Below, in pieces: positions 1 through 64,000 of a stretch of 64,000 bases of DNA (within the stretch, counting starts at the first letter, position 1; every line of letters starts with the position of its first letter). Below the pieces are notes generated by a model. The model was not told where the DNA came from and searched no databases. It saw only the letters and a list, made by a program, of their open reading frames with translations. A program made the position numbers and the translations under genes. This DNA is from Flavobacterium humi (GTDB lineage Bacteria > Bacteroidota > Bacteroidia > Flavobacteriales > Flavobacteriaceae): assembly GCF_004745595.1 (NCBI RefSeq), contig NZ_SRLH01000006.1, positions 124,001 through 188,000 of the forward strand. Reading direction: 5' to 3'.

Positions 1-843
1 TTTTGAATGTCTGATATATCCTTCTGTTATATTGATGCCTCTTAATATTGGCATTCCAGATTCATCATCACATATTTCCTCACCTTTAAGTGCTATTCCA
101 GAAAATAAATCAATAAAATCATCCACCTCTTTCAACATCCAAGCACCATCTTTCTCAAACTCCTTGAACCGATATTTCGGCACTTTCTTTCCCTCTTGCG
201 GAAAAAGGTTTTGCATCAAGCCTTTTTTGTGGTCTTTGAGTAAATCCAATTTTTGAGTTTGACCTGCAATTACTTCGTCTAAAGACGAAAGGCAGGATGC
301 GATTTTTTGTTGTTCTTGTGGGTTTGGAATTGGAACTTTTAGGTTGAGAAACGCAACTTTTGACAAGTTGTATCTAGTACTCCCTTGTGCTATTGCCGAA
401 ACAGACGTTCTATAAATTGGACTATGAAATAAGTATCGGGAAAATTGTGGTTGCGTTTTTTCTAATTCAAATGGTCTTAGGGCAAAGCAAAAACTATTCA
501 AATAAATATCCTCTTTAGGAGAATCAACAAGCACAGATGCAAAGCCAACTTCATCTGGAGTTTCTGAAGAAGTAGTATATAAAATGTCACCTTTCTGGAG
601 TGTGTTTTGGTTCTCATTTTCATCAATTTCAACTTTACCGCACTTTTGGTAATCTATAATGGAGTTGTCGAAAACTTGCTTGTAAGTTACATATGATTTA
701 CCTGTACCAAAATCTTCACCACTTTTACCAGTTAGCCCATTTATAGTTATGCCAAGCTCAGAAATTTTCTTTTCTGCCCAATCTCCATCATTCTCAAAGT
801 CAGGAAAACGCAATTCAGGTGTTAATTTTTTCTTCTTACTCAT
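1..843 (-). CDS. hsdS: Type I restriction-modification specificity subunit HsdS (partial, cut by window edge)
   Basis: The reading frame is open on the minus strand from an ATG at 843 to the window edge, giving 281 codons of the N-terminal part. It opens with a lysine-rich segment followed by TPELRFPDF, the usual beginning of Bacteroidota HsdS proteins. It then has a first target-recognition domain (about residues 25-175) and the conserved helical spacer with NPQEQQKIASCLSSLDEVI (about 178-198) and LLKDHKKGLMQNLFPQ. The second recognition domain is just beginning when the sequence ends. HsdS gives the DNA-binding specificity of the HsdR2M2S complex. Its ATG overlaps the hsdR stop by 8 bp (ATGAGTAA), so the two are translationally coupled. 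Product certain to family; target sequence cannot be told. Confidence 0.93.
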   Translation of the reverse strand, partial: MSKKKKLTPELRFPDFENDGDWAEKKISELGITINGLTGKSGEDFGTGKSYVTYKQVFDNSIIDYQKCGKVEIDENENQNTLQKGDILYTTSSETPDEVGFASVLVDSPKEDIYLNSFCFALRPFELEKTQPQFSRYLFHSPIYRTSVSAIAQGSTRYNLSKVAFLNLKVPIPNPQEQQKIASCLSSLDEVIAGQTQKLDLLKDHKKGLMQNLFPQEGKKVPKYRFKEFEKDGAWMLKEVDDFIDLFSGIALKGEEICDDESGMPILRGINITEGYIRHSK

Positions 844-3832
844 ACGCTGCTAATCCTGAAATTTCACGCCCTTGGGCAAGTTTTTTTAATTGTGGTACTA
901 AATCTTCCATCAATGCCAACTCTTTTACTCTGCGTTCTTTCCAACTCAAATCCAATGGTGCTAAAAGGTCGGTTAGTTTTTCACCGTCAAAAATCATTCG
1001 GCTCGTTATCTTTTCAATAAATTTTTTTAAGTCAGTCGTTTGCAAGCCGTGTTTGTTAGCAATTGTCGCTATTTCCTTATTGTACTTATCGTCTTTAAAT
1101 TTGTCATAGCCCTTGCGAAGCATTTCAACATCTTGTCCGCTTTCCCAATCTAAACCATTGATATATTCAGTTAAATCTTCTTCTTCATCCATTAAATTGG
1201 AATTGGATTTCAACAAGCTAATCACTTGTGATTTAGTCATTTTTTGCTTGGCAGGTTTCTTTTGTGTGCTGTCGGCAATCAAACTCATTATGTAATCGTA
1301 ATCTATTACGGCAGAAGCAAACAACACAAATTCAAAATCAAGTTGCTGAATTTCAGGCGGTGCATTTTCACCTTCTTTTTGTTGTATTTCTCGTAACTGC
1401 TTGGCTGTTTCTATGTACGAACTACGGAACTCTTGCAAAGATTCTTCGGGCAAAATAGCTTCAATTTTTGCTTTTTGTTTTTCGTCTATGTCCGTGTATT
1501 GGTCAAGCTGTGTTTTTAACCTTTGTACTTCTTTGAAATTTTTCACAAAGGCAATTCTTGCTGCATCACCTTTTAAATTGTAAACTTCCTGTGGTTCGTT
1601 TACCAAATTATGCTCCTGCATAAATACACCCAATTTCTCAACCGCTTCTTTGTACTTGTCAATCATTACAGGTGCAGGGTCAACCAACCAAATTTCTCTT
1701 GCTTTTCCTTTGTCTTCTCCTGAGAACAATGCAATGGCTTGATTTACGGAATCCTGTTGCGAACGGAAATCTAAAATATTTCCATAAGGTTTGGTGTCGT
1801 TCAATACACGGTTTGTTCTTGAAAATGCCTGAATCAATCCGTGGTATTTCAAATTCTTGTCCACATACAAGGTATTCAAGTATTTGCTATCGAAACCCGT
1901 GAGCAACATATCTACTACTATGGTAATGTCAATTTTATTCTCGTGTGAATAATCTTTGTTGCTGTATTGTTGGTCTTTGATTCGTTTTTGTACATCTTGA
2001 TAGTACAAATCAAATTCATTGATGATGTGATTGGTGTTAAATTGCTTATTGTAATTTTCTATTATTTCCGTTAATGCTTTTTTCTTCTCTTCTGGATTTT
2101 GTTTGTTATCCTCACGTTCTTGCGTCAAATCTTCCTGTAATTGTTTGATGTCAGCCGCATTTTTTTGACTTTGTTGGTCCCCTTGTTTAGCAATGAGTTG
2201 AGAAGGTGGCGAAAACACACAAGCAACATTTAATGGGGCATACTCAGTATTTTCCGTTTGTTTCTTCTTTTGAATTTCTTTGAATAACTGATAATATTCA
2301 ATTGCATTATTGATGGATGCCGCAGCCAAAACCGCATTAAATTTTCGTGAATTGGTGGCAGCATTGTGTTTGGTTAAAATTGCTTCTACAACTGCTTGTC
2401 TTGAAATAACCTCTCCTGGTTTTTGATTTTTGTTGCCTTTGAAATAATCAATATGAAAACGCAATACATTTTTATCTTCAATAGCGTGTGTAATTGTGTA
2501 TGCGTGTAGTCTTTTTTGGAAAATGTCTTCTGTAATTTTATAAGAAGCGTATTCGCCTTCTCTTATGCTGTACGTGGCATTTTCGTCAAAAATAGGTGTA
2601 CCTGTAAAACCGAATAATTGAGCATTTGGGAAAAACTCTTTAATCGCTTTGTGATTTTCACCAAACTGCGAACGGTGACATTCGTCAAAGATAAAAACGA
2701 CACGTTTTTTACTCAATGGCTCTAATCGCTCTTTATAGTTTTTCTTGTAAGTTCCATCCAATGCCAAGCCTAATTTTTGAATGGTGGTAACAATTACTTT
2801 GTCGGCATAATCTGTAGAAAGTAAACGCTTTACTAAAGTTTCAGTATTTGTGTTTTCTTCTACGCTTCCTTCCTGAAATTTATTGAACTCCTCACGGGTT
2901 TGTCGGTCAAGGTCTTTACGGTCAACCACAAACAAACATTTTTCAATTTCGTGATTGTCCTTTAAAAGGGTAGAAGCTTTGAAAGAAGTTAAGGTTTTAC
3001 CGCTACCTGTGGTGTGCCAAATGTAGCCGTTACCTCTGTTTTGTTTAACACATTCTTCAATTGCCTTTACTGCATAAATTTGATAAGGTCGCATAACGAG
3101 CAATTTCTGTTCGCTTTCCACCAAAACCATATACTTGCTTATCATTTCACCAAGTGTGCACTTGCCAAGAAACTTTTCAGTGAATGAATCAAGGTGAGTA
3201 ATTTTCTTATTGCTTTCGTCTGCTAATTGATAAATCGGTAAAAACTGTTCATCTGCATTAAATTGAAAATGCTGAATCTTGTTATTTGCAAAATAGTAGG
3301 TGTTACTTCTATTACTAACAATGAACAATTGCATAAAGCAAAGCAATGAATTTCCGTAACCGTTGCCCGCTTCGTTTTTGTAATCTACGATTTGCTGCAT
3401 TGCTTTTCGTGCTGAAATGTCGAGCTTCTTTAACTCGATTTGCACCACTGGTAAGCCATTAATCAGTAATATGATGTCGTAGCGTTGATGACTGTTTTCG
3501 GTATTTATACGTAACTGACTTATAACTTCAAAATCGTTTTTGCACCAATCTTTTATATTTACCAATGTGTAATGCAATGGTGTTCCGTCCTCACGTTGGA
3601 AAAATTGTCTTTCACGCAATTTCTTAGAAGCTACAAATACATCAGAGTTTATAATTTCCTCTCGAAGTCTTAAAAACTCATTGTCTGTCAAGTGAACACG
3701 GTTAAGTTCTTCAAATTTTGCTTTGAAATTTTGCTCAAGCGTTTTCCTGTCAACTATGTCTGGTCGGTAAATGTATTTCAGCCCTTTTAGTTGCTCTATG
3801 AGGTTTAATTCTATTTGATTCTCTTTACTCAT
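836..3832 (-). CDS. hsdR: Type I restriction enzyme R subunit HsdR
   Basis: This 998-residue protein is the motor and nuclease subunit of a type I restriction enzyme. The N-terminal HsdR nuclease domain has D119 and an E133-L-K135 motif, a PD-(D/E)xK-type active site. A superfamily 2 helicase/translocase core follows, with Walker A TTGSGKT (274-280), DECH box (383-386), a FTGTP motif and a C-terminal FSRTNRVLN motif VI. The length is normal for HsdR and no frameshift is visible. Its start overlaps the upstream XRE gene by 4 bp (ATGA) and its end overlaps hsdS by 8 bp, so XRE-hsdR-hsdS is one tight operon. No methyltransferase gene hsdM lies in view; one is expected downstream of hsdS beyond the window edge. 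Confidence 0.97.
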   Translation of the reverse strand: MSKENQIELNLIEQLKGLKYIYRPDIVDRKTLEQNFKAKFEELNRVHLTDNEFLRLREEIINSDVFVASKKLRERQFFQREDGTPLHYTLVNIKDWCKNDFEVISQLRINTENSHQRYDIILLINGLPVVQIELKKLDISARKAMQQIVDYKNEAGNGYGNSLLCFMQLFIVSNRSNTYYFANNKIQHFQFNADEQFLPIYQLADESNKKITHLDSFTEKFLGKCTLGEMISKYMVLVESEQKLLVMRPYQIYAVKAIEECVKQNRGNGYIWHTTGSGKTLTSFKASTLLKDNHEIEKCLFVVDRKDLDRQTREEFNKFQEGSVEENTNTETLVKRLLSTDYADKVIVTTIQKLGLALDGTYKKNYKERLEPLSKKRVVFIFDECHRSQFGENHKAIKEFFPNAQLFGFTGTPIFDENATYSIREGEYASYKITEDIFQKRLHAYTITHAIEDKNVLRFHIDYFKGNKNQKPGEVISRQAVVEAILTKHNAATNSRKFNAVLAAASINNAIEYYQLFKEIQKKKQTENTEYAPLNVACVFSPPSQLIAKQGDQQSQKNAADIKQLQEDLTQEREDNKQNPEEKKKALTEIIENYNKQFNTNHIINEFDLYYQDVQKRIKDQQYSNKDYSHENKIDITIVVDMLLTGFDSKYLNTLYVDKNLKYHGLIQAFSRTNRVLNDTKPYGNILDFRSQQDSVNQAIALFSGEDKGKAREIWLVDPAPVMIDKYKEAVEKLGVFMQEHNLVNEPQEVYNLKGDAARIAFVKNFKEVQRLKTQLDQYTDIDEKQKAKIEAILPEESLQEFRSSYIETAKQLREIQQKEGENAPPEIQQLDFEFVLFASAVIDYDYIMSLIADSTQKKPAKQKMTKSQVISLLKSNSNLMDEEEDLTEYINGLDWESGQDVEMLRKGYDKFKDDKYNKEIATIANKHGLQTTDLKKFIEKITSRMIFDGEKLTDLLAPLDLSWKERRVKELALMEDLVPQLKKLAQGREISGLAAYE

Positions 3833-4017
3833 TCTTCTTTCAATAAATCTTTGGCATTAACATCCAAAATTTTTGCAATTCGGTACAAATCTTCAAGGCT
3901 TGGTTGTCTCACATTGCGAGAATACTCGTTAATTGTGTTGTAACTTTTATCCAACTTCTTAGCAAGCCAAGTTTGGGAAATGCCTTTTTCTTTAAGTACT
4001 TCTTTAATTCGGTTCAT
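3829..4017 (-). CDS. XRE-family helix-turn-helix regulator of the restriction operon
   Basis: This 62-residue protein is essentially a single Cro/C1-type helix-turn-helix domain: ISQTWLAKKLDKSYNTINEYSR covers helices 2 and 3 and IAKILDVNAKDLL is the last helix. Such small HTH proteins commonly act as autoregulators of restriction-modification genes (controller proteins), although C proteins are best known from type II systems. It is the first gene of the operon and its stop overlaps the hsdR start (ATGA), which ties its dose to that of HsdR. An imperfect palindrome at 4061-4075 just upstream of its promoter is a plausible operator. Regulation of the operon is inferred from position and family, not shown. 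Confidence 0.85.
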   Translation of the reverse strand: MNRIKEVLKEKGISQTWLAKKLDKSYNTINEYSRNVRQPSLEDLYRIAKILDVNAKDLLKEE

Positions 4018-4043
4018 TGAAGCCTAATTAATTTTTAACAGGT

Positions 4044-4051
4044 CAAAGATA
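4044..4051 (-). promoter_or_regulatory. Promoter -7 element of the XRE-hsdR-hsdS operon
   Basis: On the minus strand this reads TATCTTTG, an exact match to the Bacteroidota -7 consensus TAnnTTTG. It lies 26 bp upstream of the ATG of the XRE gene, so a leader of roughly 20 nt is expected. No clear TTG box is present at the usual -33 distance; that position is close to the palindrome at 4061-4075. Confidence 0.6.
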
Positions 4052-4060
4052 GTAAAATTG

Positions 4061-4075
4061 CACTGCTGAGTAGTG
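4061..4075. promoter_or_regulatory. Candidate operator dyad for the XRE regulator
   Basis: CACTGCTGAGTAGTG is an imperfect 15-bp palindrome with CACT and AGTG ends, mismatched at the centre and at one symmetric pair. It sits immediately upstream of the -7 element, where a bound repressor would block RNA polymerase. A second dyad with a perfect core, ACAATATTGT, follows at 4085-4094. Small XRE proteins usually bind sites of this size as dimers; assignment is by position only. Confidence 0.45.
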
Positions 4076-4223
4076 TAAATGTCCACAATATTGTCGTGGG
4101 TGAATAGGGGCAAGCTTTTTTGGTTTTTCAGCGTTGGCTTTTGCCAAATCCCAAACCAATCAAAAGTAATATGGATATACCTAAAAGCAAAAACCTACTC
4201 CGTAATGGAATAGGTCTTCTGTT

Positions 4224-5852
4224 TTATTTAAAAAGGTTCATTTTTCCAAAACCACCGTCAATACAGGTTTCAACGACACATTGTGTTTTGTATTTTTCTG
4301 GGACTTCATCAATAAAGTTATACTCCGATAATACATCATAACATGTGTCCAAACTCGATTCTGTTAGATAACTACCGTATTTTATCCTGAATCTTTTGAA
4401 AAATTCATCGATTGTTATTCGTTTGGTTTTGGTTTCCATGGCAACCGCTTCCGCTTCATTGGTATCATCAGCATCACCCGCAACCGAATCCATAATAGCG
4501 CATTCAACCTCATTTTTTGCGCTGGTATCTTTAACACAGGTTTTAACACCATGCTCCAAAATGATTCGGTTCATGGTTTCCATTACCACCGTTTTATCTT
4601 TTTCCTCGCATAACAACGCATCATAAACGTATAGGACATAAATCCCAATCGAATTAAGGTATTTTATAACATCGGTCATTATTACAACTTCGAGCTTAAA
4701 CATTTTTTGCGAAGTGATTTTGTGACCATTGGTTTTTTTGTCATGGTAAAGCCTTGAAAGCATATTCGCTTCATTTTTGGAATAATAATTAAATAATGGT
4801 GATGCTGTCATACCGTGCCAATTTTTATTGAAAAAGCTCAAATGCTCAATCTTCACCAATTTTTCATCAATTCCAGCCAGTTCCGCTATTTTCTCATGCG
4901 TTAAATATTCATGTTTGCCTTGGTACAGGTACATTGCTAAATTCGGGTGCAACGCCCTGTAATCGCATTCAACCAACTTTTTGCCATCTATGGTAATTTC
5001 ATTGCGAATCCATGCAGGCATCAACGTGAAAGAATCCACCACACGCCCACCACTTTTATGGTCTCCAGCGACTGGAATCATAAAGCCTCGGTTGGTCAAG
5101 TATTCAAATATTTTGATGTGGTCTTCCACAAATCTCCTATTGTCGGCATCTGCCCAGTAACTATTATCATGCTTGTTTCGCATGGTCAGGATTTTGCCTT
5201 TTTTGGTTGTGTATTTGTTTTTTACCAGTTGTTTCCCAATCTCCAGAAATTCTTTGGATGTAGGCAATTCAATTCTAGGGTATAACTTCACGAGATTGTA
5301 GCAGATTGTATTTTCCAAAGCTTCATTAAACAGCCTGTAATAGATTTTGTTTCTGTTTTGGATAATTCCGTTGTCTTTGATAATATAGTCGGTTAAACCT
5401 GGCTTAAAATAACTGTCAGGTAACCTGTATTTTCTGGAGTGTCCGCCTTTGACATAACGACCATCAACTTCAATCATAGCTCCCGTTGAAGTACCCGCAA
5501 GCAAAGCTTCAATGATTCTTGGATAAACGAAAGTATTGTCTTTGTTTTTGGTCTGTTCGTGAAGTATTTTAGAATTTAGGTGCTTCCAGCGGTCATCTGT
5601 GTAATGTGTGCTGGCAAGATTCGATGCCACCAAAAGGCATTTTTCCACTGCCACATCAATATCGGGGTCGATTGCTTTTAAAAGTTCTTCTGAAACATGT
5701 TTTCTTAGGTTGGTTTCCATTTTTTTCGGAATCCAAATCGAATTAACATTTGGGAAGATTAGGGCTAATTCGGCAAAATTTTCATCATGGTGAAGGATTT
5801 GTAAATCCTCTGTATCGCCTGTAAGCGATAGGTAATCGTTTTTAAGATTCAT
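4224..5852 (-). CDS. Uncharacterised protein with family-A-polymerase-like palm motifs
   Basis: I do not recognise a named family for this 542-residue protein, but it has the hallmarks of a polymerase palm. Motif A-like ECDYRALHPNLAMYLY (296-311, D298) resembles the DYSxIELR motif of family A DNA polymerases. A motif B-like stretch KIEHLSFFNKNWHG (334-347) has the spaced Lys and aromatic residues. A motif C-like YVLYVYDALLCEE (405-417, D411) matches the hydrophobic-HDE pattern with Tyr in place of His. The order and spacing (D298 to D411, 113 residues) fit a compact polymerase. The N-terminal part has a GGHSRKYRL segment (136-144) that looks like a winged-helix DNA-binding piece. There is no 3'-5' exonuclease domain evident and no YxDD reverse-transcriptase motif. 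It is a single gene behind a structured leader, in a mobile island beside a restriction system. Replication protein of the element or a defence/polymerase protein are both possible. Confidence 0.6.
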   Translation of the reverse strand: MNLKNDYLSLTGDTEDLQILHHDENFAELALIFPNVNSIWIPKKMETNLRKHVSEELLKAIDPDIDVAVEKCLLVASNLASTHYTDDRWKHLNSKILHEQTKNKDNTFVYPRIIEALLAGTSTGAMIEVDGRYVKGGHSRKYRLPDSYFKPGLTDYIIKDNGIIQNRNKIYYRLFNEALENTICYNLVKLYPRIELPTSKEFLEIGKQLVKNKYTTKKGKILTMRNKHDNSYWADADNRRFVEDHIKIFEYLTNRGFMIPVAGDHKSGGRVVDSFTLMPAWIRNEITIDGKKLVECDYRALHPNLAMYLYQGKHEYLTHEKIAELAGIDEKLVKIEHLSFFNKNWHGMTASPLFNYYSKNEANMLSRLYHDKKTNGHKITSQKMFKLEVVIMTDVIKYLNSIGIYVLYVYDALLCEEKDKTVVMETMNRIILEHGVKTCVKDTSAKNEVECAIMDSVAGDADDTNEAEAVAMETKTKRITIDEFFKRFRIKYGSYLTESSLDTCYDVLSEYNFIDEVPEKYKTQCVVETCIDGGFGKMNLFK

Positions 5853-5976
5853 TGTATATTCTCTTATTCTGCTTCACCCAGCGTGTGGGTGATTATTGTT
5901 TTTGGCTCCTACACTCGGTAAGAGAAGCTGGGGTAATTACTCCCCAGCAACCAAGGATTTTAATGAGTTTTCTCTC
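5853..5976 (-). promoter_or_regulatory. Structured 5' leader of the polymerase-like gene
   Basis: The minus-strand leader contains a 7-bp hairpin (GCTGGGG 5927-5933 with CCCCAGC 5942-5948). It is followed by an 8-bp closing stem (TTCTCTTA 5859-5866 with TAAGAGAA 5919-5926) that encloses another 7-bp hairpin (TCACCCA 5874-5880 with TGGGTGA 5886-5892). The outer stem ends six bases before the start codon. The 3' arm of the first hairpin (CCCAGC) can instead pair with GCTGGG of the inner hairpin, so two mutually exclusive folds are possible. This could be an attenuator, an autoregulatory site, or part of a functional non-coding RNA. It matches no riboswitch class I know. Confidence 0.55.
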
Positions 5977-5983
5977 ATATGTT

Positions 5984-6014
5984 CAATTATACTAACAAAT
6001 CTGAAAACAGTCAA
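5984..6014 (-). promoter_or_regulatory. Promoter of the polymerase-like gene
   Basis: On the minus strand a TTG (6012-6014) is followed after 20 bp by TATAATTG (5984-5991), which matches the Bacteroidota pattern TTG-N20-TAnnTTTG with one mismatch. The same bases also read as TTGACT, 17 bp, TATAAT, the classic sigma-70 arrangement of other phyla. Such a promoter could work in a broad range of hosts. Transcription would start near 5976, about 124 nt before the start codon. Confidence 0.6.
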
Positions 6015-6039
6015 GCACTTTGAAGGACTATTTTTTAAA

Positions 6040-6260
6040 AACTTTTATTTACTGGTTTTGGAATAGCGCAAACAGTGCATAAACATATTAATCCAATACT
6101 TCTCTATTACCTTATTTTATTGGTATTACATAAGATTATTATACAATATATTTAAGTAACATATATGAGTATAAATGAAGAAATAATAAGAAAATAGTAA
6201 GAAGATATTAATAGAAATAATACTAAATAAAATAATTAGTACTTAATAGTAGTAGAAAAT
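6040..6260. other. AT-rich non-coding gap between two divergently placed island genes
   Basis: I see no gene here. The stretch is very AT-rich, with loosely repeated purine/AT blocks such as AATAATAAGAA, AATAGTAAGAA and AATAATACTAAATAA between 6175 and 6235. A replication origin for an excised circular form of the element would look like this, next to a polymerase-like gene, but there are no exact iterons. Confidence 0.3.
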
Positions 6261-6293
6261 TGCAAAACTTTAATGTAGTGGGTGTGGCTGATG

Positions 6294-6521
6294 CTAAGCA
6301 CCAACAAATAGCGCAGATATTTCAACATTTAGCGCTTTAGCAATACGGATGCACTTGTCAATTCCCATGATTTGCTTACCTAACATATAACGTCTGAGAG
6401 CTTCAATGTCCAAATCAGCATCATGAGCCACATGTCTTACTTTCAGATTTTTATCCTCGATAATTTTTTTAATGTTAATACCAACATTTTTGACTGATTC
6501 AGGAATTTCCGTTTTTCTCAT
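6294..6521 (-). CDS. Small XRE-like helix-turn-helix protein
   Basis: The chosen start gives 75 residues beginning MRKTEIPESVKN. A longer in-frame start at 6563 exists, but its extra 14 residues (Tyr/Phe/Cys rich) do not look like part of the fold. The sequence KNLKVRHVAHDADLDIEALRRYMLGKQ followed by CIRIAKALNVEISALF is a Cro/C1-type HTH with the final helix typical of XRE proteins, though the recognition helix is somewhat divergent. It is encoded alone, divergent from the lipoprotein gene and downstream of the AT-rich gap. It is likely a repressor belonging to the mobile island. Its target is not evident. Confidence 0.7.
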   Translation of the reverse strand: MRKTEIPESVKNVGINIKKIIEDKNLKVRHVAHDADLDIEALRRYMLGKQIMGIDKCIRIAKALNVEISALFVGA

Positions 6522-6606
6522 CTTATATTCATTAAGACACGAAAAGTATAAGTAACGTGTCAAAAAAACAGGAACGTATAATTCCAGTCATATTCGTCTG
6601 TTTTTA

Positions 6607-6614
6607 TATATTTG
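6607..6614 (+). promoter_or_regulatory. Promoter -7 element of the FISUMP lipoprotein gene
   Basis: TATATTTG matches TAnnTTTG exactly and lies 20 bp before the ATG at 6635, which suggests a very short leader. No convincing TTG box is seen at the -33 position. Confidence 0.5.
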
Positions 6615-6634
6615 TTTGATTAATAATTTATTTT

Positions 6635-7798
6635 ATGAAAAATTATACCTTAAAAACGCCAGCTTTAATAATCCTGTCTTTTCTTTTTGTGAATTGCAAA
6701 AACAACAATGCTGAGAATAAAAATTTGCCTTCCCCAAATGTTAGACCTTTAGAAGAAAGTTCCAATAGCGGTGAAACTTCATCGTATCAATCCGAAACGG
6801 TTAAAATTGGTGGACTGGAATGGACTTCAATAAATTTGGAAGTGAGTACATTTAAAAATGGTGATACTATTTTCCATGCGAAAACTAATAAAGAATGGGA
6901 ACGAGCTGGAAAACTTCACATACCCGCCTACTGTTATTATGACAATAATCCACTAAATGGTGATATATACGGGAAACTTTATAATTGGTATGCGGTTATG
7001 GACGAAAGGGGACTTGCACCCGAAGGTTACTTTATTCCAAGCGATAATGAATATTGGGTTTTGCTGGGTCACTATAATATGTATCAACATTCAGACAATG
7101 AAAGAAGTTCGCAAGCATCTTCAAAGCTTCAAACTAGAGGTTCAGGGTCATTTCAGGCTGTGCTTGGTGGGTATCGAATGGAAACGGGTGGTTTTGCTAA
7201 AATCGATGAAGCTGGACATTGGTGGTCGTCAGAAAATTTTTGGAAGCAAGGTTTAAACGGTTCTGAAATCAAAATCCAACCAAGCGAATTATATATGGAT
7301 GATACTTTTGTTTCAGGACCTGGGGCTGGTGTATATGATGCTGGGTGTGGGTATTCAATTCGATGTGTTAAAGGTGAATCTATGAGAACTACTAAGATAC
7401 CAGTTTTAGAAAATGAACATATCGAGGTTGATAAAAATGGAAAACTAAGAAATGGAGTAGTAACATTTTATAGTAGTATGGGGAACGTTTCAAAAACATT
7501 TGTTAATGGTGTTGAAAATGGCGAACGATTAAGTTTTAGTCCTTACGGTGATTTGCTTAGCAAAGAAATGTATAAGAAAGCTCAGTTGAATGGTTTATCA
7601 ATTTACTACCATGACAGCCATTGGAAGCATAAAACACATGAAGGAAATTATGTTAATGGGAAAAAAGAAGGCGAATGGATATATTATGATTGGATTGCAA
7701 AACCAGAGCTAGCTGAAAAATTTGAAATGCGTATCACAAAAAGAGAGTACTATCAGAATAATGAAAAAATAAAAACAGTTTATGAACCCCAACCTTAG
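6635..7798 (+). CDS. Lipoprotein with FISUMP domain and C-terminal MORN/YwqK-like repeats
   Basis: This 387-residue protein has a signal peptide ending in the lipobox FVNC (Cys21), so it is probably anchored in the outer membrane. Residues about 55-255 match the Fibrobacter succinogenes major paralogous (FISUMP) domain: a GLEWTSINL start, YGKLYNWYAV, GLAPEGYFIPSDNEYW, GGYR and wWSSE segments, and a terminal SIRCVKG. From about 265 onwards there are MORN-like units (GKLRNGVVTFY, AQLNGLSIYYH, NGKKEGEWIYYD), as in YwqK-type proteins. FISUMP proteins are abundant in Bacteroidota as surface proteins of unknown function. It is a stand-alone cargo gene of the island with its own promoter. No enzyme active site is visible. 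Confidence 0.85.
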   Translation: MKNYTLKTPALIILSFLFVNCKNNNAENKNLPSPNVRPLEESSNSGETSSYQSETVKIGGLEWTSINLEVSTFKNGDTIFHAKTNKEWERAGKLHIPAYCYYDNNPLNGDIYGKLYNWYAVMDERGLAPEGYFIPSDNEYWVLLGHYNMYQHSDNERSSQASSKLQTRGSGSFQAVLGGYRMETGGFAKIDEAGHWWSSENFWKQGLNGSEIKIQPSELYMDDTFVSGPGAGVYDAGCGYSIRCVKGESMRTTKIPVLENEHIEVDKNGKLRNGVVTFYSSMGNVSKTFVNGVENGERLSFSPYGDLLSKEMYKKAQLNGLSIYYHDSHWKHKTHEGNYVNGKKEGEWIYYDWIAKPELAEKFEMRITKREYYQNNEKIKTVYEPQP

Positions 7799-8091
7799 CT
7801 TTTAAAGTAGAACAGGTCAATATTATAGGCGAATAATGTTCCCATAGCGCACCGCATTAGCACGCTTGCGCTATAGGTTTCAAAAGTCAGAATGCCACCC
7901 CTAGGTGGTAAAAACACCCCTCTCCCCCTGTAAACGTTGTGAAAAGTTGGGAAATGTGTTTTCTAACGGTTACCACCCTCATAGGCGAACATTCCCTTAA
8001 TGTATTATGGTGTGCATGATGTGGCGTTTAAATTTTCCAGAATTTTTTGAGAAATGGATTTTGGAAGATATTTATTAGATAAAGAGGCACT
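7799..8091 (+). other. Repeat-rich non-coding region of the island
   Basis: No gene of convincing length is present. Visible structure includes ATAGGCGAA at 7825-7833 and again at 7981-7989, each followed within a few bases by TTCCC. There is an 8-bp inverted repeat, ATAGCGCA (7844-7851) with TGCGCTAT (7867-7874), and a short dyad CCACC-CCTA-GGTGG near 7896-7910 followed by a pyrimidine run. Clustered inverted and direct repeats next to small element genes resemble transfer origins or recombination sites, but no relaxase is in view and no family is recognised. Confidence 0.4.
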
Positions 8092-8241
8092 ATGAGGATA
8101 ATCATTACATTAAGCCAGCTGAGGCGAATATTAAGGTCAGAAACCGTTAAATTTCCTATAACATTTGAAGTAACGAATTTTACGGATGAAGAACTTACAG
8201 AGTTTTCACAAATGTTGCAACCAAAAAAGAAACGAGACTAA
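8092..8241 (+). CDS. Small orphan protein (49 aa)
   Basis: The frame ATG (8092) to TAA (8239-8241) encodes 49 residues beginning MRIIITLSQLRRILRS and ending MLQPKKKRD. An AAAGAGG purine stretch sits 8 bases before the ATG. A strong intrinsic terminator begins inside the last codons and its loop contains the stop, which is a good sign that this is a real transcribed gene. The middle reads FPITFEVTNFTDEELTEFSQ, an amphipathic acidic pattern. No domain is recognised. It lies between the repeat-rich region and the excisionase-like gene, so an element maintenance or anti-defence role is conceivable but unsupported. Confidence 0.55.
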   Translation: MRIIITLSQLRRILRSETVKFPITFEVTNFTDEELTEFSQMLQPKKKRD

Positions 8242-8256
8242 CCTCTCGTTTTTTTT
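8230..8256 (+). terminator. Intrinsic terminator of the 49-aa gene
   Basis: AAACGAGA (8230-8237) pairs perfectly with TCTCGTTT (8244-8251) around a 6-base loop and runs into a T tract. The stop codon of the small gene lies in the loop. Confidence 0.85.
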
Positions 8257-8322
8257 ATAGCGGAACTTTCTTAAAAATATGCGCTAAAAACCATAACTAA
8301 GTATAAATCATAAAAAAACAAC

Positions 8323-8353
8323 TTGCAACGTGTTACATTTCGTAGTAAGTTTG
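8323..8353 (+). promoter_or_regulatory. Promoter of the excisionase-like gene
   Basis: TTG at 8323-8325, a 20-bp spacer and TAAGTTTG at 8346-8353 match both boxes of the Bacteroidota promoter consensus. The spacer includes AACGTGTTA (8327-8335), whose inverted copy TAACACGTT lies at about 8432-8440 just before the start codon. The leader also holds an imperfect hairpin, GTTAGCCTT paired with AAGGCTTAAC (about 8397-8435). The paired arms could be operator sites or an RNA switch. Confidence 0.65.
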
Positions 8354-8447
8354 TCTTAATCTGAATAAGCATGGTAAAATATGACAAATAACAACCGTTA
8401 GCCTTGTGCGGTGAATTCAGGACAAAAGGCTTAACACGTTTCAATTA

Positions 8448-8615
8448 ATGGAATATGTTAACAGTAAAGAAGCGATGAGAATGTTATCAATTAAGAGTAC
8501 AACAACGCTGATGAAGTATGAGAGTGAGGGCAAAATTAAACCAACTCGAATTTTAGGAAGCAACCGTAAAAGATATAAGGTTGTGGATTTGCAAAAAATA
8601 TTAAAAGGCTACTAA
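8448..8615 (+). CDS. MerR/excisionase-like small DNA-binding protein (55 aa)
   Basis: The ATG at 8448 opens a 55-codon frame starting MEYVNSKEAMRMLSIKSTTT. The pattern NSKEAMRML-SIKSTTTLMKYESEGKIKPTRILGSNRKRYKVVDLQKIL is that of a winged-helix MerR-type domain as found in phage and integrative-element excisionases (Xis/AlpA-like): two N-terminal helices, a wing with an R-I-L-G-S-N-R-K-R-Y strand, and a VVDLQKIL helix. It is the island gene nearest the tRNA-Phe boundary, where excisionases usually lie. It has its own promoter and a terminator. It probably directs excision or regulates the integrase. No integrase is in view. Confidence 0.75.
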   Translation: MEYVNSKEAMRMLSIKSTTTLMKYESEGKIKPTRILGSNRKRYKVVDLQKILKGY

Positions 8616-8632
8616 TTTAGTAGTCTTTTTTT
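8605..8632 (+). terminator. Intrinsic terminator of the excisionase-like gene
   Basis: AAGGCTACTAA at the end of the gene pairs with TTAGTAGTCTT (8617-8627, one G-U pair) and is followed by a run of T. The stem overlaps the last codons. Confidence 0.75.
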
Positions 8633-8641
8633 ATGAGGTTA

Positions 8642-8666
8642 CGTTTTTTTCTACCGTTTTTTCTAC
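8642..8666. repeat. Two tandem 12/13-bp repeats next to the att boundary
   Basis: CGTTTTTTTCTAC (8642-8654) is followed directly by CGTTTTTTCTAC (8655-8666). Short direct repeats at this distance from a tRNA integration site may be arm-type binding sites for the recombinase or excisionase. This is inferred from position. Confidence 0.4.
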
Positions 8667-8676
8667 CGTAAAAGAA

Positions 8677-8713
8677 AAAACCCTTGACTATCTTATTGAT
8701 ATTCAAGGGTTTT
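8677..8713 (-). terminator. Intrinsic terminator downstream of tRNA-Phe
   Basis: AAAACCCTTGA (8677-8687) pairs perfectly with TCAAGGGTTTT (8703-8713). On the minus strand the stem is followed by TTTTTTCTTT, so it would terminate the tRNA transcript. It lies on the island side of the tRNA 3' end. Confidence 0.8.
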
Positions 8714-8725
8714 CATTTTTAAAAG

Positions 8726-8798
<73 letters not shown>

Positions 8799-8814
8799 TT
8801 TGCTGTTGCGGGTG

Positions 8815-8844
8815 CAAATATAGAACCATTTTTCATTTATCCAA
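8815..8844 (-). promoter_or_regulatory. Promoter of tRNA-Phe
   Basis: On the minus strand TTG (8842-8844), a 19-bp spacer and TATATTTG (8815-8822) match the Bacteroidota consensus fully, 16 bp upstream of the tRNA 5' end. Confidence 0.75.
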
Positions 8845-8870
8845 AACAAATTTTTAAAAAAATCTATTCG

Positions 8871-8878
8871 TAACTTTG
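8871..8878 (+). promoter_or_regulatory. Promoter -7 element of coaX operon
   Basis: TAACTTTG matches TAnnTTTG and lies 19 bp before the coaX ATG. Confidence 0.6.
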
Positions 8879-8897
8879 GATACTCAAAATAAACTCC

Positions 8898-9629
8898 ATG
8901 ATTTTAACTGTAGATGTTGGGAATACCCGAATTAAAAGCGCTGTATTTGAGAATGATACACTTGTAGAAGTAATGGTTTTTCCCCATGAAAATTTTTTCG
9001 GGACGATTGAAAATATTTTAAAAAAATTTCAAAACATCACTGTTTTGGCCGTTGCATCTGTCGGAAAACTGGATGTGGAAGCCTTCAAATCGTTTTCAGA
9101 TAGGGTGAAAATCCATTTTATTACCCGTGAAAATGCTTTTCCATTCCTAAATCAGTATGCCACTCCGCAGACTTTAGGTATTGACCGTATGGTTTTGGCT
9201 GCCGGGGCCGTCCTTCAATTCCCGGGACAGAACAGGTTGATTATAGATGCAGGCACTTGTGTAACCTATGATTTTGTAGATGAAAACGATGTGTATCATG
9301 GCGGGGCCATTTCGCCCGGGACTAGATTGCGTTACGAATCCATGCACAATTATACGGCTAAACTTCCCTTACTGACCTTGGAAGATCCCGGGAGCCTAAT
9401 CGGTAATTCAACAGGACAGTCCATGCATTCGGGGGTGATTAACGGTTTGGCTTTTGAAATTGACGGTTATATCGATGCTTTACAAAGTGAAAATGAAAAC
9501 TTTATCATAATTTTAACTGGTGGCGACGCTAATTTTTTGGCTAAACGATTAAAAAATACCATATTTGCCAATTCAAATTTTCTTCTGGAGAGTTTGAATA
9601 ATCTTTATCTATATCAAAATCGAAAATGA
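8898..9629 (+). CDS. coaX: Type III pantothenate kinase CoaX
   Basis: CoaX phosphorylates pantothenate in the first step of coenzyme A synthesis. The 243-residue protein has the ASKHA-fold phosphate loop DVGNTRIK (6-13), the pantothenate-site GIDR (94-97) and the second nucleotide-binding segment IIDAGTCVTYDF (115-126), which includes the catalytic aspartate D117. Length and motifs are typical for Bacteroidota. It is the first gene of a cluster with an outer-membrane protein and LptC. Its stop overlaps the next ATG (ATGA), so it is co-translated with its neighbour. Confidence 0.96.
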   Translation: MILTVDVGNTRIKSAVFENDTLVEVMVFPHENFFGTIENILKKFQNITVLAVASVGKLDVEAFKSFSDRVKIHFITRENAFPFLNQYATPQTLGIDRMVLAAGAVLQFPGQNRLIIDAGTCVTYDFVDENDVYHGGAISPGTRLRYESMHNYTAKLPLLTLEDPGSLIGNSTGQSMHSGVINGLAFEIDGYIDALQSENENFIIILTGGDANFLAKRLKNTIFANSNFLLESLNNLYLYQNRK

Positions 9630-10861
9630 TTAAAAAAATCTTATTAGGCAGTTTGATGCTGCTTTCGCTACATAGTTTTGCCCAGGAAAGTACCGCTTCT
9701 CCATATTCTTTCTACGGATTAGGAGAAGTAAAGTTCAAAGGGACGGTTGAAAATAAATCTATGGGAGGATTGGGTATTTTGCCTGATAGTATCCATACGA
9801 ATTTGCAAAACCCTGCGGCATTATCGGCGTTAAAGCTTACTTTGTTCTCAGTTGCCGGAACGTACAATACCCAGTCACTGAAAACAGAATCGGCCTCTGA
9901 AAAAGCCAGAAGGACTTCTTTGGATTACATTGCCATGGCATTCCCAGCCGGAAAACTTGGGTTGACCTTGGGGATGATGCCTTATTCTTCGGTAGGATAT
10001 AAGATACGATATGAATCGCCTACCGATGTTAAAGACAACAAAGGAAAAGGAGGCGTTAACAGGGTATTTGTGGGAGCAGGTTACCAGCTTACATCAAAAA
10101 TAAGCGTAGGGTTGGATTTTGGATACAATTTCGGGAAAATCGAAACCACTACAGCTGTTTTTCCAGTGCCCGCCATTCAAAATGGATCAAGAGAATTAAA
10201 CACTTCCGTGCTTAACGGGATAAATTTCAATGCGGGAGCGATTTACAAGACAAAAATCAAAAAATACGATTTCATCACAAGTGCCACTTTTTCGCCGGAA
10301 GCTAATATAAAATCCAGTAATACCAGGAATACTGCCACCATTACTTACGATTCTCAAGGAAATGAAATTGTGATCGATCCAAGAGATGTTTCTGTTGCCG
10401 ATTCGGATTTGAAGATGCCGTCGAAGTTTTCATTCGGTTCAGGGATCGGGGAAATCAGGAAATGGTTTGTGGGCTTTGAAACCACTTTCCAGGGGAAAAG
10501 GGAATTTGGGAACGCTTATGCAGAGAAAGCCAGTTTCGAGAGTTCTTCAAAATTCTCTTTAGGAGGGTATTATGTCCCGAATTACAATTCGTTTACCAAT
10601 TATTTCAATAAAATAACGTACAGGGGAGGTCTTCGTTACGAAAATACAGGCTTGGTAGTCAATTCACAATCCATAAAAGACAGAGCCTTGACTTTAGGTC
10701 TTGGATTGCCAATCAACGGATCTTTTTCCAATATCAACATCGGTTTTGAGTTCGGTAAAAGAGGGACAACCGTTGCCAACCTGGTTCAGGAAAACTATTT
10801 CAATGTTTCCGTAGGGCTATCCTTTAACGACAGATGGTTCGTGAAACGTAAATACGATTAA
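9626..10861 (+). CDS. Outer-membrane beta-barrel protein of unknown role
   Basis: The 411-residue protein starts with a signal peptide (MIKKILLGSLMLLSLHSFAQ). The rest has the alternating hydrophobic strands, glycine/aromatic content and final aromatic strand (ends SFNDRWFVKRKYD) expected of a barrel. The N-terminal region with SPYSFYGLGEVKFKG and an NPAAL segment is reminiscent of FadL/OmpP1-type long barrels, and Flavobacteria carry such a gene between coaX and lptC. Substrate unknown. It overlaps coaX by 4 bp and is followed after 9 bp by lptC, so it may be co-expressed with outer-membrane assembly functions. Confidence 0.75.
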   Translation: MIKKILLGSLMLLSLHSFAQESTASPYSFYGLGEVKFKGTVENKSMGGLGILPDSIHTNLQNPAALSALKLTLFSVAGTYNTQSLKTESASEKARRTSLDYIAMAFPAGKLGLTLGMMPYSSVGYKIRYESPTDVKDNKGKGGVNRVFVGAGYQLTSKISVGLDFGYNFGKIETTTAVFPVPAIQNGSRELNTSVLNGINFNAGAIYKTKIKKYDFITSATFSPEANIKSSNTRNTATITYDSQGNEIVIDPRDVSVADSDLKMPSKFSFGSGIGEIRKWFVGFETTFQGKREFGNAYAEKASFESSSKFSLGGYYVPNYNSFTNYFNKITYRGGLRYENTGLVVNSQSIKDRALTLGLGLPINGSFSNINIGFEFGKRGTTVANLVQENYFNVSVGLSFNDRWFVKRKYD

Positions 10862-10870
10862 TTTTTTTTG

Positions 10871-11428
10871 ATGCAAGCAAAACTCCGTCGGATCATATCA
10901 TTTCAAAAAGTGCTGTTGCTTAGTGCGGCGACACTTTTTTTGATTTCCTGTGAAGACAATATCAATGAAGTCCGGAAAATCAATATCAAAGAGCTCAATC
11001 CTGTTGGGGAAGCCACGGATTTTAACTTGAAATATACCGATTCGGGCAAGATAAAAGCCATTTTGATTTCGCCTCAAATGCTCGATTTTTCTCATTTGGA
11101 ATTCCCTTTTACCGAATTCCCGAAAGGAGTGAACGTGACCATTTATGATAACCAGGGGAATAAAAGTTTCGTAACCTCAAATTACGCTATTTCGTATTCG
11201 GGTTCCAATCTTATAGATTTGAGCGGAAAGGTGAAAATTACCACGCATGACGGTAAGATGCTGGAAACGGAACAATTGTATTACGACCAGAAAAACGAAT
11301 GGTTTTTTACCCAAAAGGCTTATAAGTTTACCGATAAAGGCAATGTGATTGAAGGTTTGGGAATTGATTTCAGCAAGGACTTTAAAACATTGGATACACA
11401 ACAAATTACAGGGGTTTACAGCCTTTAA
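10871..11428 (+). CDS. lptC: LPS export ABC transporter periplasmic protein LptC
   Basis: The ATG at 10871 gives 185 residues with an N-terminal hydrophobic segment ending LISC (Cys27), so the protein is likely a lipoprotein, common for LptC in Bacteroidota. The body, with strands such as VNVTIYDNQGNKSFVTSNYAISYSG, LIDLSGKVKITTHDGKMLETEQLYYD and the closing GNVIEGLGIDFSKDFKTL, fits the beta-jellyroll of the LptC/OstA family. LptC receives LPS from LptBFG and passes it to LptA. It sits in the coaX cluster directly after the barrel gene. A TTG three bases upstream could also serve but the ATG is preferred. Confidence 0.88.
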   Translation: MQAKLRRIISFQKVLLLSAATLFLISCEDNINEVRKINIKELNPVGEATDFNLKYTDSGKIKAILISPQMLDFSHLEFPFTEFPKGVNVTIYDNQGNKSFVTSNYAISYSGSNLIDLSGKVKITTHDGKMLETEQLYYDQKNEWFFTQKAYKFTDKGNVIEGLGIDFSKDFKTLDTQQITGVYSL

Positions 11429-11443
11429 CATAAATCAGGACAC

Positions 11444-11638
11444 ATGAATTATTTAAAATACACTCAATATGTTTACTTGTTGGCAGGATTATATTTTGCT
11501 TACGACGGATTTTCAAAACTGAATTCGGGAACAGATGCCCCGTATCTTAGCTTTTGCATTGCTGGCGCTGCCATTGTGATGTTTTTCTTCCGTAGGAAAT
11601 TTGCAAAAAAATTCGACAATTACAACAAGAAACAATAA
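11444..11638 (+). CDS. Small two-helix membrane protein
   Basis: The 64-residue protein has two predicted membrane helices (about residues 8-22 and 34-50), then a strongly basic tail, RRKFAKKFDNYNKKQ. It lies 15 bp after lptC in the same direction. Homologous small membrane proteins occupy this spot between lptC and ppiD in Flavobacteria. Function unknown. Confidence 0.75.
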   Translation: MNYLKYTQYVYLLAGLYFAYDGFSKLNSGTDAPYLSFCIAGAAIVMFFFRRKFAKKFDNYNKKQ

Positions 11639-11734
11639 AAATTTAAACTTTCTATTAAAATAAAAGCGAACAACTTTTATTATTTCATAGATAATTGTAT
11701 TTTCGCCCACTGAATAAAAAATAATATTTAAAAA

Positions 11735-13828
11735 ATGGCAGTTTTATCAAAAATTAGACAACGCTCTTTTCTAGTTATCGCGATAGTAGGATTAGCATTA
11801 TTTGCATTTATAATCGGAGCATTGATTGAAAACGGTGGTTTTGGCCAAACGTCAAGAAATGCCGGGACTATTAACGGAGTAGACGTTCCTTTTGAAGACT
11901 TTAGAATTAAAGTTGACGCAGCTCAAAAAAGCCAGCAAGGTATGTCTTTGATGCAAGCGACTAACGGAGTTTGGGAGCAGGAAGTAAAAAGAGTTTTGCT
12001 TGAAGGACAATACGAAAAATTAGGTTTGAGAATTGGGAACGACCAATTGATCAATGTAATTAAGGAAGATCCTCAATTTGCGCAAAACCCACAATTTCAA
12101 AATGCTGCCGGTAAATTTGATAAAGGGAAATTCAACGAATTTATCGCTTCGATAAAAAATACATCTCCTGAAAGATGGCAGCAATGGCTGGAGTATGAAA
12201 AGCAATTGTCGGCTTTTGCTACTGAGCAAATGTACAACACCATGCTGAAATCAGGTTTTTATACTACTCAGGCCGATGGTAAATTCAATTACGAATTGGA
12301 AAACAATAAAGTTACTTTTGATGTAGTTTCTGTTCCATATTCTACAATTGATGATAAAAAAGTGGAGCTTACAGATGCTGAGATCACCGCTTACATGAAA
12401 AAAGACGAGAAGAAATACAAAGCGGATGAAACCCGTGAGATCGAATTCGTAATGATCGAAGACAAACCTTCTGCACAGGACGAAAAAGAAGTTAAGGATA
12501 AAGTTATGGGATTGTTGAATCCTGTTGCCGATGATCCGAAAACACCTGAAGTAGACGAAAGCAAGGTTGGTTTTACCAATGCGCCTAATGTTGTTGATTT
12601 TGTGAATGCAAATTCTGATATTAAATACGATTCAACGTATATCGCTAAGAAAGATTTACCGGTGGAACATGCAGAAGCGTTATTCAATACTGCTCCTGGA
12701 CAGGTTTACGGTCCTTATATGTTTGGTAATTACTATTGTATTTCCAAATCTTTAGGAAAGAAATCAGCTGTAAATGTTAAAGCAAGTCATATCTTGATCT
12801 CTTACAAAGGAGCTGCAAGATCACAGGCGACCAGAACTAAGGAAGAAGCCCAGGCTAAAGCAAACCAGCTTTTGGCGCAGGTAACTGCAAACCCATCTTC
12901 ATTCCCAATGGTTGCTTTTACTAATTCTGATGATTCTTCAAAACAACAAGGAGGGGATTTAGGGTATTTCTCTAAAGGGCAAATGACTAAAAATTTCGAA
13001 AATTTTGTTTTCGGGAACCCTGTTGGAAAGATCGGTTTGGTTGAAACGGAATTCGGTTACCACATCATTAACGTAACAGACAAGCAAGACGGTATCCGTT
13101 TGGCTACTATTGCTCAGAAAATAGCGCCATCTGAAGCGACAAGCGATGCGGTTTTCACCCAGGCGACCAAGTTTGAAATGGCGGCTAATGAAAAAGCTTT
13201 CGATGTTGCGGCAAAAGAATTGAAATTAACAGTTGCTCCTGTTGCTAAATTAGGTGCCCTAGATGAAAATATCCAGGGAGTAGGAAGCCAAAGGGAAATT
13301 GTTCGTTGGGCTTTCGGAGCTAAAGAAGGTGATGTGAAACGTTTCAATATTCCTGCAGGGCATGTTGTAGCACGTTTGAAAAAAATAAACGAAGCCGGCT
13401 TGTTGCCAATCGAAGATGCGAAAATGGCCTTTGGTGCTAAATTAAGAAATGAGAAAAAAGCGGAATTGATCAAAGCTAAAATGACCGGTGCAACTCTTGA
13501 AGCGGTTTCAAAAGCGACTGGTTCTCCTATCAAAGAAGCGAAAGATATCGTAGCTACCAATCCTTATATCCAAACTATCGGTGCTGAATCAAAAGTGGTT
13601 GGAACAGCATTCTCATTGAAACCAGGCGTAGTTTCTCAAGCTATCGACGGAAATTCGGGAGTATTCAAAATCAGAGTGAAATCATCTGCTAAAGCTCCTG
13701 CTGTTGCGGAATATAAAGATATCATCACACGATTGAACGGCCAATCAAGAGGTTCTGTTCAAGGAAGAGTATACAATGTCTTGAAAGATGATGCTGATAT
13801 TAAAGATAACAGAGCTCAGTTTAACTAA
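11735..13828 (+). CDS. PpiD-type peptidylprolyl isomerase / periplasmic foldase
   Basis: The 697-residue protein has a single N-terminal membrane helix (about 13-30) and a SurA/PpiD N-terminal chaperone domain. A parvulin rotamase domain follows at about 345-450, with KASHILISYKG, GGDLGYFSKGQM and TEFGYHIINVTDK. A second partly degenerate rotamase-like region makes up the C-terminal part. It should sit in the inner membrane facing the periplasm and help outer-membrane proteins fold. It follows the lptC cluster after a gap of 96 bp and ends at a strong bidirectional terminator shared with the convergent kinase gene. No key residue loss is apparent. Confidence 0.92.
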   Translation: MAVLSKIRQRSFLVIAIVGLALFAFIIGALIENGGFGQTSRNAGTINGVDVPFEDFRIKVDAAQKSQQGMSLMQATNGVWEQEVKRVLLEGQYEKLGLRIGNDQLINVIKEDPQFAQNPQFQNAAGKFDKGKFNEFIASIKNTSPERWQQWLEYEKQLSAFATEQMYNTMLKSGFYTTQADGKFNYELENNKVTFDVVSVPYSTIDDKKVELTDAEITAYMKKDEKKYKADETREIEFVMIEDKPSAQDEKEVKDKVMGLLNPVADDPKTPEVDESKVGFTNAPNVVDFVNANSDIKYDSTYIAKKDLPVEHAEALFNTAPGQVYGPYMFGNYYCISKSLGKKSAVNVKASHILISYKGAARSQATRTKEEAQAKANQLLAQVTANPSSFPMVAFTNSDDSSKQQGGDLGYFSKGQMTKNFENFVFGNPVGKIGLVETEFGYHIINVTDKQDGIRLATIAQKIAPSEATSDAVFTQATKFEMAANEKAFDVAAKELKLTVAPVAKLGALDENIQGVGSQREIVRWAFGAKEGDVKRFNIPAGHVVARLKKINEAGLLPIEDAKMAFGAKLRNEKKAELIKAKMTGATLEAVSKATGSPIKEAKDIVATNPYIQTIGAESKVVGTAFSLKPGVVSQAIDGNSGVFKIRVKSSAKAPAVAEYKDIITRLNGQSRGSVQGRVYNVLKDDADIKDNRAQFN

Positions 13829-13851
13829 TAACAGAGTAAAGGAATAAATAA

Positions 13852-13876
13852 AAAACCGCCCATATGAGGCGGTTTT
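13852..13876. terminator. Bidirectional terminator between ppiD-like gene and GHMP kinase
   Basis: AAAACCGCC (13852-13860) pairs with GGCGGTTTT (13868-13876), flanked by A and T runs on both sides, between convergent genes. Confidence 0.9.
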
Positions 13877-13891
13877 TTTTATTTCGTTTTT

Positions 13892-14806
13892 TTATAAAAT
13901 CATTTCTTCATATGGGATTACGGTTCCATAGCCCCGATCTTTAAAATATGATACGGGATCCTGCTTTGAAATGGCCAGGATAAAATCACCGCCCCAGGCA
14001 CCAAGGCTTTTGATTACACCGTCGAAATCTGGAAACAAGGCCTCCTTGGCTGTCTGCATTTCCAGGAAATTACTCAATTCGATTTCGTGCTTTTGGAGCT
14101 CAAGGGCAAATTCTTTGGGGTGAGTGGCTTGGAGTACCGTTTCGGTAATCTGATTTATTTTAGGGATAAGCTTGGTTATATCGCCCTGCTTGTTGTAATA
14201 ATTGGCAATGGCGGTCCTGCTGTTTTGTTTTTTATTCAGATAAACGAAATAAATTTTGTCGGTAAAGGCCGGTTTGAAGTCCGCAGGGTGTACTATTGGT
14301 TTTCCGTCAATTAATTGGTACGTAATCGGAAAATCGTTCTGGGCACAGGCAATATCGTAACCGCTTCCGCCAAAACTGTTCCTAAGCAAAGTATAGGCAT
14401 CGATGGCAAGCCATTGGGCGATATTGTTGATTAGGGTTGAGGAAGTACCCAAACCCCAAAACTTAGGGAAAGTCAATGTGGTCTGGATGTGGTATCCATC
14501 CGATTTTATAATAAAATCCGGAGCCAGCAGATAGGCTTGGTGAAGGATTTCCGTTAAAGTGTTTTGGATAGCATTTCCCGTATCGGGTTTATCTTTTGCT
14601 ATGATAGCAGCAAAAGGAATGGCCGATTCGAACCAGATACTCCCGTCTGCATCGAAGCTTTTCCATTGGATGGTTTTGTCGCTTCCCTCTTCGATAACCA
14701 TGTTTTGCCCGTATTTTGTAGGCAACGCCAATGCTTTTGCCCCGTCAAGAACCACGTATTCGGCTGTAAGGAGTAGTTTTCCGTTGCTGTAGAACGTTTT
14801 TTTCAT
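13892..14806 (-). CDS. GYDIA-family GHMP kinase (mevalonate pathway)
   Basis: The 304-residue protein belongs to the GHMP small-molecule kinases. It has the N-terminal YSNGKLLLTAEYVVL substrate segment, a FWGLGTSSTLINNIA glycine-rich phosphate motif (about 116-130) and the signature GGSGYDIACAQ (about 147-157) that names the Bacteroidota GYDIA group. In these bacteria this kinase is thought to act on mevalonate or phosphomevalonate; which substrate is not resolvable from sequence. It lies downstream of HMG-CoA reductase in the same direction, separated by 127 bp that hold a palindromic repeat element. That fits isoprenoid precursor synthesis. Confidence 0.88.
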   Translation of the reverse strand: MKKTFYSNGKLLLTAEYVVLDGAKALALPTKYGQNMVIEEGSDKTIQWKSFDADGSIWFESAIPFAAIIAKDKPDTGNAIQNTLTEILHQAYLLAPDFIIKSDGYHIQTTLTFPKFWGLGTSSTLINNIAQWLAIDAYTLLRNSFGGSGYDIACAQNDFPITYQLIDGKPIVHPADFKPAFTDKIYFVYLNKKQNSRTAIANYYNKQGDITKLIPKINQITETVLQATHPKEFALELQKHEIELSNFLEMQTAKEALFPDFDGVIKSLGAWGGDFILAISKQDPVSYFKDRGYGTVIPYEEMIL

Positions 14807-14834
14807 AATATGGGCTGTTTTTCAATAAGCAGGT

Positions 14835-14928
14835 CCCTAGCCCCGATAGCAATGGAAATCCTGTGGTTGGGCGATGCGGGAGCAATCGCGCAAAAACAGA
14901 TTGCAATGGATAGCGGGAAATAGCTCCT
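14835..14928. repeat. Dispersed palindromic intergenic element, copy 1
   Basis: The left end TAGCCCCGATAGCAATGG and the right end TGGATAGCGGGAAATAGCTC match, in order, the ends of copy 2 at 59833-59911 (opposite orientation), while the interiors differ. Each half is partly complementary to the other, so the element can form a long hairpin. It lies between the HMG-CoA reductase stop and the GHMP kinase start, inside what looks like one operon. I recall such elements as frequent in Flavobacterium intergenic regions. Confidence 0.75.
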
Positions 14929-14933
14929 GATTT

Positions 14934-16250
14934 TTATTTTCTCAGGTTTTCAATAAAATCAACTACCGCCGAATGCGATGCCGTATGTTTTTCGAAATGC
15001 TTCAGCACTTGTTTGCGTTCGTTTTCGGTGGTCTGGAATTGGTTCAGGATGTTCATCAAATGCATTTTCATGTGCCCTTGTTGGATTCCGGTGGTTGTCA
15101 GGGAACGCAAAGCGGCGAAATTCTGGGCCAATCCGGCTACGGCGACAATTTCCATTAATTCGTGCGCGGATGGTTTTCCTAACATTTCGAGTGCCATTTT
15201 GGCCATCGGGTGTAATGAGGTCAGCCCGCCGATGGTTCCTAGCGCCAGAGGGATTTCCATCCAGAAGGTAAAGATCCCGTTTTCGACTTTGGCGTGCGAA
15301 AGGCTGGAATACCTGCCATCTCGGGAAGCATAAGCGTGGACACCGGCTTCAACGGCCCTGAAATCATTCCCGGTGGCTAACACCACGGCGTCTATCCCGT
15401 TCATAATCCCTTTATTGTGGGTAACGGCGCGATAGGGTTCTATTTCGGCGATTTTTACGGCCCGGACGAATTTTTCGGCAAATTCTTCCTGGGAAATGTT
15501 TTTTTCTTCTTTTAAATCTTCGACCGGACAGGAAACTTCGGCCCGGACAATGCAATTAGGGACGTAATTCGATAAAATGCTCATTACGACCTGTATGTTT
15601 TTTTCTGTTTCGGAAAAAGCGGCAAACAGCTGGGCTTCTTCCTTCAGTGTTTTGGCAAACTGCTCCAGGCAGGAATTGATGAAATTGGCGCCCATGGAAT
15701 CCTTGGTCTCAAAAGTGGCATGGAGCTGGTAGTAGTTTTCCAGTTCGGCAGTTTTGTCGCGCAATTCGATATCCAAAATGCCGCCGCCGCGTTTTTGCAT
15801 GTTTTTAGTGATGCTTTCGGTTTGGGAGAACAATTTTGGCTTGACCTGGGTGAAAAAATCCTGTAGTTTCACTGCGTCTCCCTGAAAGATAAAATGGACC
15901 TGGCCGATTTTTTCGGAATTTAAAACCGTCGCTTTAAATCCGCCTCTGGAAGCCCAGAATTTAGCAGATTTACTGGCTGCGGCCACTACGGAGCTTTCTT
16001 CGATGGCCATCGGAATGGTGTGGTTTTTTCCATTGATGACAAAATTTGGGGCCACGCCAAGAGGCAAGTAAAAATTGGTCAGGGTGTTTTCGATGAATTC
16101 GTCGTGCAGTTTTTGCAAATCAGCATCGGAATTCCAGTATTTTCTGATTGTTTCTATCGCTTGGTCAGCGTCTGCAAAATGGGTCGAAGCGATCCAGTTG
16201 ATTTTTTCTTCCTTCGATAATTTCGAAAATCCCGCAATGGCTTTTGTCAT
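14934..16250 (-). CDS. Class II hydroxymethylglutaryl-CoA reductase
   Basis: The 438-residue protein matches the class II (degradative-type by annotation) HMG-CoA reductases, which make mevalonate in many bacteria. Visible catalytic segments are EESSVVAAASKSAKFW (from 84, catalytic Glu), THNKGIMNGIDAVVLATGND (catalytic Lys and Asp) and GHMKMHLMN near the C-terminus (catalytic His). There is no N-terminal membrane domain. The next gene downstream is a GHMP kinase, so the pair probably forms part of a biosynthetic mevalonate route rather than mevalonate catabolism. Starting ATG is 16250, with a TATATTTG element upstream. Confidence 0.95.
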   Translation of the reverse strand: MTKAIAGFSKLSKEEKINWIASTHFADADQAIETIRKYWNSDADLQKLHDEFIENTLTNFYLPLGVAPNFVINGKNHTIPMAIEESSVVAAASKSAKFWASRGGFKATVLNSEKIGQVHFIFQGDAVKLQDFFTQVKPKLFSQTESITKNMQKRGGGILDIELRDKTAELENYYQLHATFETKDSMGANFINSCLEQFAKTLKEEAQLFAAFSETEKNIQVVMSILSNYVPNCIVRAEVSCPVEDLKEEKNISQEEFAEKFVRAVKIAEIEPYRAVTHNKGIMNGIDAVVLATGNDFRAVEAGVHAYASRDGRYSSLSHAKVENGIFTFWMEIPLALGTIGGLTSLHPMAKMALEMLGKPSAHELMEIVAVAGLAQNFAALRSLTTTGIQQGHMKMHLMNILNQFQTTENERKQVLKHFEKHTASHSAVVDFIENLRK

Positions 16251-16273
16251 GTTGACTTGTATTAATTGAGATG

Positions 16274-16281
16274 CAAATATA
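16274..16281 (-). promoter_or_regulatory. Promoter -7 element of HMG-CoA reductase gene
   Basis: On the minus strand it reads TATATTTG, an exact match to TAnnTTTG, 23 bp before the start codon. Confidence 0.6.
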
Positions 16282-16419
16282 AGGGTTGAAGTTCAATTTT
16301 TGGCCCGAAATCGTTGCTGAAATTAATTTTTAAGAGGCCTGATTCTGCATTTAACAAAATTTAATGAGGTTATGTGCTATTTTTTCACTAAAATTGGGCG
16401 TTTTTTATCATTACATCAC

Positions 16420-18594
16420 ATGAAAATAGTACAAAAATTACTTTTATTTCTCTTATTTGCTTCGTTTTCAGCGATAGGACAACAAAAAATTACACTTGAG
16501 GAAATATGGAGCGGCGCTTTCAGGACGCAGGGAATGACCGAATTGGAAGCGATGAAGAACACCAACCAGTACACTGTACTCAATGCAGACAGGGCTTCTA
16601 ATTCTTCGCAAATCGATTTGTATGACTTCGCTACCTTAAACAAGGTTTCGACCCTTATTGATTCCAAAAATTTCCCGGAACTGGAAGGGGTTGACAGTTA
16701 TACGTTCAGTAAAGACGAAAAGAAAATCCTGATCGCCAATAATTCGGACCAGATTTTCCGCCATTCGTTCGTTGCGGACTATTTCATTTACGATACGGCG
16801 TCCAAAACGCTGACAAAATTAGCGGACCATAAAGTGCAGGAACCGACTTTTTCTCCTGATGGAACCAAGGTTGGATATGCCTACCAGAATAATTTGTATG
16901 TGTATGATATAGCTTCAAAAAAACAGACCCAGATTACGACAGACGGAAAGAAAAATGCCGTTATCAACGGTGTTACGGATTGGGTTTATGAAGAAGAGTT
17001 TTCTTTTGTACGTGCTTTCGACTGGAATGCTGCAAACGACAAAATTGCCTATATCCGTTTTGATGAAACTGACGTTCCTGAATTCTCCATGGATATGTAC
17101 CTGCAAGGGTTGTACCCAACAAAAGATACTTTCAAATATCCGAAAGCGGGAGAGAAGAACGCGGTTGTTTCCCTGCATATCTATGATGTGAAAACAGGAA
17201 CTACAAAGAAAATCAATTTAGGGAATTACAATGATTTCTATATCGCCAGGATGCAATGGACCAACGAAGCCAATACGTTATGTGCCCAGGTGCTCAACCG
17301 CCATCAGGACAATCTTGACCTGCTGTTTGTTGACGGTAATTCGGGAGTAGCCAAAGTGGTGCTGAACGAAAAGGACAAAGCTTATGTAGATGTGACCGAT
17401 AACCTGACCTTTTTAAAAGACAACAGTTTTATCTGGACTTCCGAAAAAGACGGGTTTAACCATATTTACCATTACGATAAAAACGGGAAGCTGAAAAACC
17501 AGATCACGAAAGGGAACTGGGAAGTGACCAGTTACTATGGTTTCGATGAAAAATCAGGGACTATTTATTACCAGTCGGTAGAGAACGGTTCTATTAACCG
17601 TGATGTGTACAGCATCAAGCTCAACGGGACCGCTAAAACCCGCCTAACTTCCATGACCGGTACAAACAATGCGACTTTCAGCCCTAATTTCCAATATTTC
17701 ATTAATTCGTTTTCGAGTGCTAAAAACGCGCCGAGGTTTACGTTGAACGAATCCTCCACAGGAAAATTGATCAAGACGATTGTTTCCAATGATGCTTTGG
17801 AAACGAAATTGTCCAAATACTACGATTTGCCTTCCAAAGAATTTTTCGAGGTAACGACTTCAAAAGGTAATAAATTAAATGCCTGGATGATCAAACCGAA
17901 AAATTTTGATGCTTCCAAAAAATATCCTGTATTCATGTATCAATATTCCGGCCCGGGATCGCAACAGGTAAATAACGACTGGAACAGTTCCGACGATTAT
18001 TGGTTTATGATGTTGGCCGAACAAGGTTACATTGTGGCTTGCGTGGACGGACGCGGTACTGGTTTTAAAGGAGCCGAATTCAAGAAATGCACCCAAAAGG
18101 AATTAGGGAAATTTGAAGTGGAAGACCAGATCGAAGCAGCAAAAGTATTCGGAAGCTATGCGTATGTGGATAAATCAAGAATCGGTATTTTCGGCTGGTC
18201 GTATGGAGGTTTCATGGCTTCGAATTGTATTTTCCAGGGTGCCGATGTTTTTAAAACCGCCATTGCCGTTGCCCCGGTAACGAGCTGGAGGTATTATGAT
18301 AGCATTTACACCGAAAGATATATGCAGACGCCGCAGGAAAATGCCAGCGGTTACGATAACAATTCACCGATTAACCATGTGAGCAAGCTGAAAGGGAATT
18401 TCCTTCTGATCCATGGAAGCGGGGATGACAATGTGCATGTGCAGAACACTATGAAAATGGTGGAAGCCCTTGTACAGGCCAACAAACAATTCGATATGGC
18501 GATCTATCCGGACAAAAACCACGGTATTTACGGCGGGAAAACGCGTTTGCAATTGTATACCAAAATGACGAATTTCATCAAAGAGAAACTATAA
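16420..18594 (+). CDS. S9 family prolyl/dipeptidyl peptidase (DPP-IV-like)
   Basis: The start at 16420 gives MKIVQKLLLFLLFASFSAIGQ, a clean signal peptide; an upstream in-frame ATG at 16372 would add 16 unlikely residues. The mature enzyme has a DPP-IV beta-propeller, including DWVYEEEFSFVRAFDW, the double-glutamate motif that binds the substrate N-terminus. The C-terminal alpha/beta-hydrolase carries the nucleophile in GWSYGG (Ser594), the acid in GSGDDNVH and the histidine in PDKNHGIYGG. It cleaves dipeptides, mostly Xaa-Pro, in the periplasm or at the cell surface. Directly downstream are three POT peptide transporters, so this is a peptide-use unit. Confidence 0.95.
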   Translation: MKIVQKLLLFLLFASFSAIGQQKITLEEIWSGAFRTQGMTELEAMKNTNQYTVLNADRASNSSQIDLYDFATLNKVSTLIDSKNFPELEGVDSYTFSKDEKKILIANNSDQIFRHSFVADYFIYDTASKTLTKLADHKVQEPTFSPDGTKVGYAYQNNLYVYDIASKKQTQITTDGKKNAVINGVTDWVYEEEFSFVRAFDWNAANDKIAYIRFDETDVPEFSMDMYLQGLYPTKDTFKYPKAGEKNAVVSLHIYDVKTGTTKKINLGNYNDFYIARMQWTNEANTLCAQVLNRHQDNLDLLFVDGNSGVAKVVLNEKDKAYVDVTDNLTFLKDNSFIWTSEKDGFNHIYHYDKNGKLKNQITKGNWEVTSYYGFDEKSGTIYYQSVENGSINRDVYSIKLNGTAKTRLTSMTGTNNATFSPNFQYFINSFSSAKNAPRFTLNESSTGKLIKTIVSNDALETKLSKYYDLPSKEFFEVTTSKGNKLNAWMIKPKNFDASKKYPVFMYQYSGPGSQQVNNDWNSSDDYWFMMLAEQGYIVACVDGRGTGFKGAEFKKCTQKELGKFEVEDQIEAAKVFGSYAYVDKSRIGIFGWSYGGFMASNCIFQGADVFKTAIAVAPVTSWRYYDSIYTERYMQTPQENASGYDNNSPINHVSKLKGNFLLIHGSGDDNVHVQNTMKMVEALVQANKQFDMAIYPDKNHGIYGGKTRLQLYTKMTNFIKEKL

Positions 18595-18629
18595 TTTTTT
18601 TAAATATTTTACTAACCAAAAACAATAAA

Positions 18630-20345
18630 ATGAGTGAAACAACAGTAAAAAAAGGACATCCAAAAGGGCTTTGGGTACTATTCGGAACGGAGATGTGGGA
18701 ACGGTTCAATTTCTATGGAATGAGAGCATTGCTTACATTGTTTATGGTAAATTCTCTATTGATAAAAGAAGCTGATTCAGCAATTATTTATGGTGGGTTT
18801 TTAGCTTTATGTTATTTAACACCGCTTTTAGGAGGTTTTATCTCGGACAGATTCTTCGGGAACAGAAACTGTATCATGCTTGGCGGAATGATGATGGCCG
18901 TGGGCCAGTTTTTATTGTTTTTAAGCGCTTCAACATTTTCGACTAACTTAGGAGGTGCCAAAACTTTTATGTGGTTGGCTTTGTTTATTATTATTTTCGG
19001 TAACGGATTTTTCAAGCCGAATATTTCCAGTATGGTAGGAAGTTTGTATCCAAAACAAGAAAAAAGCAAACTGGATTCTGCCTTTACCATATTTTATATG
19101 GGGATCAATATTGGGGCATTTTTGGGTCAATTCATCTGTCCTTATTTAGGAGATGTAAAAGATGATGCGGGTGTAAGGGATATCTTTGCATTCAAGTGGG
19201 GTTTCCTTGCCGCTTCTATTGCCATGATCATCGGGACAATAACGTTCTTTATCCTTAAGAATAAATATGTAGTGACTCCTGAAGGAAGGCCTATTGGAGG
19301 ATTGCCAAAACACAATACTACCGAAGATTTTGAGGATGGTGAAACGCAAACGGCACATTTTACAGGTAAATCAATTGGTATTGCTATTGCATTATTTGCG
19401 GCTCTGTTTTTTGTTTTCCGATATTTATTAGTGGGTGAATTTGGTGTTACTTCTGTAGAAATGGGCCAGTTGATTAAAGGGATTATCTATCCATTTATCT
19501 ATTCTGCCGGTATTGCCTTAGCGTATTTAATTATGAGTTCTGCAGAAAATAAAGTGGAAAGACAAAGAATATGGGTAATTTACATCGTATCTTTCTTTAT
19601 AATATTTTTCTGGGCAGCATTTGAACAGGCAGGTTCTTCATTGACGTTCATTGCTGACAATCAAACGGACAGACATATCTTCGGTTGGGACATGCCTCCT
19701 TCCATGGTGCAGATTTTTAATGGGTTATTCGTAGTCGCATTGGCTTTGCCTTTCAGTTTGTTATGGGATAAATTAAGAGCCAAAGATAAAGAGCCGGTTT
19801 CTCCCCTAAAACAAGCAATTGGTCTTGCTTTGATCGCTTTAAGTTATTTTATCATTGCGCATAACGTAAAAGATTTGGGCAACTCGGGATTATTAGCCAT
19901 TAAATGGTTGATGTTATTATACTTAATCCAAACTATGGGTGAGCTTTGTTTATCTCCTATCGGATTGTCATTGGTAGGTAAATTGGCCCCTAAAAGATTT
20001 GCATCGTTGCTTTATGGTGTATTCTTTATTTCAAATGCTGCCGGATATGCTTTGGCGGGTTCATTAGGAGCTATTATCCCTGCAACAGGAGATAAGTTTG
20101 CAAAAGCATCAAAATTAGGAGTAAACCTTCAGGATGTATTGGATAAGAAGATAACGCTAACCCCTGAGCAGGTTGCTTTATTTGAAAAAGAGCAATTGCC
20201 TCTCGCAAATACTTCATTTGCAGGGTTTGAAATCCATAATTTATATGAATTCTTCATGGTATTTGTTGTTCTTTGTGGTATTGCAGCTGTAATCTTGGCA
20301 ATACTCTCTCCGCGTTTAAAGAAAATGATGAACGGAGTACAATAA
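18630..20345 (+). CDS. POT-family peptide MFS transporter 1
   Basis: The 571-residue membrane protein carries the POT proton-coupling signature ExxERFxxY as EMWERFNFYGMR, the DRFFGNR loop and the FFKPNISSMVGSLY motif of proton-dependent oligopeptide transporters. About 12-14 membrane helices are apparent. It imports di- and tripeptides with protons through the inner membrane. It begins 35 bp after the DPP-IV-like gene and is first of three tandem POT paralogues, probably co-transcribed. Confidence 0.95.
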   Translation: MSETTVKKGHPKGLWVLFGTEMWERFNFYGMRALLTLFMVNSLLIKEADSAIIYGGFLALCYLTPLLGGFISDRFFGNRNCIMLGGMMMAVGQFLLFLSASTFSTNLGGAKTFMWLALFIIIFGNGFFKPNISSMVGSLYPKQEKSKLDSAFTIFYMGINIGAFLGQFICPYLGDVKDDAGVRDIFAFKWGFLAASIAMIIGTITFFILKNKYVVTPEGRPIGGLPKHNTTEDFEDGETQTAHFTGKSIGIAIALFAALFFVFRYLLVGEFGVTSVEMGQLIKGIIYPFIYSAGIALAYLIMSSAENKVERQRIWVIYIVSFFIIFFWAAFEQAGSSLTFIADNQTDRHIFGWDMPPSMVQIFNGLFVVALALPFSLLWDKLRAKDKEPVSPLKQAIGLALIALSYFIIAHNVKDLGNSGLLAIKWLMLLYLIQTMGELCLSPIGLSLVGKLAPKRFASLLYGVFFISNAAGYALAGSLGAIIPATGDKFAKASKLGVNLQDVLDKKITLTPEQVALFEKEQLPLANTSFAGFEIHNLYEFFMVFVVLCGIAAVILAILSPRLKKMMNGVQ

Positions 20346-20422
20346 CTCTATTAAAAAATATTTTTATATCTTTCAAGCCTGTAACGTTGTTGCAGGCTTT
20401 TTATTTTAATACCAGGAAAATT

Positions 20423-22081
20423 ATGTGGAAAACTCACCCGAAAGCGTTGCCTTATTTGTTTTTGTCTGAAATGTGGGAGCGTTTCGGTTATTATCTGATG
20501 ATTGGGATTTTTACGCTGTACCTAAAAGATGTGCAGACAGGATTCGCCATGACCGAAAAAGAAGCCGCCGACCTATACGGGACTTACATCGCACTGGTTT
20601 TTTTAACGCCATTTATCGGAGGCCTTGTCGCAGACCGTTACCTGGGCTATCGAAAATCGATTATCATTGGAGGTATCCTCATGTCTGCCGGTTATTTTAT
20701 GATGGGAATCCACAGCATTACCATGTTGTATGTCGCGATGACCTTTGTCATTGTAGGAAATGGTTTCTTCAAGCCGAATATTTCCACGTTGCTTGGGAAT
20801 TTCTATAATGAAGAAAAGTTTAAAGAAAAGAAAGACGAAGGGTACAACATATTTTATATGGGAATCAATCTTGGGGCTACGATCTGTAATTTCTTCGGTG
20901 CCGTGCTCTATAACGCTTACGGCTGGTCGTGGGCTTTTGCGGCGGCTGGAGTAGGGATGCTGATAGGTGTTATGGTTTTTATGTTAGGAACCAAACATTA
21001 TGTTGGCAAGGACGAGAAAAAAGGAGTGCAGGAAGGGGATATGCCTTTCTGGAAGATTGTGGCTTTCATCCTGGTGCCTTCTGTTGTTTTCGGGGTGATT
21101 GGGTGGATGCTTAAAGGTGTGGCTTCAGATGCCAATCCGGACAGTTACATTTTCGGTTCCGATAGCACGGATGCCTTTATTTTTGCCTGCATACCCGTTA
21201 TATTCTTTTACGGAAGTTTGTATTTCAAGGCGAAAGAACAGGACAAAAGGCCTATCGGTGCTTTATTGGCTATTTTTGCGGTAGTAATTCTTTTCTGGGC
21301 TGTATTTAAATTGAACGGTTCGGCTTTGACAACCTGGGCAGACCGTTATACAGACAGAGAGCTGACTGGCGTTTCAGAATCGGTGTTCAGCGGGTTGAAA
21401 CTATCCAAGGAAGTCGAATTCAAAAAAGATTCCATCGAATTGTACGATGAAAATTTCCGCCTTCAGAAAGAAAACGGGATTGTACAGAAAGAAGTCAATT
21501 ATCCTTTATATTTCAGGAATGTGGCCGAAAACAAAAAACCGGCTGAAGGATCTAAAATAAGCCTTTGGGCTACCAATCTCAGCCAGTCGATCAACCCGTT
21601 CTGGGTCATTGTACTCACACCATTGGTCGTTGCTTTTTTTACTTTTTTGCGCAACAGGCAAAAGGAACCGAGCACGCCTACCAAAATCGCTTTCGGATTA
21701 CTCATTTCCGCCTTGTCGGTTTTAGTGATGGTCGCTGCTGTCAAAATGGGCGATAACGGAACCCAGAAAGTAAGCGTTTGGTGGCTGGTGGCAAATTATG
21801 GGGTAATAACCATAGGGGAATTGTTCTTAAGCCCGATGGGATTGTCGATAGTGTCCAAACTAAGCCCGGCAAACATCACATCTTTAATGATGGGAGGATG
21901 GTTCCTGGCTACGTCAATAGGAAATAAATTAAGCGGTGTCCTGGCCAGTATGTGGGATACCTATGAAAATAAAGCGGATTTCTTCTGGGTAAATTTCGGG
22001 TTGCTGCTTTTTGCGACCCTTCTGATGTTTGCCTTGCTGAAACAGTTGAATAAAGTAATGAAAGAAAAAGGAATAAATTAA
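20423..22081 (+). CDS. POT-family peptide MFS transporter 2
   Basis: The ATG at 20423, which follows CCAGGAAAATT, gives 552 residues beginning MWKTHPKALPYLFLSEMWERFGYY. An open frame extends upstream to 20273 within the previous gene but is not likely to be used. It has the ExxERFxYY signature, DRYLGYRKS loop and FFKPNISTLLGNFY. It differs from its two neighbours by a long hydrophilic insert (about residues 325-375, rich in Lys and Glu) before the later helices. This divergence suggests a different substrate range from POT 1 and POT 3. Confidence 0.93.
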   Translation: MWKTHPKALPYLFLSEMWERFGYYLMIGIFTLYLKDVQTGFAMTEKEAADLYGTYIALVFLTPFIGGLVADRYLGYRKSIIIGGILMSAGYFMMGIHSITMLYVAMTFVIVGNGFFKPNISTLLGNFYNEEKFKEKKDEGYNIFYMGINLGATICNFFGAVLYNAYGWSWAFAAAGVGMLIGVMVFMLGTKHYVGKDEKKGVQEGDMPFWKIVAFILVPSVVFGVIGWMLKGVASDANPDSYIFGSDSTDAFIFACIPVIFFYGSLYFKAKEQDKRPIGALLAIFAVVILFWAVFKLNGSALTTWADRYTDRELTGVSESVFSGLKLSKEVEFKKDSIELYDENFRLQKENGIVQKEVNYPLYFRNVAENKKPAEGSKISLWATNLSQSINPFWVIVLTPLVVAFFTFLRNRQKEPSTPTKIAFGLLISALSVLVMVAAVKMGDNGTQKVSVWWLVANYGVITIGELFLSPMGLSIVSKLSPANITSLMMGGWFLATSIGNKLSGVLASMWDTYENKADFFWVNFGLLLFATLLMFALLKQLNKVMKEKGIN

Positions 22082-22085
22082 AAAC

Positions 22086-23570
22086 ATGGAAAATAAATTA
22101 ACAATTGAACAAATTCAGGATTTTGAAGGGAAGTACCCAAAACAGCTTTGGTATCTATTTACCGTAGAGATGTGGGAGCGTTTTTGCTTCTATGGGATGC
22201 GGGGCGTACTTACTTTTTTTATGGTAGACCAGTTGCTGCTTAAAGACGATGCTGCAAACCTGCAATACGGTGCAATCCAGGCTTTTGTTTATGCTTTTAC
22301 TTTTATCGGAGGGATATTTGCAGACAAGGTTTTAGGATTCAGGAAGTCTTTGTTTTTTGGAGGGATGGTGATGATTTTAGGGAATTTGTTGATTGCTTTT
22401 GCACCACAGCAGTTGTTTTATTTCGGGATTGCCTTTTCCATTATCGGGACAGGTTTCTTTAAACCGAATATTTCTTCCATGGTTGGGGAATTGTACCACG
22501 AAGGCGACGGAAGGAGAGATGCCGGCTACGGAATGTTTTACGCTGGGATAAATATCGGTGGATTGCTGGGCGGAGCCCTGTGTATTTATTTAGGGAAATA
22601 CTATTCATGGTCACTTTGCTTTCTTGCAGCCGCCATCGTAATGACTTTAGGGCTGCTTACCTTCTTGTTTACCAAAAAACACCTTGGTCCAATCGGGGAT
22701 TCTCCGTTATTGGCACTTCCGGATTCGAAACGTAAAATCAGGGAGATTTCGGTTTATTTAGGGTCGTTGTTGAGTATACCTTTGATTTTTATCATGGTAA
22801 AAAATACGGATTATACGGATTATTTCATGTATTCCATCGGTATAATTGCGGTGGCTTATTTTATGTATGAAGTCATCAAAACAGGGAATACGAGTGTGCA
22901 GAAGAAACTTATGGCGGCCTTCCTGTTCATCTTCTTCTACTTTTTGTTTAATGCGATTTATGAGCAGAGCGGCGGGTCGCTTTCGTTGTTTGCCAAAGAT
23001 AATCTGAGCCATAATCTATTGTTCTTCAACATTGATCCTAATGTGGTAAACAATAGTTCCAATACACTGTTTGTAGTGGTCTTAAGTCCAATAATCGGAT
23101 TGTTGTGGCTGTGGCTTGCCAAGATAAAACTGGAACCGAACACCTTGATAAAATTCGGAATCGGGTTTTTATTCCTTTCCGCCTCGTTTTATATCTTTTA
23201 TTATACTAAGTTTTTTGCCAATGCCGAAGGGATAACTTCTTTGAATGTATTTACCTTTGCATACTTTGTCACAACTATCGGAGAGTTATGTTTAGGACCT
23301 ATCGGGATGTCGATCATTACCAAACTGGCCCCGAAAAAATTATTCGGGATGATGATGGGATTGTGGTTCCTTGCCAGTGCTTTCGGGCAATTGGCAGCCG
23401 GTAAACTGGGCGCTGAAATCTCAAGGTCAAACGAAGGGGCGACCTTGCTTTCCAAATTGCAGTCCTATACCGAAGGGTATTATCAATTGGCTGTATATTC
23501 TTTGGTAGCCGGGATTATTTTGATTGTGGCAAGCCCAATGATAAAAAAACTAATGCAGGGAGTGAAATAA
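22086..23570 (+). CDS. POT-family peptide MFS transporter 3
   Basis: This 494-residue transporter is more like POT 1 than POT 2: EMWERFCFYGMRGVLTFFM, DKVLGFRKS and FFKPNISSMVGELYH are preserved. It begins 5 bp after the stop of POT 2, which is clear evidence of co-transcription. It ends with the usual KKLMQGVK tail shared in part with POT 1 (KKMMNGVQ). Like the others it should import short peptides with protons. Confidence 0.94.
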   Translation: MENKLTIEQIQDFEGKYPKQLWYLFTVEMWERFCFYGMRGVLTFFMVDQLLLKDDAANLQYGAIQAFVYAFTFIGGIFADKVLGFRKSLFFGGMVMILGNLLIAFAPQQLFYFGIAFSIIGTGFFKPNISSMVGELYHEGDGRRDAGYGMFYAGINIGGLLGGALCIYLGKYYSWSLCFLAAAIVMTLGLLTFLFTKKHLGPIGDSPLLALPDSKRKIREISVYLGSLLSIPLIFIMVKNTDYTDYFMYSIGIIAVAYFMYEVIKTGNTSVQKKLMAAFLFIFFYFLFNAIYEQSGGSLSLFAKDNLSHNLLFFNIDPNVVNNSSNTLFVVVLSPIIGLLWLWLAKIKLEPNTLIKFGIGFLFLSASFYIFYYTKFFANAEGITSLNVFTFAYFVTTIGELCLGPIGMSIITKLAPKKLFGMMMGLWFLASAFGQLAAGKLGAEISRSNEGATLLSKLQSYTEGYYQLAVYSLVAGIILIVASPMIKKLMQGVK

Positions 23571-23619
23571 AATTTGTAACTTCGGCATTGTTTTTGATAT
23601 TTATATAAAAAAAATACTC

Positions 23620-24075
23620 ATGAAGAAAATACTTTTAGCACTGTTTTTGTTGCTAGGAACCTTATCAATACAAGCGCAGGAGATTAGATGGATGTCACTG
23701 GATGAAGCATTGGCCAAACAAAAGAAGAACCCAAAGCCTATCCTTATGAATGTATATACAGATTGGTACGGGCCGTGTAAGATGATGGATGCCAATACCT
23801 TTCATGATGCTGCGGTTGCTGATTTTATCAATAAGAATTATTATGCCGTGAAGTTTAACGCCGAAGGGAATTCTTCTGTAAATTACCAGGGCACCACATA
23901 TACAAATCCTGGCTATGACCCGAACAGGAAAGGAAGGAACAGCGCGCACGATTTGACAAAGTTCCTAAAAGTGCAGCAGTATCCGTCCATTTTTGTTATT
24001 GGCAAGACAGGAAGCGTTCAAACATCAATTGTAGGGTACAGGACACCGGAGCAATTATTAAGCGATTTACGATAA
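23620..24075 (+). CDS. Secreted thioredoxin-fold protein with a single active-site cysteine
   Basis: The 151-residue protein has a signal peptide ending in IQAQ (residue 20) and a thioredoxin fold. The active-site region reads DWYGPCKMM (48-56), so the usual first cysteine of WCxxC is Tyr50 and only Cys53 remains. The cis-proline segment QQYPSIFVI is preserved. A normal thiol-disulfide exchange reaction is therefore unlikely; a chaperone-like or glutathionylation-type role is possible. It follows the POT cluster, 49 bp after POT 3, and precedes a CGWC thioredoxin-like gene. Confidence 0.85.
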   Translation: MKKILLALFLLLGTLSIQAQEIRWMSLDEALAKQKKNPKPILMNVYTDWYGPCKMMDANTFHDAAVADFINKNYYAVKFNAEGNSSVNYQGTTYTNPGYDPNRKGRNSAHDLTKFLKVQQYPSIFVIGKTGSVQTSIVGYRTPEQLLSDLR

Positions 24076-24111
24076 TCAATAAAATAGTTTTTAACCATAA
24101 ATTTTGAATAT

Positions 24112-24669
24112 ATGAACAATTTTAAATATGCCTTGTTTTCAGTTCCGTTACTGATCGTTTTATGGTTAACTCCATTTCATGCTCCAAAGGCAAACAAAGC
24201 AGAAGGGACCGAGCTTGTCTGGTTGACTAACCTGGAAGATGCCCAAAAAATCTCTAAAAAAACAGGGAGGCCTATTTTTGCTAATTTTACCGGAAGCGAT
24301 TGGTGCGGATGGTGCCATAAATTAGCCAGGGAAGTCTTCAATACGCCGGAATTTAAGGAATGGTCAGACAAGAATGTCGTATTGCTGGAATTGGATTTTC
24401 CAAGGAATAAAGCCCTGGACGAAAAATTGAAAGCTCAAAACAATTCATTATTGCAGTTTTTCCAGGTGCAGGGATTCCCGACCATTTGGGTTTTTACTAT
24501 GGAAATGGATAAAACCACCAATAAATACACGATAAACCCAATTGGTAAGACCGGTTATTTAAACGGAGGCCCGAAAGTTTTTACCGAATCGGTTGATGGT
24601 ATGATCACGCAATACAAAACACAACAGAAGGAAAAATCCAAAGAGGAGAAAACGTCCAAAAAATCATAA
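24112..24669 (+). CDS. Thioredoxin-like protein with CGWC motif
   Basis: The 185-residue protein begins with a membrane/signal segment (about 7-22) and then a thioredoxin fold with SDWCGWCHKLAREVF (Cys65 and Cys68) and the cis-Pro segment VQGFPTIWVF. The C-terminus is a lysine/glutamate tail (KEKSKEEKTSKKS). The CxWC motif is found in DUF255/SoxW-type periplasmic reductases and disulfide handlers. It is next to a one-cysteine thioredoxin-fold gene, so the two may work on the same partner. The hairpin at 24694-24733 downstream should end this transcript. Confidence 0.87.
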   Translation: MNNFKYALFSVPLLIVLWLTPFHAPKANKAEGTELVWLTNLEDAQKISKKTGRPIFANFTGSDWCGWCHKLAREVFNTPEFKEWSDKNVVLLELDFPRNKALDEKLKAQNNSLLQFFQVQGFPTIWVFTMEMDKTTNKYTINPIGKTGYLNGGPKVFTESVDGMITQYKTQQKEKSKEEKTSKKS

Positions 24670-24682
24670 GGATCCCAGGGAT

Positions 24683-26716
24683 TCAATAACTATAAAATCC
24701 TTTTTCATATGTACTGTGAAAAGGGATTTTTTTATGCCTGCAGGTTTCCTTCCATGTCGTTACATAGCTTTTATAATTGGAAGCATCGGCGATAATTATT
24801 TGCGGTTTTTGTACCATGAGCAATCTTTCCAGGTTTATTTTAGGTGATTCCCTCAAAAGAATGACATCCGCCTGGCCCGAAGTATTGTAAATCCCAGATT
24901 TATCGATGACCAACGTTTTGGTATTATGGGAAAAATACGTGTTTTTAAGTTTCTTTACAGATTCTATTGTACAGAAATGGGCGGTTGCGTATGATTGGAC
25001 CATTTTCCTTTCAAAACTGTTTTCCGGCAAGCTGTCATTCGTAAAAAGGACGATCTTCTTACCGCTACGTTGTGCCATGATGGTTTTCTTAGGGGTATTA
25101 AACACAATATATTCTTCTTTGTTTTCCTCGGTCCAATGCGTACCGATAATCACGGCCTGGAAAAGTAGTATACAGCAAGTGGCAAAAGTGATTTTGCCGA
25201 AAGAAGGTTTGCTGAACCACAAAATCCAACTAATCAGGGCCAAGTAAGCCAAAAGAAGCAAAGAAAATGATAAAGGGATGTCTTTGATGACGAAACTTTC
25301 AACCGAAGCCACCCATTTGATAAAACCGTTCATGATCGTAATGCAAAATTCCACAGTTTTGGATAATACTATCGGGACAATATCAAAATAAGCTAGGACC
25401 ATTAAAAGCACTCCTAAAGCCATAACCACTGATAAACAAGGAATCAGCACTACATTCGTTACAAAAAACAAACCCGGGAATTGATGGAAATAATAAATAC
25501 TTAAAGGAAATGCCCCAATCTGTGCGGCAAATGAAACCGTAAGGATATCCCAAAAATAAACCGCGATTTTGTTTTCCGGCTGCCAAAGCGCCTTGAGTTT
25601 AGGCTGTAGCCAAAGGATGAAAAACAAAGCGATGTAACTTAACTGAAAACCGACATCAAATAAAAACAACGGCTCAGCCAGCAAAATCAAGAACAACGAA
25701 ACAATAAGAGTATGATAGGTATTGGTTTCCCGGTTAAGGAGCATTCCCATAGCCAGGAAACTGAACATTGTGGCAGACCGGACAACAGACGGCGCCAATC
25801 CGGCAACCAATGCAAAAAGCCATAGGGAAATCAGTACGATTGTAAACCGAATGGTGTTTCCCCATTTGTTTTTAGGCAGTGGTTTTAGGAGAAAAGTCAC
25901 CAGGAGCAGTATAAAACCGACATGCAATCCGGAAACAGATAATATATGGACTGCGCCTGCATATTGGTAATCCCGGAGGACTTCCGGGGAAATATCCTGT
26001 TGCTGGCCTAAAATCAAAGCGGTAACCACGGCAAGTTCTTTCTTTTTAAACCCGTTTTTGGACAGGTTCCCAATGATGGTATTCCGAAACTCCGAAGTAT
26101 AATACCAAACGTCTTTTGTTAGTTCAGGATTGACTGTCAATTCACGTTTTTTTGTAAACATTTGAGCGTAAATGCCTTTGGTTTCCAGATAGCGGCCATA
26201 ATCAAACTGGTCCGGATTGCCGGGTTTGAAATTTAGGGCCAATTGCCCTCTGATCAGGAGTTCGGTTCCGGGGATAAATTCTTTACTATCCGTATCTTTT
26301 TTTATATTCAACAGGATTTTGCCGCTCTGCTGCGTATGGTCAACCTGTTTTATTTCAGCAATATAGCGGGTATTTTTTGTAGAGTTTTTTAATTTTTCCC
26401 GAATCAAAACCCGAATGGAATGCCTGTTCTCAAAAGTAGCCGAATTGTGCATGTAATGATCTTTCTTGTTAGTATCGTTATGGATAATGGTTGTTGTGAT
26501 CCCGATGCAGAAAAACAAACTATACAGACAGATGGAAAAGAGAGGTTTCGGCCGGTATTCCTTACGGTTTTGTATATAGGCAACCCCAAATGCGATCCCG
26601 GATACGCCAAGCAAACCAAAGCCGATACTACTGCTGAATTTCGAATAATAGGCTGTGATTATGCCCATGATAAACCAGGTTGTGATTCGTACAACCGGAA
26701 ATTTTAATACCTTCAT
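24683..26716 (-). CDS. comEC: ComEC/Rec2-family competence and membrane protein
   Basis: The 677-residue protein has N-terminal membrane helices, a DUF4131/OB-like region (about 95-200) and the competence domain with HILSVSGLHVGFIL (about 257-270), the hallmark of ComEC. A run of helices leads to about 510. The C-terminal part (about 520-677) is degenerate and lacks the HxHxDH metal motif of the DNA-degrading beta-lactamase-like domain, as is common in Bacteroidota. ComEC forms the inner-membrane channel for single-stranded DNA uptake. It is the last gene of the surE-lpxB-nlpC group on the minus strand. Confidence 0.92.
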   Translation of the reverse strand: MKVLKFPVVRITTWFIMGIITAYYSKFSSSIGFGLLGVSGIAFGVAYIQNRKEYRPKPLFSICLYSLFFCIGITTTIIHNDTNKKDHYMHNSATFENRHSIRVLIREKLKNSTKNTRYIAEIKQVDHTQQSGKILLNIKKDTDSKEFIPGTELLIRGQLALNFKPGNPDQFDYGRYLETKGIYAQMFTKKRELTVNPELTKDVWYYTSEFRNTIIGNLSKNGFKKKELAVVTALILGQQQDISPEVLRDYQYAGAVHILSVSGLHVGFILLLVTFLLKPLPKNKWGNTIRFTIVLISLWLFALVAGLAPSVVRSATMFSFLAMGMLLNRETNTYHTLIVSLFLILLAEPLFLFDVGFQLSYIALFFILWLQPKLKALWQPENKIAVYFWDILTVSFAAQIGAFPLSIYYFHQFPGLFFVTNVVLIPCLSVVMALGVLLMVLAYFDIVPIVLSKTVEFCITIMNGFIKWVASVESFVIKDIPLSFSLLLLAYLALISWILWFSKPSFGKITFATCCILLFQAVIIGTHWTEENKEEYIVFNTPKKTIMAQRSGKKIVLFTNDSLPENSFERKMVQSYATAHFCTIESVKKLKNTYFSHNTKTLVIDKSGIYNTSGQADVILLRESPKINLERLLMVQKPQIIIADASNYKSYVTTWKETCRHKKIPFHSTYEKGFYSY
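24694..24733 (+). terminator. Terminator after the thioredoxin genes, inside the 3' end of comEC
   Basis: AAAATCCTTTTTCA (24694-24707) pairs imperfectly with TGAAAAGGGATTTT, then a T run to 24733. It lies within the last codons of the convergent comEC. Confidence 0.65.
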
Positions 26717-26757
26717 GAGAGCAAGATACTAAAAAAATGTAAGAAAAATAGTCGCTA

Positions 26758-27327
26758 TTACAGTATGCGGTTTATTTGGGCGAAAGTCCTGGCGTAATAG
26801 GATTCTTTTGTGGAAGAAATGATAACGCCTTTTTGCGTGGAAGAATGGATGAATTTTATTTCATCATCATTAATTTCGGTAATCATCCCCACATGGTTTA
26901 TGACGCTTTTGCCGTTGGTCCGGAAAAAAATCAGGTCGCCTTTTTTTGCTTCGGATTTGTCGATTTCCTCACCGGTTTTAGACATTTCGTTTGATGTCCT
27001 GGGTAGTTTGATGTTGAAATTATTGAAAGTAGCGATCATCAACCCTGAACAATCCATGCCTTCTTCCGTTGTGCCGGCCGTCTTGTATTTCACGCCCAGG
27101 TAATGCGTGGCTGTCCGAATTAATTTCTCCGAAGTTGCCGATTCCCGGTTTGTTGCGTTTTTGGATTTTTCACCTGCGCTCTTTCCGGAAGAGATTTTTC
27201 CGTGCGGGTCTTTATAAATGCCTCTTTTTTGTGCCTCGCTTTTTGAAGTTACTATAGAAGAACCGGTTTTACAACTGCTCAGCAGTATGGCTATGGCAAA
27301 AAAAGCAAAAAGTGTTTTATAAGTCAT
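26758..27327 (-). CDS. NlpC/P60 (C40) family lipoprotein peptidase
   Basis: The 189-residue protein has a signal peptide with lipobox LLSSC (Cys19) and an NlpC/P60 domain: catalytic GMDCSG (Cys93), GDLIFF, and NHVGM (His145), with His161 as third polar residue. Such enzymes cut peptidoglycan peptide bonds (typically D-Glu to diamino acid). Sequence between the lipobox and domain is Ser/Lys-rich and probably disordered. It lies between lpxB and comEC. Confidence 0.9.
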   Translation of the reverse strand: MTYKTLFAFFAIAILLSSCKTGSSIVTSKSEAQKRGIYKDPHGKISSGKSAGEKSKNATNRESATSEKLIRTATHYLGVKYKTAGTTEEGMDCSGLMIATFNNFNIKLPRTSNEMSKTGEEIDKSEAKKGDLIFFRTNGKSVINHVGMITEINDDEIKFIHSSTQKGVIISSTKESYYARTFAQINRIL

Positions 27328-27352
27328 CCCGAATAATTAAAAAAGCTGCCGG

Positions 27353-28483
27353 TTATGCCGGTTTTGTTTTTGAGGCTACATCTTTAACGATAAGTTTTGC
27401 GGTTTTATTGCTTGCACCTTCGCCTCCTAATTTTGTTTCCAGGACTTCATATTCGGCCAGGAGCTGGCTCCGGTAAGCAGGATCCAGGATTTTTTCCAAT
27501 TCGGTTTTGATTTTTTTAGGGTTGCAGTCTTCCTGGATTAATTCAGCCACGACTTCTTTATCCATAATCAAATTGACAAGCGAAATGTATTTTAAGGTAA
27601 TGATCCGTTTGGCGATTTGGTACGAAAACCAATTCCCTTTGTACAGGACAACTTCAGGGACTTTGAACAAGGCCGTTTCAAGGGTTGCCGTGCCGGAAGT
27701 TACAAGCGCGGCATGCGAAACACTTAATAATCCGTAGGTTTTGTTGGAAATGAAATGAACCTGGTCGTTGGTTAAAAACTGCTCGTAAAAGGAGAATTCC
27801 TGGCTAGGAGCCCCGGCAATTACAAACTGGTATTCCGGGAAATATTGTATAACGGAAAGCATTTCGGAAAGCATTTTTGAAATTTCCTGCTTTCGGCTTC
27901 CCGGCAAAAGGGCAATAATCGGTTTTTCATCCAGATGGTTATCCTTCCTGAATTGCAACGCGTCTGTTTCCGGGCTGTTATGGATGGCATCGATTAGCGG
28001 ATGACCCACGAATGCTACCGGGAAATGATGTTTCTTTTCGTAAAAATCTTTTTCAAAAGGAAGGATGACATACATTTTGTCTACATCGCGTTTTATGGCT
28101 TTTATCCTGTTCTCTTTCCAGGCCCATATTTGCGGAGAAATATAATAATAGGTTTTCATGCCCAGGTTCTTGGCCCATTTCGCAATCCGCATATTGAAAC
28201 CCGGATAATCAATGAAAATCAAGGCGTCCGGTTGGAAATCAGCAATATCGGCTTTGCAAATTTTGATGTTGTTCAAAATGGTTTTCAGGTTCATGACGAC
28301 TTCTGCAAAACCCATAAAAGCCAGGTCCCGGTAATGTTTTACCAAAGTACCGCCGGCCTTCTGCATTAAATCACCACCCCAAAAACGGATTTCAGCCTGC
28401 GGGTCTTCTGCAAGGATGCCCTTCATTAAATTCGCTCCGTGCAGGTCGCCTGAAGCCTCACCGGCAATAATATAATATTTCAT
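27353..28483 (-). CDS. lpxB: Lipid-A-disaccharide synthase LpxB
   Basis: LpxB condenses UDP-diacylglucosamine with lipid X to give the lipid A disaccharide at the inner membrane. The 376-residue sequence begins with YYIIAGEASGDLHGANLMKG, contains FIDYPGFNMRIAKWAK, PQIWAWKENRIKAIKRDVDKMYVILPFE and ALLPGSRKQEIS, all conserved LpxB segments, then VTSGTATLETALFKVPEVVLYKG. Length is normal. It is transcribed downstream of surE and a small membrane protein gene. Confidence 0.96.
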   Translation of the reverse strand: MKYYIIAGEASGDLHGANLMKGILAEDPQAEIRFWGGDLMQKAGGTLVKHYRDLAFMGFAEVVMNLKTILNNIKICKADIADFQPDALIFIDYPGFNMRIAKWAKNLGMKTYYYISPQIWAWKENRIKAIKRDVDKMYVILPFEKDFYEKKHHFPVAFVGHPLIDAIHNSPETDALQFRKDNHLDEKPIIALLPGSRKQEISKMLSEMLSVIQYFPEYQFVIAGAPSQEFSFYEQFLTNDQVHFISNKTYGLLSVSHAALVTSGTATLETALFKVPEVVLYKGNWFSYQIAKRIITLKYISLVNLIMDKEVVAELIQEDCNPKKIKTELEKILDPAYRSQLLAEYEVLETKLGGEGASNKTAKLIVKDVASKTKPA

Positions 28484-28494
28484 CTGTTATCGTT

Positions 28495-28767
28495 TTAAAC
28501 AAATAATGTAAGTATAGTGAGCAGGATCGTGGCCAAAACAACACCGCGGGCCATCAGTTCTTTGTCCATTTTCAATAAAATGAAAAAAGCAATAATGTTT
28601 AAAATCGCTCCAAGAGTGATCACTTTTCCTAAAATGTCCTGGCTTTTTAAACCTGAGATCCCATTTGAAAAATCGTAGTGCATAAAAAATTGAAGGTAAA
28701 GGTAAACGCCTAAAAAAGTGGCGATAAACCCTATAACGGTACCGATAAGTAAATCTGTTTTTTTCAT
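28495..28767 (-). CDS. Small membrane protein (three helices)
   Basis: The 90-residue protein has three hydrophobic segments (about 8-28, 46-65 and 70-89) with a short hydrophilic stretch. It is encoded between surE (3 bp away) and lpxB (11 bp away), so clearly part of that operon. No named domain is recognised; in Flavobacteria this position is usually a conserved hypothetical protein. Confidence 0.8.
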   Translation of the reverse strand: MKKTDLLIGTVIGFIATFLGVYLYLQFFMHYDFSNGISGLKSQDILGKVITLGAILNIIAFFILLKMDKELMARGVVLATILLTILTLFV

Positions 28768-28770
28768 TTT

Positions 28771-29538
28771 TTAAAGATTCCAGTTGTTTAATTGTTGGAT
28801 GGCATGGTGCGCCGTCATGTCAAATTGAACAGGTACTATGGAAATATATCCTTGTCCCAAAGCCCATTCGTCAGTGTCCTGGCCCTTGTCCAGATTGATG
28901 AATTCCCCGGTAAGCCAATAATAATCCTTTCCTTGCGGGGTTTTCCGCTTGTCGAATTTTTCCGCCCAGATCGCTTTCGCCTGACGGCATATTTTGATGC
29001 CTTTTAACTCGTTTTTTTTCTTTTTGGGAAAATTGACATTCAAAACGACATTCTCAGGCAATCCCTTTTCTAAAACTTCTAAAGCAATTTGTTTGATATA
29101 CGGTTTAAAGGTTTCAAAATCAGCATTCCAGTCATAATCCAACAGCGAAAACCCGATGGCCGGGATGCCTTCAATACCCGCTTCTACGGCAGCACTCATC
29201 GTTCCGGAATAAATGACATTTATCGAGGAATTCGAGCCATGGTTCACCCCGGAAACACATAAGTCCGGTTTTTGTTTCAAGATCTCGTTTACCGCAAATT
29301 TGACACAATCGACAGGAGTCCCGGAGCAGGTGTATTCCGTAATGGCGGCACCTTCTGCAGAAACTTTATTCAGGTGTAGCATGCTGTTTATGGTAATGGC
29401 ATGGCCCATGGCACTTTGGGGGCTGTCCGGCGCGACCACGACCACGGTCCCTAATTCGTTCATTACTTCAATAAGTGCACGGATTCCCGGAGCCGAAATA
29501 CTGTCGTCGTTGGTGACTAAAATTAATGGTTTTTTCAT
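28771..29538 (-). CDS. surE: 5'/3'-nucleotidase SurE
   Basis: The ATG at 29538 gives 255 residues starting MKKPLILVTNDDS; the open frame upstream adds 19 hydrophobic residues that do not belong. The acidic pair in VTNDDS binds the metal, and VVVAPDSPQSAMGHAITIN, GVNHGSNSSINVIYSGTMSAA and the late segments match SurE. It removes phosphate from nucleoside 5'/3'-monophosphates. It is the first gene of the surE-lpxB-nlpC-comEC transcript. Confidence 0.95.
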   Translation of the reverse strand: MKKPLILVTNDDSISAPGIRALIEVMNELGTVVVVAPDSPQSAMGHAITINSMLHLNKVSAEGAAITEYTCSGTPVDCVKFAVNEILKQKPDLCVSGVNHGSNSSINVIYSGTMSAAVEAGIEGIPAIGFSLLDYDWNADFETFKPYIKQIALEVLEKGLPENVVLNVNFPKKKKNELKGIKICRQAKAIWAEKFDKRKTPQGKDYYWLTGEFINLDKGQDTDEWALGQGYISIVPVQFDMTAHHAIQQLNNWNL

Positions 29539-29690
29539 TCGTCTGAAAAATGATGTATGAAATTTAATATGAAAAAATATGGCTAAAATAAGCATTTTTA
29601 TGCGGAAGAAGTTAATTTTACATGTTTAACAAAAAATTATGCAGACAAGATGTTTTTGGCATGGTTTTTTATGTACATTAGTTGAATATT

Positions 29691-31868
29691 ATGAATGCAA
29701 TCTGGACTTTTATGAAAAAGAATTATAAGATAATCGTATTGATAGTTGCTATCTCGGCAACGCTGTGGAGTTTTGTTCCGAAAAACCAAGGTGATCCTGA
29801 AAAGGACAAAATGCTTTTGGACTTAATTTCGTTTGTCATTGAAAAAGGGCATTATGATCCGATTGCTATGGATGATAAGTTTTCTCGTGGTGTTTATAAA
29901 GACTACCTCGATGCATTGGATCCTTCCAAAAGGTTCTTTGTGGAGTCGGATATTGAAGAGTTCAAGGTCTATGAAAATCAAATTGACGACCTGATCAAGA
30001 GCAAAGACCTGACATTTTTCGAATTGACCTACCAGCGCCTGCAAAAAAGAATGCAGGAAGCGAAAGTGGTCTATAAGGCTTTGAATGACAAACCCTATGA
30101 TTTTACTACGGATGAAACGATCAACCTGGATTCCGATAAGAATGCTTTTGCCAAAAATTACAGCGAACTGAAAACCAGATGGAGACTTCAAATGAAGCTG
30201 TCCGTTTTGGCAACAGTACTGGACAAGCAAAAGCTGGAAGAAGACAAAAAACTCAAAGATCCTAAATACACTCCAAAAACCTTTACGCAATTGGAGAAAG
30301 AGGCAAGGGAATCTACTTCAAAATCGTTGAACGACTATTTTGATTTTATTGAGGACCTGGATCGTGAAAACTGGTTTGAAGTATTTGTGAATGCTGTGGT
30401 TACACAATATGACCCGCATACTTTTTATTTCGCTCCTGAAGAAAAGGAAAAATTCGACATCAGTATCAGCGGTAAGCTGGAAGGTATCGGAGCCCGATTA
30501 CAAAAGAAAAACGATTTTACGGAAATATCCGAATTGATTTCCGGCGGGCCGGCATGGAGAGGAAAAGAATTGGAGCAAGGAGATGTTATCCTGAAAGTAG
30601 CGCAAGGAAACGGCGAACCTGTTGAAGTTGTCGGGATGCGCCTGGATGATGTGGTTAAGAAAATCAAAGGACCAAAAGGGACCGAAGTAAAACTGACGGT
30701 TAAAAAGGTTGATGGTTCCATCAAGATCATATCTATCATCAGGGATATCGTGGAAATAGAGGAAACCTATGTGAAATCAAGTGTAGTAGAGAAAAACGGT
30801 ATCAAATACGGAGTAATCTACCTGCCGAAATTCTACATTGATTTTGAAAACAACGACAATCGTGATGCCGGTAAAGACGTAGCCCTGGAAGTGGAAAAAC
30901 TTAAAAAAGCCGGAGTCCAGGGAATTGTAATGGATTTGCGTGATAACGGAGGAGGTTCCTTAAAAACCGTAGTGGATATTACCGGTTTGTTTATTGAAGA
31001 GGGACCGGTGGTTCAGATCAAATCATCAGGAAAGAAAAAAGAAGTATTGTATGACCATGACCCTAAAGTGCAATGGGATGGGCCGTTGGTTGTCCTGATT
31101 AATAATTTTTCAGCTTCTGCATCAGAAATTTTTGCAGCGGCAATCCAGGATTACAAACGTGGTGTCATTATCGGAAGCAAGCAATCATATGGTAAAGGTA
31201 CTGTTCAGAATGTAATCGATCTGAACCAGTTTGTACGCAACAGTTCTTACGGTGATTTCGGGGCTTTGAAAACGACTACCCAAAAATTCTATAGAATCAA
31301 TGGAGGTTCTACGCAATTGGAAGGTGTGGCTAGTGATGTGGCTATCCCGGACCGTTATTCCTATATCAAAATTGGGGAGCGCGATGTTGAAAATGCAATG
31401 CCTTGGGACAAAATCGATGAAGCGCCTTACGAGCCTTTGAAATCAATCACGAATTTTGATGCGGTTGTTGCCAATAGTCAAAAAAGGCTGGCTGAAAACA
31501 ATCAGTTCAAGCTGATAGATGAAAACGCGAAATGGATCAATGACAGGAAAGAGGATAATGTAGTAAGCCTGAATATCAATAAGTTTAAAGCGGAACAGGC
31601 GAGTATTGAGGAAATCACCAAAAAATACAAAGCCATCACCAGCTATAAAAACCAGCTGATATTCAACTCGTTGCCTGATGAAGTAGAGTTGATCAAAAAG
31701 GATGAGGTTCTGGGCCAAAAAAGACAGGACTGGCACGAAACATTGTCTAAAGATGCTTATGTAGAAGAAGCTCTTAATGTCTTGGGTGATATCAAAGTCA
31801 AAAAAACAATTGCCAGCAAAAACAACCTGAATATCAAAAACAGAAAAGACAAATTGGTCAAATCATAA
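29691..31868 (+). CDS. C-terminal processing peptidase (Prc/Tsp, S41)
   Basis: The ATG at 29691 is chosen; a TTG three codons earlier is also open. The protein has an N-terminal signal/anchor helix (YKIIVLIVAISATLWSFV), a PDZ domain with GIGARLQKKNDFTEIS and GDVILKVA, and the S41 core. It has DLRDNGGGSLKTVVDITGLF, the serine in NNFSASASEIFAAA and the lysine in GSKQSYGKGTVQ. It matches Prc, a periplasmic protease that trims C-termini. The C-terminal 150 residues are charged and likely helical. It is followed by a strong terminator. Confidence 0.93.
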   Translation: MNAIWTFMKKNYKIIVLIVAISATLWSFVPKNQGDPEKDKMLLDLISFVIEKGHYDPIAMDDKFSRGVYKDYLDALDPSKRFFVESDIEEFKVYENQIDDLIKSKDLTFFELTYQRLQKRMQEAKVVYKALNDKPYDFTTDETINLDSDKNAFAKNYSELKTRWRLQMKLSVLATVLDKQKLEEDKKLKDPKYTPKTFTQLEKEARESTSKSLNDYFDFIEDLDRENWFEVFVNAVVTQYDPHTFYFAPEEKEKFDISISGKLEGIGARLQKKNDFTEISELISGGPAWRGKELEQGDVILKVAQGNGEPVEVVGMRLDDVVKKIKGPKGTEVKLTVKKVDGSIKIISIIRDIVEIEETYVKSSVVEKNGIKYGVIYLPKFYIDFENNDNRDAGKDVALEVEKLKKAGVQGIVMDLRDNGGGSLKTVVDITGLFIEEGPVVQIKSSGKKKEVLYDHDPKVQWDGPLVVLINNFSASASEIFAAAIQDYKRGVIIGSKQSYGKGTVQNVIDLNQFVRNSSYGDFGALKTTTQKFYRINGGSTQLEGVASDVAIPDRYSYIKIGERDVENAMPWDKIDEAPYEPLKSITNFDAVVANSQKRLAENNQFKLIDENAKWINDRKEDNVVSLNINKFKAEQASIEEITKKYKAITSYKNQLIFNSLPDEVELIKKDEVLGQKRQDWHETLSKDAYVEEALNVLGDIKVKKTIASKNNLNIKNRKDKLVKS

Positions 31869-31896
31869 TAAAAGCAATTGCCTTTACGGAAATATT

Positions 31897-31931
31897 AAAA
31901 GCTCCCGGACAAATTATCCGGGAGCTTTTTT
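31897..31931 (+). terminator. Terminator of the prc-like gene
   Basis: AAAAGCTCCCGGA (31897-31909) pairs with TCCGGGAGCTTTT (31917-31929) followed by T. Perfect 13-bp stem. Confidence 0.92.
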
Positions 31932-31998
31932 GTTATCAGGAGTATTTCACCTAATTTATAAGTATTGTATAAAAAAACCACCGTTATGGTGGCCTTGG

Positions 31999-32562
31999 TT
32001 ATCTTGAGAATTTCTGGGCTTCCTTGGCTGCCTTTTCAATTTTTTTGCGTTGGTCGGCTGCTTTTCGCTTTAATTTTTCCTGCTTCTCATTCCATTTCTG
32101 GATGTCATTTGGAGAGAGTTTTCCTCTTTTGTTCTGCTTCTCAAATTTTTCCAGGTCTTTTGTTATGTCTTTTTCAATGTCGGTGAGTTTCTCTTTGGCA
32201 TCTTCATAGTTTTTTTGGGCTTTGGCTGCTTTTTCCCGGTTTTTCTCCATCCTTTCGCGTTCTTTCTCCAGGTTTTTTTGTGCTTTCTCCATCCTTTCGG
32301 CTGCTTTTTCGGAGGCTGCTATCCGCTTTTCTTCTTCCCGGATCTTTTTTTCCTGCTCCTTCTGTGCTTTTTCAGCGGCTTTCTTTGCTTCCTTTTCGGC
32401 TCTTTCCGCTTCTTTTTGTACGGTAAGGACATTTGCCAGTGAATCTTTTTTGCGAGCTAATTCCAGTTGTTCTTTAGACGGCGCTGCAGTGGTTGTTTCT
32501 TGTGCCATAACGGTCAGGTGAGCAAATAATGCCAGACCGGCGATCATAAATTTTCCCTTCAT
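31999..32562 (-). CDS. Secreted charged coiled-coil protein
   Basis: The 187-residue protein has a signal peptide (to about VMAQ, residue 21). The rest is mostly Glu/Lys/Ala-rich repeats (about 35-187), such as EAERAEKEAKKAAEKAQKE and QKNLEKERERMEKNREKA, which should form a long alpha-helix or coiled coil. The TolA-like composition suggests a spacer between membranes. No enzyme domain. It is divergent from the endonuclease gene. Confidence 0.8.
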   Translation of the reverse strand: MKGKFMIAGLALFAHLTVMAQETTTAAPSKEQLELARKKDSLANVLTVQKEAERAEKEAKKAAEKAQKEQEKKIREEEKRIAASEKAAERMEKAQKNLEKERERMEKNREKAAKAQKNYEDAKEKLTDIEKDITKDLEKFEKQNKRGKLSPNDIQKWNEKQEKLKRKAADQRKKIEKAAKEAQKFSR

Positions 32563-32642
32563 AGAATGTATGTTTTTACGGGTTTTGTGTTGTTAAGTTT
32601 ATCTATATTTACATTATAAATTTACAATAATTTGAATGCGTT

Positions 32643-33455
32643 ATGAAAATATATTTCAAAATTTTGATTGTTTTTGTTTGCCTGTTGAGCTCCTTGCATT
32701 GCTCTAAGCGAAAAAATAATCAGATAGAGGAAACCCCGGCACAAAACGACCTGACAGCTATCCAGCCTGTAGCGGACGGCAGGGATTTCTATTTGCCGGT
32801 TTCCACAACGCACGAAATTATCAGGCACAACTATTATACTCTGTCCTATAGTGAAAAATATGAACAGGCCGAATGGGTGGCTTATGAGCTTAAGAAAAAC
32901 GAATTAAGCCGCACGGATTTTGAACGTCCTTTTTTTGTGGAAGATCCGGAGGTTGAAAGCGGTTCGGCCAGTTGGAAGAACTACAAGCGTTCCGGCTATG
33001 ATAAAGGCCATTTGTGCCCGGCTGCAGACAGGAGATTCTCCAGAGAAGCTTTTGAAGAAACGTTCTATACCTCAAATATTTCCCCACAGCTGAAAGATTT
33101 CAATGCCGGAGTCTGGAGCAGGCTGGAGCAGAAAACAAGGTATTGGGCCGCGAAATATGATGGCGTTTATGTTGTGACGGGCGGCGTACTTACAGCTGGG
33201 CTTAAAACGATTGGTAAGGAATCGGTTGCTGTGCCTAAGTATTTTTATAAAATATTGTTGGACAATTCCAGGGGAGAATACAAGGCCATTGCTTTTTTGG
33301 TCCCGCACGAAGACTCTGAAAAACCCCTGAATGCATTTGTAGTTCCCATTGACCAGATTGAGAAAATGACCGGAATTGATTTCTTTCCAAAGTTGGCTGA
33401 TCCCATTGAAAATAAATTGGAAAAGGAGAGTGATTACAAAGGCTGGAGTTTCTAG
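32643..33455 (+). CDS. DNA/RNA non-specific endonuclease, lipoprotein
   Basis: The 270-residue protein has a lipobox SLHC (Cys20) and the beta-beta-alpha-metal NUC fold: GYDKGHLCPAADR (118-130) contains the catalytic histidine (His123) of the DRGH motif. TSNISPQLKDFNAGVW (143-158) supplies the metal-binding asparagine. It would cut DNA and RNA outside the cell or in the periplasm, possibly for nutrient use or defence. No immunity-like gene is adjacent. It is divergent from the coiled-coil protein. Confidence 0.9.
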   Translation: MKIYFKILIVFVCLLSSLHCSKRKNNQIEETPAQNDLTAIQPVADGRDFYLPVSTTHEIIRHNYYTLSYSEKYEQAEWVAYELKKNELSRTDFERPFFVEDPEVESGSASWKNYKRSGYDKGHLCPAADRRFSREAFEETFYTSNISPQLKDFNAGVWSRLEQKTRYWAAKYDGVYVVTGGVLTAGLKTIGKESVAVPKYFYKILLDNSRGEYKAIAFLVPHEDSEKPLNAFVVPIDQIEKMTGIDFFPKLADPIENKLEKESDYKGWSF

Positions 33456-33540
33456 CCCAGATGGGAATGGTTATCCTTTTTCTTGTTTCTTTAACAAGGA
33501 AAAGATAGAAATGGACAGCTGGATTAGCTTCAAAAAAACA

Positions 33541-34797
33541 TTACCATTCGTTTACTTTATTGGCATCCATTTTTACAAAAATAAAAAGTAAAATGGTAAA
33601 ACCCCATAAACTCGAACCGCCATAAGAAAGGAACGGCAAGGGTACGCCAATAGTAGGAAATATCCCGATAACCATGGAAATATTAACAAAAAAGTGTGTG
33701 AATAAAACCGCTGCAACACCATAACCGTATACACGGCTGAATTTGGTTTTTTGATTTTCGGCAAGGTAAATGACACGGAGGATCAAGGCGACAAAAAGCA
33801 ATACCAGTACCGATGAACCTGCAAATCCCCATTCTTCTCCAACGGTAGTGAAAATGTAGTCTGTGTGCTGTTCCGGGACGAAATTCCCTTTGGTCTGCGT
33901 GCCTTCCAGGTAACCTTTTCCAAGCCAGCCTCCTGAGCCAATGGCGATTTCCGATTGATTTGTATTGTAACCTACACCGGACATATCGACTTCTTTCCCC
34001 AAAAGGATATTAAAACGGTCCCTGTGGTGTTGTTTGAATACATTTTCGAAGACATAATCTACCGATAGTGTAAACCCTGCCATAGCAATAAATACCAAAG
34101 CACTTGCAATAATATTGCGGTTTATCCTGCGTGATTTGAAGTAATGTAAGGCTACCAGGATAAAACTGATAAGGATAACATATTGTGGTTTAAGCAACAA
34201 GGACATTACAAACAAGACCACGGCTCCAAAACCGGACCATAGGTACCAGGTTGGCAATCCTTCTCGGTTAAGGACCAATATAAACATCATGAAAATCAGG
34301 GCACTTCCAGGATCCGGCTGTGGCAGGATCAATAAAATCGGCAATCCCATAATCAGTAGGGCCAGGATTTGATGGTTTAGGTTTTTGAGGTTTATTTGAG
34401 GGTCGCTTAAATATTTGGCCAGGGCCAAAGCGGTAGCGGCTTTTGCAAATTCTGATGGTTGGAGCGTAAATCCGCCGATGGCGTACCAACAACGCTGGCC
34501 GGCAATGGTTTTCCCAAAGAGGAAGAGCCCTGCGAGCAGCAGTAATGAGGAGCCAAATAAGACACTGGCAAACCGTTCATAAAATTTAGCGTCTATGGTC
34601 AGGATGACAATAATCAGCAAAACCGTAAAGGCTATGAAAATAAGCTGCTTGCCGTAATTTTGGTTGAAATCAAAGTAATAGGCTGAGTTAGGAGTCATAT
34701 CTGCGGAATAGATAGTCATCCAACCCAGGGTCACTAGGGCAACATAAAGGGATATTGTTATCCAATCGATGTTATTAGAAACACTTTGATTTTTCAT
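33541..34797 (-). CDS. rodA: Rod-shape peptidoglycan glycosyltransferase RodA
   Basis: The 418-residue SEDS-family membrane protein has about 10 helices and the signature PEQHTDYIFTTVGEEWGF (late loop) and GIFPTIGVPLPFLSYGGSS. RodA polymerises glycan strands with PBP2 in elongation. It starts immediately after the mrdA stop (34797/34798) and is the last gene of the cell-shape operon. Confidence 0.96.
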   Translation of the reverse strand: MKNQSVSNNIDWITISLYVALVTLGWMTIYSADMTPNSAYYFDFNQNYGKQLIFIAFTVLLIIVILTIDAKFYERFASVLFGSSLLLLAGLFLFGKTIAGQRCWYAIGGFTLQPSEFAKAATALALAKYLSDPQINLKNLNHQILALLIMGLPILLILPQPDPGSALIFMMFILVLNREGLPTWYLWSGFGAVVLFVMSLLLKPQYVILISFILVALHYFKSRRINRNIIASALVFIAMAGFTLSVDYVFENVFKQHHRDRFNILLGKEVDMSGVGYNTNQSEIAIGSGGWLGKGYLEGTQTKGNFVPEQHTDYIFTTVGEEWGFAGSSVLVLLFVALILRVIYLAENQKTKFSRVYGYGVAAVLFTHFFVNISMVIGIFPTIGVPLPFLSYGGSSLWGFTILLFIFVKMDANKVNEW

Positions 34798-36738
34798 TTA
34801 TACTGTTTTTGTCGCTTTTTTTATGGAATCTGCTTTCTTCTTGCTTAAAACCCTTGTGACGGAATCCTTTTTCACTTTAAGTTTGTACATGGAGTCAATG
34901 AACTTACGGGTAAATTTATTGTATTCGCTTTGCAGGCTTTTTTCCAGTACTCTTTTTTCCCTGTCTTTCTGGGTGATTTTCCTGTTGATGTATTTTTCAA
35001 TCATCAAAGTTGTGATAGGCCCGGCTGTTGTAGATCCGAAACCACCGTTTTCCACTAAAACTGCAATAGCAATCTTCGGGTTTTCTTTTGGGGCAAAGGC
35101 AACGAAAATGGAGTGGTCTGCCAGCTGTACTTTTTTACCGTTTATTTTGGCAAAGTTTTCGGCAGTCCCCGTTTTTCCGCAGATTTCTATTCCTTCAACA
35201 TTTAGGAAATAAGCTGTCCCGGTTTTAAATACTTCAGATAATCCTTCTATGACAGGCTTGAAATATTTCTTATCTATAGTGGTGACGTGCTTGGTCCTGA
35301 ATTTTTTGTCAATTTGCTGGCCTTTGATCTTTTTGATGATGTGAGGCGTATAATAATAACCCTGATTGGCAACGGTAGCCATCATGTTTGCCAACTGTAT
35401 CGGGGTCATCAAGACCTCTCCCTGGCCTATGGAGTTCGAAACAATGGCTGTTGCGCGCCAGCCGCCATTCGGGTAGGCTTTCTGATAGGTTTTGGATGTT
35501 GGGATGTTACCTCTTCGGCCGGTAGGCAAATCATAGCCCATGAATTGTCCCAGTCCGAAACTTTTTACGTGGCCACTCCATACATCGACACCTTCTGACG
35601 GTGTTGCAAATTTATTGATAGTCCTCAGGTAGGTATTGCCAAAATAAGCATTACAGGATTTTGCAATTCCCATGTGGAGCTTACGGACACCTCCGCCACA
35701 ATGGCAACGCATAAACCTGCCCCGGCCATAACTGAAGCCATGGTTACAGACAAAAGAGCTTGACGTGTCAATGGCCTGGACCTGTAATCCTGCCAGCGCC
35801 GTTAAGATCTTAAAAGGCGATCCCGGAGGATATTCGGCCAATAAACTTCTGTCGTATAACGGTTTTGCCAACGAATCATTGTATAATTTGGTGTAATTCC
35901 TGGAGCGTTGGCGCCCTACTAAAATAGCTGGGTTGTACGAAGGAGCAGTTACAAGTGCCAGGATTTCACCCGAACTCGGTTCAATAGCAATAATGCCACC
36001 TCTTTTGTTTTTCATCAGGGCTTCACCATATTTTTGGAGCTCTGCGTCAATGGTCAGCGTGATGTCTTTTCCCTGTACGGCAATAGTGTCAAAACGGCCT
36101 TCTTTATAAGGGCCGATTTCCCTGTTGAAGCGGTCTCTTTGAATGTGTTTTACGCCCTTAATCCCGCGAAGTTCGGTTTCGTATGTTTCTTCAACGCCTT
36201 GTTTTCCTAACAAATCCCCGCTTTTGTAATAAGGATTCCTTTTGATGATGGCTTCGTTGGCCTGGGTGATAAAACCAAAAACATTGGCTCCGGCATCTAT
36301 CTGATAATCACGAAGGGAACGTTTCTGGATGTAGAACCCTTCAAATTTTCGTTCCTTTTCCTGAAAAGCGGCATACTCCAATTTGTTGAGCTGCCCCAAA
36401 AATACGGACGGCAACATTGGGCTGTACACGACTGCTTTTTCTATTTTCTTGATAAAATCTTCTTTGGTAATGTGCAAAAGATTGCAGAACTCAAGCGTGT
36501 CTAACGTCTTTATTTCACGCGGGACCACCATGATATCATATGACGGCTGGTTGGCTACCAGCAATTCCCCGTGCCGGTCATAAATATAACCTCGTTCCGG
36601 ATAGTCATACTTGATCTTGATGGATATGTTTTCGGATTTTAATTTGAAAGTGTCGTCTATAATCTGTAAATAAAAAAGCCTTGCTATGATTAATATAGCA
36701 GAAACTATAATCATACCTGGTAATAATAGCTTTCTCAT
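34798..36738 (-). CDS. mrdA: Penicillin-binding protein 2 (MrdA)
   Basis: The 646-residue protein has a short cytoplasmic start, one membrane helix (about 4-22), a dimerisation domain, and the transpeptidase domain with active serine in PPGSPFKILTA and the KTGTA motif (CGKTGTAEN). It crosslinks peptidoglycan during lateral growth together with RodA. Its start overlaps mreD by 4 bp. Long Lys-rich C-terminal tail (KKDSVTRVLSKKKADSIKKA) is a family trait in Bacteroidota. Confidence 0.95.
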   Translation of the reverse strand: MRKLLLPGMIIVSAILIIARLFYLQIIDDTFKLKSENISIKIKYDYPERGYIYDRHGELLVANQPSYDIMVVPREIKTLDTLEFCNLLHITKEDFIKKIEKAVVYSPMLPSVFLGQLNKLEYAAFQEKERKFEGFYIQKRSLRDYQIDAGANVFGFITQANEAIIKRNPYYKSGDLLGKQGVEETYETELRGIKGVKHIQRDRFNREIGPYKEGRFDTIAVQGKDITLTIDAELQKYGEALMKNKRGGIIAIEPSSGEILALVTAPSYNPAILVGRQRSRNYTKLYNDSLAKPLYDRSLLAEYPPGSPFKILTALAGLQVQAIDTSSSFVCNHGFSYGRGRFMRCHCGGGVRKLHMGIAKSCNAYFGNTYLRTINKFATPSEGVDVWSGHVKSFGLGQFMGYDLPTGRRGNIPTSKTYQKAYPNGGWRATAIVSNSIGQGEVLMTPIQLANMMATVANQGYYYTPHIIKKIKGQQIDKKFRTKHVTTIDKKYFKPVIEGLSEVFKTGTAYFLNVEGIEICGKTGTAENFAKINGKKVQLADHSIFVAFAPKENPKIAIAVLVENGGFGSTTAGPITTLMIEKYINRKITQKDREKRVLEKSLQSEYNKFTRKFIDSMYKLKVKKDSVTRVLSKKKADSIKKATKTV

Positions 36739-37241
36739 TTTTTCTTTGGCTTAAATAAATAGATGATCAGAATACTAACTAATAACGTAAAAAGTGTTGT
36801 AACAATTGTCCTTAGGAGCGCATCCAGGATAAAAGTGAATTTGAATAATTCCAGCAGGAACAATATCAGGTGGTGCGTCAGTATCGATATCAATATAAAA
36901 GTAAATCTTTCCGGGGAAAGCCGGTCATTGATCTTGATAGTTTGGTATTCGTAGCTTAATCCGAAGGAAAATTTGAAAAATGACGGACGCACATAGGCCA
37001 GTATCAAACAGGCTGCCGCATGGACACCTCCGGAATTGGAGAACAAATCGACGGTCAGTCCCAGTAAAAAGCTGGCAATCAACAAGCGGGCCCTATTGGT
37101 ATTTACAGGATATAATAAAATAAATAAAATATAAGGATAGGGATTGATATAGCCGAATAAATCGATATTGTTGAAAATAACGATTTGCGCAGCCAGGAGT
37201 AATATAAACCTGATAAGATTGAGTATCAATGCACTATTCAT
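36735..37241 (-). CDS. mreD: Rod shape-determining protein MreD
   Basis: The 168-residue protein has about five membrane helices; start MNSALILNLIRFILLLAAQIV and the PYPYILFILLYPVNTNR segment match MreD. It links MreC to the MreB cytoskeleton. It overlaps the mrdA start and the mreC stop by 4 bp each, so translation of the three is coupled. Confidence 0.9.
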   Translation of the reverse strand: MNSALILNLIRFILLLAAQIVIFNNIDLFGYINPYPYILFILLYPVNTNRARLLIASFLLGLTVDLFSNSGGVHAAACLILAYVRPSFFKFSFGLSYEYQTIKINDRLSPERFTFILISILTHHLILFLLELFKFTFILDALLRTIVTTLFTLLVSILIIYLFKPKKK

Positions 37242-38065
37242 TGTTGTGGCTTGGTTTCTGCTTCTAATTTATTGATTTCGTCACTTTCCTTATTCGTGAT
37301 CACATAGACATGGTTCAAATTTGTCATGTCGTTAAATAACCGGACATCGAGCGTAAAATAATTGGTCTCCGAATCCGTATATATTTTATCGATAATTCCT
37401 ATCGGGATATTTTCCGGGAAAATGGTTGAACGGCCTCCGGTAACAATCGTATCCCCTTTCTTAACCGAAGCCAAACGGGGGATTTCCGTCAGTTGCACAT
37501 ATCCGGCATTCTTTGCATTCCAGGTCAGGGAACCGAAATGGTTCGACCGCTTAACCTTCGCATTGATTTTTGATTTGATGTTCAGGACGCTTAAGATGGT
37601 AGCGTACCTTGGGGACGTTTTTTCAATGATCCCTACTATTCCCTGGCTGTTTACCACTCCCATATCGGCTTTTATCCCCTGAAGGGAACCACTGTTTATG
37701 GTTAAGTAATTTTCAGAAGTGTTATAGGTGTTGTTGATTACTTTTGTCTGGATGACATTGATTTTATCATACCCTTTAACGCTGTCTTTTTCCAACGTCG
37801 AAGTACTGTCTTTTTTGTTGAAAAGGATTTTTCTCAAACGGGCATTTTCCTGTGCTAACTTATCGTTTTGTTCCTTTAAGCTAAAATAGGTTTTTACTTC
37901 GTTAACCTGTTCGTACACCGAGCCCGTTACAATATTGGCTGAATTTACCACTTGGCTCCTATGGTAAGAGTGGGATTGGATGGTGAGTACTAATGAGGTT
38001 ATCAAAAGCAGCAAAAACAGTAAACGAGTACTGTTTTTAAATATAAAATTAAATATTTGCTGCAT
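37238..38065 (-). CDS. mreC: Rod shape-determining protein MreC
   Basis: The 275-residue protein has an N-terminal membrane helix (about 12-30), a coiled-coil stretch (about 55-85, LKEQNDKLAQENARLRKIL) and the MreC core with GSLQGIKADMGVVNSQGIVGII and the C-terminal beta-barrel. MreC organises the elongasome in the periplasm. It begins 12 bp after mreB. Confidence 0.95.
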   Translation of the reverse strand: MQQIFNFIFKNSTRLLFLLLLITSLVLTIQSHSYHRSQVVNSANIVTGSVYEQVNEVKTYFSLKEQNDKLAQENARLRKILFNKKDSTSTLEKDSVKGYDKINVIQTKVINNTYNTSENYLTINSGSLQGIKADMGVVNSQGIVGIIEKTSPRYATILSVLNIKSKINAKVKRSNHFGSLTWNAKNAGYVQLTEIPRLASVKKGDTIVTGGRSTIFPENIPIGIIDKIYTDSETNYFTLDVRLFNDMTNLNHVYVITNKESDEINKLEAETKPQQ

Positions 38066-38077
38066 TTATTTACTTAA

Positions 38078-39106
38078 TTATTTGATAAGGATACTTCTGT
38101 ATTTTGTAAGGTTTTTTAATGCCATACCTGTACCACGTACTACGGCTCTCAACGGGTCTTCAGCAATAAAGACAGGTAAATCTGTTTTTAGGGAAATACG
38201 TTTGTCTAACCCACGCAGCATAGAACCTCCTCCGGCAAGGTAAATCCCGGTATTGTAAATATCGGCAGCCAATTCCGGCGGTGTTTGGGATAACGTTTCC
38301 ATAATCGCATCTTCAATACGCTGTATCGATTTGTCGAGTGCCTTGGCAATTTCCCTGGAAGAAACTTCAACCTGTTTCGGTTTGCCCGTAAGCAAGTCAC
38401 GTCCCTGAACGGACATGTCTTCCGGCGGGGAATCCAGGTCTTCAATAGCAGCACCGATTTCAATCTTGATTTTTTCGGCAGTTGTCTCACCCACAAATAA
38501 ATTATGCTGTGTACGCATGTAATAGATGATATCATTGGTAAAGACGTCACCGGCAATTTTAACCGATTTGTCACAAACGATACCGCCTAAGGCAATAACG
38601 GCGATTTCAGTTGTTCCTCCACCGATATCCACAATCATGTTTCCTTTTGGCTGCATGATGTCGATGCCGATACCGATAGAAGCGGCCATCGGCTCATGGA
38701 TCAGGTATACTTCCTTACCATTCACACGCTCTGCGGATTCTTTTACCGCACGCATTTCCACTTCCGTAATACCCGAAGGGATACAGATCACCATTCGTAA
38801 GGCAGGTGTGAATAATTTTTTCTGCAAGGCAGGGATGCTTCTGATGAGCATTTTGATCATTTGCTCCGAAGCGTCAAAATCTGCAATAACCCCGTCTTTC
38901 AAAGGACGGATGGTCTTTATGTTTTCATGTGTCTTCCCCTGCATCAGATTTGCTTCCTTACCAACAGCAATAATTTTGCCTGTTATTCGGTCTCGGGCGA
39001 CAATAGATGGACTGTCAATCACAACTTTATCATTGTGAATAATCAGAGTGTTTGCGGTACCAAGGTCAATAGCGATGTCCTCGGTCATGAAATCAAAAAA
39101 TCCCAT
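38078..39106 (-). CDS. mreB: Rod shape-determining protein MreB
   Basis: The ATG at 39106 (MGFFDFMTEDIAIDLGTANTLI) is preferred over a TTG two codons upstream. The 342-residue actin-like protein has the phosphate-1 motif DLGTANT, phosphate-2 VDIGGGTTEIAVI and adenosine motif LAGGGSMLRGLD. It forms membrane-bound filaments that guide side-wall synthesis. It is the first gene of the mreBCD-mrdA-rodA operon. Confidence 0.97.
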   Translation of the reverse strand: MGFFDFMTEDIAIDLGTANTLIIHNDKVVIDSPSIVARDRITGKIIAVGKEANLMQGKTHENIKTIRPLKDGVIADFDASEQMIKMLIRSIPALQKKLFTPALRMVICIPSGITEVEMRAVKESAERVNGKEVYLIHEPMAASIGIGIDIMQPKGNMIVDIGGGTTEIAVIALGGIVCDKSVKIAGDVFTNDIIYYMRTQHNLFVGETTAEKIKIEIGAAIEDLDSPPEDMSVQGRDLLTGKPKQVEVSSREIAKALDKSIQRIEDAIMETLSQTPPELAADIYNTGIYLAGGGSMLRGLDKRISLKTDLPVFIAEDPLRAVVRGTGMALKNLTKYRSILIK

Positions 39107-39145
39107 ATTCAATCGGGGTTATGTTCGTTTATACTAAATTTTCTA

Positions 39146-39153
39146 CAAAAGTA
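39146..39153 (-). promoter_or_regulatory. Promoter -7 element of the mre operon
   Basis: On the minus strand it reads TACTTTTG, an exact match, 39 bp before the mreB start. Confidence 0.55.
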
Positions 39154-39159
39154 ATAAAA

Positions 39160-40692
39160 TTAATGTTTGAAATGACGAATTCCTGTAAATACCATCGCAA
39201 CATTATTTTCGTTGCAATAATTAATGCTCAATTCATCTTTTATCGATCCTCCAGGCTGAATTACAGCCGTAATTCCTGCGTTCCTCGCAATTTCCACACA
39301 ATCCGGAAAAGGGAAAAAAGCATCGCTGGCCATAACTGCCCCAGTCAGGTCGAATTCGAAGGAAACCGCTTTCTGGATGGCCTGGTTCAAAGCGTCTACC
39401 CTTGAGGTCTGCCCGGTTCCGGAAGCACACAATTGCCTGTTTTTTGCCAGGACGATCGTGTTCGATTTGGTGTGCTTGCATATTTTGGAAGCAAACAATA
39501 AATCTTCCACTTCTTCCTGTGTTGGAGACGTTTTGGTGGCCGCCTTCAGGTGCGCTTTGGTATCCGTAACCAAATCCTTATCCTGTACCAAAATACCGTT
39601 TAGGCATGTTCTGACAGAAGTTTCAGGCAAATTCACTTCCTTTTGGACTAATATAATTCTATTCTTTTTTTCTTCTAATAAATCTACGGCAAGATCATCA
39701 AAACCCGGGGCAATGACTACTTCGCAGAATAGTTTGTTGATTTCTTCGGCTGTAGCCATATCAATGGTTCCGTTTGCAATCAACACACCTCCGAATGCAG
39801 AAGTCGGGTCACCGGCCAACGCATCAAGATAGGCTTCCTTCATGGTTTTCCTGGTAGCGATCCCACAAGCATTGTTGTGTTTCAAAATCGCAAACGTAGG
39901 TTTGTCATTCTTGAATTCGTTCATCAGGTTCACGGCAGCGTCCACATCAAGCAAGTTGTTGTAAGATAATTCTTTACCGTGCAGTTTGGTGAACATTTTG
40001 TCAAATTCGCCAAAGAAAAAACCTTTCTGATGAGGGTTCTCTCCATAACGCAAAACATTGCCTTTTATTTCACTAATCTTCAAAACAGTTTCTTCCTGGT
40101 TTTGGTTGAAGTAATTGAAAATGGCCGAATCATAATGAGAGGAAACATTGAAAGCCTTTGTGGCGAATGTTTTTCTTTCCTCAAAAGTAGTGGCTCCGTT
40201 GTTTTTTGTAATGCAATCCAGCAACAAAGCATATTCGTTTACGGAAGGAACAATTACCGTATCCTTGAAATTTTTTGCCGCAGCACGGATCAGTGAGATA
40301 CCGCCGATGTCAATCTTTTCGATAATATCAGCATCACTGGCACCAGAAGCAACCGTTTTCTCAAACGGATATAAATCTACAATGACCAGGTCAATTTGCG
40401 GGATGTCGAATTCCTTCATCTGCTGCACATCGCTTTCATTGTCCTGACGGTTCAGGATTCCTCCGAAAACTTTCGGATGCAACGTTTTTACCCTTCCGCC
40501 AAGAATAGACGGATAAGAGGTCACGTCCTCTACGGGAACAACTGGAATGCCCAGGTTTTTAATAAAATCCTCGGTTCCGCCGGTAGAATAAATGGTGACT
40601 TTTTGTTCGTGCAGTTTTTGTACAATTGGTTCAAGGCCCGTTTTATCAAACACTGAAATTAGTGCCGATTGGATAGTTTTTGTAGTATTCAT
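39160..40692 (-). CDS. purH: Bifunctional AICAR transformylase / IMP cyclohydrolase PurH
   Basis: The 510-residue protein has the N-terminal IMP cyclohydrolase with ALISVFDKTGLEPIVQKL and STGGTEDFIKNLGIPV. The C-terminal AICAR formyltransferase has RYGENPHQKGFFF, ILKHNNACGIATR and DAFFPFPDCVEIARNAGITAVIQPGGSIKDE. It catalyses the last two steps of purine synthesis. It stands alone with its own promoter. Confidence 0.97.
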   Translation of the reverse strand: MNTTKTIQSALISVFDKTGLEPIVQKLHEQKVTIYSTGGTEDFIKNLGIPVVPVEDVTSYPSILGGRVKTLHPKVFGGILNRQDNESDVQQMKEFDIPQIDLVIVDLYPFEKTVASGASDADIIEKIDIGGISLIRAAAKNFKDTVIVPSVNEYALLLDCITKNNGATTFEERKTFATKAFNVSSHYDSAIFNYFNQNQEETVLKISEIKGNVLRYGENPHQKGFFFGEFDKMFTKLHGKELSYNNLLDVDAAVNLMNEFKNDKPTFAILKHNNACGIATRKTMKEAYLDALAGDPTSAFGGVLIANGTIDMATAEEINKLFCEVVIAPGFDDLAVDLLEEKKNRIILVQKEVNLPETSVRTCLNGILVQDKDLVTDTKAHLKAATKTSPTQEEVEDLLFASKICKHTKSNTIVLAKNRQLCASGTGQTSRVDALNQAIQKAVSFEFDLTGAVMASDAFFPFPDCVEIARNAGITAVIQPGGSIKDELSINYCNENNVAMVFTGIRHFKH

Positions 40693-40714
40693 TGTGTTGT
40701 TGAAGTTTGTACTG

Positions 40715-40722
40715 CAAAAGTA
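40715..40722 (-). promoter_or_regulatory. Promoter -7 element of purH
   Basis: On the minus strand it reads TACTTTTG, 22 bp before the start codon. Confidence 0.6.
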
Positions 40723-40851
40723 GTTTTTTTGTAATTAATTTTAGGGCTGGATTGTAACAAAAATTTCATTTTCACTACTAATTTTTAAATTAGAATCCTG
40801 GTGGCTTTTTTTGGCCCGGAAAGATGCTTTGATCCAATAAACTTCCTCTTT

Positions 40852-42108
40852 ATGATTGTATATGTCCGATTGCTGAAAGAAAGTTTCAGTTTTGCCATAA
40901 ACGCGTTGCGAAACAACAAGTTGCGAACATTACTGTCGCTTTTGGGAGTTACCATTGGTATTTTCTCGATTATCGCGGTACTCGCTGCGGTAGATTCCCT
41001 GGACAGGAAAATCAAAAAAGATATCGGAAGCCTGGATAACAGTTCTGTTTTCGTATTCAAATATTGTTTTGGGCCAACGGATGTCCCGGACTGGAAAATG
41101 GAGCAGTTCCCGGATGTTTCGTACGATGAATATAAAATGCTCAAAAACGAATTGACCGATGTCCAAACGGTTTGTTTCCAGTTTTATGCCGGAAGGGAAA
41201 ATGTGAAATTCGAATCCAAAACCATCAGTTCCATTGCCGTTATTCCGTGCACCTATGAATTTTCGGATATTGAAAAACTGGATTTTAAGGAAGGCCGTTT
41301 CTTTAGCGAGCAGGAATCCAATACGGGAGCCAATGCGGTTGTCATCGGTTACGAAATTGCAAAATCCTTATTTGATGGGCTTTCACCCATAGGGAAAGAT
41401 GTCAGGCTCTACGGCCAAAGGTTTAAAGTGGTGGGTGTATTGAAAAAAGTAGGGGACAGGATGATTAGTTTCGGGTCCAACCCAGATACGACAATTTACC
41501 CAACAGTTAACAGGATACGGAGTTTGTTTGGTGACAACGCCGAAAAATTCACCCCAATCATTATTATCAAACCGGCCAAAACTATTGATGATGAGACTTT
41601 AAAAGCCCAGATTACCCAAAAATTACGAAATTACAGAGGGATCAAAACCGGGCAGGACGATAATTTCTTTATCAACTTCCTCAAAGGAGCCACCGAAATG
41701 ATAGACCAGACCATTGGTTTTATGAATATGATCGGTTGGATCATTGCCGGGTTTTCACTTTTGGTAGGCGGTTTCGGAATTGCCAATATCATGTTCGTTT
41801 CGGTAAAGGAACGGACCAATCTGATAGGGATCCAAAAATCTTTGGGTGCCAAAAACAAATTTATTTTGCTTCAGTTTTTGTTCGAGGCGATCATCTTATC
41901 CGTTTTCGGAGGGATTATCGGGATATTCCTGGTATGGCTGATTGCATTGCTCCTGACCAACGCGCTCGATTTTGAGTTCGTGCTGAGTTTTTGGAACATT
42001 ACCCTAGGTGCCGGCCTGGCTGCCTTTATCGGCTTGATTTCCGGTATCCTCCCGGCGATTTCAGCGGCAAGGCTTGATCCTGTTGAAGCCATTAGGAGCG
42101 GGATGTAG
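40852..42108 (+). CDS. ABC transporter permease (MacB/FtsX type)
   Basis: The ATG at 40852 is chosen (MIVYVRLLKESFSFAINALR); an upstream GTG frame (40801) lacks support. The 418-residue protein has an N-terminal helix, LRNNKLRTLLSLLGVTIGIFS typical of MacB permeases, a MacB_PCD periplasmic domain (about 65-260), and FtsX helices with GGFGIANIMFVSVKERTNLIGIQKSLG. The last residues read DPVEAIRSGM, a family hallmark. It should export lipoproteins, peptides or antimicrobials with an ATPase encoded elsewhere, since no ATPase is adjacent. Confidence 0.9.
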   Translation: MIVYVRLLKESFSFAINALRNNKLRTLLSLLGVTIGIFSIIAVLAAVDSLDRKIKKDIGSLDNSSVFVFKYCFGPTDVPDWKMEQFPDVSYDEYKMLKNELTDVQTVCFQFYAGRENVKFESKTISSIAVIPCTYEFSDIEKLDFKEGRFFSEQESNTGANAVVIGYEIAKSLFDGLSPIGKDVRLYGQRFKVVGVLKKVGDRMISFGSNPDTTIYPTVNRIRSLFGDNAEKFTPIIIIKPAKTIDDETLKAQITQKLRNYRGIKTGQDDNFFINFLKGATEMIDQTIGFMNMIGWIIAGFSLLVGGFGIANIMFVSVKERTNLIGIQKSLGAKNKFILLQFLFEAIILSVFGGIIGIFLVWLIALLLTNALDFEFVLSFWNITLGAGLAAFIGLISGILPAISAARLDPVEAIRSGM

Positions 42109-42140
42109 ATGCCTAACTATTCTTCTAAAAAACAAACATA

Positions 42141-42171
42141 AAAAAATCCCGTCTTTTAGGCGGGATTTTTT
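42141..42171. terminator. Terminator between permease and accD
   Basis: AAAAAATCCCG (42141-42151) pairs with CGGGATTTTTT (42161-42171). It sits between convergent genes and can act both ways. Confidence 0.88.
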
Positions 42172-42172
42172 G

Positions 42173-43027
42173 TTATCGTATTTCCTGGTTCAGGATCAAA
42201 TCCAGGTACAGGTTTATTTTATCTTTCAGCTCTTTCCTTGGCGTAATAAAATCAAGGAAACCGTGCTCTAACAGGAATTCTGCCGTCTGGAATCCTTCCG
42301 GCAAGTCTTTTCCTGTGGTGTCTTTTACAACACGTGGCCCGGCAAAACCGATCAAGGCCCCCGGCTCGGAAATATTCACATCGCCCAACATCGCATAAGA
42401 AGCCGTAGTTCCTCCGGTGGTAGGATCTGTACACAAAGAGATGTAAGGGATTTTAGCTTCTGCCAATTGTGCTAATTTAGCAGATGTTTTGGCTAACTGC
42501 ATTAAGGAATACGCCGCTTCCATCATACGTGCACCTCCGGATTTCGAGATCATCACAAACGGAATGTTGTTTTTGATGGAATGATTGATACCACGGGCAA
42601 TTTTTTCACCCACAACAGCACCCATAGAACCACCGATAAAAGCAAAGTCCATACAGCAAACTACCAGGTCTTTCCCTTTTGATTTTCCTACTCCGGTACG
42701 GACAGCATCTTTCAGTTTGGTTTTGTTGATGGCGTCTACCAGACGGTCTGAGTATTTTTTAGTATCCACAAACCCTAGCGGGTCTTTGGCCGTCATATTT
42801 TCATCAAGTTCGATAAATTCGTTGTTGTCAAATAATATCTGGAAATATTCAGCACTTCCTATACGAACATGGAAATCATCTTCCGGGCTCACCCAAAGAT
42901 TTCTCGCCAGTTCTTCTGCATCTACTATTTTACCTGTTGGAGATTTGTACCAAAGCCCTTTAGGAACATCCATTTTATCTTCGGTAGCCGTCGTAATTCC
43001 TTTTTCTTTTCTTTTAAACCAACTCAT
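42173..43027 (-). CDS. accD: Acetyl-CoA carboxylase carboxyltransferase beta subunit AccD
   Basis: The 284-residue protein carries the carboxyltransferase crotonase fold with [35 protein letters not shown] and [15 protein letters not shown]. The N-terminal segment that normally holds a four-cysteine zinc ribbon (about residues 26-53) reads LWYKSPTGK and VSPEDDFH; the cysteine positions are Ser29, Gly32, Ser47 and Asp50. So the zinc site is missing though the fold context is kept. It makes malonyl-CoA with AccA, which is encoded elsewhere. Confidence 0.95.
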
Positions 43028-43104
43028 AATTTCTAAGTTTAGAATCTAAAATCGAAATCCAGGAATTGGCTTTTTATAGCAAACCCTGAATTTTCCTTTT
43101 TGAT

Positions 43105-44172
43105 TTATAGTGTATTTACATTATTTAAATCGGCAAATGCCTGCTCTAATCTGGTATTGAAGGTCACTTCTCCTTCGCGGATCCATTTTCTCGGATCATA
43201 GTGTTTTTTATTTGGTGAATCCGCACCTTCTGGGCTTCCGATCTGGGTTTTCAGATAATCGATCTTGGCCGTGATATAATCACGGATCCCTTCTGTGTAT
43301 GCAAATTGCAAATCGGTATCAATATTCATTTTAACCACTCCGTAGGTAATGGCTTCCCTGATTTCTTCCAAAGTGGAACCTGAACCGCCGTGGAAAACAA
43401 AATCCACAGGGTTTTGACCTGTATTGAATTTGTTCTGAACATATTCCTGCGAGTTTTTCAGGATTTTCGGCGTCAATTTCACATTGCCTGGTTTGTATAC
43501 ACCATGCACGTTTCCAAAGGCTGCGGCAATGGTAAAACGAGGAGAGATTTTCAATAATTCCTCATACGCAAAAGCAACTTCTTCCGGTTGAGTGTAAAGT
43601 TTTGAGCTGTCCACATCGCTGTTGTCCACGCCGTCTTCCTCACCGCCGGTAATGCCCAGTTCGATTTCAAGGGTCATGCCCATTTTGCTCATCCTGGCCA
43701 GGTATTCTTTACAGATTTCGATATTTTCGTGAATCGGTTCTTCAGATAGATCGATCATGTGAGATGAATATAACGGTTTTCCTGTTTCGGCAAAATATTT
43801 TTCCGAAGCATCCAGTAGCCCGTCAATCCAAGGCAAAAGGTTTTTGGCACAATGGTCTGTATGCAAAATAACGGTCGCGCCGTATGCTTCTGCCAAAGTG
43901 TGTATGTGTTTTGCTCCGGCAACAGCGCCCAAAATGGCAGATTGCTGGTTTTCATTGGACAATCCTTTTCCGGCATTAAATTGTGCTCCGCCGTTTGAGA
44001 ATTGAATGATTACCGGGGCTTTTAATTTAGCTGCTGTTTCCAAAACACCATTGACAGTGCTTGAACCTACAACGTTTACAGCCGGAAGCGCAAATCCTTT
44101 TTGTTTCGCATAGTTGAAAATTTCCTGAACCTGATCTCCAGTTGCAACGCCTGGTTTTATGTTGTGTGCCAT
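43105..44172 (-). CDS. fbaA: Class II fructose-bisphosphate aldolase
   Basis: The 355-residue protein matches the class II zinc aldolases: VILHTDHCAKNLLPWIDGLLD (zinc histidine), SHMIDLSEEPIHENI, EIELGITGGEEDGVD, FGNVHGVYKPGNVKL and FVFHGGSGSTLEEIREAI. It catalyses the reversible cleavage of fructose 1,6-bisphosphate. A TAATTTTG element at 44194-44201 (minus strand) is the likely -7 box. Confidence 0.96.
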   Translation of the reverse strand: MAHNIKPGVATGDQVQEIFNYAKQKGFALPAVNVVGSSTVNGVLETAAKLKAPVIIQFSNGGAQFNAGKGLSNENQQSAILGAVAGAKHIHTLAEAYGATVILHTDHCAKNLLPWIDGLLDASEKYFAETGKPLYSSHMIDLSEEPIHENIEICKEYLARMSKMGMTLEIELGITGGEEDGVDNSDVDSSKLYTQPEEVAFAYEELLKISPRFTIAAAFGNVHGVYKPGNVKLTPKILKNSQEYVQNKFNTGQNPVDFVFHGGSGSTLEEIREAITYGVVKMNIDTDLQFAYTEGIRDYITAKIDYLKTQIGSPEGADSPNKKHYDPRKWIREGEVTFNTRLEQAFADLNNVNTL

Positions 44173-44193
44173 TTGTTTAAAAAATTAGATTGA

Positions 44194-44201
44194 CAAAATT
44201 A
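44194..44201 (-). promoter_or_regulatory. Promoter -7 element of fbaA
   Basis: On the minus strand it reads TAATTTTG, exact match to TAnnTTTG, 21 bp before the start codon. Confidence 0.55.
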
Positions 44202-44212
44202 CAAATTTACTT

Positions 44213-46759
44213 TTAGAACGGATAGTTTATACCAATATTTAGCACAGATTTGCTCAAATTTAATTCTTTAAACCATCGTTCGTTTTCTGTTTTTGCCGGA
44301 TTATAGGTCTTGAAACCAAAGTCTACACGGGCTACGAAGAACTTGAAATCATACCGGAAGCCTATTCCCGTACCAAGTGCCAGATCCTTCAATGATGAAA
44401 ATCCGGTAAATACCTTCGTTTCGTCCGTTTCGTTGTCCAGGACATTCCAGATATTGCCACAATCCGCAAAAAGAGCTCCGTAGAAACTTCCGAAATAACG
44501 ATAGCGGAACTCCGCATTCAGCGCGATTTTCATATTGGCCTCGTTAAAATCGTTTAGCCCTCCGGAACGGCCAGGACCCAAACTGTACGATTGCCAAGCC
44601 CTGTTGTCGTTAGAACCTCCGGCAAAATAACTTCTCGAGAATGGAATGGATTTCGAATTTCCGTAAGGAATGGCAATCCCAAAAAAGCTTCGAACGGCAA
44701 AAATATTATAGTTCCCCAAATCCCAGTGTTTGATATAGTCGAATTCGGTTTTGATATATTGCGAATACTGCAACCCGAAAACCGTCCTTGTCCCATCTTC
44801 GCTTTTAGGCTGGTTGGATAGGCTGGCCGCCAGCGAAAGTACATTCCCGGCAGATTCTATTTTCCCACGGAAACTGTAAAATTCCTTGTCAAAGAAATCG
44901 GTTTTGCTGTCTTTGGAATAACTGAAATTCGAAGCGAAAATCAAATTGTTTTCCGTAAGCCTGTCTTTTCGTTCCTTGATACTCTTGATACTCCTGAAAT
45001 CTGTCCCGGCAGGATCCAATGAAGGGAATTCGTTGTTCAGCGCGCCTTCCAGGAACATATCGGCCCCGCCTTGCGCTATGGTAAGATTGCCAAATTCGTC
45101 CACATAATCCGGATTGGTATTGTACGTGCCGGCAAAGTCGTTTAGTTTGGTGTAAGAGGAACGGTATACGTTGAAATAATTCTTGGTATTGATGTTCTTG
45201 ACATACTGAATGTTTACCAAATCGAACCGCGCGCTGGTATTCCTGCCCGGAGTCCAGCTGTAATTGATGGTTGTGGTAAAGTTTTCCTTGTCCAGGCCGA
45301 TGTTCCGCTGCTTGGCAAAACCAACACTGATCAAACTGTTGGGAAACATGGTTTTAGGTACTATTTTTTCCGTCCCGAACGGAAGGAATAATCTTGGGAA
45401 ACTCAGCCTCAAATCAGTACCGATTTCCGAGATGTTAAAAAACTGATCGTCTGGATTGGCTAAATCTTTGGAAGAACCGATATTCCCCCGAAGCCCAAGT
45501 TCCAGGATTTCGGCACCCCTGAAAAGATTTCGTATCGATACTGAAGTACTTCCCGAAATACCGAAATCCTGAATGTTGGAATGCGTAAAATCGGCATTGG
45601 CCCTAAAACTGAATTTGTCTTTCGAAACCAGGTAGATATTGGTCTTCAGTGTTTTGCTGATCGTGTCTTCGGTATACGTAATGTTCGGATAGTTGAAAAT
45701 CCTTAAGTTGTTAAGGGAACGCAGCGTTTGAGTTCTTTTGGAATCACTGTACACACTGTCCTTATAAATAAAAACGGCATTGGTTATCGCTCTCGGCCTG
45801 TAGCGTAATTTGTTGCTGCTGTAAAGGTTGAAATTCCCGTATTTTGCACTGTCAGCAACTTTTTGCCTGTTTTTGGATACCGAGTCGGTAGTGAAAATAT
45901 TGACTTCGCTGATGCGGTAGATATCATACGGTTTTGTAGTGGTACTGTCTCCTTTCCTTGCAATCTGATCGGTGATATTTATTTTTACCGGCGATTTTTT
46001 GCTGGCCGTGTCAATATCAAAATAGATGCTTTGCTGCTGGAAATAGTACACTCCGTGATTCCTGAAATAGGTCGTGATCCTGTTGCGTTCGGCATCAAAA
46101 TTCTCGGCTTTGTACTGCTGGCCTTCTTTAATGATAGACCTTCTTTTGGAACGCAGATACAAAGAATCCAAGGCAGGTGTTTCAATTTCCCGTGAAATGG
46201 TATCCAGGAAAGTAGGCTGTCCCGTGCTAAGTTTGTACACGATATTACCGCGTTTGTTTTCCTCGTAATGAATGTCAAAAGAGGCTTTGGCATCAAAATA
46301 CCCTTGGTTGAAATAGAAAGCCCGTAAGCGTTTTATCGATCTCCTGGTTTTTGCCGTGTCAATGATAACAGGAGGTTCTCCGGTCCTTCTTAAAAAACTG
46401 TGCCATCCGGAATACCAAAAAGATTTCCCAAGGCGGTCCACTTGTTTTTTCGAAAGCCATTTTATTTTGCGCCTGTATTTGTCAGGACGGGCAGTGTATT
46501 TTGCCCTAAAGATAGAATCCGTATTGTTTTTGGCCAGGTTGTACATGTTCAGCCGGAGTTTATACCCTAAAATAGAAGTATTGGGCTGCTGTATGATCTG
46601 GGCCACGACATCTTCCTGCGAATTTTTTTTATCATTGATGAGGATTTCGTTCTTTGTTAAAAGGAATTTCTTATCCGGGACTTTCTTAACAACATTACAC
46701 GCTGAAATAAGTGTAGCGATTAGAATAAATATTGATATTTTTGCAGTACGATTGTTCAA
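44213..46759 (-). CDS. tamL: BamA-family outer-membrane protein TamL (lipoprotein)
   Basis: The 848-residue protein begins with a lipoprotein signal (lipobox ISAC, Cys21), unlike classical BamA, matching the Bacteroidota TamL. POTRA-like domains cover about residues 25-400 (VVKKVPDKKFLLTKNEILI, FYFNQGYFDAKASFDI), followed by a 16-strand-type barrel with conserved SLGPGRSGGLNDFNEANMK and a C-terminal strand ending GINYPF. It inserts or translocates autotransporter-like proteins together with TamB. Divergent from the methyltransferase gene. Confidence 0.92.
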   Translation of the reverse strand: MNNRTAKISIFILIATLISACNVVKKVPDKKFLLTKNEILINDKKNSQEDVVAQIIQQPNTSILGYKLRLNMYNLAKNNTDSIFRAKYTARPDKYRRKIKWLSKKQVDRLGKSFWYSGWHSFLRRTGEPPVIIDTAKTRRSIKRLRAFYFNQGYFDAKASFDIHYEENKRGNIVYKLSTGQPTFLDTISREIETPALDSLYLRSKRRSIIKEGQQYKAENFDAERNRITTYFRNHGVYYFQQQSIYFDIDTASKKSPVKINITDQIARKGDSTTTKPYDIYRISEVNIFTTDSVSKNRQKVADSAKYGNFNLYSSNKLRYRPRAITNAVFIYKDSVYSDSKRTQTLRSLNNLRIFNYPNITYTEDTISKTLKTNIYLVSKDKFSFRANADFTHSNIQDFGISGSTSVSIRNLFRGAEILELGLRGNIGSSKDLANPDDQFFNISEIGTDLRLSFPRLFLPFGTEKIVPKTMFPNSLISVGFAKQRNIGLDKENFTTTINYSWTPGRNTSARFDLVNIQYVKNINTKNYFNVYRSSYTKLNDFAGTYNTNPDYVDEFGNLTIAQGGADMFLEGALNNEFPSLDPAGTDFRSIKSIKERKDRLTENNLIFASNFSYSKDSKTDFFDKEFYSFRGKIESAGNVLSLAASLSNQPKSEDGTRTVFGLQYSQYIKTEFDYIKHWDLGNYNIFAVRSFFGIAIPYGNSKSIPFSRSYFAGGSNDNRAWQSYSLGPGRSGGLNDFNEANMKIALNAEFRYRYFGSFYGALFADCGNIWNVLDNETDETKVFTGFSSLKDLALGTGIGFRYDFKFFVARVDFGFKTYNPAKTENERWFKELNLSKSVLNIGINYPF

Positions 46760-46786
46760 ACTATTCGGAAATTTATTTCAAAAATA
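46736..46786. promoter_or_regulatory. Overlapping divergent promoters of tamL and the rRNA methyltransferase gene
   Basis: A plus-strand TATTTTTG (46736-46743) lies before the methyltransferase gene, inside the first codons of tamL. A minus-strand TATTTTTG (complement of 46779-46786) lies before tamL. Each -7 box therefore sits in the transcript of the other gene, so the two may interfere. Confidence 0.5.
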
Positions 46787-46795
46787 CACTTTTTT

Positions 46796-47524
46796 ATGGT
46801 TAGTAAAAACCAAATAAAACTTATAACGGGTTTAGTTCAGAAAAAATACAGGAAGCAGCATCGATTATTTTTTGCCGAAGGCGTAAAAGTGATTGAGGAA
46901 TTGTTGCATTCCGATTTTGAGCTGGAGCATGTATTTCATACGAAACCTATGTTTGTAAACGTTCCGGAGCACAAAAAAGTATCTGTTTCCGAATCGGAAC
47001 TTAAAAAAATAAGTGCTTTGACAACGCCAAACGATTGCCTGGCTGTTTTCAGGATACCTGAAGAAAAACCGGTTGCGCCCGGCGGATTGGTACTGGCCCT
47101 TGACGATATCCGTGATCCGGGGAACCTGGGCACGATTATCCGTTTGTGTGACTGGTTCGGGATTAGCCAGATCATTTGCTCGGAACAAACTGTTGATGTG
47201 TACAACCCTAAAGTTGTCCAGGCCACTATGGGTTCCATCGGAAGGGTCAATATCAGTTATCTTGACCTGGAATCATACCTGTCTCAATCGGGAACGGCTG
47301 TTTTCGGGACTTTTATGGAAGGTGACAATATTTATAAAGAGGCATTGCCTACGGAAGGTATTATCGTGTTGGGGAACGAAGCCAACGGTATCTCAAAAAG
47401 CATTGAAGGATTGGTAACCAAAAAAATAAGCATTCCGCGTTTCGGCAACCTGCAACTGACCGAAAGCCTGAATGTAGCCACCGCTACCGCCATCGTATTA
47501 AGCGAATTCAAAAGAAACGCATAG
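46796..47524 (+). CDS. SpoU/TrmH-family RNA 2'-O-methyltransferase
   Basis: The 242-residue protein has an N-terminal substrate-binding segment (KYRKQHRLFFAEGVKVIEELL) and the SPOUT core with LALDDIRDPGNLGTIIRLCDWFGI, VLGNEANGISKSI and the SAM knot IPRFGNLQLTESLNVATATAIVLSEFKR. It methylates a ribose in rRNA or tRNA; the target base is not readable from sequence. Confidence 0.93.
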   Translation: MVSKNQIKLITGLVQKKYRKQHRLFFAEGVKVIEELLHSDFELEHVFHTKPMFVNVPEHKKVSVSESELKKISALTTPNDCLAVFRIPEEKPVAPGGLVLALDDIRDPGNLGTIIRLCDWFGISQIICSEQTVDVYNPKVVQATMGSIGRVNISYLDLESYLSQSGTAVFGTFMEGDNIYKEALPTEGIIVLGNEANGISKSIEGLVTKKISIPRFGNLQLTESLNVATATAIVLSEFKRNA

Positions 47525-47531
47525 CAACAAA

Positions 47532-47564
47532 AAAAGCAGCCTGTTTTCCAAGCTGCTTTTTTTT
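47532..47564. terminator. Terminator between the methyltransferase gene and porT-like gene
   Basis: AAAAGCAGC (47532-47540) pairs with GCTGCTTTT (47552-47560), followed by T run; convergent genes. Confidence 0.88.
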
Positions 47565-47600
47565 ATTCTATCATTGGCTACAAAAGCCTTGTTTCGGATA

Positions 47601-48308
47601 TTAATGGAAGGCGAAATTGATAAAGATCCCGCGTGTCATCATCTTGTTTACATTGCCTGTCCAGGGGCTGTTTGGGTCGTTATCGGGGATAAGTTCGTTT
47701 TTCATCCCGAAAACACCTCGTATGGAAGGCGAAAACTTAAAATATTCCATATACAAATCAATACCTAAACCAAGCTCGTAATTGCTGGTGTTTTTCAGCA
47801 TCCGGAACCGGTTTGAGGAATTGTCGTCTTTCGAATTGGCATTGCTCGACAGATTCATATCGGATGAAATCCCACCCAAAACATATGGCCTTACGTTCCC
47901 CATCCTTTTGGAAGAAAATTTAAGGAGCAGCGGGAAGTGGATGTAGGTTGATTTTACCTCACGCAATGCATCTACAGCATTTGTCATATGCGGGAAATGC
48001 AAATTCCGCTGGCCGTAATACAATCCGGGCTCAAAACGAAGGTCTACATATTCGGTCAGGCGCAAATTGGTGATCAAACCTACGTTAAACCCCATCTGGC
48101 TGTCTACCAGGATGTCCTGGTCGTCGTATTTTTTGTCAATTTTGAAATCATAACTATTGAGTCCCAGGAAAAAACCAAAGTGGATCCGCTGTTTGTCAAA
48201 GTTCTCCAAATTGATGATGGGTTTTTTGGCAAACATGCTTTTGCTGAAAACCTGTGCATTGCTTATAGTTGACGATATAAGGATGAGTAAAAAAAATAGT
48301 TTCTTCAT
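47601..48308 (-). CDS. porT: PorT-like outer-membrane barrel (type IX secretion)
   Basis: The 235-residue protein has a signal peptide (ending STISNAQ) and an outer-membrane eight-strand barrel of the PorT family: GFFLGLNSYDFKI, GFNVGLITNLRLTEYVDLRFEPGLYYGQRNL and RPYVLGGISSDMNL. PorT/SprT is needed for type IX secretion and gliding in Bacteroidota. It directly follows menG/ubiE (2 bp), the usual Flavobacterium arrangement. The symbol rests on context and pattern. Confidence 0.82.
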   Translation of the reverse strand: MKKLFFLLILISSTISNAQVFSKSMFAKKPIINLENFDKQRIHFGFFLGLNSYDFKIDKKYDDQDILVDSQMGFNVGLITNLRLTEYVDLRFEPGLYYGQRNLHFPHMTNAVDALREVKSTYIHFPLLLKFSSKRMGNVRPYVLGGISSDMNLSSNANSKDDNSSNRFRMLKNTSNYELGLGIDLYMEYFKFSPSIRGVFGMKNELIPDNDPNSPWTGNVNKMMTRGIFINFAFH

Positions 48309-48310
48309 TG

Positions 48311-49042
48311 TTATTTTTTAGAAGCCGAATAAATAGTTGCTACTCCGAAAGTTTGCGGCAAATGCTTTACATCTATAAACCCAATTTTCCGCAAAATATT
48401 GTTCAATTCTTCACCGTACGGGAAAATTGAGGCAGAATCGGATAAATATTGGTACGCTACTTTGTCTTTGGAGAAAAGTTTACCGATAACCGGCAGTATG
48501 TATTTTGTATAAAAGCGGTATCCTTGTTTGTATGGGAAACGGTCCGGGACAGAAGTTTCCAGGATGACAAAAAGCCCTCCGGGTTTCAGTACACGCAGTA
48601 TCTCGGCAAGCCCTTGCTGCAGGTTTTCAAAATTCCGGATACCAAAGGCAACGGTTACCACATCAAAAGACGCCTCTTCAAAAGGGATTTTTTCCGAATC
48701 GCCCAAAACCAGCTCGATCCTTTCGGATAAATTCTTATGGGCCACTTTTTGCTTCCCTACTTCGAGCATACCGGCAGAAATGTCAAGGCCGATGATTTTT
48801 TTTGCCTGCGTATTGGCCAGCAAAATAGCCAGGTCCCCGGTTCCTGTTGCAATGTCAAGTATGGTTTCGGGGTTTTTTCCAGCCACCATCTTCAGAATCT
48901 TTTTGCGCCATTTGATGTCCACTCCAAACGAGATAACCCGGTTCAGGCTGTCGTATTTTGTAGAGATGGTGTCAAACATTTTTGCGACTTGTTCCTTCTT
49001 TCCCAGGTCAGAATCTTTGTATGGTTTTGTGCTAATGGACAT
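48311..49042 (-). CDS. menG: Demethylmenaquinone methyltransferase MenG/UbiE
   Basis: The 243-residue SAM methyltransferase has the conserved FDTISTKYDSLNRVISFGVDI, the glycine-rich ILDIATGTGDLAILLA, IGLDISAGML, GDSEKIPFEEASFDVVTVAFGIRNFENLQQGLAEILRVLKPGG. In Bacteroidota it methylates demethylmenaquinone, as these organisms use menaquinone. Encoded upstream of porT-like gene and co-transcribed. Confidence 0.95.
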   Translation of the reverse strand: MSISTKPYKDSDLGKKEQVAKMFDTISTKYDSLNRVISFGVDIKWRKKILKMVAGKNPETILDIATGTGDLAILLANTQAKKIIGLDISAGMLEVGKQKVAHKNLSERIELVLGDSEKIPFEEASFDVVTVAFGIRNFENLQQGLAEILRVLKPGGLFVILETSVPDRFPYKQGYRFYTKYILPVIGKLFSKDKVAYQYLSDSASIFPYGEELNNILRKIGFIDVKHLPQTFGVATIYSASKK

Positions 49043-49151
49043 AAAATAAATTTCAACAAATATAAAATTAAATTCCGAATGTTTAAAAACAGGTCAATCA
49101 TCGATGAATTTAAGATGTTAATCGTTTTTAGTTAATTATAAGTGTTTGGTA

Positions 49152-49182
49152 TTGTGGTAATTAAAAATTTTTGTTAAATTTA
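49152..49182 (+). promoter_or_regulatory. Candidate promoter of the 49.2-49.5 kb RNA
   Basis: TTG (49152-49154), a 20-bp spacer and TAAATTTA (49175-49182) match the Bacteroidota consensus with one mismatch at the last base. Transcription would start near 49189. Confidence 0.5.
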
Positions 49183-49188
49183 CTCCCT

Positions 49189-49516
49189 TGTAAAATGTCA
49201 ATAGGTTCATTTACCGAGAGGTAAAAATAATGAAGCAAGTTGGCACAATTTGTCTCACTATCTTTAATCAAAATTTGCAATTGTCTTTTCAATTGTAGAA
49301 GTGCACAAACGTTCTTTGGGTTAAATTTGTTTTTGGAAATTTTAGTTTTGTTATATTATCTTAGTGGTATTTGGTAATATGACGTTTGAGATTCGTCTCA
49401 GTTATGTATTGGCCATATAACATGGTTGAACAATATATGGCAAAATAATTTTGATTCTAGAAATTTACCCTGGCATTTTATAAAGAACGCCTTCTGTTTG
49501 CAGGAGGCGTTTTTTT
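49189..49516 (+). ncRNA. Candidate structured non-coding RNA
   Basis: There is no reading frame of note in this 480-bp gap, but several features of an RNA gene line up. A promoter-like pair of boxes lies at 49152-49182. A closing stem joins TAAAATGTCA (49191-49200) with TGGCATTTTA (49471-49480), 10 bp with one G-U. Inside are a GAGA-capped hairpin (49210-49225), a TTCG-capped hairpin (TGAGA 49387-49391 with TCTCA 49396-49400), CAATTG arms (49278-49283 with 49290-49295), and a 7-bp stem GCCATAT with ATATGGC (49412-49418, 49435-49441). An intrinsic terminator follows (AACGCCTTCTG 49486-49496 with CAGGAGGCGTT 49501-49511, then T run). It is not 4.5S RNA, tmRNA or RNase P by motif. 6S RNA or Flavo-1-like RNA cannot be excluded. 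Confidence 0.6.
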
Positions 49517-49521
49517 ATGGT

Positions 49522-50007
49522 TTATAGTTTCGTATAGGTTTCAAAGGTGAAGTCGTAGGCATGTTTCTCATCCTTGCCGTGGCATTCGGAAGCCGATAAT
49601 TTCCATTTTCCCGGATCGATTTCAGGGAAAAAAGCATCGGCATCAAAAGAATGATGCACCCTGGTCAGCTCGATGCAGTCTGCAATATCGATAGATTGCC
49701 TGTATATTTCCCCACCGCCAATAACATAAATAGTTTCATCATCCGGGCAGGCAGCAATGGCACTTTCCATAGAATTGACTACATAACAGCCTTCCGGGAC
49801 TTTGTAATCCCCGTTTCTGGTAATGATAATATGGGTGCGGTTGGGCAATGGTTTTGGAAAGCTTTCGAACGTTTTCCTTCCCATAATGATATAATGACCC
49901 GAAGTAATGGCCTTAAACCGCTTAAAATCGTCGGGAAGATGCCAGAGCAGGTCGTTGTCTTTTCCCAGCTCATTGTTTTCGCCGGCTGCGGCAATCAGTG
50001 TAATCAT
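49522..50007 (-). CDS. folA: Dihydrofolate reductase FolA
   Basis: The 161-residue enzyme reduces dihydrofolate using NADPH. It shows MITLIAAAGENNELGKDNDLLWHLPDDFKRFK (with the catalytic acidic residue in the DLLWHLPDD region), HYIIMGRKTFESFPKPLPNRTHIIIT, and YVIGGGEIYRQSI. thyA is nearby on the same strand, making a folate/thymidylate group with the small 2TM gene between. Confidence 0.97.
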   Translation of the reverse strand: MITLIAAAGENNELGKDNDLLWHLPDDFKRFKAITSGHYIIMGRKTFESFPKPLPNRTHIIITRNGDYKVPEGCYVVNSMESAIAACPDDETIYVIGGGEIYRQSIDIADCIELTRVHHSFDADAFFPEIDPGKWKLSASECHGKDEKHAYDFTFETYTKL

Positions 50008-50014
50008 GGAAGTA

Positions 50015-50344
50015 TCAGTTATTGTTTTGGTCCAGGTCTTTTTGGAGTTGTTCTATTTTCCGTTCCTGTTTGGCGATAAGCTTGTCTATTTGTGTCCGCT
50101 CCCAGTTTTTGTTCATGAAACTGTCCGTGATAAAAACCCGGATAAAATGCAGAATGAACAAAAAACTCCAGATGGTAATTACCCATAGGAACCAATGCGT
50201 TTCAGGATATACGTTAAGCAGTTTGTTTACAACCAAAGAGAAAATACTTCCCAGAACAAAGAATACAAAGTGATAATACAAGCGTTTTTTTTGCTTCAGG
50301 CGTTGTCTCGCGTACTCGTATTGTTCGTGTAGAGAATTATCCAT
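50015..50344 (-). CDS. 2TM domain-containing small membrane protein
   Basis: The 109-residue protein has basic YARQRLKQKKRLYYHFVFFVLGSIF, two membrane helices (about 25-42 and 52-72), then a helical NKNWERTQIDKLIAKQERKIEQLQKDLDQN tail. This matches the widespread 2TM domain of Bacteroidota. Function unknown. 7 bp separate it from folA, so co-transcription is likely. Confidence 0.85.
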   Translation of the reverse strand: MDNSLHEQYEYARQRLKQKKRLYYHFVFFVLGSIFSLVVNKLLNVYPETHWFLWVITIWSFLFILHFIRVFITDSFMNKNWERTQIDKLIAKQERKIEQLQKDLDQNNN

Positions 50345-50469
50345 AAGTAAGGTTTTACGGATTTAAAGATAAAATTATTTTTTTGAATTTAAATGCGTGT
50401 TGCTAACTATTTGCAATCCGGGCCCAAAAAACGATATGGTTTTGTTCCTTATCCTTAAGCCATTATTCC

Positions 50470-51294
50470 TTATACCGCTACTGCTCCTTTTATATGAGGA
50501 TGCGGCTCGTAGCCTTCCAATGTGAAATCTTCAAAGGTAAAGTCGAAAATGTCTTTTACGGCCGGGTTCAAAATCATTCTAGGCAATGGTTTCGGTTCCC
50601 GTGACAATTGCAGTTCCAATTGCTCATAATGATTGCTGTAAATGTGCGCATCGCCAAAAGTATGGATAAATTCACCGGCTTCCAGTCCGCAAACCTGCGC
50701 CACCATCATCGTGAACAGGGCATAAGAAGCGATGTTGAAGGGAACGCCCAGGAAAATATCGGCGCTGCGTTGGTACAACTGGCAGGATAATTTACCGTCA
50801 GCAACATAAAACTGGAAAAAGGCATGGCAGGGCGGCAAAGCGGCTTTTCCATTGGCAACATTTTCGGCAAATGACTTGGACGTATCCGGCAAAACGGAAG
50901 GATTCCAGGCGGAAACCAGCATCCTGCGGCTGTTCGGGTTGGTTTTTAAGGTATCGATCAATTCCTTGATCTGGTCAATTTCCTCGCTGTTCCAATTGCG
51001 CCACTGGTGTCCGTAGACCGGGCCCAAATCACCGTTTCCGTCGGCCCATTCGTCCCATATTTTTACACCATTTTCATTCAGGTAAGCAATATTGGTGTCG
51101 CCTTTCAAGAACCAAAGCAATTCATGGATAATAGATTTCAAATGCAGTTTTTTGGTCGTAACCATCGGAAATCCTTCACTTAAATCAAAACGCATCTGGT
51201 ACCCGAAAACACTTTTGGTTCCCGTTCCTGTCCTGTCTCCTTTTTGGTTCCCGTTTTCCAAAACGTGCTTAACCAAATCTAAATACTGCTTCAT
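50470..51294 (-). CDS. thyA: Thymidylate synthase ThyA
   Basis: The 274-residue enzyme has [26 protein letters not shown], the active-site cysteine in [13 protein letters not shown], and [21 protein letters not shown]. It makes dTMP from dUMP with methylene-tetrahydrofolate. Located upstream of folA. Confidence 0.97.
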
Positions 51295-51368
51295 TGTCTA
51301 CTATAAATGATGGGTTTTGCCTATAAAATGATGCATTGCTGGTTGCCGTTTTACAGTTAAAATAATTT

Positions 51369-51995
51369 TTAGCTTTCCCTTTTCGAAATCTCGTCCCGTA
51401 TTTTGGCCGCTTTTTCATAATCTTCTTCCTGGACCGCATTGTCTAAAAGATCATGAAGCTCCGAAAGGCTGTGCTTGGCGTAGGAACTCTTGCTGTCATT
51501 GCTTTCTTCCAGCCCGAAGGTTTCAGGGGAAGACAGGATGTCATCAATATTCTGCTGGTCCGGATTTTCGGTTTCAGGGTTTATCTTCAGGAAAATACCG
51601 GCTTTGTCCAGGATGTTTTTATAGGTAAAGATTGGGGCGTTGAAACGAAGTGCCAAGGCAATCGCATCTGAAGTTCTCGCATCAATGATTTCCTCAATCT
51701 TATCACGTTCGCAAATCATGCTGGAGTAAAAAACACCATCCACTAATTTGTGGATGATAACCTGCTTGATGACAATGTCAAAGCGGTCAGCAAAGTTCTT
51801 GAACAGGTCATGTGTCAGCGGGCGGGGCGGTTTGATTTCTTTTTCGAGCGCAATGGCTATAGACTGGGCTTCAAAAGCGCCAATCACGATTGGTAATTTC
51901 CGGTCTCCGTCCACTTCGTTCAAAATAAGGGCGTAAGCTCCATTTTGTGTCTGGCTGTAAGATATTCCTTTTATGGTAAGTTTTACTAAACTCAT
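51369..51995 (-). CDS. Bifunctional nuclease family protein with UvrB/UvrC motif
   Basis: The 208-residue protein has an N-terminal DUF151 bifunctional nuclease domain (VKLTIKGISYSQTQNGAYALIL, LPIVIGAFEAQSIAIALE, DARTSDAIALALRFNAPIF). A C-terminal UVR motif LHDLLDNAVQEEDYEKAAKIRDEI (about 178-201) can bind partners of nucleotide excision repair or Clp. The domain was named for nuclease activity in plants; bacterial role is unproven. Confidence 0.9.
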   Translation of the reverse strand: MSLVKLTIKGISYSQTQNGAYALILNEVDGDRKLPIVIGAFEAQSIAIALEKEIKPPRPLTHDLFKNFADRFDIVIKQVIIHKLVDGVFYSSMICERDKIEEIIDARTSDAIALALRFNAPIFTYKNILDKAGIFLKINPETENPDQQNIDDILSSPETFGLEESNDSKSSYAKHSLSELHDLLDNAVQEEDYEKAAKIRDEISKRES

Positions 51996-52198
51996 AGTTT
52001 TTGAGTGTTAAGCATGGCGTGTAAGGCTCGGGCTTAAAAATTTTGCTGGTGTAAATTGATTAACTGCAAAGCCTGGTAAAACGGCTTCCTTTGTCATTTC
52101 TGGCATTGCGCCGGGTTTTGCAAAGGTGTTGCCAATAGCAGGAAAGCGTATGCAAAGTAACGAAAAACTTTTGCTTCAAGAAACGGAAAACAAAAAAA

Positions 52199-52230
52199 AT
52201 GAGCTGTATAATTTGAATTACACAGCTCAT
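52199..52230 (-). terminator. Terminator of the etfBA transcript
   Basis: ATGAGCTGT (52199-52207) pairs with ACAGCTCAT (52222-52230), extended inward to a 15-bp near-perfect stem. On the minus strand it is followed by TTTTTTTTG. The remaining bases 51996-52198 show no gene. Confidence 0.85.
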
Positions 52231-52251
52231 CATATGGATATCCTGTAAGGA

Positions 52252-53220
52252 TTATGAGTTTTGGGCTTTGAAAGCTTTTAATTTCTCGGTTAATTTTGGA
52301 AGGATCTCGAAAGCATCCCCTACAATTCCGTAGTCGGCTACTTTAAAGAATGGCGCGTCAGCATCAGCATTGATCACAACCTTTACTTTTGAAGAGTTGA
52401 TCCCCGCAATGTGCTGGATCGCTCCTGAAATCCCTACGGCAATATATAAATTCGTGGCAACCGGTTTTCCTGTTTGCCCTACGTGCTCGCTATGAGGCCT
52501 CCATCCTAAATCGGAAACAGGCTTGGAGCAAGCAGTTGCCGCTCCTAAAACTGCTGCCAGGTCTTCGATCATACCCCAGTTTTCAGGGCCTTTCAATCCG
52601 CGTCCGCCGGAAACTACGACATCGGCATCTGCAATGGTTACTTTGCCCGATCCTTTTTCTACCGATTGTACTTTTACGCCAAAATCTGCATCTGAAATAG
52701 ACGGTGCAAAATCTTCCGCTGCGGCAGTACCTGCGTTTTCAAATATCCCGTAAGAGTTTTTACCCAAACACAACACTTTTACATCTGAAGAGATTTCAGT
52801 AATATTGAATGCCTTGTTTGAGAAAGCGTTTCTTTTCACCTGGAAAGGAGACATGCTTACAGGCAATCCTACCACGTTAGAGGCAAAACCGGCGTTTAAC
52901 GCTACCGATACCAAAGGGGCAAGGTATAAACTATCTGTTGAAGAAGACAGCAAGATCAATTTGGCGCTTTCTTTTTCAGCGGCTTGCTTTACTGCATCGG
53001 CATAGGCTTTAGCCGTAAAATTGGCCAATTTGTCATTGGTTACTTTCAATACTTTATCGACACCATATTTAGACAATTCGGAAACGTCACTGATGTTAAT
53101 GGTTAATGCCGTAACGGTCTGTCCGGTAGTCTCGGCTATTTTTTTGGCATAAGAAGCTAATTCGAAAGCGACTTTCTTGAATTTACCTTCTGCTGATTCT
53201 GCGTATATTAATATTGACAT
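52252..53220 (-). CDS. etfA: Electron transfer flavoprotein alpha subunit
   Basis: The 322-residue protein has an N-terminal alpha/beta domain and the C-terminal FAD-binding domain with [62 protein letters not shown] and [20 protein letters not shown]. EtfAB passes electrons from acyl-CoA dehydrogenases to the quinone pool. It lies downstream of etfB with a gap of 81 bp. Confidence 0.96.
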
Positions 53221-53301
53221 GATTTTATTATTTTGAATGTGAATCCTAAATTTTAAATGATCCTGAATCCAATCCCGTCATTTAAAACTCAAAATGTAAA
53301 A

Positions 53302-54048
53302 TTAGATGACTTTTGCTTCGTTGTGTAATAAGTTGATTAATTCGTCAAGGTTATCCGGACTGATTAATTTCACCGCCTGTTTCGGAGCCGGTTTTTCAAA
53401 CTTCACAGCTTTTGTGTTCGCATCGGCACTCACAGGCTCAAGGATTGTCAGGGCTTTTGTTCTTGCTGTCATAATACCTCTCATGTTCGGGATGCGAAGG
53501 TCTTTTTCTTCTACAAGCCCTTTTTGCCCGCCTACAATTAAAGGAAGGGTAGTGGTTACCGTTTCTTTTCCACCGTCAATTTCCCTGATGGCCGTAACAT
53601 TGGTACCGTCCACTTTCAAATCGATGCAGGAGTTTACGAAGTTGTCTCCCAAAATCCCGGCAATCATTCCCGGAACCATACCGCCGTTGTAATCCAATGA
53701 TTCTTTACCGGCAATCACTAAATCGTAAGAGCCGTTTTTGATCACTTCCGCCAATTGTTTGGCTACGAACATCCCGTCGGTTGGGTTGGCGTTGATACGG
53801 ATAGCTTCGTTTGCCCCGATTGCCAATGCTTTACGTAAGGTTGGCTCCGTGTCCGGCCCTCCAACATTTACAACAGTTACGTTAGCGCCTTGCTGCTCCT
53901 GGAACCAGATGGCACGGGTTAAGCCAAATTCGTCATTTGGATTGATTACATATTGTACACCATTGGTGTCGAATTCTGAATCACCATTGGTAAAGTTAAT
54001 TTTTGAAGTAGTATCAGGCACGTGGCTGATGCAAACTAATATTTTCAT
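53302..54048 (-). CDS. etfB: Electron transfer flavoprotein beta subunit
   Basis: The 248-residue protein matches EtfB: MKILVCISHVPDTTSKINF, VINPNDEFGLTRAIWFQEQ, LVIAGKESLDYNGGMVPGMIAG and the IPNMRGIMTARTKALTI segment near the AMP site. It pairs with EtfA. Its promoter is likely the minus-strand TATTTTTG (complement of 54081-54088). Confidence 0.96.
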   Translation of the reverse strand: MKILVCISHVPDTTSKINFTNGDSEFDTNGVQYVINPNDEFGLTRAIWFQEQQGANVTVVNVGGPDTEPTLRKALAIGANEAIRINANPTDGMFVAKQLAEVIKNGSYDLVIAGKESLDYNGGMVPGMIAGILGDNFVNSCIDLKVDGTNVTAIREIDGGKETVTTTLPLIVGGQKGLVEEKDLRIPNMRGIMTARTKALTILEPVSADANTKAVKFEKPAPKQAVKLISPDNLDELINLLHNEAKVI

Positions 54049-54080
54049 TTCTTCTGTATTTGGTTCTTAAAATCGGAATA

Positions 54081-54122
54081 CAAAAATAGCATAATATTTC
54101 AATAATATACTATGCATGCATA
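54081..54122 (-). promoter_or_regulatory. etfB promoter and adjoining palindrome
   Basis: The minus-strand -7 box TATTTTTG (complement of 54081-54088) lies 33 bp before the start codon. Upstream at 54111-54122 is the perfect 12-bp palindrome TATGCATGCATA with AT-rich flanks, a plausible operator. Confidence 0.5.
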
Positions 54123-54424
54123 ATATTTTTTTCATTGCATTCAAAAGAAATCGGTTTTTAAGTATAGGGGAATGAATGCAGTAGCAGGATTTTGTAGTAG
54201 TATTGAAAAACAAAACGGTTGCTTTACTGCTATACCCTCAATTGCTGAGGTAAAGAAAAGAGTGTTTCTTTATTTCCCAAGTTGATTGGTTTTGGGTCTT
54301 AACAGCTGCATTCTTCAAACAAATCCATTCATGCAAGCAAATATACGGCACATTATTCTTCTTACATTTTAGTAAGAAACAAAGAGTTCTGGATTTCTAA
54401 CAAAAATTTAACAATAACAATAAC
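54123..54424 (+). other. Intergenic region without evident gene
   Basis: Between the etfB promoter region and the SDR operator I see no convincing gene. A 38-codon open frame from 54172 has a GGGG stretch before its ATG but no recognisable protein features. Confidence 0.5.
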
Positions 54425-54453
54425 GGAACGTTCGTTCCATTATTATATCTTTG
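54425..54453 (+). promoter_or_regulatory. Operator and promoter of the SDR gene
   Basis: GGAACG-TT-CGTTCC (54425-54438) is a palindrome around two central bases. Eight bases later is the exact -7 box TATCTTTG (54446-54453), 40 bp before the SDR start. The operator covers the -33 region, ideal for repression. Near-identical site at 55264-55277 precedes the TetR gene. Confidence 0.8.
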
Positions 54454-54493
54454 CCTTATAAATAATTACAAATAACAATTTAAATAATTACAA

Positions 54494-55246
54494 ATGAATA
54501 AATTAGAAAACAAAGTGGCTATTGTCACAGGAGGGAACAGCGGTATCGGATATGCTGCTGCCAAAGAATTGAAAGCACAAGGTGCAAAAGTGATTGTGAC
54601 CGGCAGAAACCAAGCGGCTTTATTGATAGCTGAAAAGGATTTGGGTGTTACGGGTATCGTGGCAGATCAGGCAGATTTGAAATCAATTGAAAACCTGGCG
54701 GCAGAAGTAAAAACCAAATTTGGTACAGTAGATGTTATTTTCCTTAATGCGGGCATCGCCAGTTTTGCTCCGTTGGAATCTGCTTCTGAAGCCCATTATG
54801 ACAGCATTATGGATGTCAATGTCAAAGGAGTGTATTTTACATTGCAGCAATTATTACCTGTTTTAAATGATGGTGGTTCTGTGATATTCAATGCGTCAGT
54901 CAATGCCAGTTTGGGGATGCCGGGTTCCAGCGTGTATGCGGCCAGTAAAGCAGCCATTTTGGCAATAAATAAAGTTTTTGCCACCGAATTGGCACCGAGA
55001 AAAATCCGTGTGAATGCCATTTCTCCAGGACCGGTTGAAACACCAATTTACGGTAAGTTGGGTATGCACCAGGAAGAAGTGGATGGTTTTGGCGAAGTAT
55101 TAGGTCAAAAAATACTCTTGAAGCGTTTCGGGCAAGCATCTGAAATTGCAAAAACAGTCGCTTTCCTTGCTTCCGATGACGCTTCATTTATCACTGGTAC
55201 TGAAATCGTAGTTGATGGAGGTCTTTTGGTAAATCCTGTAGTTTAA
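54494..55246 (+). CDS. Short-chain dehydrogenase/reductase (SDR)
   Basis: The 250-residue protein has the Rossmann motif VTGGNSGIGYAAAKELKAQG, NAGIASFAPLE, the active-site Ser and Tyr-Lys in VNASLGMPGSSVYAASKAAI and the closing ITGTEIVVDGGLL. It is an NAD(P)H oxidoreductase; the VIVTGRNQ segment favours NADP. Substrate unknown. Regulated, by sequence logic, by the downstream TetR protein through the shared operator. TetR-SDR pairs of this kind often respond to electrophiles or antimicrobials. Confidence 0.92.
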   Translation: MNKLENKVAIVTGGNSGIGYAAAKELKAQGAKVIVTGRNQAALLIAEKDLGVTGIVADQADLKSIENLAAEVKTKFGTVDVIFLNAGIASFAPLESASEAHYDSIMDVNVKGVYFTLQQLLPVLNDGGSVIFNASVNASLGMPGSSVYAASKAAILAINKVFATELAPRKIRVNAISPGPVETPIYGKLGMHQEEVDGFGEVLGQKILLKRFGQASEIAKTVAFLASDDASFITGTEIVVDGGLLVNPVV

Positions 55247-55263
55247 TTTTTTGCCCTAATTTT

Positions 55264-55294
55264 GGAACGAACGTTCTGTTTTTTGCTAACTTTG
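55264..55294 (+). promoter_or_regulatory. Operator and promoter of the TetR gene
   Basis: GGAACG-AA-CGTTCT (55264-55277) matches the SDR operator except at one arm base and in the centre. The exact -7 box TAACTTTG (55287-55294) follows, with TTG at 55262-55264 as a -33 candidate (22-bp spacer). Autoregulation is likely. Confidence 0.8.
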
Positions 55295-55318
55295 CAGGAT
55301 ACTTTAAAAGAATTATGT

Positions 55319-55900
55319 ATGGCACGTACAAAAGAATTCAACGAAGAACAGATCTTGGATAAGGCAATAGATATCTTTTGGTACAAAGGATATAACGGAA
55401 CGTCCGCTCAGGATTTGGTAACTCATTTGGGGCTGAGCCGTTCCAGCCTGTATGACACGTTTGGCGACAAACATACTTTGTTCGCCAGGGCACTGGGCCG
55501 TTACCAGCAAAAAGGAGTTGCTGATGTCAAAGAATTGATTGCCCGGTCAGGCGACATGAAAGAAGTGCTCAAGGGACTGCTCAAACAGGCAGTGCTGGAA
55601 AGCAGCCAGGACCGGAATACCAAAGGCTGTTTTGCCGTAAATTCGATGGTTGAACTCGCCTTGCACGATAAGGAAATAGCCAGGCTTTTGGACCAGAACC
55701 GACAGGATATGGAAATCGTTTTCCTTGAAGCGGTCAAAAAAGGGCAGGAACTGGGCCAAATCACAAAAGAACACAGCGCACTTTCCCTTTCTCGGTTTTT
55801 ATATTGCACCTATTCGGGAATCAGGGTGCTATCAAGATCTAAGGAAACTGCAAAAGAAGTCTATGATGATATATTGAAGGTCTTCTTTTCCATCTTGTAA
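55319..55900 (+). CDS. TetR/AcrR-family transcriptional regulator
   Basis: The ATG at 55319 (MARTKEFNEEQILDKAIDIF) fits the promoter at 55287-55294. The 193-residue protein has the N-terminal HTH GYNGTSAQDLVTHLGLSRSSLYDTFGDKHTLF and a helical ligand domain with GCFAVNSMVELALHDKEIARLLD, like the YezE/AcrR branch. It likely represses itself and the SDR gene via the shared operators. Confidence 0.93.
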   Translation: MARTKEFNEEQILDKAIDIFWYKGYNGTSAQDLVTHLGLSRSSLYDTFGDKHTLFARALGRYQQKGVADVKELIARSGDMKEVLKGLLKQAVLESSQDRNTKGCFAVNSMVELALHDKEIARLLDQNRQDMEIVFLEAVKKGQELGQITKEHSALSLSRFLYCTYSGIRVLSRSKETAKEVYDDILKVFFSIL

Positions 55901-55909
55901 TACCTGCCT

Positions 55910-55938
55910 AAAACCACTTAACAATAGTAAGTGGTTTT
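55910..55938 (+). terminator. Terminator of the TetR gene
   Basis: AAAACCACTTA (55910-55920) pairs with TAAGTGGTTTT (55928-55938), followed by T. Confidence 0.88.
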
Positions 55939-56068
55939 TTTATGGGTTGGGCTTCCGGGGGTAGGGTAGTCAAATAAAACAACAATCAGCAAAACCTTTT
56001 AATTTATGGCGCAAAACACACTTTAAAGACGATTTGCGACAAACAACACCTGCTTTTCCATTTTCTCT

Positions 56069-56123
56069 AGAGTGCAGTCAGAGTGCAGTTAGAGTGCAGT
56101 TAGACTACAGCAAGAGTGCAGGG
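56069..56123. repeat. Five-copy 11-bp tandem repeat
   Basis: Five consecutive units of 11 bp: AGAGTGCAGTC, AGAGTGCAGTT, AGAGTGCAGTT, AGACTACAGCA and AGAGTGCAGGG. The period is one helical turn, so a protein could bind the same face repeatedly. It lies 141-195 bp upstream of the -7 box of the PDH gene. The rest of 55939-56263 shows no gene. Confidence 0.8.
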
Positions 56124-56263
56124 CAACTGCTTTTTGCCTCCCGGATGCCTAATTTGTATTGTTGTCCTGCCTTTTGATTCAGGGAATGAATGCCAATTGC
56201 GTCCTTGGAAAATAAATTCATCTTTTCTATTTAAGATATAAGCAATAAGTGATTTAAAATTTT

Positions 56264-56271
56264 TATTTTTG
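56264..56271 (+). promoter_or_regulatory. Promoter -7 element of the PDH E1 beta gene
   Basis: TATTTTTG, exact match to TAnnTTTG, 30 bp before the ATG at 56302. Confidence 0.6.
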
Positions 56272-56301
56272 CTGTTCAATTTTACAGAGAACACATATAA
56301 T

Positions 56302-57279
56302 ATGAGAACGATACAATTTAGAGAAGCTATTTGCGAGGCGATGAGTGAAGAGATGCGTCGCGATGAATCAGTATACTTAATGGGTGAAGAAGTAGCGGAA
56401 TACAACGGGGCTTATAAGGCTTCCAAAGGAATGCTGGATGAATTTGGCCCTAAAAGAGTTATTGATACGCCTATTGCCGAGCTTGGTTTTGCAGGTATCG
56501 CGGTAGGTTCGGCCATGAACGGCTGCCGCCCGATTGTAGAATATATGACCTTCAATTTCTCTTTGGTAGGTATCGACCAGATTATCAATAACGCGGCAAA
56601 AATGCGCCAGATGTCTGCCGGGCAGTTCCCAATGCCGATGGTATTCCGTGGGCCTACAGCTTCTGCAGGGCAATTGGGTGCAACACACTCGCAGGCTTTT
56701 GAGAACTGGTTCGCGAACACTCCGGGGCTTAAAGTAGTGGTGCCGAGTACCGTTTACGATGCTAAAGGGTTGCTTAAAGCAGCCATCCGTGACAACGATC
56801 CTGTTATTTTCATGGAATCGGAGCAAATGTATGGAGATAAAGGAGAAGTGCCTGAAGAAGAATACATCATCCCGTTAGGGGTTGCCGATATCAAACGTGA
56901 AGGGACAGATGTAACCATCGTTTCCTTCGGTAAGATCATCAAGGAAGCGCATATCGCTGCTGACGAATTGGCCAAAGAAGGCATCTCCTGTGAAATCATA
57001 GATTTAAGGACTGTCCGCCCAATGGATTATGACGCGATCTTAACTTCTGTAAAGAAAACCAACCGATTGGTAGTATTGGAAGAAGCCTGGCCTTTTGCCT
57101 CTGTTGCTTCCGAGATCACCTATATTGTGCAGGAGCGTGCTTTCGATTTCCTGGATGCACCTATCCAAAGGATTACTACTGCCGATACACCGGCACCTTA
57201 TTCCCCGACTTTGCTCAAAGAATGGTTGCCTAATGCGCAGGATGTAATCAAGGCTGTCAAAAAAGTAATGTATAAATAA
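56302..57279 (+). CDS. pdhB: Pyruvate dehydrogenase E1 component beta subunit
   Basis: The ATG at 56302 gives MRTIQFREAICEAMSEEMRRDESV, the standard start; the frame extends 11 codons upstream over the promoter. The 325-residue protein has GEEVAEYNGAYKASKGMLDEFGPKRVIDTPIAELGF, GLKVVVPSTVYDAKGLLKAAIRD and the C-terminal EAWPFASVASEIT. It pairs with E1 alpha, encoded elsewhere, to decarboxylate pyruvate. Confidence 0.95.
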   Translation: MRTIQFREAICEAMSEEMRRDESVYLMGEEVAEYNGAYKASKGMLDEFGPKRVIDTPIAELGFAGIAVGSAMNGCRPIVEYMTFNFSLVGIDQIINNAAKMRQMSAGQFPMPMVFRGPTASAGQLGATHSQAFENWFANTPGLKVVVPSTVYDAKGLLKAAIRDNDPVIFMESEQMYGDKGEVPEEEYIIPLGVADIKREGTDVTIVSFGKIIKEAHIAADELAKEGISCEIIDLRTVRPMDYDAILTSVKKTNRLVVLEEAWPFASVASEITYIVQERAFDFLDAPIQRITTADTPAPYSPTLLKEWLPNAQDVIKAVKKVMYK

Positions 57280-57321
57280 TTGACAATTTGTAATTCTTAA
57301 TCTGTCAATTAATAAAATAAC

Positions 57322-57329
57322 TATATTTG
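57322..57329 (+). promoter_or_regulatory. Promoter -7 element of the DUF5686 gene
   Basis: TATATTTG, exact match to TAnnTTTG, 36 bp before the ATG at 57366. It directly precedes the terminator hairpin at 57330-57362, so transcription would start inside that hairpin. Confidence 0.5.
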
Positions 57330-57362
57330 AAACTTCATCATAATCTGATGAAGTTTTTTTTT
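57330..57362 (+). terminator. Hairpin-T-tract terminator of pdhB / leader of the next gene
   Basis: AAACTTCATCA (57330-57340) pairs with TGATGAAGTTT (57346-57356), then a T run, ending three bases before the ATG of the next gene. Confidence 0.8.
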
Positions 57363-57365
57363 CCT

Positions 57366-59834
57366 ATGAAGAATCTTTTTGCCCTTATAAGCCTTTTGTT
57401 CGTTTCTGCCGTTTTTGCCCAGACCAAGGTGAGCGGAATCGTATACGACGACATGAACCAGACCATTCCGTATGCCAATATTTGTTTTAAAGGCACCCGG
57501 GAATGTGTCACTTCCGATGAAAACGGGCGGTTCTACCTCGAATCTGCCGAATCCCGAAAGATCCTGGTTGTTTCCTATGTTGGTTTTGAAACCAAAGAAA
57601 TAACCCTGGCCAAAGCCGTCAATTACAATATGAAGATATCCTTTGCTGCAGCCAATGTGCTCCAGGAAGTCAAGATCTATTCCGGGAAAACCTCCAAAAA
57701 GAACAACCCCGCCCTGGATATCCTTCGTAAGATATGGGAAAGAAAGCGTAGGAACGGTTTGCACCTGTTCGATCAATACCAAATGAACAAATACGAAAAA
57801 GTGGAGTTTGACATGAACTCCATCGATTCCGCCTTCATGAAAAACAAGGTATTCAAAGGGTTGGAATTTATTTTCAAGCAAGTGGACACTTCCAAGATTA
57901 CCGGGAAAACCTACCTGCCGATCTTCATCAATGAATCCCTGTATGACGTGTATGGCGACAATACCAACGGAAAGAAAAAGGAAATCCTCAAAGCCAACAA
58001 GAATTCCGGACTGGGAGATGGCAACGGAGTGGATACTTTCATCAAGGATTTGTATTCGGAGTACGACATCTACAACAATTACCTGAACTTTTTTGACAAG
58101 AACTTCGTAAGCCCGCTGTCCAGGACCGGTATCAATACCTATAATTATGTGTTGAGCGACAGTACTTTTATAGACAACAAATGGTGTTACAATATCGTGT
58201 ATTACCCAAGAAGGAAAAACGAATTGACCTTCAAAGGGGATTTCTGGGTAAACGATACCACCTTCGCTATCAAGAAAATCAACATGGCTGCTTCAAAAAG
58301 TGCCAATATCAACTGGGTGAAAGACATTTATATCGAACAGGAATTCGATGTGCTCAACGATTCGGTCTTCCTGCTCAAAAGAGATTACATGATGTCGGAT
58401 TTCGCCTTAAACAAAAAAGAATCCTCCAAAGGGATCTACGGAAAAAGGACTACATTATACAGCGACCATAAATTCAATATCCCCAAACCGGATAAGTTCT
58501 ATAAGGACGATGTCAATGATTTTGACCAGGATGTCTTCAATAAATCAGAAGAATTCTGGAACGAAAACCGGATGGAAAACCTAAGCAAGGACGAATTAGG
58601 AGTCTATAAAATGCTCGATACCCTTAAAACGGTCAAGAAATTCAAGCGCTTGTACAATTTAGGGACTATCCTGGCCAGTGGTTATATCCAAAAAGGGATT
58701 ATTGATTTCGGGCCTATATTTTCCACCTTTGGTTACAATGATGTAGAAGGCCAAAGATTGCGTATCGGCGGGAGGACCTATTTCGGATCCAATGACCCGT
58801 GGCGGATCCAGGCGTATACCGCTTACGGATTCAAGGATAACAAATTCAAGTACGGTATTTCCGGAAAATGGATGATCGACAAGAAGAACAGGATCATAAT
58901 CTCGGGAGGGAACCGGCGCGACGTGGAGCAGATAGGGGTGAGCCTTACCACTTCAAACGATGTGCTGGGCAGGAGTTTCGCTTCTTCTTCCTTTTTTGCC
59001 AGCGGCGACAACAGCAAGCTGACCAATGTAAACCTGACCTCTTTTGCCGCAGAAATAGAACCGCTTAAAAACCTGGTGCTGCAAACAGGATTCTCGTACA
59101 GGACCCTGGAATCGGCCTCGCCAACCTTCAGCCTGGATTACTATTCAAACGGAGGCATAAAATCCAATGTGAAACAGTCCGAGATTACCTTTGGGTTTGA
59201 TTACACACCAAAACGCAAACTGGTCGGTTACGGCGTTGAGCGTTTGGAAGTGGACAATTACTATCCGAGGATTTTTGTCAATTACAGCCAAGGATTAAAA
59301 GGAGTGTTCAACAGTGATTTCAATTACCAGAAACTGCAGTTGTATTACCGCCAGCCTATATTCATGGGAGGCATGGGCCGTTTGTTCTCTACTTTTGAGG
59401 TAGGCAAGATCTTCGGGGAAGTGCCGTTGGGGCTTATGGCCGTTGTGCCCGGCAACCAGTCGTACTTTGTGATCGACAACACCTACAACCTGATGAATTA
59501 TTACGAATTCATAACCGACCAATATACATCGCTGCATTTGGAGCATCATTTCAACGGCCGTATTTTCTCCAGGATCCCGTTTATGAAAAAACTCAACTGG
59601 AGGGAAATTGTCGGGGTAAAAGCAGTCTACGGCAGCGTTTCGGATCAAAACCGTGCCATTAACGCCTCCGGGCTCAATTATATGGCGCCTGTAAACGGCT
59701 ATTGGGAATACCATGCCGGTGTGGCCAATATCTTTAAGGTTTTCCGGATCGATTTCGCCTGGCGCGGAAGCTACCTGAATCTTCCGGATGCCAATAAATT
59801 TACGGTCAAAGGATCGTTCGGGTTTTATTTCTAG
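57366..59834 (+). CDS. DUF5686 outer-membrane protein with carboxypeptidase-like regulatory domain
   Basis: The ATG at 57366 is chosen (MKNLFALISLLFVSAVFAQ, a clear signal peptide); earlier in-frame ATG and TTG lie in the terminator. The protein (822 residues) has a CarboxypepD_reg-like domain (about 20-105, VSGIVYDDMNQTIPYANICFKG) and then a long DUF5686 region with DILRKIWERKRRNGL, followed by a probable C-terminal barrel (about 420-822) ending in a phenylalanine strand, GSFGFYF. Likely outer membrane, of unknown role, common in Flavobacteria. Confidence 0.87.
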   Translation: MKNLFALISLLFVSAVFAQTKVSGIVYDDMNQTIPYANICFKGTRECVTSDENGRFYLESAESRKILVVSYVGFETKEITLAKAVNYNMKISFAAANVLQEVKIYSGKTSKKNNPALDILRKIWERKRRNGLHLFDQYQMNKYEKVEFDMNSIDSAFMKNKVFKGLEFIFKQVDTSKITGKTYLPIFINESLYDVYGDNTNGKKKEILKANKNSGLGDGNGVDTFIKDLYSEYDIYNNYLNFFDKNFVSPLSRTGINTYNYVLSDSTFIDNKWCYNIVYYPRRKNELTFKGDFWVNDTTFAIKKINMAASKSANINWVKDIYIEQEFDVLNDSVFLLKRDYMMSDFALNKKESSKGIYGKRTTLYSDHKFNIPKPDKFYKDDVNDFDQDVFNKSEEFWNENRMENLSKDELGVYKMLDTLKTVKKFKRLYNLGTILASGYIQKGIIDFGPIFSTFGYNDVEGQRLRIGGRTYFGSNDPWRIQAYTAYGFKDNKFKYGISGKWMIDKKNRIIISGGNRRDVEQIGVSLTTSNDVLGRSFASSSFFASGDNSKLTNVNLTSFAAEIEPLKNLVLQTGFSYRTLESASPTFSLDYYSNGGIKSNVKQSEITFGFDYTPKRKLVGYGVERLEVDNYYPRIFVNYSQGLKGVFNSDFNYQKLQLYYRQPIFMGGMGRLFSTFEVGKIFGEVPLGLMAVVPGNQSYFVIDNTYNLMNYYEFITDQYTSLHLEHHFNGRIFSRIPFMKKLNWREIVGVKAVYGSVSDQNRAINASGLNYMAPVNGYWEYHAGVANIFKVFRIDFAWRGSYLNLPDANKFTVKGSFGFYF

Positions 59835-59911
59835 GAGCTATTCCTGCTATCCACTGTATCTTTTCCCTGTTAAAGGAACAGGAAAAAGGATGCCGTTGCT
59901 ATCAGGGCTAA
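59833..59911. repeat. Dispersed palindromic intergenic element, copy 2
   Basis: Inverted relative to copy 1 at 14835-14928. Ends GGAGCTATTCCTGCTATCCA and TTGCTATCAGGGCTAA match those of copy 1 read on the other strand. The interior carries a strong hairpin, CTTTTCCCTGTT with GAACAGGAAAAAG. It starts at the stop codon of the DUF5686 gene and ends 10 bp before the glycosylase start. Confidence 0.75.
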
Positions 59912-59921
59912 AACTAACCGT

Positions 59922-60530
59922 ATGCAAGAAGCCATTCAATACCTTTCGGCAAAAGACCTTATTTTCAGGCAAATCATCGAGACCTACGGGCTTCCGGTCA
60001 TTCCGAGCCGTCCGCAGGGATTTGAAACCTTGGTACTCCTGATTTTGGAGCAGCAGGTTTCCGTCGATTCCGCCAAAGCCACTTTCCTCAGGATGCGGGA
60101 AGGGGTTTCCGCTATCGAGCCACCGGTTTTGATTGGCCTTACGGAAGAGGAATTCCGGGCCTTTGGCGTAAGCCGTCAAAAAGCAAAATACATCAAATGC
60201 CTCTCCGAAGCAATCCTGGAAGGAGCCCTCGACCTGGAAAGCCTCTCGGTCAAACCCTCTGAACAGGTCAGGGAGGAACTGATAAAAATAAAAGGCATCG
60301 GGAACTGGACCATTGATGTCTACCTGATGTTCTGCCTCAAATCCCCGGATGTCATTCCGCTGGGGGATATCGCGATTGTCAATACCATGAAAGAACTGCT
60401 GTCTATCCAGGACAAGCAGGAAATGGAAGTGTATGCCCGCAATTGGGCTCCCCACAGGACGTTAGCTTCGTTTTTGCTATGGCATTATTATCTTCAAAAA
60501 CGCGGAAGGAAAATCACCTATCAATACTAA
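59922..60530 (+). CDS. AlkA-like DNA-3-methyladenine glycosylase (HhH-GPD)
   Basis: The 202-residue protein has helix-hairpin-helix LIKIKGIGNWTIDVYLMF (about 120-137) and the catalytic aspartate in PLGDIAIV (Asp149), within the HhH-GPD fold that starts at PQGFETLVLLILEQQVS. It removes alkylated purines from DNA. It lacks the N-terminal AlkA extension, so it is a short form. Confidence 0.9.
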   Translation: MQEAIQYLSAKDLIFRQIIETYGLPVIPSRPQGFETLVLLILEQQVSVDSAKATFLRMREGVSAIEPPVLIGLTEEEFRAFGVSRQKAKYIKCLSEAILEGALDLESLSVKPSEQVREELIKIKGIGNWTIDVYLMFCLKSPDVIPLGDIAIVNTMKELLSIQDKQEMEVYARNWAPHRTLASFLLWHYYLQKRGRKITYQY

Positions 60531-60558
60531 TAAATTGTAAACTCTTTATACGGAATGC

Positions 60559-60588
60559 TTGCAAAACCATTTTTTTGCAGTACTTTTG
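60559..60588 (+). promoter_or_regulatory. Promoter of the inorganic pyrophosphatase gene
   Basis: TTG (60559-60561), a 19-bp spacer and TACTTTTG (60581-60588) match the Bacteroidota consensus fully, 31 bp before the start. Confidence 0.8.
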
Positions 60589-60619
60589 CACCCTCAAAAA
60601 ATGTAAAAAAGAGTATAAA

Positions 60620-61150
60620 ATGACAGCTGATAAAGTAAAAACTTTCGATGTATTGGTCGAGATTCCAAGAGGTAGCAGAAACAAATATGAGTACGATTTC
60701 GATTTGAAAAGAATGCGTTTCGACCGTATGTTGTTTTCTTCAATGATGTACCCTGCAGATTATGGTTTTATTCCTGAAACATTGGCACTTGACGGTGACC
60801 CTTTGGATGTCCTGGTATTGGTAACAAAACCGACTTTCCCCGGATGTGTGATTGAAGTGAAGCCTATTGGTGTTTTCCACATGGCTGATGATAAAGGACC
60901 GGACGAGAAAATAATCTGTGTGCCTGTTTCAGACCCTATTTGGAACAAACTGAACGATCTTGGCGATATCAATTCCCACTTGTTGAAAGAAATCGAACAC
61001 TTTTTCCAGGTATACAAAGATTTGGAAAACAAAAAAGTAGACGTTGAAGGCTGGGGAGATGTTAATGAAGCACTGCGAATCCTGGGAGAATGCGTAAAAC
61101 GTTTTGAAGATATCCAGGACAAACCGGAAGGATTGTTCAGCATCAGATAA
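60620..61150 (+). CDS. ppa: Soluble inorganic pyrophosphatase (class I)
   Basis: The ATG at 60620 gives 176 residues (MTADKVKTFDVLVEIPRGSRNKYEYDFDL), fitting the promoter; the upstream open frame runs through the glycosylase gene. The acidic site is present: DGDPLDVLVL, PADYGFIPETLALD and KVDVEGWGDVNEAL. It hydrolyses pyrophosphate to drive biosynthesis. It is immediately upstream of a membrane pyrophosphatase gene, with a strong terminator between. Confidence 0.95.
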   Translation: MTADKVKTFDVLVEIPRGSRNKYEYDFDLKRMRFDRMLFSSMMYPADYGFIPETLALDGDPLDVLVLVTKPTFPGCVIEVKPIGVFHMADDKGPDEKIICVPVSDPIWNKLNDLGDINSHLLKEIEHFFQVYKDLENKKVDVEGWGDVNEALRILGECVKRFEDIQDKPEGLFSIR

Positions 61151-61171
61151 TTGTTTATAATCTGGTTTAAT

Positions 61172-61207
61172 AAAAAAGCAACATTTTAATTAAAATGTTG
61201 CTTTTTT
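61172..61207 (+). terminator. Terminator between the two pyrophosphatase genes
   Basis: AAAAAGCAACATTTTAA pairs with TTAAAATGTTGCTTTTT in a perfect 17-bp palindrome across 61173-61206, plus a T run. Confidence 0.92.
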
Positions 61208-61264
61208 ATTTATATTGGTGGTTATATTTAAAAGATTAATTAACTAACCAACCAAAAACTAATT

Positions 61265-63856
61265 ATGAATTCAATGATGATTTATGTGCCAATTGTCATG
61301 GCATTAATAGGCCTTGCATTTATGGCCGCAAAAAGGGCTTGGGTACTCAAGCAGGATGCCGGAGACGGTAAAATGAAAGAAATTTCAGAGCACATTTACG
61401 AAGGAGCCCTTGCCTTTCTAAAAGCCGAATACAGATTATTGACTTTCTTCGTTATAGGGGCAAGTATTGTTTTAGCGGGGATTACTTTTGTTCCGGGAGT
61501 TAAAACAAACATATTAATTGTAGTAGCCTTTATTTTTGGGGCTATTTTTTCTGCATTGGCCGGAAATATGGGAATGAAAATTGCCACTAAAACCAATGTA
61601 CGAACCACACAAGCCGCCCGTACCAGCTTACCGCAGGCATTAAAGGTTTCCTTTGGCGGTGGAACGGTAATGGGATTAGGTGTTGCCGGTTTGGCCGTTT
61701 TAGGTTTGACAGGGTTCTTTATTTTCTTTTTTAATTATTTTATGCAAGGCACCTGGACTTCTTCAGAAGATATGACAGTTGTTTTGGAAACATTGGCAGG
61801 TTTCTCCCTTGGAGCAGAATCCATTGCCTTGTTTGCCCGTGTCGGAGGTGGTATTTACACCAAAGCTGCTGACGTAGGTGCAGATTTAGTCGGTAAGGTT
61901 GAGGCCGGTATCCCGGAAGACGATCCCCGCAATCCTGCCACCATTGCAGATAACGTAGGGGATAACGTGGGTGATGTTGCCGGTATGGGAGCCGATTTAT
62001 TCGGGTCATATGTTGCTACGGTCTTGGCTGCGATGGTTCTGGGTAATTATGTGATTAAAGATATGGGAGGTAAGATAGAGGATGCTTTCGGAGGAATAGG
62101 CCCTATTTTATTACCAATGGCCATAGCCGGTTTCGGGATCTTATTTTCCATCATCGGAACGATGCTGGTTAAAATTAGCAGCAACGATGCAAAGGAAAAA
62201 CAAGTACAAGGCGCATTAAATGTAGGGAACTGGGTTTCCATCGTTTTAACGGCGGTTTCCTGCTTCTTTTTGGTACGTTACATGTTGCCTGAAGTTATGA
62301 CCATGAAATTCTTCGGGGAAGCAGCCCAGCAAATCTCTTCCATGAGAGTATTTTATGCTACCATTGTTGGTTTGATTGTTGGCGGGGTGATTTCTTCCGT
62401 AACAGAATATTATACAGGTTTAGGGACAAAACCAGTATTGGCAATTGTCCAAAAATCAAGCACGGGAGCAGGAACAAACGTCATTGCCGGTTTAGCAACG
62501 GGCATGATTTCTACTTTTCCAACAGTTTTAATATTTGCAGCTGCTATTTGGTCTTCGTATGCTTTGGCAGGATTTTACGGAGTGGCATTGGCTGCTTCTG
62601 CCATGATGGCTACTACTGCGATGCAATTGGCAATCGATGCTTTCGGCCCAATTTCCGATAATGCCGGAGGGATTGCAGAAATGAGCGAATTGCCAAAAGA
62701 AGTCCGCACCCGTACCGATATTTTAGATTCTGTCGGAAATACTACAGCAGCAACCGGTAAAGGTTTTGCCATTGCCTCTGCCGCATTGACCTCATTAGCA
62801 TTATTTGCCGCCTATGTAACTTTTACAGGTATAGACGGAATCAATATTTTCAAAGCGCCGGTTTTGGCCATGTTATTTGTCGGAGGAATGATTCCAGTGG
62901 TTTTCTCAGCCCTGGCTATGAATTCCGTAGGAAAGGCTGCGATGGATATGGTCTATGAAGTGCGCCGCCAGTTTAAGGAAATTCCAGGGATTATGGAAGG
63001 TACCGGAAAACCGGAATACGGAAAATGTGTAGAAATCTCTACAAAAGCAGCCCTTCGCGAGATGATGCTGCCGGGTATTTTAACCATTGGTTTCCCCATT
63101 GCCATTGTATTGCTAGGATTAGTGGTGTATGGTGATAATCATCAGTTAATTGCTGAAATGCTAGGAGGTTATATGGCCGGTGTGACGGTTTCGGGAGTGC
63201 TTTGGGCTATTTTCCAAAATAATGCCGGAGGTGCCTGGGACAATGCCAAAAAATCTTTTGAAGCCGGTGTAATGATCAACGGAGAAATGACTTACAAAGG
63301 GTCAGATGCCCATAAAGCTGCCGTAACCGGTGATACTGTTGGAGATCCGTTCAAGGATACTTCAGGCCCATCAATGAATATCTTGATCAAATTAACTTGT
63401 TTGATCGGATTGGTAATGGCCCCGATTTTAGGTAACGGCCATTCGGAAGGAACTTCAAAAGCGGCTTGCTGCACTATGTCTGAAGTTAGGACAGAAATGA
63501 AATGCGATGCTTCCAAAATGCCGATGATGACCAAAGACGAATGCGCTAAAATGTGTGATGAAATGGGTTGCACCGCCGAAGAGAAAGCAGTTTGCATGGC
63601 TCATTTCGATCAAAACGGTAAATTCCAAAAAGTCAAAGACTGCAAAAAAGCATGTTGCGCAGCTCTTCCTTATAAAGAAATGACAAGCAATGTTTCCAAA
63701 CAGGTTGCTATCGAGAAGACAAACGTTGACGGCAAAGTAAAAGCATCCGTTACGATTGCCACGACAGAAAACGGCAAAACAACCGAAGAGGTAAAAACAT
63801 TTGAAGGAACAGAAGCAGAAGTAACTGCTAAAATTGAAGAATTCAAAAAGAAATAA
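61265..63856 (+). CDS. hppA: Membrane ion-pumping pyrophosphatase HppA with cysteine-rich C-terminal extension
   Basis: The 863-residue protein has about 16 membrane helices and the PPase motifs [51 protein letters not shown] and DNAKKSFE. The [10 protein letters not shown] segment has Ala495, as in K+-dependent enzymes, which suggests Na+ pumping. It couples PPi hydrolysis to ion export across the inner membrane. Beyond the last helix, residues 727-863 form a tail with ten cysteines ([25 protein letters not shown]) then an alternating beta-like Lys/Thr part. This tail is not in typical HppA (about 700-740 residues). It starts at 63443. Confidence 0.93.
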
Positions 63857-63877
63857 CCCACTTGTTATAAATTTTTT

Positions 63878-63906
63878 AAAGCCTTGCATTTTGTAAGGCT
63901 TTTTTT
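63878..63906 (+). terminator. Terminator of hppA
   Basis: AAAGCCTTGCA pairs with the following TGTAAGGCTTT around a short loop, then T run. Confidence 0.85.
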
Positions 63907-63954
63907 GTAGTTTTTTATTTAATTTTAGCGAAACTACTAACACCCAAATCACAA

Positions 63955-64000
63955 ATGTTTAAAAGCAAGTCATTACTACTTTTATTGTTCGCTGCCGTTG
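63955..64000 (+). CDS. Start of a secreted protein (partial, cut by window edge)
   Basis: The ATG at 63955 opens MFKSKSLLLLLFAAV, the start of a signal peptide, before the window ends after 15 codons. No function can be assigned. Confidence 0.5.
   Translation, partial: MFKSKSLLLLLFAAV

What the first reader, a model, noticed from the sequence alone, without database searches (positions are those of the whole stretch)
4224..6014. Uncharacterised polymerase-like protein behind a structured RNA leader
Seen: a 542-residue protein with motif A (D298), B-like and C (D411) segments in the order and spacing of a family A palm, but no exonuclease domain, and a leader with two hairpins and an outer stem ending six bases before the ATG. 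Known: polymerase-like genes with adjacent structured RNAs in defence or mobile contexts include retrons and DRT systems, but those use reverse transcriptases. Inference: it may replicate the island, or act as a template-using or template-free polymerase in defence, with the leader as template or regulator. It shares an island with a type I restriction system.
Basis: partly seen in the sequence, partly recalled or inferred. Interest (0 to 1): 0.8.

Follow-up and report, generated by a model that had tools for sequence, protein, structure and literature searches.

The report
Mobile-element polymerase behind RNA switch
A Flavobacterium mobile island carries a small phage-type DNA-copying enzyme whose gene starts right after a folded RNA, and the same folded RNA sits in front of several unrelated replication genes of other Flavobacterium mobile elements, so it is most likely a shared on/off switch for copying such elements rather than a template for a defence enzyme.

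Summary
The 542-aa protein has a family A polymerase palm by AlphaFold2/Foldseek. Its catalytic aspartates are D297 (not D298) and D411, kept in 44 of 44 aligned relatives, 16 viral. The leader's "outer stem" is a pseudoknot strand ending six bases before the ATG, conserved in the 13 closest loci with compensatory changes. The surprise: a covariance model of the leader also hits directly before other genes: a second polymerase-like family, replication-initiation-like proteins and a BT4734-like primase. Across 21 distinct arm sequences the start-codon-side complement (6 nt or more) is present in 18, against at most 5 in 300 derangements. Relatives lie in phage contigs with terminase, portal or tail genes, one beside a clamp loader and an exonuclease. 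Best reading: an exonuclease-less family A replicase of mobile elements under a translational RNA switch shared with other replication genes. Template-in-defence is disfavoured. No Rfam family matches. The trigger is unknown.

The parts
4224..5852 (-). exonuclease-less family A polymerase-like protein, 542 aa (residues 1-28 and 445-476 have pLDDT under 50; the C-terminal stretch ~466-542 is absent from the short group B proteins)
4962..4964 (-). codon of motif A aspartate D297 ([EK]-x-D-[YF]-x-x-L-H-P-N)
   Evidence: invariant in 44 of 44 aligned relatives
4620..4622 (-). codon of motif C aspartate D411 (Y-x-[YF]-D-[AS]-[LI])
   Evidence: invariant in 44 of 44
4851..4853 (-). codon of invariant K334 (K-x-x-[HN]-x-S-x-[FL]-N), candidate motif B / O-helix lysine
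   Evidence: 44 of 44; the O-helix assignment is inference
5859..5866 (-). far pseudoknot strand TAAGAGAA, six bases before the ATG
   Evidence: pairs with 5919-5926
5919..5926 (-). pseudoknot arm PK5, TTCTCTTA
5906..5911 (-). near copy TAGGAG, alternative partner of PK5 (6 pairs with one G-U; only 3 Watson-Crick pairs in a row, so weak in this window)
   Evidence: the minimum-energy fold pairs PK5 with this side
5914..5955 (-). stem P1 (5955-5951 with 5918-5914) enclosing hairpin P2 (5948-5944 with 5931-5927) and PK5
   Evidence: 100% of cells paired in both stems on alignment A2
5874..5892 (-). hairpin P3, TCACCCA/TGGGTGA, between the two pseudoknot strands (a hairpin with other stem sequences is found there in 13 of 13 group A leaders)
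5964..5977 (-). 5' hairpin P0, TGAG/CTCA
   Evidence: 90.4% of cells paired
5986..6014 (-). promoter-like TTGACT-17-TATAAT before the leader
   Evidence: sequence; not tested for activity
6062..6072 (-). box 2, TTTGCGCTATT; the same kind of site lies inside the coding sequence of groups B and C, where the CG is kept as an NCG codon
6155..6165 (-). box 1, TATATGTTACT, near the 5' edge of the ~330-nt conserved upstream unit
6294..6563 (-). 89-aa HTH regulator upstream, same strand; similar HTH genes stand upstream of leaders in 7 other loci
836..3832 (-). type I restriction subunit HsdR, cargo neighbour

Best explanation
The gene encodes a small DNA polymerase of family A type, without a proofreading domain, that serves (or served) as the replication protein of a mobile element related to Flavobacterium phages and satellites. 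Its mRNA leader is a cis-acting translational switch. A pyrimidine-rich arm inside a stem-loop can pair with a nearby purine copy or, forming a pseudoknot, with a second copy lying just before the start codon. The choice sets whether the ribosome can start. Because the same leader stands before unrelated replication genes, it must be read by something common to these elements (a host or phage factor, an antisense RNA or a small molecule) and not by the polymerase itself. Shown here: fold class, conserved catalytic residues, purifying selection, pseudoknot covariation, position before the start codon, shared leader in front of different replication-type genes. Inferred: DNA polymerase activity, translational control, which state is 'on', and the trigger.
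For: Fold. The closest predicted viral folds are ~400-aa phage proteins, one named putative DNA polymerase I (E 7.7e-13). D297, K334, D411 kept in 44 of 44. dN/dS about 0.11-0.24 in 8 pairs (computed). Relatives in 16 IMG/VR loci; of 7 neighbour proteins picked by eye from 7 of these loci, PHROGs names 4 terminase large subunits, 1 portal and 1 tape measure protein, and the seventh matches mainly a family of unknown function. In L086 a clamp loader (phrog_168 E 2.5e-51) and an exonuclease (phrog_107 E 5.7e-17) follow. Leader covariation. R1: 22 hits in 19 of 398 Flavobacterium genomes, namely 12 before this polymerase, 2 before a second polymerase-like family, 7 before replication-initiation-like genes, 1 before a BT4734-like gene. 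R2: 22 hits in 20 of 199 genomes, namely 9, 3, 8 and 1, plus 1 followed by a transposase frame. The two searches overlap in genomes. The second family matches ours profile to profile (probability 95%, E 2.5e-8, aspartates aligned). Arm against derangements. Flavobacterium johnsoniae lacks Shine-Dalgarno sequences and its initiation is tuned by mRNA structure (PMC6847099, abstract and passages). Shared upstream HTH and small genes.
Against: No transcript, translation or polymerase data. The replication-initiation PHROG matches are modest (best replication-initiation match per protein E 4e-7 to 1e-3) and rest on winged-helix similarity; L104, L107, L111, L118 and L121 were placed there only by visible similarity to scanned ones. 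The near copy is weak in the window itself, and in L040, L065, L119, L120 and L121 the nested (no-pseudoknot) ensemble gives it 2% or less, so a two-state switch is not shown for every member. Of 38 model hits, 7 have no far complement of 6 nt, among them L072, L075 and L087, where no convincing one was seen at all. Group B (0 of 10) and most of group C (5 of 6 without a hit) lack a detectable leader, so the polymerase does not need it. The family-level search found the RNA in no other genus (1 of 199 genomes, the own one), with strict filters and a model trained on Flavobacterium.
Confidence: 0.55

Rival explanations
1. Copy-number control as in IncI/IncFII-type plasmid rep leaders: a pseudoknot upstream of the replication gene allows its translation and an antisense RNA from the same locus blocks it.
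For: Pseudoknot directly upstream of replication-type genes of different kinds. The plasmid precedent is recalled; its papers were seen only in the listing.
Against: None tested: I did not search for an opposite-strand promoter or an antisense RNA in any call, so this stays open.
Confidence: 0.2
2. Autogenous control: the polymerase binds its own leader and represses its translation, as T4 gp43 does (recalled).
For: The leader ends at the start codon and is kept with the polymerase in 13 of 13 group A loci.
Against: The same RNA stands before non-polymerase genes, and the leader is undetected in 10 of 10 group B loci with the same polymerase family.
Confidence: 0.12
3. A defence system of the DRT or retron type with a family A polymerase that copies the leader RNA.
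For: Solo gene beside a type I restriction system; patchy distribution (32 of 398 genomes); DRT2 also uses a neighbouring pseudoknotted ncRNA (PMC12039810, start of abstract in the listing).
Against: The leader is shared with unrelated replication-type genes; an arm complement stays close to the start codon; the protein has a family A fold, with only weak low-ranked matches to reverse transcriptases (DRT2 E 0.14, DRT9 E 0.17); no PADLOC hit; homologues are phage genes.
Confidence: 0.06
4. The conserved upstream block is a DNA origin or recombination site, and its transcript structure is incidental.
For: Box 1 and box 2 upstream of the promoter are conserved at the nucleotide level even where they are coding.
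Against: That block is separate from the leader; in the leader compensatory changes keep pairing between strands, and the far strand stays by the start codon.
Confidence: 0.05

Closest known systems
Family A DNA polymerases (Klenow fragment, Bst, Taq, T7 DNA polymerase, apicoplast apPol; bacterial groups PolA1-PolA3)
   Same: Palm/fingers fold over residues ~180-444; motif A and C aspartates
   Different: No 3'-5' or 5'-3' exonuclease domain matched; motif C reads YDAL where Pol I has HDE (recalled); no Pfam match. The survey PMC12926913 (section 15 read in full, passages of others, supplements not seen) describes PolA1 with both exonuclease domains, PolA2 with a vestigial 3'-5' exonuclease and PolA3 with an intact one plus phage homologues; that section describes no exonuclease-less group.
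Short phage polymerase-like proteins of ~400-440 aa (A0A8D9FR19, Rheinheimera phage Barba31A polymerase) and phrog_4756
   Same: Best structural matches and the best sequence-family match
   Different: This protein is longer (542 aa), with a C-terminal stretch found in group A, and sits in a chromosomal island behind an RNA leader
Pseudoknotted leaders of plasmid rep genes (IncI repZ, recalled)
   Same: A pseudoknot immediately before the start of a replication gene
   Different: No Rfam match; one arm with two possible partners; shared by unrelated replication-type genes; antisense RNA not tested
DRT2/DRT9 and retron ncRNA-polymerase systems
   Same: Structured, pseudoknotted RNA next to a polymerase gene
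   Different: Those use reverse transcriptases and a dedicated ncRNA (recalled, and listing); here the RNA runs up to the start codon and also precedes non-polymerase genes

Membership tests
Family A DNA polymerase | Palm fold of the PolA/T7 type | tested here: met
   VIA Z 12.2, 249 residues aligned, rmsd 4.0; Foldseek E 7.6e-5
Family A DNA polymerase | Motif A and motif C metal-binding aspartates | tested here: met
   D297 and D411 in 44 of 44
Family A DNA polymerase | Motif B / O-helix lysine | tested here: inconclusive
   K334 invariant in 44 of 44 but not superposed on the O-helix
Family A DNA polymerase | Template-directed DNA synthesis | not testable with these tools
   needs an enzyme assay
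DRT / retron-type defence system | Reverse transcriptase | tested here: inconclusive
   no RT family in Pfam or PADLOC; the fold search ranks family A polymerases far above weak RT matches (E 0.14-0.17), which does not exclude RT activity
DRT / retron-type defence system | ncRNA dedicated to the polymerase | tested here: not met
   same RNA before replication-initiation-like and primase-like genes
Known Rfam RNA family | Covariance-model match | tested here: not met
   no hit at E<=1 in window 3600-6700; in 7 other leader loci only two sub-threshold hits, both in L105 and outside its leader
Cis-regulatory leader RNA | Conserved pairing with compensatory change, close to the start codon | tested here: met
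Cis-regulatory leader RNA | Effect on expression | not testable with these tools
   needs a reporter assay
IncI/IncFII-type rep leader | Antisense RNA opposing the leader | not tested
   no search made; no transcript data

The most novel reading that the evidence does not exclude
A new class of RNA switch, found so far in Flavobacterium and its phages, that mobile elements with entirely different replication proteins (two polymerase families, O-like initiators, a primase) all use to start replication in response to one shared cue, possibly infection by a helper phage or a host metabolite. Replication genes would be swapped as cassettes behind a common RNA sensor.
Probability: 0.2. Interest if true: 0.85.

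Novelty: new variant of a known kind. Interest (0 to 1): 0.62.

Why it matters
If right, many Flavobacterium mobile elements obey one RNA-level control that is independent of which replication protein they carry. That would make the question of what triggers these islands directly testable with a reporter, and it gives a handle (the leader model) for finding such elements. The polymerase family adds an exonuclease-less family A clade, spread over phages and chromosomal islands, that the Pfam and NCBIfam models scanned here do not recognise.

Tried and rejected
Single-sequence scan of viral contigs with the window protein: no relative; the profile scan then found 16 loci. tblastn of the window protein in plasmids and phages: none. 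PDB by sequence: none. A Penelope-like idea (polymerase plus GIY-YIG nuclease moving together) was considered after and dropped: the GIY-YIG gene (one member scanned, L050, Pfam E 1.9e-6) was seen only behind group B polymerases, which stand in a replication module with an AAA/Sak4-like ATPase and DUF3871, and it resembles phage homing endonucleases. A DNA pattern for the leader in viral contigs found nothing. R2 in 199 family-level genomes found only the own genome. tblastn of the other leader-borne genes: L102 and L067 hit the same 6 unannotated metagenomic phage records of 595-735 kb; L117 and L105 none in phages, L106 none in plasmids. No exonuclease fold appeared in the structure searches; a fold that is not listed is not excluded.

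Rows dropped or duplicated: the 44 sequences are 28 chromosomal plus 16 viral ones, among them near-identical viral pairs (L076/L077, L083/L084, L087/L088); the broken or partial copies and L067 and L069-L073 were not in it. L077, L084 and L088 were left out (13 of 16 viral loci given). In some searches, 4 of the 38 rows of A6 (L072, L075, L087, L116) were dropped because no start codon was set; the starts of L105 and L109 were set 4 nt too far upstream, corrected. In one search the near and far windows overlap by 8 nt, so 'near' counts include some far matches, and the far window can reach into coding sequence (L076). One search repeats the far test with a window tied to the start codon. BLAST E-values are for a database of four sequences; one search is the better test. 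The statement that this RNA was not found in print rests only on the library searches (listings) and on Rfam.

Full report
The window is G000:C11:124001-188000. I take the genus to be Flavobacterium because contigs of same-genus genomes have the same lengths as named Flavobacterium records. The ORF 4224-5852(-) encodes 542 aa. Pfam, NCBIfam and PADLOC do not know it; PHROGs gives phrog_4756 of unknown function (E 2.1e-11) and a weak phrog_20866. Matches, full-length or partial, occur in 32 of 398 genomes of the genus, 4 of 397 family-level and 3 of 395 phylum-level genomes, the own genome counted each time (one of the last is a 26-position match), and in 16 viral loci. I use four informal groups: A, the 13 loci closest to the window (54% identity or more to it, plus the broken copy L046); B, L047-L055 and L061; C, L056-L060 and L062; D, the viral ones.

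Protein. With 28 sequences AlphaFold2 gives pLDDT 82.5. dN/dS of about 0.11-0.24 in eight pairs (from the values) shows purifying selection. Of seven neighbour proteins picked by eye from seven viral loci, PHROGs names four terminase large subunits (L076, L083, L085, L089), a portal (L079) and a tape measure protein (L087); the one of L078 matches mainly a family of unknown function. In L086 a clamp loader and an exonuclease follow the polymerase. Group B genes stand in a module with an AAA/Sak4-like ATPase and DUF3871 and are followed by a GIY-YIG gene (L050 was the member scanned). A replication role is the plain reading.

Leader. In 13 of 13 group A loci the ORF is preceded by the same leader: hairpin P0, stem P1 enclosing hairpin P2 and an eight-base pyrimidine arm, hairpin P3, and the far strand (TAAGAGAA in the window) a few bases before the start codon. 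P0, P1, P2 and the pseudoknot together have 97.9% of cells paired and 7 of 22 pairs with double changes; none of 500 shuffles reaches these, and slid structures pair at 38-52%; the count of further pair types is not raised (487 of 500 shuffles as high). A hairpin P3 with quite different stem sequences is found in 13 of 13.

The leader is not private to the polymerase. The covariance model R1 (built without the pseudoknot) hit 22 places in 19 of 398 genomes: 12 before this polymerase, 2 before a second polymerase-like family (L102, L110), 7 before replication-initiation-like genes (L103-L107, L109, L111) and 1 before a gene with a BT4734-like domain (L108, Pfam E 1.1e-4). R2, trained on 24 leaders, hit 22 places in 20 of 199 genomes, partly the same: 9 before this polymerase, 3 before the second family (L102, L113, L120), 8 before replication-initiation-like genes (L105, L109, L114, L115, L117, L118, L119, L121), 1 BT4734-like, 1 followed by a transposase frame (L116). 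PHROGs was run on L103, L105, L106, L109, L114, L115, L117 and L119 (best replication-initiation match E 4e-7 to 1e-3); L104, L107, L111, L118 and L121 were placed by visible similarity. The second polymerase-like family matches the window's family in a profile comparison (probability 95.2%, E 2.5e-8) with both aspartates aligned. R2 also hits before the phage polymerases L075, L076, L078 and, weakly, L087, before L067 of the second family, before L072, and before one group C gene, L057 (E 0.085); it found none at 10 of 10 group B and 5 of 6 group C loci.

Two partners for one arm. Among 38 aligned leaders, 34 have a Watson-Crick complement of 5 or more nt to the arm within 28 nt after P1 and 31 one of 6 or more nt further down; over 24 distinct arm sequences the counts are 23 and 18, against at most 9 and 6 in 300 derangements (means 4.2 and 2.2) (the windows overlap by 8 nt). 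With the window tied to the start codon, 34 of 34 leaders have a complement of 5 or more nt within 32 nt before it and 30 of 34 one of 6 or more, with gaps of -1 to 17 nt; over 21 distinct arms the counts are 21 and 18, against at most 11 and 5 in 300 derangements (means 5.4 and 1.7). The nested fold of the window's leader pairs the arm with the near side, and the pseudoknot uses the far side, so the two exclude each other; in some leaders, however, the near pairing is negligible in the nested ensemble. In Flavobacterium johnsoniae, which lacks Shine-Dalgarno sequences, initiation is tuned by mRNA structure (PMC6847099, abstract and passages). A translational switch follows as inference.

Element. 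In the 1500 nt upstream of the 38 leaders, an HTH gene like the window's 89-aa one recurs before polymerases (L037, L045, L046, L113) and before replication-initiation-like genes (L105, L117, L118); an 81-aa gene (L038, L041, L102, L117, L118) and a 50-60-aa gene (L041, L044, L102, L117, L118) are shared in the same way (BLAST E<=1e-4). HTH similarity alone is a weak link; the two small genes strengthen it. The replication gene therefore looks like an exchangeable part of one kind of island, with restriction genes as cargo in this window.

A second cis element. Upstream of the promoter, group A has TATGTTACT and, about 90-100 nt on, TTNCGCTA in 12 of 12 loci listed (L065 has too little upstream sequence). 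A like site lies inside the coding sequence of groups B and C; at the CG position 16 of 16 genes use an NCG codon (9 Pro, 5 Ala, 2 Ser), although CCG and GCG make up 14% and 11% of their Pro and Ala codons. Box 1 is less general there (not found in L051 and L060 by the pattern). Phage L076 has the boxes in noncoding DNA before its leader. It may be an operator or origin; this is open.

Comparison. The survey of bacterial DNA polymerases PMC12926913 (section 15 in full, other passages) describes PolA1-PolA3 and, in that section, no exonuclease-less group. PMC2864571 (passages) lists Bacteroidetes RNA motifs, many with Rfam numbers; no Rfam family matched the leader. The listings showed nothing on this leader. 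T4 gp43 autoregulation and IncI repZ control are recalled, not looked up.

Verdict. Observation confirmed with two corrections. The polymerase is a new member of a known kind; the leader is, as far as searched, an undescribed cis-acting RNA family shared by unrelated replication-type genes, and that is the real interest.

Noticed in passing
window 6062-6165 (-); coding starts of the polymerase genes in L047-L062: A two-box nucleotide element is noncoding upstream of group A polymerases but coding inside groups B and C, where 16 of 16 genes keep an NCG codon at the CG. Possible operator or origin.
   Followed up: partly
L047-L050, L052-L055, L061, directly 3' of the polymerase: A GIY-YIG homing-endonuclease-like gene follows group B polymerases (read; L050 scanned, with NUMOD1).
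   Followed up: partly
L102, L110, L113, L067, L120: A second, diverged polymerase-like family (motif A D-x-K-[NSG]-[SA]-Q, motif C HDS/HDA), also behind the leader; L102 and L067 have relatives in metagenomic phages of 595-735 kb.
   Followed up: partly
L116: A leader with no replication gene directly behind it: a transposase-like frame (IS21-like, recalled) follows.
   Followed up: no
L107 and L111 (G292:C1:3570496 and 3573709): Two copies of leader plus initiator-like gene 3.2 kb apart in one genome, each next to a transposase-like gene pair.
   Followed up: no
L046, L061, L063, L064, L066: Fragmentary or interrupted copies of the polymerase gene (in L061 a second, partial one), which suggests turnover of these islands.
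   Followed up: no
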